From the IMG/VR virus record IMGVR_UViG_3300031707_000191, positions 1-22,766 of that record: 22,766 bases of DNA; one strand, 5' to 3'. Numbering within the stretch: position 1 is the stretch's first letter; each line of letters begins with the position of its first letter. Below the pieces are notes generated by a model. The model had not been told where the DNA came from. It worked only from the letters and a program-made list of their open reading frames with translations, and did not search any database. This document shows positions 1 through 22,766 of this stretch, one piece after another. Source of the stretch: a virus. The position numbers and the translations under genes were made by a program.

Positions 1-371
1 TCCGCACGACCCTGCACGAGGGCATCGCGGCGGGCGAGACGGTGACAGAGTTGGCGGCGAGGGTCCGGGGCGTGTTCGAGAAGGCCGACGCGTCCCGTGC
101 CGCGACCATCGCCAGGACCGAGACCGCCGAGGCTGCGAACGGAACGCGGTTCCTGGTGTTCGAGGAGTCGGGCGTCACCAAGCACGAGTGGCTTTCGGCG
201 CACGACGCGGAGGTCCGAGACTCGCACGCTGAGGAGGACGGTAACGTCGTGGACATCGGTTCTGAGTTCCCGGTGACCGGACTCAAGTACCCCGGACAGG
301 TTGACGGGCCTCCCGAGGAAGTGATAAACTGCCGGTGCGTGGCAGAGCCCGTAGTGGGAGGCGAGTCGTGA
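1..371 (+). CDS. Mu gpF / SPP1 gp7-like head morphogenesis protein (C-terminal part)
   Basis: The gene enters from the left edge; the reading frame is open from base 3, so the GTG at 42 is probably internal. The visible 122 codons show the hallmarks of the minor head protein family (Mu gpF, SPP1 gp7): an ARTET segment, then a W-containing DAEVRDSH segment with spaced D and H residues, and the terminal INCRC signature preceded by a YPGQ motif. In the family this protein binds portal and capsid and is packaged in small numbers in the procapsid. Its position just before the protease and capsid genes fits, with portal and terminase expected upstream. The stop overlaps the next gene by four bases (GTGA), implying translational coupling. 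The N-terminus is missing, so a fusion to portal cannot be excluded. Confidence 0.88.
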   Translation, partial: RTTLHEGIAAGETVTELAARVRGVFEKADASRAATIARTETAEAANGTRFLVFEESGVTKHEWLSAHDAEVRDSHAEEDGNVVDIGSEFPVTGLKYPGQVDGPPEEVINCRCVAEPVVGGES

Positions 372-1543
372 CGATCAAGGGCGCGATCCCGTACGGCATC
401 CACGGCGAAGGCCCCAAGGCTCCGGAAGGCCAGGCGTGGGACGGTGCCGCCGCAGAGGCCGCGCTCAAGTCCTGGTCGGGCATCGACGCCGAGGAGCCGA
501 CCGCAGAGGCGTGGGCCAAGTTCCGCAAGGGCTTCACGTGGTACAACTCGGCCGAGCCCGCCCTCCAGGGTTCCTACAAGCTCGCGCACCACACGATCTC
601 GGGCGGCAACTTCGTGACGGTCTGGCAAGGTGTGGCGGCCGCGATGGCGGCTCTCATGGGTGCCCGTGGCGGTCTGAACGTCCCGGACGCGGACCGGAGG
701 GGCATCTACAACCACCTCGCGGACCACTACGCCGACTTCGAGAAGGAGCCGCCCGAGTTCAAGGGCGAAGCGGAATACCCGGGTGGCAAGTTCAAGGTGC
801 TGGGGGTCAAGGTCAGCGACGAGGGGAACCGGGTGTTGCGGTTCGTCGGCAGCGACGAGAACGAGGACCGCGACGGCGACATCATCGTTCAGGACGGCTG
901 GGACCTCCGCACGTTCCGCAAGCACGGCGTGTTCTTGTGGGGCCACGACCACGACATTCCGGCCATCGGCAAGCCGCTCTCGGCCAGGGTCCGCGACTCC
1001 AAGCTGGAGGTGGGCGTCAAGTTCGCGGGCGAGGAGCAGGGACACGACCTCGCGGACCTCGTCTACCGGCTCTACAAGGACGGCTTCCTGTCCTCGACTT
1101 CCGTTGGGTTCATCCCGCAGGAGTGGGAGCCGCGCCAGCCCAAGGCGGGCCAGGAGTCGCAGCGGAGGCTCGGGGTGAAGATCACCTCGGCCGAACTCCT
1201 GGAACTCTCTGCCGTCAACGTGCCCGCCAACGCCAACGCCGTCATCATCGGCGCGGCCAAGGGCGCGTTCGACTCGGCGACCCGGGACGGCCTGGTCAAG
1301 CACGGGTTCCTGCCGCAGGACCGCATCGTGCTCCTCAACGACATGGCCACGGCCTACGCGAAGGCCGTGTCAGACGAAATCCGTGCGGCCGTCAAGGACG
1401 CGTTCAAGAGCTTCGAGCCGGAACGTCACGGCGAGTCCAAGGGGTCGGAGGGCACCGGGCCCGCTCCGGTCGGACCTGGACAAGCGGACGTGACCGTGGA
1501 AGATGTCCGGCGAGAGATCGAGGGACTTATCTCGGGTCGGTGA
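368..1543 (+). CDS. HK97-type prohead protease with N-terminal accessory domain
   Basis: This 391-aa protein should mature the capsid by cleaving the delta domain of the capsid protein. The protease domain spans about residues 140-300. It contains a DRDGDII stretch, a WGHDHD motif with the likely catalytic His near residue 193, and an SSTSVGF motif with the likely catalytic Ser near 243-245, followed by ELSAVNVPAN, typical of the HK97 gp4/peptidase U35 family. Residues 10-130 form a separate helical domain (FRKGFTWYNS, GSYKLAHH, GARGG motifs) often found in phage proteins of this type and of unknown role. The C-terminus (330-391) is charged and may act as scaffold. I chose the GTG at 368 because it overlaps the upstream stop as GTGA; an upstream GTG at 335 is possible but runs deep into the previous gene. 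Confidence 0.9.
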   Translation: MTIKGAIPYGIHGEGPKAPEGQAWDGAAAEAALKSWSGIDAEEPTAEAWAKFRKGFTWYNSAEPALQGSYKLAHHTISGGNFVTVWQGVAAAMAALMGARGGLNVPDADRRGIYNHLADHYADFEKEPPEFKGEAEYPGGKFKVLGVKVSDEGNRVLRFVGSDENEDRDGDIIVQDGWDLRTFRKHGVFLWGHDHDIPAIGKPLSARVRDSKLEVGVKFAGEEQGHDLADLVYRLYKDGFLSSTSVGFIPQEWEPRQPKAGQESQRRLGVKITSAELLELSAVNVPANANAVIIGAAKGAFDSATRDGLVKHGFLPQDRIVLLNDMATAYAKAVSDEIRAAVKDAFKSFEPERHGESKGSEGTGPAPVGPGQADVTVEDVRREIEGLISGR

Positions 1544-1563
1544 ACCCGAGGGGAGGAAAGACC

Positions 1564-2745
1564 GTGGAGCTTGCCGAAATGAAGGTGGCGCTCGGCGAGG
1601 GCTTGAAGCCCGTCAACGAGTACGTCAGCCAGTCCAAGGAGACCAGCGCGAAGCACGAGGCCCGCCTGGCCGAGATCGAGAAGATGCTCAAGGACCGCAT
1701 CAACAGCGTGGTCCCGGGCATGGGTGACGACCTCGCCAAGAGGCCGTTCAACTTCATGAACCTCATCCGTCACGACCTGTCCAAGGGCAGGTACAAGGGC
1801 GCGAGCAACGAGTTCGAGGCCTTGAAGGCCTGGCGCGACAAGCGTGACTTCGTGACCGAGCACGAGCAGGCGCGGGCGGCGACCAAGGCGATGTCCACGG
1901 ACGTAGACGTCCTCGGCGGCTCGCTCGTCCCGACGGAACTCCTCGGGGCGCAGTTCATCGAGAAGCTAAACGCCAGCGCCATCGTGCGCGTCCTCGGCGG
2001 GCGCGACCTGAGCGGCCTGGGCGGCGGCGGGCCGGTCGAGATCCCCAAGCTCACGGCTGGGGCGACGGCCTACTACGTGGCCGAGGGCGGCGACGGGACC
2101 GAGAGCGACCTGGGCACGGGCGACGTGAAGCTCCAGCCCCGCGAGATGATCGCCATGGTGCGGTACTCGCGCCTCTCGCTCATGGCCGCGATCGTCAGCA
2201 TCGACCGGATGGTCAGGGACGACCTGACCACGCGCTTCGCCCTCAAGGAGGACTACAGCGCGATCAAGGGCGTCGGCCCGAACTCCCCGGTCGGCATCAT
2301 GACGGACGCCAACGTGCCCGCGACGGTGTCGCTGGCGACGTGCACGGTGAAGAAGCTCAAGAACTTCGTCGCCGTGGTCGAGGCCGCAAACGCCCTCAAG
2401 GGGCGGCTCGGCTGGGCGATGTCCCCGGGTGGCTGGGCGATCATCGACGGGCTGGAGGACCTGAACGGGAGGCCCCTGCTCCAGCAGGACCCCACGCAGC
2501 CGACGAAGCGCCTGCTCCTGGGCTATCCGGTCCAGACGACGACGCAGATGGCGACCGCGGAGATCGTCTTCGGCAACTGGGACGAGCTGTTGCTCGCCCG
2601 GTGGGGCACCATCGAGTTCGCGGTGACGACCGAGGGCGAGAACACGTTCAAGAAGAACCAGGCTCTCGTCCGGGCGCTGATGTTCCACGACATCGGCCTG
2701 CGTCACCCCGAGTCCTTCGTGAAGGACACGAACCTCTCGGCGTAG
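1564..2745 (+). CDS. Major capsid protein, HK97 fold
   Basis: A 393-aa protein with the organisation of HK97-family capsid proteins. Residues 1-60 form a charged helical segment predicted to be coiled coil (delta/scaffold domain). A flexible region leads to a conserved SLVPTELLGAQFIEKL segment near residue 120, where the mature shell protein normally starts; cleavage near residue 110 (around KAMST) is an inference. Further family motifs are the G-rich IPKL...AYYVAEG stretch, GVGPNSPVGIM near 240 and the C-terminal FGNWDELLLARWG and ALVRALM segments. The GTG at 1564 has a GGAGG site 7 bases upstream, which favours it over the ATG at 1579. The protein is expected to be processed by the upstream protease and to form the icosahedral shell. 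Confidence 0.95.
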   Translation: MELAEMKVALGEGLKPVNEYVSQSKETSAKHEARLAEIEKMLKDRINSVVPGMGDDLAKRPFNFMNLIRHDLSKGRYKGASNEFEALKAWRDKRDFVTEHEQARAATKAMSTDVDVLGGSLVPTELLGAQFIEKLNASAIVRVLGGRDLSGLGGGGPVEIPKLTAGATAYYVAEGGDGTESDLGTGDVKLQPREMIAMVRYSRLSLMAAIVSIDRMVRDDLTTRFALKEDYSAIKGVGPNSPVGIMTDANVPATVSLATCTVKKLKNFVAVVEAANALKGRLGWAMSPGGWAIIDGLEDLNGRPLLQQDPTQPTKRLLLGYPVQTTTQMATAEIVFGNWDELLLARWGTIEFAVTTEGENTFKKNQALVRALMFHDIGLRHPESFVKDTNLSA

Positions 2746-2807
2746 GCCAAGAGGAACGTCAACCAGGACCCCAACAGGGACCACAGAAAAGGACAAGGAG
2801 AACTCAG

Positions 2808-3230
2808 ATGGCGAAGATCATGGACGTCCACAGCAAGGTGCTCGTGCACCGCTTCCTGGCTGCGAAGGCCAGGACGGCGACGGAGACCTCTACCGCCTTC
2901 GACCGCCTCGCGGCGGGCAAGGCGGTCAGCGGCCGGGCGATCCTCGTCCTGGACATGGGCGAGTTCACCACCGGCACGTGCCTCGTGTCGCTGGAGCACT
3001 GTGCGACCAGCGGCGGCGGCTACGTGCCCCTGCTCGACAAGACGGGCGCGGCGGTCGCGTTCACGGCGAAGGGCGCCACGGGCGTCTTCACGATGCCGGT
3101 GGAACTCGAACTCGCCGAGCGGTACATCAAGGCCGTGGCGACTGGCGCTTCGACGCCGGTCTATACGAACTCGGTGTACCTGATCGCTCCCGCGTCCGAC
3201 GCCGAGCCGATCACGAACCCCGCCGCGTAA
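2808..3230 (+). CDS. Putative virion protein downstream of capsid (decoration-like)
   Basis: A 140-aa protein with a strong AAGGAG site 7 bases before the ATG. I do not recognise the family. Residues 1-45 are helical and basic. The rest is rich in beta-forming residues, Gly and Thr, without membrane segments or a signal peptide, as in small capsid-decorating or stabilising proteins. Its place directly after the major capsid gene, and the strong hairpin after its stop codon, suggest a protein made in large amounts together with the capsid. The function is inferred from position and composition only; it might instead be a head-fibre base or connector component. Confidence 0.7.
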   Translation: MAKIMDVHSKVLVHRFLAAKARTATETSTAFDRLAAGKAVSGRAILVLDMGEFTTGTCLVSLEHCATSGGGYVPLLDKTGAAVAFTAKGATGVFTMPVELELAERYIKAVATGASTPVYTNSVYLIAPASDAEPITNPAA

Positions 3231-3254
3231 GGACGCGGACTCACTCGGAACCAC

Positions 3255-3289
3255 GGGGAGGCTGGTGGCCCTGCACCGCCAGCCTCCCC
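3255..3289 (+). terminator. Strong 11-bp hairpin between head genes
   Basis: Perfect inverted repeat with arms GGGGAGGCTGG (3255-3265) and CCAGCCTCCCC (3279-3289) and a 13-base loop; GGTG/CACC inside the loop can extend it with a bulge. It lies in the only sizeable gap among the head genes, 24 bases after a stop codon. There is no T-tract, so a leaky terminator, RNase barrier or mRNA-stabilising end is more likely than a full intrinsic terminator. Confidence 0.5.
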
Positions 3290-3311
3290 ACGAACGCGGA
3301 GGGAGAAGGAC

Positions 3312-3650
3312 ATGGCGCTCAAGAAGGAGAAGTTCTCTCAGAACCTTGCGGCCGGTGCGCTGACCTTCACCTCCGAGGACAAGGGCAAGGACACGAAGCT
3401 GTCCTCGGTTCGCCTCAAGTTCTCCATCGCCGTCACGCAGACCGTCACGGTGACGCTGGTGGACTCAGCGGACGCCAACTACGACGTGGTCCTGGCGCGG
3501 GAAAGCCTCGTGGGGGCGACCAGCTACGTCTTCATTCCGCCCTGCGCTGGCGGCGTGGAAGTCCACAGGGACGACAGAATCAAGGTCGAGGTCACGAACA
3601 CGGCCACGCCCGCCGCCGTCGCCTACGGCTCGGTCGTGCAGTTCCAGTAG
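3312..3650 (+). CDS. Small beta-rich putative virion protein
   Basis: A 112-aa protein with a GGAGGGAGAAGG purine-rich ribosome site before its ATG. After a basic N-terminus (MALKKEKF) it alternates short beta strands and turns (LSSVRLKFSIA, TVTVTLVDS, RIKVEVTN). This pattern suggests a compact beta-sandwich. No catalytic motif, Cys cluster or membrane segment is present. It lies between the capsid-adjacent gene and the head-fibre-like gene, so a structural role on the head surface is the simplest inference. I do not recognise the family. Confidence 0.65.
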   Translation: MALKKEKFSQNLAAGALTFTSEDKGKDTKLSSVRLKFSIAVTQTVTVTLVDSADANYDVVLARESLVGATSYVFIPPCAGGVEVHRDDRIKVEVTNTATPAAVAYGSVVQFQ

Positions 3651-3662
3651 GAGGCTCCCGCC

Positions 3663-4541
3663 ATGCCCACCATCGTTGACGGGGTCCTCCAAGACGTCCT
3701 GAGCGTCGAAGCCCTGGTCGGCGACGTGGACCTGATCTCCACGGACGGGTCCCTCTCGTTCGTGGCGAACCCGACGGCGGAAACGCTGGACATCAAGGTA
3801 GTGGGCTTCGGTGCCGCGCCAAAGGCGACCTCGGCCATCTACGGCATCACGCGCCTCTCGGACGACCCGGCCGTGGCGCTGACCCCCATCGCGCTCGGCA
3901 CGAACAACGCGAACTGGACCACGTTGATCGGTGGCGGGGCGACCACGCTCCACAGTCACGCCCTCCCGGCGCACACGCACCCGCTCGCGGACGGGGCCTC
4001 GGACGTGACCGCCAGCGCCGCAGAGGTCAACGCTCTGGACGGCATCAGCGCCAACGTGACGTACACGAACCTGAACGCCCTGACCGGGAGTGGGTCCACG
4101 ACGCTACACACGCACAGCCACGCGGACCTCGGCAACAAGAGCGCCGACGACCATACGCAGTACGCGCTCCTGGCGGGCCGGGCCGGTGGACAGACCTTGC
4201 AGGGCGGCACCGCCGCGAGCGAGGCCTTGACCCTGGAGAGCACGGCGCACGGGACCAAGGGCGAGGTCCGCAGCGTCGGCAACCTCGTTCCCAGCGCCAC
4301 GGGCACCTATGACCTCGGCCAGAACGCGACCCCGAAGGCGTGGAAGGACCTCTGGCTCACGGGCGTCCTCAACGTCGATGGCGTCCAGGTCGTCAAGGAG
4401 CGTGAGACCGGATGGACCGCCCCGACCGGTACGGCCAGCAAGGCAGGTTACGCCGAGGGCACGGCCACGCTTACGCAGGTCGCGCAGACGCTCAAGGCGG
4501 TCGTGGACGCGCTCGTGGGCCACGGCCTGATCGGGGCGTAA
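3663..4541 (+). CDS. Head-fibre / tail-fibre-like repeat protein
   Basis: A 292-aa protein of low complexity, rich in Gly, Ala, Thr and Asn. It contains two HxH clusters (LHSHALPAHTHP near residue 100 and LHTHSH near 145), often found in trimeric phage fibres where they bind metal ions. It also has the DHTQYALLAGRAGGQTLQGG motif common in fibre and appendage proteins. The C-terminus (GWTAPTGTASKAGYAEG, then a short helix ending GLIGA) resembles the end of phage head-fibre proteins. The position between capsid and connector genes, far from the tail-tip genes, argues for a head fibre or capsid appendage rather than a tail fibre. An AGGAGG site lies just before the ATG. Confidence 0.75.
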   Translation: MPTIVDGVLQDVLSVEALVGDVDLISTDGSLSFVANPTAETLDIKVVGFGAAPKATSAIYGITRLSDDPAVALTPIALGTNNANWTTLIGGGATTLHSHALPAHTHPLADGASDVTASAAEVNALDGISANVTYTNLNALTGSGSTTLHTHSHADLGNKSADDHTQYALLAGRAGGQTLQGGTAASEALTLESTAHGTKGEVRSVGNLVPSATGTYDLGQNATPKAWKDLWLTGVLNVDGVQVVKERETGWTAPTGTASKAGYAEGTATLTQVAQTLKAVVDALVGHGLIGA

Positions 4542-4544
4542 ACC

Positions 4545-5150
4545 GTGTCCGTCGCCGAAGCCCTTGGAGACATCCCGGCCTCGCGCTCGATCGTGCGCCT
4601 CAACTCCTTCCAGGCCAAGTGCATCTGGGTGCCCGCGCACGAGATCCACCTCACGGGGAACGGCGCAGAGCCGACGAGGAATCCGACGACTGGAATGCTG
4701 GACTTCGAAGGCTCGGCGGACCAGGCCGTGAGCGGCATCCTCCAGATGCCCCACTCCTGGGCCGAAGGGACCTCCATCCTGACCTTCGTGCACTTGCGCT
4801 TCCCCACCGCGGCCGTGTCGCCGAACGCGGACAGCCGCTGGCGGATCGACGTCAGCCCTAGCGACCCCAGCGGGTCGTTCATCAGAAGCTACGGCTCGAC
4901 CACGGGCGGCACGAAGGTTACGATTGTCAACCCCAACGACGTGCTGGCACACCGCCGGGAGCAACTAACTGGCCCCTGGATGACGGCACTCAGCGCGTAC
5001 CATATCTCGCTCGGGGCGCACTGGAGTTTCAAGCGGTTCGCGGCGACCGACGTGCTGGACACGGACGCGGGGGCCATTGCCCTGCTCGGGATCATGTTCG
5101 TCTTCGGCGCGGACTCCACGGGCTCGCTCCAGACCAACCTGAAGACCTGA
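4545..5150 (+). CDS. Beta-rich virion protein, paralog 1 of a tandem pair
   Basis: A 201-aa protein starting at GTG three bases after the previous stop, with no clear ribosome site, so probably translationally coupled. It is clearly related to the next gene. Shared segments in the same order are GD(I/V)PA.R.IVR, TTGML.F.G..D, Q.PH.W.EG.S, HLRF, TNPN and TDVLDTD.G..ALL, then F.F..DS.GS. The PH-W-EG-S...H-H/LRF pattern occurs in phage virion proteins of unknown function encoded in head/neck regions. The protein is mostly beta-strand with no signal or membrane segment. A neck, whisker or capsid-surface role is inferred from context. Confidence 0.72.
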   Translation: MSVAEALGDIPASRSIVRLNSFQAKCIWVPAHEIHLTGNGAEPTRNPTTGMLDFEGSADQAVSGILQMPHSWAEGTSILTFVHLRFPTAAVSPNADSRWRIDVSPSDPSGSFIRSYGSTTGGTKVTIVNPNDVLAHRREQLTGPWMTALSAYHISLGAHWSFKRFAATDVLDTDAGAIALLGIMFVFGADSTGSLQTNLKT

Positions 5151-5159
5151 GGTGACGCC

Positions 5160-5744
5160 ATGGCAGTGAATGAGTACTTCGGCGATGTCCCGGCCAACCG
5201 CGCGATCGTGCGCGCGACCAATGCGCAGTGGGATGACCTGGCGCACTCAGCGCACGCGATCAACACGCCGGGGGCCGCCACGGACCCGGTGAAGGGCCTG
5301 ACCACGGGGATGCTCGAGTTCTCGGGCACCGTGGACAACATTCTGCCCGGCGCAAGCCAACTCCCCCACGCCTGGGAAGAAGGCTCCTCGGTCGTGCCCC
5401 ATCTGCACCTCCGGTTCTTCAACGCGGCGGCCGGGGTCAACACGCGCTGGAAGCTGGAAGTGGATGTGGCGAGTCCCAACACGGACTTCGCCAACGCCTA
5501 CGGCACGTACACGCTGCACGAGACGATCACCGTGACGAATCCCAACAACGCTGGCACCCACATCAAGGCCGAGTTCTCGGCGCTGGCGATGACGGGCAAG
5601 CTGCTCTCGACGATCATCGCCTGGCGCCTGTCGCGGATGAAGACGGACGTGCTCGACACGGACCCCGGGGTCTGCGCTCTGCTTTCCCTGGACTTCCATT
5701 TCCAGTCCGACTCGATCGGCTCGACCACTGGCATCACGAAGTAG
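5160..5744 (+). CDS. Beta-rich virion protein, paralog 2 of a tandem pair
   Basis: A 194-aa protein nine bases downstream of its paralog. It keeps all the shared blocks (GDVPANRAIVR, TTGMLEFSG, QLPHAWEEGSS, HLHLRF, TNPNN, TDVLDTDPG). The two differ mainly in the region after the N-terminal block and in the middle segment between the HLRF and TNPN motifs. The second His in HLHLRF is Val in paralog 1. The pair looks like an old tandem duplication whose products either form a hetero-oligomer or occupy different positions in the particle. The ATG follows a GGTGACGCC leader with a weak Shine-Dalgarno, again suggesting coupling. Confidence 0.72.
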   Translation: MAVNEYFGDVPANRAIVRATNAQWDDLAHSAHAINTPGAATDPVKGLTTGMLEFSGTVDNILPGASQLPHAWEEGSSVVPHLHLRFFNAAAGVNTRWKLEVDVASPNTDFANAYGTYTLHETITVTNPNNAGTHIKAEFSALAMTGKLLSTIIAWRLSRMKTDVLDTDPGVCALLSLDFHFQSDSIGSTTGITK

Positions 5745-5755
5745 GAGGCAGAACG

Positions 5756-6019
5756 GTGAGCAAGCACGAGGTCAGCCGCGAGGACTCCCTGACGATCCAA
5801 CTCCTGATCGAGCGCCACCGCACCGGAGAGGCAAAGGCCGAACTCCTGCGGATGCAGCAGGCGACCATCGCAGAGGAGGTACTGCGCCTCGTGGGCAATG
5901 CGGCAGGGCGCGAGGTGGCGGCGGGAACCAAGTGGGGACTCACCGGGACCACCATAGAGGTCGAGAACGCCGAGCCCAAGGTCAAGCCGAGGGTGCTCCA
6001 GATGCCGAAGCAGACCTGA
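5756..6019 (+). CDS. Small helical protein of the head-tail region
   Basis: An 87-aa protein with a GTG start and an AGGAGG site that overlaps the end of the previous gene. Residues 5-55 are predicted to be helical and charged (EDSLTIQLLIERHR, AELLRMQQATIAEEVLRLV), and the C-terminus is extended and basic. No known motif is visible. Its place between the paralog pair and the connector suggests a small assembly factor or minor virion protein, but nothing in the sequence proves this. Confidence 0.62.
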   Translation: MSKHEVSREDSLTIQLLIERHRTGEAKAELLRMQQATIAEEVLRLVGNAAGREVAAGTKWGLTGTTIEVENAEPKVKPRVLQMPKQT

Positions 6020-6020
6020 C

Positions 6021-6620
6021 ATGGACCTGACCACGCTCGCCCGCGTCAAGCTGGCAATTGAGAAGAGCTTGACCACGGACGATTCCGCCCTGTCGCAACT
6101 AATATCCGAGGTGTCGGCTGCGGCCGAACGGGAGATGAACCGGGCGGCAGAGACGAAGGCGCGGACGGAGTTCTTCGACACGTTGACGAACCTCGTTTGG
6201 GTCCAGTCGGTTCCCCTTCTCGGATACGGAGACTCGGCCTGCGTCATCACGAAGGTGTCCTACGACGTGTCCTGGGTGTGGCCCACGACGAGCGTGGTGG
6301 ACGCGACCAGCTACTACCTCGACCTCAAGACGGGGCTGCTGTACTTCCGACGCGGGTTCTCGGCCGGGCCTCGGGCGCTCAAGGTGGAGTACACCGGGGG
6401 CATGGAGGGGACCGCTGCCGACTTCGTCGCGGCCTATCCTGACATCGCCCAGGCGGTGGAGCAACAGGTGGTGCACCTCTGGCAGACCCGGGGCCACCTC
6501 GGCCTCCAGAGCGTCAACTTCGAGGGCGGGGCCATCTCGTCGGGCCAGGAGTCGGCCCGCTGGCTCGACTACCCCAAGCGCATCCTCAAGTTCTACCGGA
6601 GGGCTGGCCTCTGTGGGTGA
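6021..6620 (+). CDS. Head-tail connector protein, gp6-like
   Basis: A 199-aa protein whose N-terminus (LTTLARVKLAIEKSL.TDDSALSQLISEVSAAAEREMNR) is typical of the gp6-like connector family (HK97 gp6, SPP1 gp15): a helix carrying an acidic DD/TDD turn followed by a helical hairpin. The central part is beta-rich (YYLDLKTGLLYFRRGFSAGPRALKVEYTGG) and the C-terminal helix (DIAQAVEQQVVHLWQTRG) is also family-typical. These proteins form the ring under the portal that receives the tail. Spacing is one base after the previous stop, and the end overlaps the next gene by eight bases, as expected in a neck-protein operon. Confidence 0.85.
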   Translation: MDLTTLARVKLAIEKSLTTDDSALSQLISEVSAAAEREMNRAAETKARTEFFDTLTNLVWVQSVPLLGYGDSACVITKVSYDVSWVWPTTSVVDATSYYLDLKTGLLYFRRGFSAGPRALKVEYTGGMEGTAADFVAAYPDIAQAVEQQVVHLWQTRGHLGLQSVNFEGGAISSGQESARWLDYPKRILKFYRRAGLCG

Positions 6621-7182
6621 CAGCGGCTTCCGCGTGAACATCGCCTCCTTCGAGCGGGTGCAGGCGATCCTGAACAAGGTGGCTCAGAACGTGCCCAAGG
6701 CCGCGAGCAAGGCCTGCCTGGACGCGGGACGCGTGTTCGTCAAGGAGTTCAAGTCGCGCCGTCTCAGCGGACACGGTCCCAACTCGCTCGGCCGCATCTC
6801 GGGCGACATGGCCCGGAGGACCGAAGCGTATCCGCTGGGGGAGAGGGGGTCGGCCAAGGGGGTCGGCGTTGGCGTGCGAGTTGGCGTCCCCTACGCCAAG
6901 AGCCACGAGGCCGCACCGCTGGGCAAGGCCCCGCTCGTCATCCGTGCGAAGAACGGCCCCTACCTCATCTTCAAGGTCCAGTCGCGGACCGCCACTGGCC
7001 TGACCCACAAGGACACTGGGCGGGCCATCCTCAAGCGCGGCAAGGCCGTCTGGGTCAAGGTCAAGAAGGTCACCATCCCGCCGCGCCTCAACCTCCTCGT
7101 GGACTGGAAGGACTGGTATCCGAGCATGATCCACATGATCGAAGCCAGCATCGTCAAGGCGTTCGGAGACGCGAGGGCGTAG
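6613..7182 (+). CDS. Neck / minor tail protein (HK97 gp10-like candidate)
   Basis: A 189-aa basic protein from a GTG inside the end of the connector gene. Helical N-terminal segment (FERVQAILNKVAQNVPKAASKACLDAG), a basic loop (KEFKSRRLSG), a short Gly/Val-rich strand region (VGVGVRVGVPYAKSHE), and a C-terminal helix near SMIHMIEASIVKAF. This layout, and the place between connector and terminator, match proteins that complete the head-tail joint or tail top. Assignment is by gene order and overall pattern; sequence similarity that I can recognise is weak. Confidence 0.65.
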   Translation: MGDSGFRVNIASFERVQAILNKVAQNVPKAASKACLDAGRVFVKEFKSRRLSGHGPNSLGRISGDMARRTEAYPLGERGSAKGVGVGVRVGVPYAKSHEAAPLGKAPLVIRAKNGPYLIFKVQSRTATGLTHKDTGRAILKRGKAVWVKVKKVTIPPRLNLLVDWKDWYPSMIHMIEASIVKAFGDARA

Positions 7183-7183
7183 C

Positions 7184-7633
7184 GTGGCCGACAGCATACG
7201 AGAAAAGGCGATGCAGGCGCTCGAAACCCTGCTTGCCACCGTGACGGGGTTCTCGGCCGAACAGGTCGAGAGGACCGCGACTGCGGCACCGACCGAGGGG
7301 ACATACCCACGCATCGACGTTCGAGAGGGCATGGACACGTCCTTCGAGAAGACTCCGGACGCCCCGCACCAAAAGGCGGAACACCAACTCGTAGTCGTGC
7401 TCCAGGTGTGGGTCAGCGGCCCGGACGCACCGCAGAAGCGCCTCAACAACCACAAGGCCGACATCGAAAAGAAGCTCAAGACGCACCCGAACTACAAGCT
7501 CACCGCTGGCGTCTGGCAACTCCACGTAACGGGTTCCGACTCCCAGGTGTCCCGCGACCAGCAGTTCAACTCCATGTACATCTCCATCCTCGTGAAGTAC
7601 AGACACGTCCTTGACGACCCCTACACCCCGTAG
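7184..7633 (+). CDS. Tail terminator-like protein
   Basis: A 149-aa protein starting at GTG one base after the previous stop. It begins with an amphipathic helix (IREKAMQALETLLATV), continues with alternating strands (EHQLVVVLQVWVSG), a helix (QKRLNNHKADIEKKLKTHP), and ends with a strand region (NSMYISILVKYRH). This helix-sheet-helix-sheet order and the size fit tail terminator proteins (lambda gpU, HK97 gp10 region), which cap the tail tube after polymerisation. It is directly followed by the tail-tube gene, the usual order in siphoviruses. Family assignment rests on order and pattern. Confidence 0.7.
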   Translation: MADSIREKAMQALETLLATVTGFSAEQVERTATAAPTEGTYPRIDVREGMDTSFEKTPDAPHQKAEHQLVVVLQVWVSGPDAPQKRLNNHKADIEKKLKTHPNYKLTAGVWQLHVTGSDSQVSRDQQFNSMYISILVKYRHVLDDPYTP

Positions 7634-7656
7634 GATGATTACCCAGGAGGAAACCC

Positions 7657-8607
7657 ATGCCGCTACTTCGTGACCGCGCAGTGATCGCCCTCAAGGCCGA
7701 GGCGGTGGAAGGAGTCGCGGAGGCGCTGACAGCCGCAGAGGCGACCCTCCTGGTGTGGGAGACCTCGGGCAAGCCCGCGACGGCCATCGTCCCCAGGAAC
7801 CCCACCGCCAACACCCTTTCCGCGCGCCTCGGCAAGCGCGGCAAGAACTGGTTCGACCTGTCCTTCAAGTTCGAGGTCAAGGGCGAGGACTCGACCGCCG
7901 ACAGCGTGCCGTCCTGGAGCCTGATCCTCGAAGCGGCCGGGCTCAAGAAGACGGTCAACACGGGCGTCTCCGTGACGTGGGAGCCCCGGGACGACCTCGC
8001 CGGTTGTCCGAGCCTCACGGCCGCGCTCTACATCGACGGCCTCGTCAGGAAGATTCGCGGTGCCCGCGTGACCGCGCTGGCGATCACGGGCGAGGTGGGG
8101 GACCGGATCGTCTGCACTTGCACCCTGCGCGGCGTCCTCGTCACCCCCGGTGACGTGGCCGCGACCCTGCTGGCACCGACCTATCCGTCCGCGACCCCGG
8201 AGGTGATGGGCGGCTGGACCTGCACCCTGGACGCCGTCGTGTTCACGGGGACCAAGTTCGAGATCACGCTCAACCCGAAGACGGCCGAGCGGACCGAGCC
8301 GACGATGGGCTACGGCCTGCGGTCCATCGCCGAGACCAACCGGGAACTCAAGATGACGCTGGACCCCGAGTTGGAACTCCCGAGCGGCAAGGCGTACCTC
8401 AACGAGTTGATCGCCGAGACCACGGTGGACTTCAAGGCCGAGGTCGGGACCGGCGTCACCGGACACGTCGTGACCATCGACTGTAACCGCATCCAGTGGG
8501 AAGGCGTGGACGACGGGAACCGCGACGACATGGCGACCGCGCCGCTCACGGCCCGCATCCTCGGACCGGAAGTCGGCGGCGTGGAGATGACGATCACGAA
8601 GAAGTAG
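7657..8607 (+). CDS. Major tail (tube) protein
   Basis: A 316-aa protein with an optimal AGGAGG site 7 bases before the ATG, consistent with high expression. It is dominated by beta strands with a conserved layout for tube proteins: N-terminal strands with PTANTLSARLGKRGKNWFDLSFKFEV-like content, a central immunoglobulin-like or tube barrel region with CTCTLRG, a GGWTCTLDAVVFTGTKFEI segment, and a C-terminal block (NELIAETTVDF, VTIDCNRIQWEG, PLTARILGPEVGG). Its place between terminator and assembly chaperone is the standard tail order. Tube subunits stack as hexameric rings around the tape measure. Confidence 0.83.
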   Translation: MPLLRDRAVIALKAEAVEGVAEALTAAEATLLVWETSGKPATAIVPRNPTANTLSARLGKRGKNWFDLSFKFEVKGEDSTADSVPSWSLILEAAGLKKTVNTGVSVTWEPRDDLAGCPSLTAALYIDGLVRKIRGARVTALAITGEVGDRIVCTCTLRGVLVTPGDVAATLLAPTYPSATPEVMGGWTCTLDAVVFTGTKFEITLNPKTAERTEPTMGYGLRSIAETNRELKMTLDPELELPSGKAYLNELIAETTVDFKAEVGTGVTGHVVTIDCNRIQWEGVDDGNRDDMATAPLTARILGPEVGGVEMTITKK

Positions 8608-8639
8608 ACCTCCGGGGCTGGCCTGGACAGGAGGCGAGC

Positions 8640-9035
8640 ATGGCGTTGGCGTTGACTCCCCACTCGGTGCGGGACTACGTGCTCCAGCGGGAGCGCGACC
8701 TTCCCGCCACCGAGCAGACCCACTTCAAGCTGCGGCTGTTGAGCGCGGCAGAGCACTCGTCCATCCAGGGCGAGTGGGTCAGCCTGTCCACGAAGTTCGA
8801 CGCGCTGGTACGGGCCTGCGACCTGGCCCTCGTCGGCTGGGTGAACCTGCGCTCGCCGACTGGCGCGGAGGTGCCGTTCCCGTCCGGCAAGGAGCCTGGC
8901 ATGTCCCGGCCGGTAGACCACCTCCACCAGGACGACGTGCTGGAGATCGGCTCCAAGGCCATCGCCAACTCGACCCTCGGGGGTGACGACCTGGGAAAAT
9001 CGAAGCCGGGTTCCGCATCGCCATCCGCGACCTGA
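8640..9035 (+). CDS. Tail assembly chaperone, unshifted form (gpG-like)
   Basis: The 131-aa zero-frame product starts at an ATG with AGGAGG five bases upstream. It lies between tail-tube and tape-measure genes, exactly where siphovirus tail assembly chaperones are encoded. It is mostly helical (YVLQRERDLPATEQ, SAAEHSSIQGEWVSLSTKFDALVRACDLAL) with a short loop region. Near its 3' end it runs over the heptamer G GGA AAA and then reads 11 more codons before TGA. By analogy with lambda gpG, this abundant form coats the tape measure during tail assembly and leaves before the virion is complete. Confidence 0.8.
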   Translation: MALALTPHSVRDYVLQRERDLPATEQTHFKLRLLSAAEHSSIQGEWVSLSTKFDALVRACDLALVGWVNLRSPTGAEVPFPSGKEPGMSRPVDHLHQDDVLEIGSKAIANSTLGGDDLGKSKPGSASPSAT

Positions 9036-9316
9036 CCCACCGCTGCGAGGCGTGCCGGGACCGCCCGGCGCTGCGGGCTCAACTCGGATGCGAGGTCCCA
9101 GCGGAGCGGCCGGTGTGGCACACGCTCGACAACTCCCCACGCCACCGCTGCCCGATAGCAGAGGCGTCCGATCCCGGGGTGGCCCTCGCGCTCACGGCCT
9201 ACGACGAGTATGCTTCTCATGGGGTCCTACCGTTCGGAGGAGGACTCATGGATCAGCCAGCGACGATGCTCCAGGCGTTGCGGCTGCTCGGGAGGTTGAG
9301 CGCAAATGCCCGATGA
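8640..9316 (+). CDS. Tail assembly chaperone, -1 frameshift product (gpGT-like)
   Basis: If ribosomes slip back one base at 8993-8999, codon 120 (AAA) is followed by ATC at 8999 and the product is 225 aa. The added 105 residues begin IEAGFRIAIRDL and contain a likely zinc site (CEAC near the junction, LGCEV, then HRCP further on). They end in a helix of QPATMLQALRLLGRL type before TGA at 9314-9316. The T-frame has no good start of its own: the first candidate, a GTG at 9113, would remove the first Cys residues and has no ribosome site. The end overlaps the tape-measure gene by 11 bases. This matches the lambda G-T arrangement closely. Confidence 0.82.
8993..8999 (+). promoter_or_regulatory. 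-1 ribosomal frameshift slippery heptamer GGGAAAA
   Basis: Read in the G frame as G GGA AAA, this fits the X XXY YYZ rule exactly and resembles the lambda GGGAAAG site. A 6-bp hairpin with arms GCCGGG/CCCGGC (9054-9069) lies downstream, but 54 bases away is too far for a classical stimulator, so efficiency may depend on the heptamer alone. Confidence 0.85.
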
Positions 9317-11411
9317 AGAACTGAACGTACTGCTCAGGCTGGAGGACCAGTTCTCGAAGGTGGTGGACCAGGCCAACACCGTCTTCGGCGAGATGGAGAA
9401 GAACCTCAAGGAGGTTGAGGCGCACACCAAGGCCACGATGTGGCTGGACTACGGCAAGGCCGCGTTGCAGGCGGCAAACTGGGTCTACCAAGGGATGAAG
9501 ACCATCGGCGGCGCAGTGCTCGGGTTCTACCGCGACTCCGTTTCCAGGGCCATCGAAGCAGAGGAAGCGGCGGCTCGGTTCAACGCGGCGCTCAAGGTCA
9601 AGGACCTGGAGCAGTACGGGGACGCGCTGCGGAAGCTCGCGGAAGGACTTGCCGAGCACAGCCGATATTCGGCCGACGCGATCCGCAGCACCGAAGCACT
9701 CGTCGTGACCCTCGGGACCGCGCCGCACCTCATCGCGCCCGTCACGCAGGCAGCGATAGACCTGTCGGCCGCACTCGGCATCGGGCTCGACCAGGCCGCC
9801 TCGACCGTCATTCGAGCGATGAACGGAAGCACGGCGGGACTCAGTCGCCTCGGCATCGTCATCAACACCGACCTCATCCCTCCTGCGGAACGCGGGGCCT
9901 ACGTACTGGAGCAGATCGTCAGGGCAGTAGGCGGTACGGCCCAGGCGCAGATGGGCACCTTCGGCGTGATGATCGACAAGGCGGGGCAGGCCTTCGAGCG
10001 GATGCAGAAGGCCATAGGAGAGACCTTCACGAAGATGGGCATGGGTCAGGGCGTGCTTGAGACGGTGACCTCCGCGCTCGACTCGCTGACCCGCTACGTG
10101 AAGGACCACGCGCCAGAAATCTCGGGCATGATCGCAGGCCTCGGCATCGCCTTCCTCAACCTCGGCAAGGTCGTCCTGGAAGTGTTCGAGGGGACTATCC
10201 TCCCCATCATCGAGCGTTTCGGCAGCGTCCAGAAGCCCATCGTGCTACAGTTCCAGGAGTGGGTGAAGGGCCAGGACTCCGTCACCGAATCGACCGCAGC
10301 GGAGGCGGCTGCGCTACTCGACCGGATGGACAACCTCGGGAAGTTCAACCAGTACATGCACGACAGCGCCACCATCACCATCGAGGGACTGAGTTCCACG
10401 AACGCGCACACGAAGGCCTGGGCAGAGAGCGAAGCGAAGATGCTGGACGCCCTCGTGGCCTTCCGGCTGGCACAGGGCGGGGCCCTGGACTTCCGTTCTG
10501 GCCTCGACGGCATCAAGCAGATGCTCGGCAAGGCTGGCGTGTCGGCAGACGAGTTGATCGCCAAGTTGGAAGCGGTGCAAGTCGCAGGGGCGGCGCATCG
10601 CACGGAGGGGCCAGGCACGCCGGAAGTGGGACCGCTGCTGCCTCCCGACTTCGGACAGCAAGTGGAACTCCCGCTCACGCAGGCGGCGACCATCTCGGAC
10701 ATGCTCGCCGAGACCTGGGACAACCTGGCGAAGTCGGGCCAGTCCGCGTTCGCCTCGGTCACGCGGGACATCGAGTATTTCGGCTGGGTCGGGCAGAGCA
10801 CGTACCTCATGCTGTCCAACTCGGTCAAGTCGTACCTCGTCGCCGAGGACAAGCTCCGCAAGGAGACGAAAGAGAAGGCCAAGGAAGAGAAGGTAGACGC
10901 GGACGCGAAGAAGCGCCGAAACCAGCAGATGCTGGACGATACCGGAACCACGCTCGGGATCATGGGAAACCTCTTGACTTCCGGTGGAGAGCGCAACTTC
11001 GCAATCGGCAAGGCGTTCGCCATCGGCGACGTGACCCTCCACGGCATCAGCGCGATCCAGAAGGCGGCAGACAGCGCCATCCCGCCGTTCAACATCCCGG
11101 CAATCCTAATGGAGTCAGCGCGGTTCGCCGCGAACCTCGCGGCCATCAAGTCGGCTCGCCCTGGCGGCGGCGGTGGTGGGGGTGGCGGCGGTGGTGGTGG
11201 GGGCGGAGAGGGTGGAGGCGGTGGGGGCGACGGTGGGGGAGGAACGGCCGCGGTCGCGGCGGGAGTCGTGACGCCGGTGGAGGCCAAGACCCTGACCATC
11301 GAGGCGAACATCAACGGGCTCGCCGTGGTGACGGACCAGTTCGCACTGGCCCGCGCCATCGGGGAGGCGATGGGGGCGGCGCGGCCGTTCACCGTGGGAG
11401 CCGGGGGCTAG
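9306..11411 (+). CDS. Tail tape-measure protein
   Basis: A 701-aa protein right after the chaperone pair. It starts with a helical segment typical of tape measures (LLRLEDQFSKVVDQANTVF) and is mainly alpha-helical with repeated Ala/Gly-rich stretches. It has hydrophobic segments near residues 55-75 and 272-295 (GMIAGLGIAFLNLG) that may insert in the host membrane during DNA entry. Residues 515-545 are highly charged (KLRKETKEKAKEEK). Residues 620-646 are an almost pure glycine tract with single E and D, followed by a short C-terminal domain. Using the rule of about 0.15 nm per residue, a tail of roughly 105 nm is inferred. The start overlaps the frameshifted chaperone. Confidence 0.9.
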   Translation: MPDEELNVLLRLEDQFSKVVDQANTVFGEMEKNLKEVEAHTKATMWLDYGKAALQAANWVYQGMKTIGGAVLGFYRDSVSRAIEAEEAAARFNAALKVKDLEQYGDALRKLAEGLAEHSRYSADAIRSTEALVVTLGTAPHLIAPVTQAAIDLSAALGIGLDQAASTVIRAMNGSTAGLSRLGIVINTDLIPPAERGAYVLEQIVRAVGGTAQAQMGTFGVMIDKAGQAFERMQKAIGETFTKMGMGQGVLETVTSALDSLTRYVKDHAPEISGMIAGLGIAFLNLGKVVLEVFEGTILPIIERFGSVQKPIVLQFQEWVKGQDSVTESTAAEAAALLDRMDNLGKFNQYMHDSATITIEGLSSTNAHTKAWAESEAKMLDALVAFRLAQGGALDFRSGLDGIKQMLGKAGVSADELIAKLEAVQVAGAAHRTEGPGTPEVGPLLPPDFGQQVELPLTQAATISDMLAETWDNLAKSGQSAFASVTRDIEYFGWVGQSTYLMLSNSVKSYLVAEDKLRKETKEKAKEEKVDADAKKRRNQQMLDDTGTTLGIMGNLLTSGGERNFAIGKAFAIGDVTLHGISAIQKAADSAIPPFNIPAILMESARFAANLAAIKSARPGGGGGGGGGGGGGGGEGGGGGGDGGGGTAAVAAGVVTPVEAKTLTIEANINGLAVVTDQFALARAIGEAMGAARPFTVGAGG
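11163..11243 (+). repeat. Polyglycine-coding tract in the tape measure
   Basis: Twenty-seven codons read Gly15-Glu-Gly6-Asp-Gly4 (residues 620-646). All four glycine codons are mixed (GGC, GGT, GGG, GGA), so the tract is not a simple microsatellite at DNA level; selection for glycine is suggested. It probably forms a flexible linker before the C-terminal domain. Confidence 0.9.
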
Positions 11412-11414
11412 GCC

Positions 11415-12257
11415 GTGTACGACCCGACGATCCTGGCTGATGACCGTTTCCGGCAGGCCGGGGCCACAGTGACGCATGATGGCTCCGTGACGAACGGCAC
11501 TCGCCTGTTTGACTGGCGCGACGACGAACAGGCCACGCACCCGTTCGCCGGGGCCTGGACCACCTCAGTCGATCTTGGCGTCGGTGTCAGCGGGAGGGCA
11601 GAGTCCATCGCACTGGTAAATCACAACCTGCGGTCCATCGGCCTGACGAGCGTGCAGTGCGCGGTGGACGTGAAGGACTCCCCGGCCGGGGTATGGGCCA
11701 ACGTCTTCTCCGACGTGGTATCGGTCGGCGTGGACTGGTGGGCGGACTGGATCCACGACGCCGCGCACCGGTACTGGCGCGTGGTCCTCACGCCCACGGG
11801 AACCCCGTCCGGTCCCGCGGCCATCGGGGAGATGCTCGTTGGCCTGCCGATCAACTTCCCGACGCCGCACAACTGGCAGGGGTTCGACCCCGACGGCGAG
11901 CGCCCTGTGGCCTACGGAGTTCAGGAGGGTCCGCCCCTCGTCGCGCACGTGGTAGCCTACGTCGAGCGCAGCGTGAAGCTCGCATGGAACGCGTTGGACG
12001 AGTCGTTCGTGGAGGCCCGCGGCTCGCTGGCAGACTTCCGCACGTGGTGGGAGGAGGCGGGCTCGAAGGGTGTCCCGTTCGTGTTTCTCTGGAACGACCG
12101 TCCCGCCGTCTACCGCCAGTTGCTCTGGTGCCGTGCCTCCGGAAAGGCAACCCGCAAGTTCGTCACGCCACCCGACTACTCTCCTCCCTCCACGTCCGGA
12201 ACGTATCGGGCGCAGCGATCCCTCGCGCTCGCCCTGACTGGGCGCCGGAGGTCGTAG
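11415..12257 (+). CDS. Distal tail-like protein with discoidin-like domain, paralog 1
   Basis: A 280-aa protein starting at GTG three bases after the tape measure. Residues about 30-145 look like a galactose-binding (F5/8 type C, discoidin-like) beta-sandwich: SVDLGVG, SIALVNHN, then HRYWRVVLTPTG and IGEMLVG. The second half has PTPHNWQGFDPDG, a helical WNALDESFVEARGSL region and VPFVFLWNDRP, which recall distal tail proteins that ring the end of the tail tube. The next gene has the same length and the same order of motifs. The position after the tape measure is where siphoviruses encode the distal tail protein. Sugar binding is an inference from the fold pattern. Confidence 0.72.
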   Translation: MYDPTILADDRFRQAGATVTHDGSVTNGTRLFDWRDDEQATHPFAGAWTTSVDLGVGVSGRAESIALVNHNLRSIGLTSVQCAVDVKDSPAGVWANVFSDVVSVGVDWWADWIHDAAHRYWRVVLTPTGTPSGPAAIGEMLVGLPINFPTPHNWQGFDPDGERPVAYGVQEGPPLVAHVVAYVERSVKLAWNALDESFVEARGSLADFRTWWEEAGSKGVPFVFLWNDRPAVYRQLLWCRASGKATRKFVTPPDYSPPSTSGTYRAQRSLALALTGRRRS

Positions 12258-13100
12258 ATGCCGCCGCTCCTCCAGACGGTCCATCTCGGGTGCGACAACC
12301 TTTTTTCCCGCGCCGGGGCAGTCGTCACCTACCCGGCCGGATGGACGAGTCCCGCCCGAATGCACGACGCCTCGGACTTCCTGCTCGCTCGGTCCGGCGG
12401 AAGCCCGCCGAACCCAAGCTACCTGACCGTGGACCTCGGCGCAGGCCAGGCCTCGCTGCCGTCCTACATCTACGTCGGCCAGACGAACATGGGAAGCCTG
12501 GTCGTGCGTCTTCAGATCGACAGCTCCGACGATGGCGTGGCCTGGACGAACCTGTACGACGTCGCCGCGGAAACTGACCAGACCTCGATGATGCACGGGG
12601 CGATCGTGCCCACCGTCGGGACGCACCGCTACTGGCGCGTTGGATTTATCAAGGTCGGCGGGTTCTCGGGCCTCCAGGTAGGCGAGGTGAAGTTGGGGAA
12701 GTCGGTGGCCTTCTCGGTGCACCCCGACGTGGACGGATACGACCCCACGGACGAGGACCTCCATGTGGCCGCGAGTCGGACCGAGGCTGGGCACCTGGCC
12801 CATGCCCGCTTCCTGGGGTCGCGCCGCAAGGCCCACGTCCGCGTGTCCTACGCCGACTACTACTGGATGGCGGACGCGACCGTGCCCACTGGGTTCCGGT
12901 ACTTTGTGGAGCAGTTCGTGCTCACCGGCAAGCCATTCGTGTGGGGCTGGTCCACGCTGCTGCCGGGGCCGTACCTGCGCGATCACTTCTGGGCGAAGTG
13001 CCTCAACGGGGTCAGCCAGACCTTCGCGGACTCCTACCTCGCGGGCCAGCGCATGGTGGAGTTCGACGTAGTAGGCGCGCGCGAGTGGGGGAGGTACTGA
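12258..13100 (+). CDS. Distal tail-like protein with discoidin-like domain, paralog 2
   Basis: Also 280 aa, starting immediately after the stop of paralog 1, with a GGAGG site inside that gene. It matches paralog 1 in order: TVDLGAG, IYVGQTN, DSSDDGVAWTNLYDV (the usual discoidin stretch), HRYWRVGFIKVGG, VGEVKLG, VHPDVDGYDP, and VLTGKPFVWGWSTLLPG. The C-terminal halves are more divergent and the final residues differ completely. A duplicated distal-tail gene is consistent with two stacked rings or a hetero-oligomeric ring at the tail end, one possibly binding a cell-surface sugar. No enzymatic motif is seen. Confidence 0.72.
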   Translation: MPPLLQTVHLGCDNLFSRAGAVVTYPAGWTSPARMHDASDFLLARSGGSPPNPSYLTVDLGAGQASLPSYIYVGQTNMGSLVVRLQIDSSDDGVAWTNLYDVAAETDQTSMMHGAIVPTVGTHRYWRVGFIKVGGFSGLQVGEVKLGKSVAFSVHPDVDGYDPTDEDLHVAASRTEAGHLAHARFLGSRRKAHVRVSYADYYWMADATVPTGFRYFVEQFVLTGKPFVWGWSTLLPGPYLRDHFWAKCLNGVSQTFADSYLAGQRMVEFDVVGAREWGRY

Positions 13101-13101
13101 C

Positions 13102-15399
13102 GTGGCGAGTGTGGCGTTCACGGCGCTGGCGGAGCGGGCGCATCACAGCCCGGCCCTCGTGGTGCGGGTCACTTTGCCGAACGGGGTCGGGACCGGCACC
13201 ACGCAGTTCCTCTTCTGCGATGTGACCACCGAACGGCTCGCGCTGCGGCTGGGCCTGGACGTGCTGCCCTTGCTGCGCAAGGCCGGGGGCGTGAGCACGG
13301 GCATAGAGCCGGGCAAGGTCACGACTACACGCGGCGTCCGGCAACTCCAGTTCCGGGACGTGCCGGACTGGCCCGAATCGCTCGGGGCGGGGGCGCTCGC
13401 CTCCAGCGGAGGTTCGCTGTTCCAACGCCTGCAAGTCTCGTTCCCCGGCTGGCACCGGGCGAAGGTAGAGATGCTTCTAGGCTTCGACGACCTGACCTTG
13501 ACAACGCTCGCCGACTGGGAGCCATTGTTCATCGGGCAGTTGGAGGACTGGGGCTACGAGGGCGACAACGACGTGACGTGGACGTTGGCCGACATCTACG
13601 AGTTGAAGAACGCGGAGGTCCCTGGCCCCGTCGGCGATGACCAGGTCCTGGCCGCGGCCGTCACCGCCACGGCCGAGGAGTTTGAGCCGTCGTCGCCGGA
13701 CTTGTGGCTGGACCCGCTGACAGAACTCCCGAGCCAGGACTGGCTCGCTCCCGTCCTCGTGCTGCGGCCGGACACGGTCAACGAGGAGCGGGTGCTCATC
13801 TACTACAAGGACGCCATCACGGGCAAGCTCGTGTGCGTCCCGAACCACCTCAGCGACACGGAGGACTTCTCCACGGCCAACTGGACGGTCGCCTCTGGCA
13901 CGTGGACGAGGACGCCCAACGACTTCGCAGGACCGTGGGGACCTGAGAACGCGACCCACATGGAGACCGTCGGAGCAGGAAAGGTCCAGCAGACGGCCAC
14001 GCTCGGATTTTCAGGTAAAAGCAACACGTTTTCCATTTGGATGCGAGAAGACCCGGCCGACCCAGGCCGCACGGTGCGCCTGAACGTCGAGGAGGACACG
14101 ACCCCGTCGGTGATGGCGTTCGTTGACTGCGTGCTCGGGCCGTACTGGAAGCGGTACTCGGTGTCGGTCGGCTGGAGTGGCACCGGGAACATGGTGGCGT
14201 CCATTGAGGTCTTTGGATCGGCGAAGTTCTACGCCACGCAGGCGCAGGCGAATCGGTACGCGGGCTATCCAGCGATCGTCTACGCGAAGCCGGTCGGGGG
14301 CTCTGGCCTCTACGCCGGGCGCGGGGCCTTCGGTACTGCCAGGATCGCGCACCCGCTCGGGGCACCCCTCACGGAGCGCGCCTACTACCGCGTCCAGGAC
14401 GCCTCGGCGGACTCGATGGCCGAGGGCCTGCACCCGGTCTGGATCGTCGCCGACCTGCTGAACCGCGCGCACGTCCCCCCAGCGTGGGGCGATCCGCTGC
14501 TGTTGCTCTCACGTTTCCAGCAGGAGGCCGACTACCGGAGCGGAGCGCGCCTGCGCCGGGTACTCGTGGACCCGCAGGGAGTCGAGGACCTCATCGTCGA
14601 GGTCTGCGAGCAGCACCTTCTCTCGGTGTGGTGCGACCGCACCGGATACATGAAGTGCCGTCTGGACTGGCGCCCGCTCGGACCGGGCACCACGTGGGCC
14701 ACGCTCACGCGGGAGCATGACCTGCATCAGCGCGGGGACCGACAGACGGGCTACCGGGTCGAGGGCAACAAGGCATCGCAGGCAAACTGGGTCCGCGTCT
14801 ACTGGGGGCTCCGCCTCGACACCGACGGCAAGGAGAAGGCCGGGAATCGCCCCGAGGACTTCCTGCACGCCGTGGTCGAGGCTGACTTCGATCCGGCCGT
14901 CGTGGGGGCCGACTTCCGGTCGCTCGCCGGGAAGACGATCTACGCCAAGTGGTTCTACCAGGCGGGCGACGCCCGGGCGTTGGCGGGCCGAGTCCTCTCG
15001 CGCTTCAAGCGTGGAGCCCGCAAGCTGTGGGCCACCGTGGGCTTCCGCAAGTTCCTCTTGCTGGACGTGGCGGAGTCCTACCGCATTGACCATCCGACTC
15101 TTCGAGTGCTCGTAGGCACCGTAGCCGCCGCCGGAACTCCGCTGTTCCAACTCATCCGCGTGGACTACGGCGAGCGCGCCGAGGACCTGCCCTGCCAGTT
15201 CCTTGAGTCCCGCCAGGCGCGCATCGCTCACATCACGCCGGTCAGCACCGACCACATTGACCCAGGCACGGGACTTCCCGGCCTGTTCCCCAACGACTAC
15301 GACCTCGCCACGCAGGCACAGCGCGACTTCTACGGGTTCATCGGCAACACCGCTAACAAGGTCGGCTCCTCCAGCGACGACGGGTACGTGATAGGATGA
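13102..15399 (+). CDS. Tail hub-like protein with inserted carbohydrate-binding-like module
   Basis: A 765-aa protein, the largest in the window. Residues 1-245 and about 400-765 appear to form one tail-tip/hub framework, with LFIGQLEDWGYEGDNDVTW, the MAEGLHPVWIVADLLNRAH segment and a GNKASQANWVRVYWG block. Residues about 247-395 look like a separate carbohydrate-binding-like module of phage tail proteins: NHLSDTEDFSTANWTVASG at its start, an NTFSIWMRED strand, a WKRYSVSVGW strand and a final strand before YAKPVGG. The C-terminus carries FPNDYDLATQAQRDFYGF. The protein probably closes the tail tip and contacts the host. Baseplate-hub assignment rests on position and overall architecture. Confidence 0.75.
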   Translation: MASVAFTALAERAHHSPALVVRVTLPNGVGTGTTQFLFCDVTTERLALRLGLDVLPLLRKAGGVSTGIEPGKVTTTRGVRQLQFRDVPDWPESLGAGALASSGGSLFQRLQVSFPGWHRAKVEMLLGFDDLTLTTLADWEPLFIGQLEDWGYEGDNDVTWTLADIYELKNAEVPGPVGDDQVLAAAVTATAEEFEPSSPDLWLDPLTELPSQDWLAPVLVLRPDTVNEERVLIYYKDAITGKLVCVPNHLSDTEDFSTANWTVASGTWTRTPNDFAGPWGPENATHMETVGAGKVQQTATLGFSGKSNTFSIWMREDPADPGRTVRLNVEEDTTPSVMAFVDCVLGPYWKRYSVSVGWSGTGNMVASIEVFGSAKFYATQAQANRYAGYPAIVYAKPVGGSGLYAGRGAFGTARIAHPLGAPLTERAYYRVQDASADSMAEGLHPVWIVADLLNRAHVPPAWGDPLLLLSRFQQEADYRSGARLRRVLVDPQGVEDLIVEVCEQHLLSVWCDRTGYMKCRLDWRPLGPGTTWATLTREHDLHQRGDRQTGYRVEGNKASQANWVRVYWGLRLDTDGKEKAGNRPEDFLHAVVEADFDPAVVGADFRSLAGKTIYAKWFYQAGDARALAGRVLSRFKRGARKLWATVGFRKFLLLDVAESYRIDHPTLRVLVGTVAAAGTPLFQLIRVDYGERAEDLPCQFLESRQARIAHITPVSTDHIDPGTGLPGLFPNDYDLATQAQRDFYGFIGNTANKVGSSSDDGYVIG

Positions 15400-16001
15400 G
15401 CATCGTCATGCTCGACCTCGACCGTCCGGTGCCCACGGTGACCTACGCGGAGGGGGGGCGCGTGGCCCGCCTGGGGCCTCCGTCCGAAGAGGCGAACCGC
15501 GCTGTCTTCTCGTCGGAGAACATCGCCAGCCCATGCAGGCGCGTTCGAGGCTCGTGCTCGACCCGGGAGTGCCTGCGGTGTGAGTTCTTGATCGGGCTTG
15601 GCGTGCTCGATGTATCCGTAACGCGCACGATGGCGGGATACCGGATTGAGTGCGGCCATCCCGTGTTGCGACCTCTCGTCCGCTCCACAGAGCCGACCCA
15701 TCCGGCCGTGTGCTCTGAAGTGGACTCGTTGGGCATCAAGGCGCTGTCGTCCATCTTCGCGCGCAAGGACGCCTCGGTCGTGGTCGGGTGCCCGATGGCC
15801 CGCGCCGCCACAGGCTCCTGGCTGATGCGCTCTCCTCCATGTCCGACCTGCGGGATGTTCCGAGGCGTGGTCAGGACTGGAGGCCTCAAGGTGTTGGGGA
15901 TCACCCTACGGTGCCCGTCGGAGGTGGCGGTCCAGTGTGGCGCTCCGCATCAAGTGCAGGTACGATCCATGGCGTCAGGGGCGACCCTGCTGAGAGCGTG
16001 A
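15396..16001 (+). CDS. Cys-rich protein of the tail-tip region
   Basis: A 201-aa protein whose ATG overlaps the previous stop (ATGA). It has at least eleven Cys residues, including a cluster at 47, 54, 59 and 62 (SPC...GSC...ECLRCEF) and CPTC at 149-152, plus CGHP at 86-89. Several metal sites or disulfides are possible. No known family is recognised. Such Cys-rich genes do occur after hub genes in some siphoviruses, where they may bind iron-sulfur clusters or zinc in the tail tip. The function here is not known. Codon choice and GC at third positions look like the neighbouring genes, which supports it being a real gene. Confidence 0.7.
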   Translation: MSIVMLDLDRPVPTVTYAEGGRVARLGPPSEEANRAVFSSENIASPCRRVRGSCSTRECLRCEFLIGLGVLDVSVTRTMAGYRIECGHPVLRPLVRSTEPTHPAVCSEVDSLGIKALSSIFARKDASVVVGCPMARAATGSWLMRSPPCPTCGMFRGVVRTGGLKVLGITLRCPSEVAVQCGAPHQVQVRSMASGATLLRA

Positions 16002-16002
16002 C

Positions 16003-16623
16003 ATGCCTCCACCGTCTGTTTCGTGGGTGACGATCCCGGCCGGAGACCTCGATCCAGATTCTCCCATCACAACCGAGTTGATGACCGCGCTCTACTCGAA
16101 CGAGGTCTTCAACAGCGAGTGGATCGGCGCGCGGGCCGCGGCGAAAATCAATCATCGGCATCGAAGCCTCGCCACGGACGGAACGGACAACGTGGACTAC
16201 GGAAGCCTGACCGGGGCTCCTGCGATCCCGGGACCTGTCCTGGCGATGTGTACCTGGACCGGCTTGGTCATTGAGGGTGGTGGGGCACAGGTCATCTTCG
16301 GTACGGCTTCCGTTATTGGCTTCTGGCCCGCTGTCCTTCTGCTGAACGTGTCGGTCACTTATGTGGGCGCTGGCCCGGCTGGGACAACGCAAAACTGGTC
16401 TGGCCGCTGCTCCAACTTCACCATGGCGGGCCACTATGGGCCAGCGACCGGTCAGTGGTTTGGCGGCGGCGGCGTCGTGGCGATCCATGCCGCCAGTGGA
16501 GTTCCTCTGGCGTGTCTATTCATGGGGGCGCCGGGAATGGCCGCCACTTTCCAGTGGTCTGCGCCTGTACCTGCTCTGATGACCCGTACCACGGAGATCA
16601 CCCTTACGGCCATCGGCCAGTAG
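16003..16623 (+). CDS. Short tail-fibre-like protein
   Basis: A 206-aa protein starting one base after the previous stop. The N-terminus (WVTIPAGDLDPDSPITTELMTALYSNEVFNSEWIG) resembles the start of many phage tail-tip and fibre proteins. It continues with NHRHRSL, a likely turn, and a Gly/Ala/Thr-rich beta region without membrane helices, although GFWPAVLLLNVSV is hydrophobic. The C-terminal strands (ATFQWSAPVPALMTRTTEITLTAIGQ) suit a beta-sandwich head domain. A receptor-binding or fibre-tip role is inferred from position at the end of the tail block. The base composition is slightly less GC-rich than its neighbours. Confidence 0.65.
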   Translation: MPPPSVSWVTIPAGDLDPDSPITTELMTALYSNEVFNSEWIGARAAAKINHRHRSLATDGTDNVDYGSLTGAPAIPGPVLAMCTWTGLVIEGGGAQVIFGTASVIGFWPAVLLLNVSVTYVGAGPAGTTQNWSGRCSNFTMAGHYGPATGQWFGGGGVVAIHAASGVPLACLFMGAPGMAATFQWSAPVPALMTRTTEITLTAIGQ

Positions 16624-16632
16624 GAGGCGACG

Positions 16633-16860
16633 ATGACGAACGCCCATGTGCAGTGCCGATGCGGCTTGGTCCTGGAAGCGGACCTCGCCATGCCGACGGG
16701 CCAGGCCACGACGACCGGGCAGGAGACCTGCTCCTGCGGCGAAGTCTACGACCTTGCGATCGAGCACCTGACCGGGACGGGGGCCGAGGCCCGCTACGAG
16801 TTCCGCGTGCGGATGAAGGCGGCCGAGAAGCACGCCTGGACCCCACAGGTCCCGGCGTGA
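16633..16860 (+). CDS. Small CxC...CxC zinc-ribbon-like protein
   Basis: A 75-aa protein with AGGAGG overlapping the previous stop and seven bases before the ATG. Cys 8 and 10 and Cys 33 and 35 form two CxC knuckles around a 22-residue spacer, a plausible zinc site. The rest is acidic then basic, ending KHAWTPQVPA. No family is recognised. Its stop overlaps the GTG start of the following lipoprotein gene, so the two are probably co-translated. Confidence 0.7.
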   Translation: MTNAHVQCRCGLVLEADLAMPTGQATTTGQETCSCGEVYDLAIEHLTGTGAEARYEFRVRMKAAEKHAWTPQVPA

Positions 16861-17417
16861 GGACGCGCGCCGCCGCGCTCGCGCTCGCGGCCGCGCTGCT
16901 CGCGGGCTGCGGCTCCGTGGAGACCGTGGAGCGCGGCGAGCGCCGCATCGAGGCCCACGGCTGGCTCGACCTCGGGGACCGGCTCGTGCGCTGGGCCGCG
17001 GAGGTGCTGGAGCGCTCGACCGGCGAGCGTCGGAGCACGCTGACGATCGAGCCCCCGGCCCCGCTCGCGGTCGCCGCTGGATGGCTGGGGCTGGTCCCCG
17101 GCGGCGGCGCTGGCCTGGCCGGAATCGTCACGACGCTCGGCTCGCTCGGCGTCGCGTGGTGGAAGGACCGGGCCGCGAAGCGCGAGGCCGCTGGAAAGGC
17201 GACCGCCGAGCGCGCCGTGGGAGAAGTCGGCGCGTATGCGGAGGACCTGGAGCGCGTCGCCCGGCTCGCGGCAGACGGGCCGGACGAGCGGAAACTCGTG
17301 GAGACTTCCGACCGGATCGTCGCCGCGAAGGCCGCAACGTCGCGGAGGCAAGACGCGGCAGGAATCCGCGCCGTGGTGGCGCGAGTGCGCGGCCGCCCCG
17401 TGAAGGCTGGGGCGTGA
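16857..17417 (+). CDS. Lipoprotein with internal membrane segment (spanin-like candidate)
   Basis: A 186-aa protein from the GTG that overlaps the previous stop. Residues 1-18 are a textbook lipoprotein signal: MRTR, a run of Ala/Leu, and lipobox L15-A-G-C18. After an amphipathic region (19-65) comes a long hydrophobic Gly-rich stretch at about 69-102 ending AWWKDR, then about 80 charged, Ala-rich helical residues. A lipid anchor plus a membrane segment recalls unimolecular spanins, which join outer and inner membranes during lysis, but in those the membrane segment is at the very C-terminus. The gene is followed by two more membrane-protein genes, which supports a lysis-related cassette; no endolysin is visible nearby. 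It could instead be a host-surface exclusion protein. Confidence 0.7.
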   Translation: MRTRAAALALAAALLAGCGSVETVERGERRIEAHGWLDLGDRLVRWAAEVLERSTGERRSTLTIEPPAPLAVAAGWLGLVPGGGAGLAGIVTTLGSLGVAWWKDRAAKREAAGKATAERAVGEVGAYAEDLERVARLAADGPDERKLVETSDRIVAAKAATSRRQDAAGIRAVVARVRGRPVKAGA

Positions 17418-17686
17418 ACGTGTCCACCGTTCTCATGCACCGGGGGGTGCTGTCGCTCGTGACCGGCATCGCGTCTGCGGCGCTCGGCGCTGGCCTGACG
17501 TGGCAGGCGTTGCAGGGGCGCGTCTCCGCGCTGGAGAACAAGGCCGAGCGGTCCGAGAACGATTCGCGGTGCGTCCGCGAGAGGCTTGAGCGCATGGACG
17601 CCAACCTGCAGGTCATCGCCACGGACATGGGCTGGGTGAAGGAGGCGTTGCGGGAGTTGAAGGGCCGTGGCTCCGACCGGCCCTGA
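17414..17686 (+). CDS. Membrane-anchored coiled-coil protein (holin/i-spanin-like candidate)
   Basis: A 90-aa protein overlapping the lipoprotein gene by four bases (GTGA). Residues about 11-32 are a single hydrophobic segment with Gly and Ala (VLSLVTGIASAALGAG). Residues 35-60 contain a charged coiled-coil stretch (VSALENKAERSENDS), and the C-terminus is helical and basic. One N-terminal membrane helix followed by a coiled coil is the layout of i-spanins such as Rz and of some small holin-like proteins. Pairing with a lipoprotein gene next door fits a spanin pair, but the gene order (lipoprotein first) is unusual. The role is inferred. Confidence 0.72.
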   Translation: MNVSTVLMHRGVLSLVTGIASAALGAGLTWQALQGRVSALENKAERSENDSRCVRERLERMDANLQVIATDMGWVKEALRELKGRGSDRP

Positions 17687-17834
17687 ATTCCTGGCAGACG
17701 TTTTCGGGCCTCCACGACCCACTCCGAGACCACCCAGGACCGACTTGCTCAGGCTGGGTGCCGTGGTGCTGATGGTCCTGCTGTCGCTGGGATTCTGCCT
17801 GCTCGTCCGGTTGTGGGGGCGGGTGACCCCGTAG
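17667..17834 (+). CDS. 55-aa single-pass membrane protein
   Basis: A short gene whose GTG lies 20 bases inside the end of the previous gene, in another frame. The N-terminal half is Pro/Arg-rich (PPRPTPRPPRTD) and the second half is one membrane helix (LRLGAVVLMVLLSLGFCLLV) followed by RLWGR. The sharp separation of a proline-rich, positively charged half and a clean 20-residue hydrophobic half is not expected in a chance ORF. An AGTTGAAGGG purine-rich stretch precedes the start. With its neighbours it forms a run of three membrane-associated proteins; holin, antiholin or spanin partner are all possible. Confidence 0.6.
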   Translation: MAPTGPEFLADVFGPPRPTPRPPRTDLLRLGAVVLMVLLSLGFCLLVRLWGRVTP

Positions 17835-17870
17835 GACGGCCGGGCCACCCCTGAAAGTGGGGGGTAGGAG

Positions 17871-17920
17871 GCGTTCTGGCGTCGTCGCTGGACCCTTCGG
17901 TCCAGGAACCGCCAGAACGC
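17871..17920 (+). other. Long two-part inverted repeat (hairpin or operator)
   Basis: Outer arms GCGTTCTGGCG (17871-17881) and CGCCAGAACGC (17910-17920) are perfect 11-bp complements. Inside, CTGGACC (17888-17894) and GGTCCAG (17899-17905) form a 7-bp stem with a CTTC loop. The internal loop has 6 bases on the left and 4 on the right. It lies 36 bases after the membrane-protein cassette. No T-tract follows, so it may be an RNA 3' end, a processing site or a protein-binding palindrome. Confidence 0.6.
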
Positions 17921-17966
17921 GGCAAACGGGCCTTTCCGGCGGTTTGACGCGAGATTAGGTGAAGCG

Positions 17967-17989
17967 TTGGGTGCCCCGACCGCACCCAA
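17967..17989 (+). other. 8-bp hairpin before the AT-rich gap
   Basis: Arms TTGGGTGC (17967-17974) and GCACCCAA (17982-17989) are perfectly complementary around a 7-base loop. It separates the long inverted repeat from the AT-rich stretch and could be a terminator-like structure or part of a control region. Confidence 0.4.
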
Positions 17990-18058
17990 ACGTAACCCTA
18001 TTACAAAACATATGGATTTATCATTAGGTTTCTGCCTGGAAGGTCGTAAACTTCCCTG
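17990..18058 (+). promoter_or_regulatory. AT-rich island, possible promoter or control region
   Basis: This stretch stands out as AT-rich in a GC-rich genome (TTACAAAACATATGG, TATCATTAGG) and marks the change from tail/lysis-type genes to small genes. TATCAT at 18019-18024 could serve as a -10 box, but I see no convincing -35 at proper distance. ATTAGGT occurs here (18023-18029) and at 17954-17960. GGAAG/CTTCC can form a 5-bp hairpin near the right end. Confidence 0.3.
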
Positions 18059-18076
18059 ATGAAAAGGACGGCGAAC

Positions 18077-18119
18077 GCGAAGGTCGGTCTGCCGCTCGTG
18101 GCGGGGCCAGCCGCTTCGC
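18077..18119 (+). promoter_or_regulatory. Hairpin abutting the ribosome site of the next gene
   Basis: Arms GCGAAG (18077-18082) and CTTCGC (18114-18119) pair, with a smaller CCGC/GCGG stem inside (18092-18104). The AGGAGG site starts at the next base (18120). The structure would place the ribosome site directly at the stem foot and may adjust initiation. Confidence 0.35.
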
Positions 18120-18130
18120 AGGAGGTCAAC

Positions 18131-18388
18131 ATGGTCGCATTCGGAACGTGGCAGCAGGGGCGGGTCTACCGCGACGCGGTCGTGAGCGGCTGGTCGAGGA
18201 CGTGGCATCCGCAGGGCAGCGAGTCCTGGCCCTACGTGCCCAGGATTCCGTGCAGCGATGACGATGCTTTCGCCAAGTCCTGGCGACTCGTCATGCGGCA
18301 CACGGACCACGGCGTGGAGGTTAGGTGGGTGGCGCCCGGCGAACTCGTCTCGGGCTGGGTGATCGGCGTCCGTCAGGAAGGGGTCTAG
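18131..18388 (+). CDS. Hypothetical small phage protein
   Basis: An 85-aa protein. I chose the ATG at 18131 because a perfect AGGAGG lies five bases before it; the frame is open upstream to an ATG at 18059 that has no ribosome site. The protein is rich in Trp and Arg (WQQGRVYRDAVVSGWSRTWHP, SWPYVPRIPCSDDD) and ends in a compact beta-rich part (VEVRWVAPGELVSGWVIGV). I do not recognise it. It sits between two structured noncoding gaps, and the hammerhead-like RNA begins ten bases after its stop codon, so the ribozyme would form in the 3' part of its transcript. Confidence 0.6.
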   Translation: MVAFGTWQQGRVYRDAVVSGWSRTWHPQGSESWPYVPRIPCSDDDAFAKSWRLVMRHTDHGVEVRWVAPGELVSGWVIGVRQEGV

Positions 18389-18397
18389 GCGTGCGGA

Positions 18398-18474
18398 GGG
18401 GCAGCCGCCCCTGATGAGGCCCCGGCAGGGGCCGAAACCCTGGGCGGCCAGGGTAGGGCAAGCACAACGGCCCC
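18398..18474 (+). ncRNA. Hammerhead self-cleaving ribozyme, type I
   Basis: All core elements of a hammerhead are present in the right order. CTGATGA is at 18411-18417. Stem II follows: GGCCCC (18418-18423), loop GGCA, GGGGCC (18428-18433), with the conserved G-C first pair. GAAA is at 18434-18437. Stem III is CCCTGG/CCAGGG (18438-18443, 18448-18453) closed by GCGG and extended by the A-T pair of GAAA and the following T18454. H17 is A18455. Stem I pairs GCCC (18407-18410) with GGGC (18456-18459), continues after an internal loop with GGGGC (18398-18402) pairing GCCCC (18470-18474), and is open to flanking sequence, hence type I. Cleavage is predicted between 18455 and 18456. The internal loop of stem I could contact loop II, as in natural fast hammerheads. 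The catalytic G8 and G12 equivalents are intact. Confidence 0.85.
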
Positions 18475-18508
18475 GGAGGGGGCGGGAGAGAAACAGGACT
18501 GCGGCATG

Positions 18509-18542
18509 GCCTGCGATCCCCCACCTCCATGGTGGTGCAGGC
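18509..18542 (+). other. Recurrent 6/1-loop hairpin, copy A
   Basis: Outer arms GCCTGC (18509-18514) and GCAGGC (18537-18542); six unpaired bases GATCCC on the 5' side; inner arms CCACC (18521-18525) and GGTGG (18531-18535); loop TCCAT; one unpaired T (18536) on the 3' side. It lies in the leader of the gene at 18622, downstream of the predicted ribozyme cut. Three other hairpins in the next 1.6 kb share the same layout. Confidence 0.55.
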
Positions 18543-18546
18543 TGGG

Positions 18547-18569
18547 CGGTCCGGGGTGTGCCCGGACCG
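18547..18569 (+). other. 9-bp hairpin in the leader of the gene at 18622
   Basis: Arms CGGTCCGGG (18547-18555) and CCCGGACCG (18561-18569) are perfect complements with loop GTGTG. It lies 52 bases before the start codon of the next gene. Without a T-tract it is more likely a stabilising or regulatory element than a terminator. Confidence 0.5.
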
Positions 18570-18621
18570 GCGGACGGGGGAGGCGAGGGGCCGCGCCCAT
18601 CACGGCCCGACAGGAGATCCC

Positions 18622-19011
18622 ATGAGCACACAGACGACACAGCGGACGATCACGCTCACCGGCCGGGCACCGGTGAGGATCACGGACGCGGCGTGGCCGG
18701 TGATCGCCTCGGCGAGGGCCGACAGCTATCAGTCCCCGGACTACTCGCGCCATCAGCAGGCCCTCGCGGGAGGCGAACTGGACCGGTACACCCTCCGCGT
18801 GCGCCGGCACGCGGACGGCTGGACCCTGGTGTACGGAATCCTCAGTGGGGCTAGGGCGTGGACGGGGACCGAGGACCGCCGCGGGGGCGTGCTCCTCGAA
18901 GACGGCGATGACGTGGCCGCCGCGTGCGCGCGCGTGGGCCGGGATGTCGGGCTCCCGGACTCAGTGATCCGCGAGTGCGTCGCGGACCTCCCGGTCGAGG
19001 ACATCGGGTAG
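18622..19011 (+). CDS. Conserved-type phage hypothetical protein
   Basis: A 129-aa protein with CAGGAG five bases before the ATG. The pattern TITLTGRAPVRITDAAWPVIASA, RYTLRVRRHADGWTLVYGI, and RRGGVLLEDGDDVAAAC with the end ECVADLPVEDIG matches a small protein family that I know from other phage genomes but whose function is not established. It begins with beta strands around a Trp and ends with helices. It stands alone between the hammerhead-like RNA (18398-18474) and the twister-like element (19078-19130), so self-cleavage at both sites would release its mRNA as a separate piece. Confidence 0.75.
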   Translation: MSTQTTQRTITLTGRAPVRITDAAWPVIASARADSYQSPDYSRHQQALAGGELDRYTLRVRRHADGWTLVYGILSGARAWTGTEDRRGGVLLEDGDDVAAACARVGRDVGLPDSVIRECVADLPVEDIG

Positions 19012-19077
19012 TGACGGGGTGGAGGAACTAGCCGTGGAACACGCACACACACCTAGGCGAGGGCGGTGGGGGCATCC

Positions 19078-19130
19078 CCGCCGTAAACCGCAAGGCCGGT
19101 CCCAAGCCCGGCCTGGAAGGAGGACGGTGG
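19078..19130 (+). ncRNA. Twister-like structured RNA (candidate)
   Basis: CCGCCG (19078-19083) can pair with CGGTGG (19125-19130, one G-T pair) as P1. It is followed by TAA (19084-19086), where twister RNAs cleave between T and A. A hairpin with arms AGGCCGG (19093-19099) and CCGGCCT (19108-19114) holds a loop containing CCCAAG (19101-19106). The 17 bases at 19095-19111 agree with the P4/L4 hairpin of a type P1 twister as I recall it. GGAGG (19119-19123) could pair with loop bases as the T1 pseudoknot. However the usual A-rich bases after P4 are absent and P2 is weak. The 3' part coincides with the ribosome site and start of the next gene. Hairpin certain, twister identity uncertain. Confidence 0.38.
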
Positions 19131-19516
19131 ACGCGAACATTCATGAGACGGTGCTCGGTAGAGTGGCCTGCGCCTGGCAGGCGGTGGTGACGGTTCGTCC
19201 GGGAGGGGCCTTCGTCGAGGTGGCAAAGGTCGTGGACGGCGTGGAGGTGGAGGCCGTCACCTTGTTCTGCCACGAGTCGAGGGCGCAACTCGCGGCCGAA
19301 CTGGCGCGGGCGGCGAGGGAGTTGGCGGGAGACCTCCCGGCGACGAGGCCGGGCGGAATGTGGGCCTGCCCGCGCTGCTCGGCCACCGTGACCGACATCA
19401 CCCTGTGCCGGGACTGCCACCACGAGATCGGCACGGACTGCCGGTGCGCGGTCGAGGTCGAGGGCACGGAGGAGTTGTCCTGCGACGAGTGCGCGTCGAT
19501 GAAGGATGTCCGGTGA
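19127..19516 (+). CDS. Multi-Cys zinc-binding protein
   Basis: A 129-aa protein from the GTG at 19127, preceded by AAGGAGG. An in-frame GTG at 19019 lacks a ribosome site, and the extension would be the basic, repetitive peptide encoded by the structured leader, so I rejected it. The N-terminal 70 residues contain strands (AWQAVVTVRPGGAFVEVAKVV) and a helix (RAQLAAELARAARELAG). The C-terminal part is a zinc-binding region: CPRC at 81-84, CRDC at 94-97, CRC at 105-107 and CDEC at 119-122. That is enough for two zinc ions. A DNA- or RNA-binding or protein-interaction role is plausible but not shown. The stop overlaps the next start (GTGA). Confidence 0.7.
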   Translation: MDANIHETVLGRVACAWQAVVTVRPGGAFVEVAKVVDGVEVEAVTLFCHESRAQLAAELARAARELAGDLPATRPGGMWACPRCSATVTDITLCRDCHHEIGTDCRCAVEVEGTEELSCDECASMKDVR

Positions 19517-19626
19517 TCCCCCCTGCCGTCTGGCTGGACAGGGCGCTCCTCGCGCTGGCTGGCGTCGCGCTACTGGTGGCCTGCGTGGGCCTTTGCATTT
19601 TGTGGTGCCGTAATGTCATGCTATAA
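19513..19626 (+). CDS. 37-aa single-pass membrane protein
   Basis: A short gene translationally coupled to the zinc protein through GTGA. It encodes MIPPAVWLDR followed by one strong membrane helix (ALLALAGVALLVACVGLCIL) and a short WCRNVML tail with three Cys in the second half of the protein. The hydrophobic profile and the stop-start overlap support expression; the function is unknown. Its last codons overlap the -10 box of the promoter candidate below. Confidence 0.5.
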   Translation: MIPPAVWLDRALLALAGVALLVACVGLCILWCRNVML

Positions 19627-19627
19627 T
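19600..19627 (+). promoter_or_regulatory. Sigma70-type promoter with perfect extended -10
   Basis: TATAAT at 19622-19627 is preceded by TGC (extended -10) and by TTGTGG at 19600-19605 with a 16-base spacer. Perfect TATAAT boxes are rare in this GC-rich genome. Transcription would start near 19634, just ahead of the AGGAGG of the next gene. ATGTCATGC occurs at 19613-19621 and again at 19641-19649, a 28-base spaced repeat that could be a repressor site. Confidence 0.55.
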
Positions 19628-19645
19628 GCCATGCAGGAGGATGTC

Positions 19646-19849
19646 ATGCCCAAGGCGAAGGCGGTGGCGGTTGGAGGCGAGGGCAACGTCATGCTGCCGA
19701 AGCGGCGCTGCCTGCGGTGCAACGGTGAGTGGGTCCCGAGGCAGGAGGCTCCGCCGGTCGCCTGTCCCCACTGCGGAAACCCGTTCTGGAACAGGCCGCG
19801 TCGCAATCGCGGCTACGAGAACAAGGAGGCAGTCACTCGGCCCGGGTAG
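19646..19849 (+). CDS. Small zinc-ribbon protein
   Basis: A 67-aa protein; ATG at 19646 with a perfect AGGAGG five bases upstream. The frame is open from 19613, but that start lies upstream of the promoter -10 box. The N-terminus (MPKAKAVAVGGEGNVMLPKRR) is basic. Residues 22-43 form a zinc ribbon with CLRC and CPHC around WVPR, followed by GNPFWNRPRR. This C-x2-C...W.PR...C-P-x-C-G-N-x-x-W-N layout is known from small phage and bacterial zinc-ribbon proteins that may bind nucleic acid. Its own promoter suggests early or separate expression. Confidence 0.72.
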   Translation: MPKAKAVAVGGEGNVMLPKRRCLRCNGEWVPRQEAPPVACPHCGNPFWNRPRRNRGYENKEAVTRPG

Positions 19850-19860
19850 CACCGGGCCAG

Positions 19861-19893
19861 GGCCGCGTGTCCCCACGTGCGCGTGGTGCGGCC
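19861..19893 (+). other. Recurrent 6/1-loop hairpin, copy B
   Basis: Outer arms GGCCGC (19861-19866) and GCGGCC (19888-19893); six unpaired bases GTGTCC; inner arms CCACG (19873-19877) and CGTGG (19882-19886); loop TGCG; one unpaired T at 19887. It starts 12 bases after a stop codon and lies in the leader of the 20-codon ORF at 19948. Confidence 0.55.
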
Positions 19894-19947
19894 TGCCAGC
19901 GGTAGGGGGCGTACCCCGAGGCTGCAACGGGGCGAAGGAGTGCAGTG

Positions 19948-20010
19948 ATGAGCGGGTTCCAGAAGGCCGCGCCGAAGCAGGCGAAGCTCAAGGTCACGCT
20001 CAAGAAGTAG
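19948..20010 (+). CDS. 20-aa mini-ORF resembling an ATPase N-terminus
   Basis: ATG to TAG with AAGGAG seven bases before the start. The basic peptide (MSGFQKAAPKQ..., ending LKK) resembles the N-terminus of many phage AAA_24/Sak4-type ATPases, in which a similar stretch is followed directly by the Walker A loop. Here it stops before any Walker motif, while a complete ATPase with a different N-terminus begins 144 bases later. It may be a decayed duplicate, a leader peptide for translational control, or a true microprotein. Confidence 0.4.
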   Translation: MSGFQKAAPKQAKLKVTLKK

Positions 20011-20023
20011 GCCCGCGAGGGCC
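20010..20023 (+). other. GNRA-loop hairpin at the mini-ORF stop
   Basis: Arms GGCCC (20010-20014) and GGGCC (20019-20023) with a GCGA tetraloop begin on the last base of the stop codon. The compact stable loop could act as a translational or transcriptional 3' boundary of the mini-ORF. Confidence 0.45.
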
Positions 20024-20025
20024 TT

Positions 20026-20062
20026 GGCCCGCAAGCTCCCGACCTCCACGTCGGTGCGGGCC
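20026..20062 (+). other. Recurrent 6/1-loop hairpin, copy C
   Basis: Outer arms GGCCCGC (20026-20032) and GCGGGCC (20056-20062); six bases AAGCTC on the 5' side; inner arms CCGAC (20039-20043) and GTCGG (20050-20054); loop CTCCAC; one T at 20055. The first bulge A may instead pair with this T, giving an 8-bp outer stem and a 5/0 bulge. It lies in the leader of the ATPase gene. Confidence 0.55.
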
Positions 20063-20092
20063 GGGCGGTGCGCCGGTCGTTCCGGTGCCCGG
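20061..20092 (+). other. Recurrent 6/1-loop hairpin, copy D
   Basis: Outer arms CCGGGC (20061-20066) and GCCCGG (20087-20092); six bases GGTGCG; inner arms CCGG (20073-20076) and CCGG (20082-20085); loop TCGTT; one T at 20086. Its outer arm overlaps copy C by two bases, so with both formed copy D keeps a 4-bp outer stem. A competing stem CGCCGG/CCGGCG (20071-20076, 20089-20094) is possible. Confidence 0.45.
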
Positions 20093-20154
20093 CGGACGGG
20101 AGCGAAGCGCACGACCTGGGGAGTCCCCGGGGGAGGGCGCAGAGGGAGAGGGAG

Positions 20155-21099
20155 ATGGCTGGATCGAAGCTGAAGGCGCGGCCCCCGGTGGCCGCGGAGA
20201 TGGGGAGGACGAAGGCGGTTGCCTTCGGTCCTCCGGGGAGCGGCAAGACGTGGCTCGCCTTGTCGTTCCCGTCGCCGTACTACATCGACACGGAGAGCGG
20301 GGCGGCCCTGGCGCACTACCAGGAGCGGCTGAAGGCGAGCGGTGGCGTGTACTTCGGGCGCGACGAGGGGAGCCTGGACCCGGCGACGGTGCTGGATCAG
20401 GTCGAAGCCCTGGCGACCGAGAAGCACTCCTATCGCACGCTCGTCATCGACAGCGTGAGCAAGCTGATCGGGACGATCACCGCACGAGAGCAGGACAGGC
20501 TCGGTGACAAGGATGCCTTCGGGGCTTCCAAGAAGCCGGGGCTCGTGTTCCTCCGCAGGCTCGGGATGTGGCTCGACCGGCTGGACATGAACGTCTGGCT
20601 GGTCGCCCACGAGACGAGCAAGTGGGAGGGTGCGGGCAACGACCGCAGGGAGGTCGGTCAGGTGCCGGACCTCTGGGAGAAGATGGTCCACGACCTGGAC
20701 CTGACGCTCCAGGTGCGGCGGATCGGCAAGGGCCTCCGCGAGGCCACGATCCACAAGTCCCGCCTGCTGTCGTTTCCGGAGGCGGACAGGTTCTACCTCC
20801 AGAAGGAAGGGCAGGATCAGGCGTACGCGACGTTCACCGAGCGGTGGAACCGCGACCGCATCGAGGCCGTCGCGATCCAGGTCAAGTTGGCGAGCGCCGA
20901 GGACTGCTCGCGGGTCCGCGCACTGCTGGAGGTCGTCCGCATCGCGCCCGAGGAGATCGAGCGGTGGATGGCCAAGGCGAACGTGGAGACGTGGGAGGAG
21001 ATGACGGCCGAGCAGATCTGCAAGGTCGTCGGGCATCTCCAGGCGAAGATCCCCCAGGCGGCGGCAACGACGAAGGTCGAGAAGGGAGCGAAGTCGTGA
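20155..21099 (+). CDS. RecA-fold ATPase of AAA_24 / Sak4-like type
   Basis: A 314-aa protein with Walker A GPPGSGKT at residues 25-32, an IDTESGA strand near 44-50, Walker B TLVIDSVSKL at 95-104, and a sensor-like WLVAHETSKW segment further on. The overall pattern matches phage ATP-binding proteins of the AAA_24/Sak4 group, which are RecA-like and act in single-strand annealing or recombination, usually next to an SSB gene. The following gene looks like SSB, which fits. The C-terminal 80 residues are helical and charged. The ATG at 20155 has purine-rich GAGGGAG sequence upstream; extension to 20068 is possible but would translate the structured leader. The stop overlaps the next start. Confidence 0.85.
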   Translation: MAGSKLKARPPVAAEMGRTKAVAFGPPGSGKTWLALSFPSPYYIDTESGAALAHYQERLKASGGVYFGRDEGSLDPATVLDQVEALATEKHSYRTLVIDSVSKLIGTITAREQDRLGDKDAFGASKKPGLVFLRRLGMWLDRLDMNVWLVAHETSKWEGAGNDRREVGQVPDLWEKMVHDLDLTLQVRRIGKGLREATIHKSRLLSFPEADRFYLQKEGQDQAYATFTERWNRDRIEAVAIQVKLASAEDCSRVRALLEVVRIAPEEIERWMAKANVETWEEMTAEQICKVVGHLQAKIPQAAATTKVEKGAKS

Positions 21100-21644
21100 G
21101 GGTCCCCTGGAAGGAAGGCAGGGAGCGGAACGCCGCGCAGGGCTGCAAGCCCGCCGGGGTCTACTTCTGTTACGTCCGCACGGTCAAGGAGGGCACGTCG
21201 AAGAAGGGCGACCCGATGTTCGAAGTCGAGCTTGCCGAGGTAGAGACAGACGTGGTGCTGTGCCGCGACTGGATCATGCTCGGCGGTCCCGGCTGCGGGA
21301 TCGGCGTCCTGAAGCTCGACGCCCTGGGGTTCACCGAGGAGAAGTCCGAGGACGTGCTGCCCGAGGATCTGATCGGCCGCAGGGTGTGGGTCCACATGGA
21401 GCAGGAGCGCCAGAAGTGGACAGGTGACGACGGCCAAGAGCGGGAGTCGGTCCGGCTCAAGCCGAAGCTCGGCGCGTGGGACGACTACCGTTCGGGCTAC
21501 CGCCCGGAGGACGACCGTCCCCCGGAACTCGACCGGCCGGACAAGGAGACGGACACGGACACCGACGAGAAGTCCCGGAGGGCGATGGAACTCCAGCGTC
21601 CGCCGAAGGACGGGGAAAAGGGCGAGGAAGAGCTTCCGTTCTGA
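21096..21644 (+). CDS. Single-strand DNA-binding-like protein
   Basis: A 182-aa protein starting at the GTG that overlaps the ATPase stop. Residues 1-115 show an OB-fold-like strand order with PAGVYFCYVRTVKEGTSKKGDPMFEVELAEVE and a later DLIGRRVWVHMEQE. This resembles phage proteins of the DUF669/SSB-like group, which bind DNA during phage replication. Residues 140-182 are disordered and highly charged, ending EEELPF, which imitates the acidic DDDIPF tip of bacterial SSB that recruits partner proteins. Pairing with a Sak4-like ATPase is a known arrangement. OB-fold is inferred from pattern; the acidic tail is directly visible. Confidence 0.75.
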   Translation: MRVPWKEGRERNAAQGCKPAGVYFCYVRTVKEGTSKKGDPMFEVELAEVETDVVLCRDWIMLGGPGCGIGVLKLDALGFTEEKSEDVLPEDLIGRRVWVHMEQERQKWTGDDGQERESVRLKPKLGAWDDYRSGYRPEDDRPPELDRPDKETDTDTDEKSRRAMELQRPPKDGEKGEEELPF

Positions 21645-21705
21645 CACACGCTGTAGCTGGCCGGGGATGCGGCGGCGTGTCCCCGACCCTTTTCAGGGGA
21701 GGGCC

Positions 21706-22125
21706 ATGAAGACGACGACGGGACGGACGCTCAAGCGGCTGCGGGAGATGGGCTGGGACGCGGCGGTGGTGGAGAGGTACTTGGCGGTGTGCCGCGTCAG
21801 GCAGGACATGTTCGGCTTCGCTGACGTGCTGGCGTTCTCGGAGGATCGCGTGCTCGCCGTCCAGACCACGACCCAGGCGAACTTTGCGGCGCACAAGCCC
21901 AAGATCGAGGCGCTACTCGTTGCGCGGCGGTGGGTTGCGTCAGACCTAAGGGCGCTGGAACTGTGGGGTTGGGCGAAGCGTGGAGAGCGCGGGAAGCGCA
22001 AGCTCTGGACGGTGAGGAGGGAGAGGGTCTTCTGGACGGAGCGCAGCGGGGCCTTTTGGGAGGTCGTCTCCGATATTCAAAACAATCAAACTGATTTCAA
22101 AACCTCAGAAGGTGCCTCAAGATGA
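21706..22125 (+). CDS. PD-(D/E)XK-like nuclease candidate
   Basis: A 139-aa protein from an ATG with AGGGGAGGG upstream. The motif set GRTLKRLREMGWDAAVVERY, RQDMFGFADVLAF and VLAVQTTT resembles a small phage nuclease-like family: E23, D40 and Q53-T-T would occupy the positions of the PD-(D/E)XK catalytic residues, with Gln in place of the usual Glu. The helical second half has a W-rich ELWGWAKRGERGKRKLWTVRR segment. Such enzymes may act as Holliday-junction or repair nucleases. Activity cannot be judged from sequence because of the altered motif. The 3' end runs through an AT-rich repeat cluster (22075-22103) and overlaps the next gene (ATGA). Confidence 0.65.
   Translation: MKTTTGRTLKRLREMGWDAAVVERYLAVCRVRQDMFGFADVLAFSEDRVLAVQTTTQANFAAHKPKIEALLVARRWVASDLRALELWGWAKRGERGKRKLWTVRRERVFWTERSGAFWEVVSDIQNNQTDFKTSEGASR
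22075..22103 (+). repeat. AT-rich TCAAA repeats, cluster 1
   Basis: Three TCAAA cores start at 22077, 22086 and 22097, spaced 9 and 11 bases. The part from 22086 to 22102 recurs at 22481-22497 with two differences in 17 bases, inside the next gene. The stretch is far more AT-rich than its surroundings and interrupts the coding end of the nuclease-like gene. Confidence 0.6.
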
Positions 22126-22766
22126 ACGAGACGAAGTGCCCCAGGGCGAGCCTTTCCTGCGCCCTCCCCCGTGACCCGGACTTCCTCGGAGAATCGGAAG
22201 GAAACCCTGCGATTGCCCTGCAATCCGTCGGTGCCTTCACCCTCATTTTGTGCGTCCTGAAGGACCAGCGGTCGAGGGACGGGAAGCTCGTCGGAAGCCT
22301 TCCGGTCCTCGCGCGTCTCTGCGGCACGACGCCGTCGCTGATGTCGTCGAGCCTCGACGCACTGTCGAGAATGGGCTGGATTGCACGTTGCGAACTCAGC
22401 GTCAAGGTGCGGTCTTGGCGGAAGTGGAATCCGCCGGAACTCCGTGGTGGGCCTAGGGTTGGAGCGGGGAGGCCACCTATTCAAACTGAAATCAAAATCA
22501 ATCAAAATGATTCCCCTCCGTCTCCGTCTCCTCTTATAAGAGAAGAGGAGAGAGAGAAGAGTGCGGGGAAGGCCCCTGCGGGGCCTGCGGCCAAGGGCCG
22601 CTTGACCTGGCTCACGCCCTACGGCGAGTGCTGGGACATTTTGACCGGGGGGACCCCTCCCTACGGGAAGCTCGCCTCCGCGTTGAAGCCCCTGCACGAC
22701 AAGCACGGACCCGAACTCGTGTGCCGGGCGCTGTCGCGCTACTTGCGCTCGTCCGACGCGCAGTAC
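22122..22766 (+). CDS. Replication initiator / DnaD-like protein (3' truncated by window)
   Basis: The ATG overlaps the previous stop and the frame is open to the end of the window (215 codons). Residues about 35-90 look like a winged-helix domain: FTLILCVLKDQRSR, LPVLARLCGTTPSLMSSSLDAL and MGWIARCE. Residues 118-158 are a polar linker (QTEIKINQND, then SPPSPSPLIREEE) coded by the AT-rich repeats and a purine tract. From about 160 a second domain starts (TPYGECWDILTGGTPPYGKL, LKPLHDKHGPELV, RALSRYL), similar to the C-terminal part of phage replication proteins. The layout, two domains with an AT-rich linker region, recalls lambda O. Base composition falls sharply only in the linker. Confidence 0.72.
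   Translation, partial: MNETKCPRASLSCALPRDPDFLGESEGNPAIALQSVGAFTLILCVLKDQRSRDGKLVGSLPVLARLCGTTPSLMSSSLDALSRMGWIARCELSVKVRSWRKWNPPELRGGPRVGAGRPPIQTEIKINQNDSPPSPSPLIREEEREKSAGKAPAGPAAKGRLTWLTPYGECWDILTGGTPPYGKLASALKPLHDKHGPELVCRALSRYLRSSDAQY
22481..22506 (+). repeat. AT-rich TCAAA iterons, cluster 2 (candidate origin)
   Basis: Three TCAAA cores start at 22481, 22492 and 22502, spaced 11 and 10 bases, close to one helical turn. TCAAACTGA occurs at 22481-22489 and 22086-22094. The cluster lies in the linker-coding part of the initiator-like gene, as in the lambda origin within gene O. Confidence 0.5.
22531..22542 (+). repeat. 12-bp palindrome with flanking pyrimidine/purine tracts
   Basis: CTCTTATAAGAG is a perfect palindrome. 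It is flanked on the left by a pyrimidine-rich run (22512-22535) and on the right by a purine run (22540-22562). TCTCCTCTT (22527-22535) and AAGAGGAGA (22543-22551) also form a longer hairpin alternative. Such elements can help DNA unwinding at an origin. Confidence 0.45.

What the first reader, a model, noticed from the sequence alone, without database searches (positions are those of the whole stretch)
18398..18474. Complete hammerhead ribozyme core in an intergenic gap of a phage
Every single-stranded core position of a hammerhead (CTGATGA, GAAA, T-A before the cut) is present exactly between three perfect stems. Stem II is 6 bp, stem III is 7 bp including the A15-T16 pair, and stem I is 4 bp plus a 5-bp outer part across an internal loop. 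A chance match of this whole set is unlikely. Hammerheads are known in bacterial and phage genomes; its role here, between two small ORFs in a possible RNA-processing region, is inferred.
Basis: partly seen in the sequence, partly recalled or inferred. Interest (0 to 1): 0.85.

Follow-up and report, generated by a model that had tools for sequence, protein, structure and literature searches.

The report
Phage operon with mixed self-cutting RNAs
The sequence holds a genuine hammerhead-type self-cutting RNA, and it is one of at least four such RNAs of three unrelated folds sitting in the gaps between small phage genes, which suggests that this virus cuts one long message into single-gene messages with RNA rather than with proteins.

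Summary
The hammerhead is real as sequence. All core positions and the three stems are present at 18407-18459, with the cut predicted between 18455 and 18456. Nothing like it occurs in 2000 simulated windows. A covariance model built from 30 other phage type I hammerheads, without this one, scores it 51.9 bits (E 9e-17). Rfam's type I model does not find it, and the Rfam type III hit (27.7 bits, cut-off 48.5) is mis-threaded. The predicted fold favours a competing hairpin over the short stem I, and the usual loop II contact is weak, so activity is unproven.

The larger finding lies outside the given coordinates. On the same strand, in successive gaps, there are two HDV-like ribozymes (18506-18583 and 20024-20105) and a type P5 twister above Rfam's cut-off (19056-19111). 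Two other phage records show the same pattern with other mixes: HDV-like, twister-P5 and minimal HDV-like in one; twister-P5 and a hammerhead variant in the other.

Best explanation: these ribozymes cut a multi-gene message between genes, and the fold used is interchangeable. Hammerhead arrays in prophages and twister-hammerhead neighbours were already published. HDV-like ribozymes in such arrays I did not find described. New variant of a known kind; activity needs the bench.

The parts
18398..18474 (+).
   Evidence: Direct reading; outer part only as complementarity
18407..18459 (+). Type I hammerhead core: stem I 18407-18410/18456-18459, CUGAUGA 18411-18417, stem II 18418-18433, GAAA 18434-18437, stem III 18437-18454, predicted cut 18455|18456
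   Evidence: Held-out model R1 51.9 bits, E 9.4e-17; chance 0 in 2000 simulated windows
18397..18412 (+). Competing hairpin A (AGGGGC AGCC GCCCCU) that sequesters the 5' strand of stem I
   Evidence: Minimum-energy fold and pair probabilities
18506..18583 (+). HDV-like ribozyme 1: P1 18508-18514/18537-18543 with terminal G-U, P2 about 18517-18522/18576-18581, predicted cut 18507|18508
   Evidence: RF00094 39.8 bits, below the cut-off of 50, E 2.6e-6 per record; nested double-pseudoknot descriptor
19056..19111 (+). Type P5 twister ribozyme; cut inferred at 19084|19085 (U|A) from published twister cleavage
   Evidence: RF02684 53.5 bits, cut-off 37.6, E 9.6e-9
20024..20105 (+). HDV-like ribozyme 2: P1 20026-20032/20056-20062, P2 20035-20040/20098-20103, predicted cut 20025|20026
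   Evidence: RF00094 36.8 bits, below the cut-off, E 9.6e-6 per record; descriptor
19860..19937 (+). Weak third HDV-like candidate (7-bp P1 GGGCCGC/GCGGCCU), in the gap before a 20-aa ORF; unproven
   Evidence: Only by a relaxed descriptor whose background is about 20 hits per window; no Rfam hit
18131..18388 (+). Upstream small ORF (85 aa, SD AGGAGGT); its stop codon ends 18 nt before stem I
   Evidence: ORF and SD inspection
18622..19011 (+). ORF, 129 aa, follows the hammerhead and HDV-like 1
   Evidence: no Pfam family
19127..19516 (+). ORF, 129 aa, GTG start 15 nt after the twister
   Evidence: no Pfam family
20155..21099 (+). AAA ATPase (AAA_24; compared with Sak4 only from memory), 49 nt after HDV-like 2
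   Evidence: Pfam PF13479 E 1.8e-17

Best explanation
The site is a type I hammerhead ribozyme of a phage subgroup with a short stem I and a long stem II. It is one member of a mixed array of self-cleaving ribozymes lying in the gaps between small phage genes: hammerhead, HDV-like, twister-P5, HDV-like. Each is transcribed with its neighbours and cuts the multi-gene message between genes. The hammerhead and twister cuts leave stable hairpins at the 3' end of the upstream message. The HDV-like cuts leave a folded ribozyme at the 5' end of the downstream message. All leave 5'-hydroxyl and 2',3'-cyclic-phosphate ends, which probably changes how each message decays and how strongly each gene is expressed. 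Shown here: the sequences, their match to known folds, their position in gaps, and recurrence in other phages. Inferred: cleavage, co-transcription, and the effect on message stability.
For: Held-out phage model 51.9 bits, E 9e-17. Twister-P5 above Rfam's cut-off. Two HDV-like hits, each with all helices of the nested double pseudoknot. All four lie in gaps, though only 6.1% of the window is intergenic by my gene calls. Other phages: G001 has HDV-F-prausnitzii-like, twister-P5 and minimal HDV-like RNAs in three successive gaps, each directly before an SD and start codon; G067 has ORF, twister-P5, ORF, hammerhead variant, ORF; L150 has four hammerheads in four successive gaps. Of 131 viral hammerheads, 1.5% lie inside an ORF of 100 aa or more against 33% of random points; 43% have an SD start within 40 nt against 8%. 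Published: hammerhead arrays flank single genes in prophages and cleave long transcripts, in E. coli for the A. tumefaciens array (PMC3088659).
Against: No cleavage data. The hammerhead's stem I is not the predicted fold: hairpin A wins, with stem I probability 0.0-0.02 in natural context. Other phage hammerheads show similar gaps, however: only 33 of 103 have stem I probability above 0.5. The loop II:3'-flank contact seen in 25 of 35 subgroup members (permutation maximum 23) is only 2 bp here. Both HDV-like hits are below Rfam's cut-off. No close relative of this phage was found, so conservation of this particular array is untested.
Confidence: 0.68

Rival explanations
1. The hammerhead is a decayed relic. 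It descends from an active phage hammerhead but is now trapped in hairpin A and lacks the loop II contact, while the HDV-like and twister RNAs do the cutting. The HDV-like 1 cut lies 52 nt downstream in the same gap and could make it redundant.
For: Stem I is out-competed by hairpin A. The L2:3'-flank contact is 2 bp. A second ribozyme sits in the same gap.
Against: Every core position and all 17 base pairs of the three stems are intact, which is not expected of a relic. Energy gaps of 4-10 kcal/mol also occur in other phage hammerheads, including members of the L150 array.
Confidence: 0.17
2. The four RNAs are structured regulatory elements or transcript-end hairpins that resemble ribozymes but do not cut.
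For: No activity data; both HDV-like hits are under the curated cut-off; the GC-rich sequence folds strongly anyway.
Against: The unpaired catalytic letters, not only the stems, are kept: CUGAUGA and GAAA, the HDV J4/2 C-A, and the twister CCCAAGCCCG. Three unrelated catalytic folds in one operon are not explained by a need for hairpins.
Confidence: 0.08
3. The pair hammerhead plus HDV-like 1 serves to release the 52-nt RNA between their cuts (18456-18507), with ends that could be joined into a circle, rather than to separate two messages.
For: The two predicted cuts in one gap would leave a 52-nt piece with 5'-OH and cyclic-phosphate ends.
Against: The piece shows no known RNA family. The other ribozymes of the array are single per gap, and so are those of G001, G067 and L150.
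Confidence: 0.05

Closest known systems
Clustered hammerhead ribozymes in prophages (Perreault et al. 2011, PMC3088659)
   Same: Several ribozymes on one strand flank single small genes of phage origin; processing of a long transcript was proposed, and cleavage of such arrays was shown in vitro, and in E. coli for A. tumefaciens.
   Different: Those arrays as described are all hammerheads. Here one array holds hammerhead, HDV-like and twister-P5 folds.
Twister ribozymes near hammerheads and phage genes (Roth 2014 and Weinberg 2015, as cited in PMC5408937, PMC4604425 and PMC6155905)
   Same: [quoted passage not shown] The idea that different folds can do the same job has been voiced.
   Different: I found no paper in the library that adds HDV-like ribozymes to such arrays, or that shows different folds alternating from gap to gap along one phage operon.
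Theta ribozymes, HDV-like ribozymes of gut phages (Kienbeck et al. 2024, PMC10879173)
   Same: HDV-like ribozymes in phages that process transcripts.
   Different: Theta ribozymes are minimal and sit next to phage tRNAs. Those here have a P4 (the one at 3205 in G001 does not) and sit before protein genes; the window has no tRNA.
Rfam Hammerhead_1 (RF00163)
   Same: Type I topology and the same core.
   Different: The model does not find this member at E up to 10; stem I is 4 bp and stem II 6 bp.

Membership tests
Hammerhead ribozyme, type I | Conserved core CUGANGA ... GAAA ... NUH | tested here: met
   18411-18417, 18434-18437, 18453-18455 (GUA)
Hammerhead ribozyme, type I | Three stems around the core with stem I open | tested here: met
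   4, 6 and 7 bp, perfect; stem I not favoured by energy
Hammerhead ribozyme, type I | Score with a covariance model of other type I hammerheads | tested here: met
   Held-out phage model R1 51.9 bits, E 9e-17
Rfam RF00163 Hammerhead_1 | Gathering score of 34 bits | tested here: not met
   No match at E up to 10
Hammerhead ribozyme, type I | Tertiary contact between loop II and the stem I region | tested here: inconclusive
   2 bp with the 3' flank, 3 bp possible with the 5' flank; 25 of 35 subgroup members have 3 or more with the 3' flank
Hammerhead ribozyme, type I | Self-cleavage after H17 | not testable with these tools
   Needs in vitro transcription
HDV-like ribozyme (18506-18583, 20024-20105) | Nested double pseudoknot P1, P2, P3, P1.1 with C in J4/2 | tested here: met
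   Descriptor hits; background 22 in 100 simulated windows
HDV-like ribozyme (18506-18583, 20024-20105) | RF00094 gathering score of 50 bits | tested here: not met
   39.8 and 36.8 bits, so called HDV-like rather than Rfam members
Twister ribozyme, type P5 | RF02684 gathering score of 37.6 bits | tested here: met
   53.5 bits
Prophage ribozyme array | Several ribozymes on one strand in gaps of a run of small genes | tested here: met

The most novel reading that the evidence does not exclude
Phages treat ribozymes of unrelated folds as exchangeable cutting cassettes in one operon. In this phage the hammerhead is also gated by translation: a ribosome ending the upstream ORF (stop codon at 18386-18388) would cover the 5' arm of hairpin A, free stem I, and allow the cut only after the upstream gene has been read.
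Probability: 0.1. Interest if true: 0.8.

Novelty: new variant of a known kind. Interest (0 to 1): 0.56.

Why it matters
The biological role of phage and bacterial self-cleaving ribozymes is an open question; the reviews read here say so (PMC6155905, PMC5408937). If three unrelated folds occupy the same position in one operon, the selected trait must be the cut itself and its chemical ends, not the fold. That makes the message-processing idea directly testable. It also gives a search rule: gaps next to known ribozymes in such operons are where new ribozyme classes should be sought.

Tried and rejected
- Rfam type III hit at 18378-18443: rejected as mis-threaded; it takes a 5' strand from the upstream ORF and leaves out the true stem III partner and cut site.
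- Rfam type I model: no hit.
- Relatives of the neighbouring 129-aa ORF and of the capsid protein in viral contigs: none. Three distant relatives of the ATPase carry no Rfam hit in the stretches fetched.
- First twister pattern: mostly chance matches in coding DNA; only L040 was real. A better pattern gave 11 loci.
- Second HDV pattern scan returned nothing because I wrote one N too many; the corrected pattern in bacterial genomes gave one chance hit.
- A relaxed HDV descriptor has a background of about 20 per window, so the candidate at 19860 is only a lead.
- Co-occurrence is not general: 48 hammerhead records had no twister-P5 and 45 records had no HDV hit, with no positive control ringing in those two searches.
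- Pair counts on alignment A2 are not independent evidence, because its members were selected by the same pairings.

Full report
The observation. The sequence at 18398-18474 was read directly. Every core position of a type I hammerhead is there: CUGAUGA at 18411-18417, GAAA at 18434-18437, a U-A step before the cut at 18455|18456, stem II of 6 bp, stem III of 7 bp including A15-U16, and stem I of 4 bp. A descriptor of this arrangement finds it once in the window and never in 2000 simulated windows that held 3768 CTGATGA cores. A wider descriptor covering all three hammerhead types finds nothing in 1.52 Mb of shuffled loci.

Is it a hammerhead by an independent test? Rfam's type I model gives no match at E up to 10. 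Rfam's type III model gives 27.7 bits, below its cut-off of 48.5, with a wrong threading. I therefore collected hammerheads from viral contigs with a DNA pattern. Of 141 loci examined, 111 hold complete hammerheads. A subgroup has a 4-5 bp stem I and a stem II of 5 bp or more, and the window belongs to it. A covariance model was built from 30 of these, without the window. It scores the window 51.9 bits, E 9.4e-17; the next window hit is 12.1 bits. So this is a phage type I hammerhead by sequence and structure.

Doubts about activity. The energy model prefers hairpin A (18397-18402/18407-18412), which uses the 5' strand of stem I. Without hairpin A's 5' arm and with a short 3' end, stem I forms with probability about 0.8-0.9. 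Other phage hammerheads show comparable or larger gaps, and only 33 of 103 have stem I probability above 0.5, so this is a caution and not a refutation. In the subgroup, loop II pairs with the 3' flank by 3 bp or more in 25 of 35 cases (permutation mean 16.2, maximum 23 in 500 permutations). In the window this contact is only 2 bp. The ribozyme may be weak, decayed or conditional.

The surroundings. Rfam finds a type P5 twister above its cut-off at 19056-19111 (53.5 bits). It also finds two HDV-like ribozymes, at 18506-18583 (39.8 bits) and 20024-20105 (36.8 bits). Both are below the cut-off of 50, but with E of 2.6e-6 and 9.6e-6 for the record. Both HDV-like sequences form P1, P2, P3 and P4 by different base pairs, keep an L3 that can form P1.1, and keep the C of J4/2. 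The strict descriptor's background is 22 hits in 100 simulated windows. All four RNAs are on the + strand and lie in gaps, which make up 6.1% of the window by my gene calls. The gaps are: stop 18388 to start 18622 (hammerhead and HDV-like 1), 19011 to 19127 (twister), and 20010 to 20155 (HDV-like 2). The downstream starts have good ribosome-binding sites.

Related loci. Close relatives of this phage were not found. Unrelated phages show the same design. IMGVR_UViG_3300017821_000005 (G001) has an HDV-F-prausnitzii-like RNA at 2506-2576 (42.4 bits, cut-off 44), a twister-P5 at 2915-2973 (55.2 bits) and a minimal HDV-like RNA at 3205-3261, in three successive gaps, each 17-27 nt before the next start codon. 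IMGVR_UViG_3300047160_020355 (G067) has ORF, twister-P5, ORF, hammerhead variant with CUGACGA (37.1 bits, E 6e-11), ORF. IMGVR_UViG_3300020042_006270 (L150) has four hammerheads in four successive gaps. Across 131 viral hammerheads, 1.5% lie inside ORFs of 100 aa or more against 33% for random points, and 43% have an SD start within 40 nt against 8%. Seven of 11 phage twister-P5 RNAs lie 16-44 nt before an SD start. Mixed arrays are not the rule: 48 hammerhead records had no twister-P5 and 45 records no HDV hit, though these searches had no ringing control.

How it most likely works. The operon is transcribed as one RNA, and each ribozyme cuts between genes. A type I hammerhead and a type P5 twister leave hairpins at the 3' end of the upstream piece. 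An HDV-like ribozyme leaves itself folded at the 5' end of the downstream piece. All leave 5'-OH and 2',3'-cyclic-phosphate ends (established chemistry of these classes). That would set the stability of each message separately. This step is inference. A further speculation is that a ribosome ending the ORF at 18386-18388 covers the arm of hairpin A and so permits the hammerhead cut.

What is known. Hammerhead arrays flanking single prophage genes, with cleavage shown in vitro and, for A. tumefaciens, in E. coli, are published (PMC3088659). [quoted passage not shown]), as are HDV-like theta ribozymes at phage tRNAs (PMC10879173). I found no description of HDV-like ribozymes in the same phage operon as hammerhead or twister, but the library holds open-licence papers only. 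I file the hammerhead as a new member of a known kind and the mixed array as a new variant of a known kind.

Noticed in passing
L026 (G001) 3931-4023 and 5121-5193: Two further gaps of the G001 phage, in the same position before SD and start as its ribozymes, share an identical 39-nt stretch (holding GAGCGCAGCACTACGGCTGCAAAATCCTAGGAGGA) behind a hairpin whose sequence differs but pairs in both. No convincing Rfam hit there; possible unknown ribozyme or regulatory RNA.
   Followed up: partly
window 17835-17995: Strongly structured non-coding gap before the array (fold z-score -3.4 for 17830-18060), with long hairpins, followed by an AT-rich stretch at about 18000-18060; no Rfam match.
   Followed up: partly
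window 19860-19937: Possible third HDV-like RNA with altered L3 and P1.1 letters, in the gap before a 20-aa ORF; not distinguishable from background by descriptor.
   Followed up: partly
window 19578-19630: A terminator-like hairpin (19578-19591) and a TATAAT sequence (about 19622) lie in the gap 19517-19645, so the array may be split over two transcripts.
   Followed up: no
L006 (G002) 2334-2407: HDV-like ribozyme shortly before a start codon in another phage record (35.8 bits with RF00094).
   Followed up: partly
L168 4728-4792: Hammerhead variant with CUGACGA and an extra U before stem II; its core overlaps the stop codon of the upstream ORF.
   Followed up: no
L098 544-2939 (-): Five type I hammerheads in about 2.4 kb of one viral contig, four of them 23-34 nt before an SD start.
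   Followed up: no
viral hammerheads with stem I of 4-5 bp (listed): A subgroup contact between loop II and the 3' flank of stem I exceeds all 500 permutations, whereas hammerheads with stem I of 6 bp or more show no such excess.
   Followed up: yes
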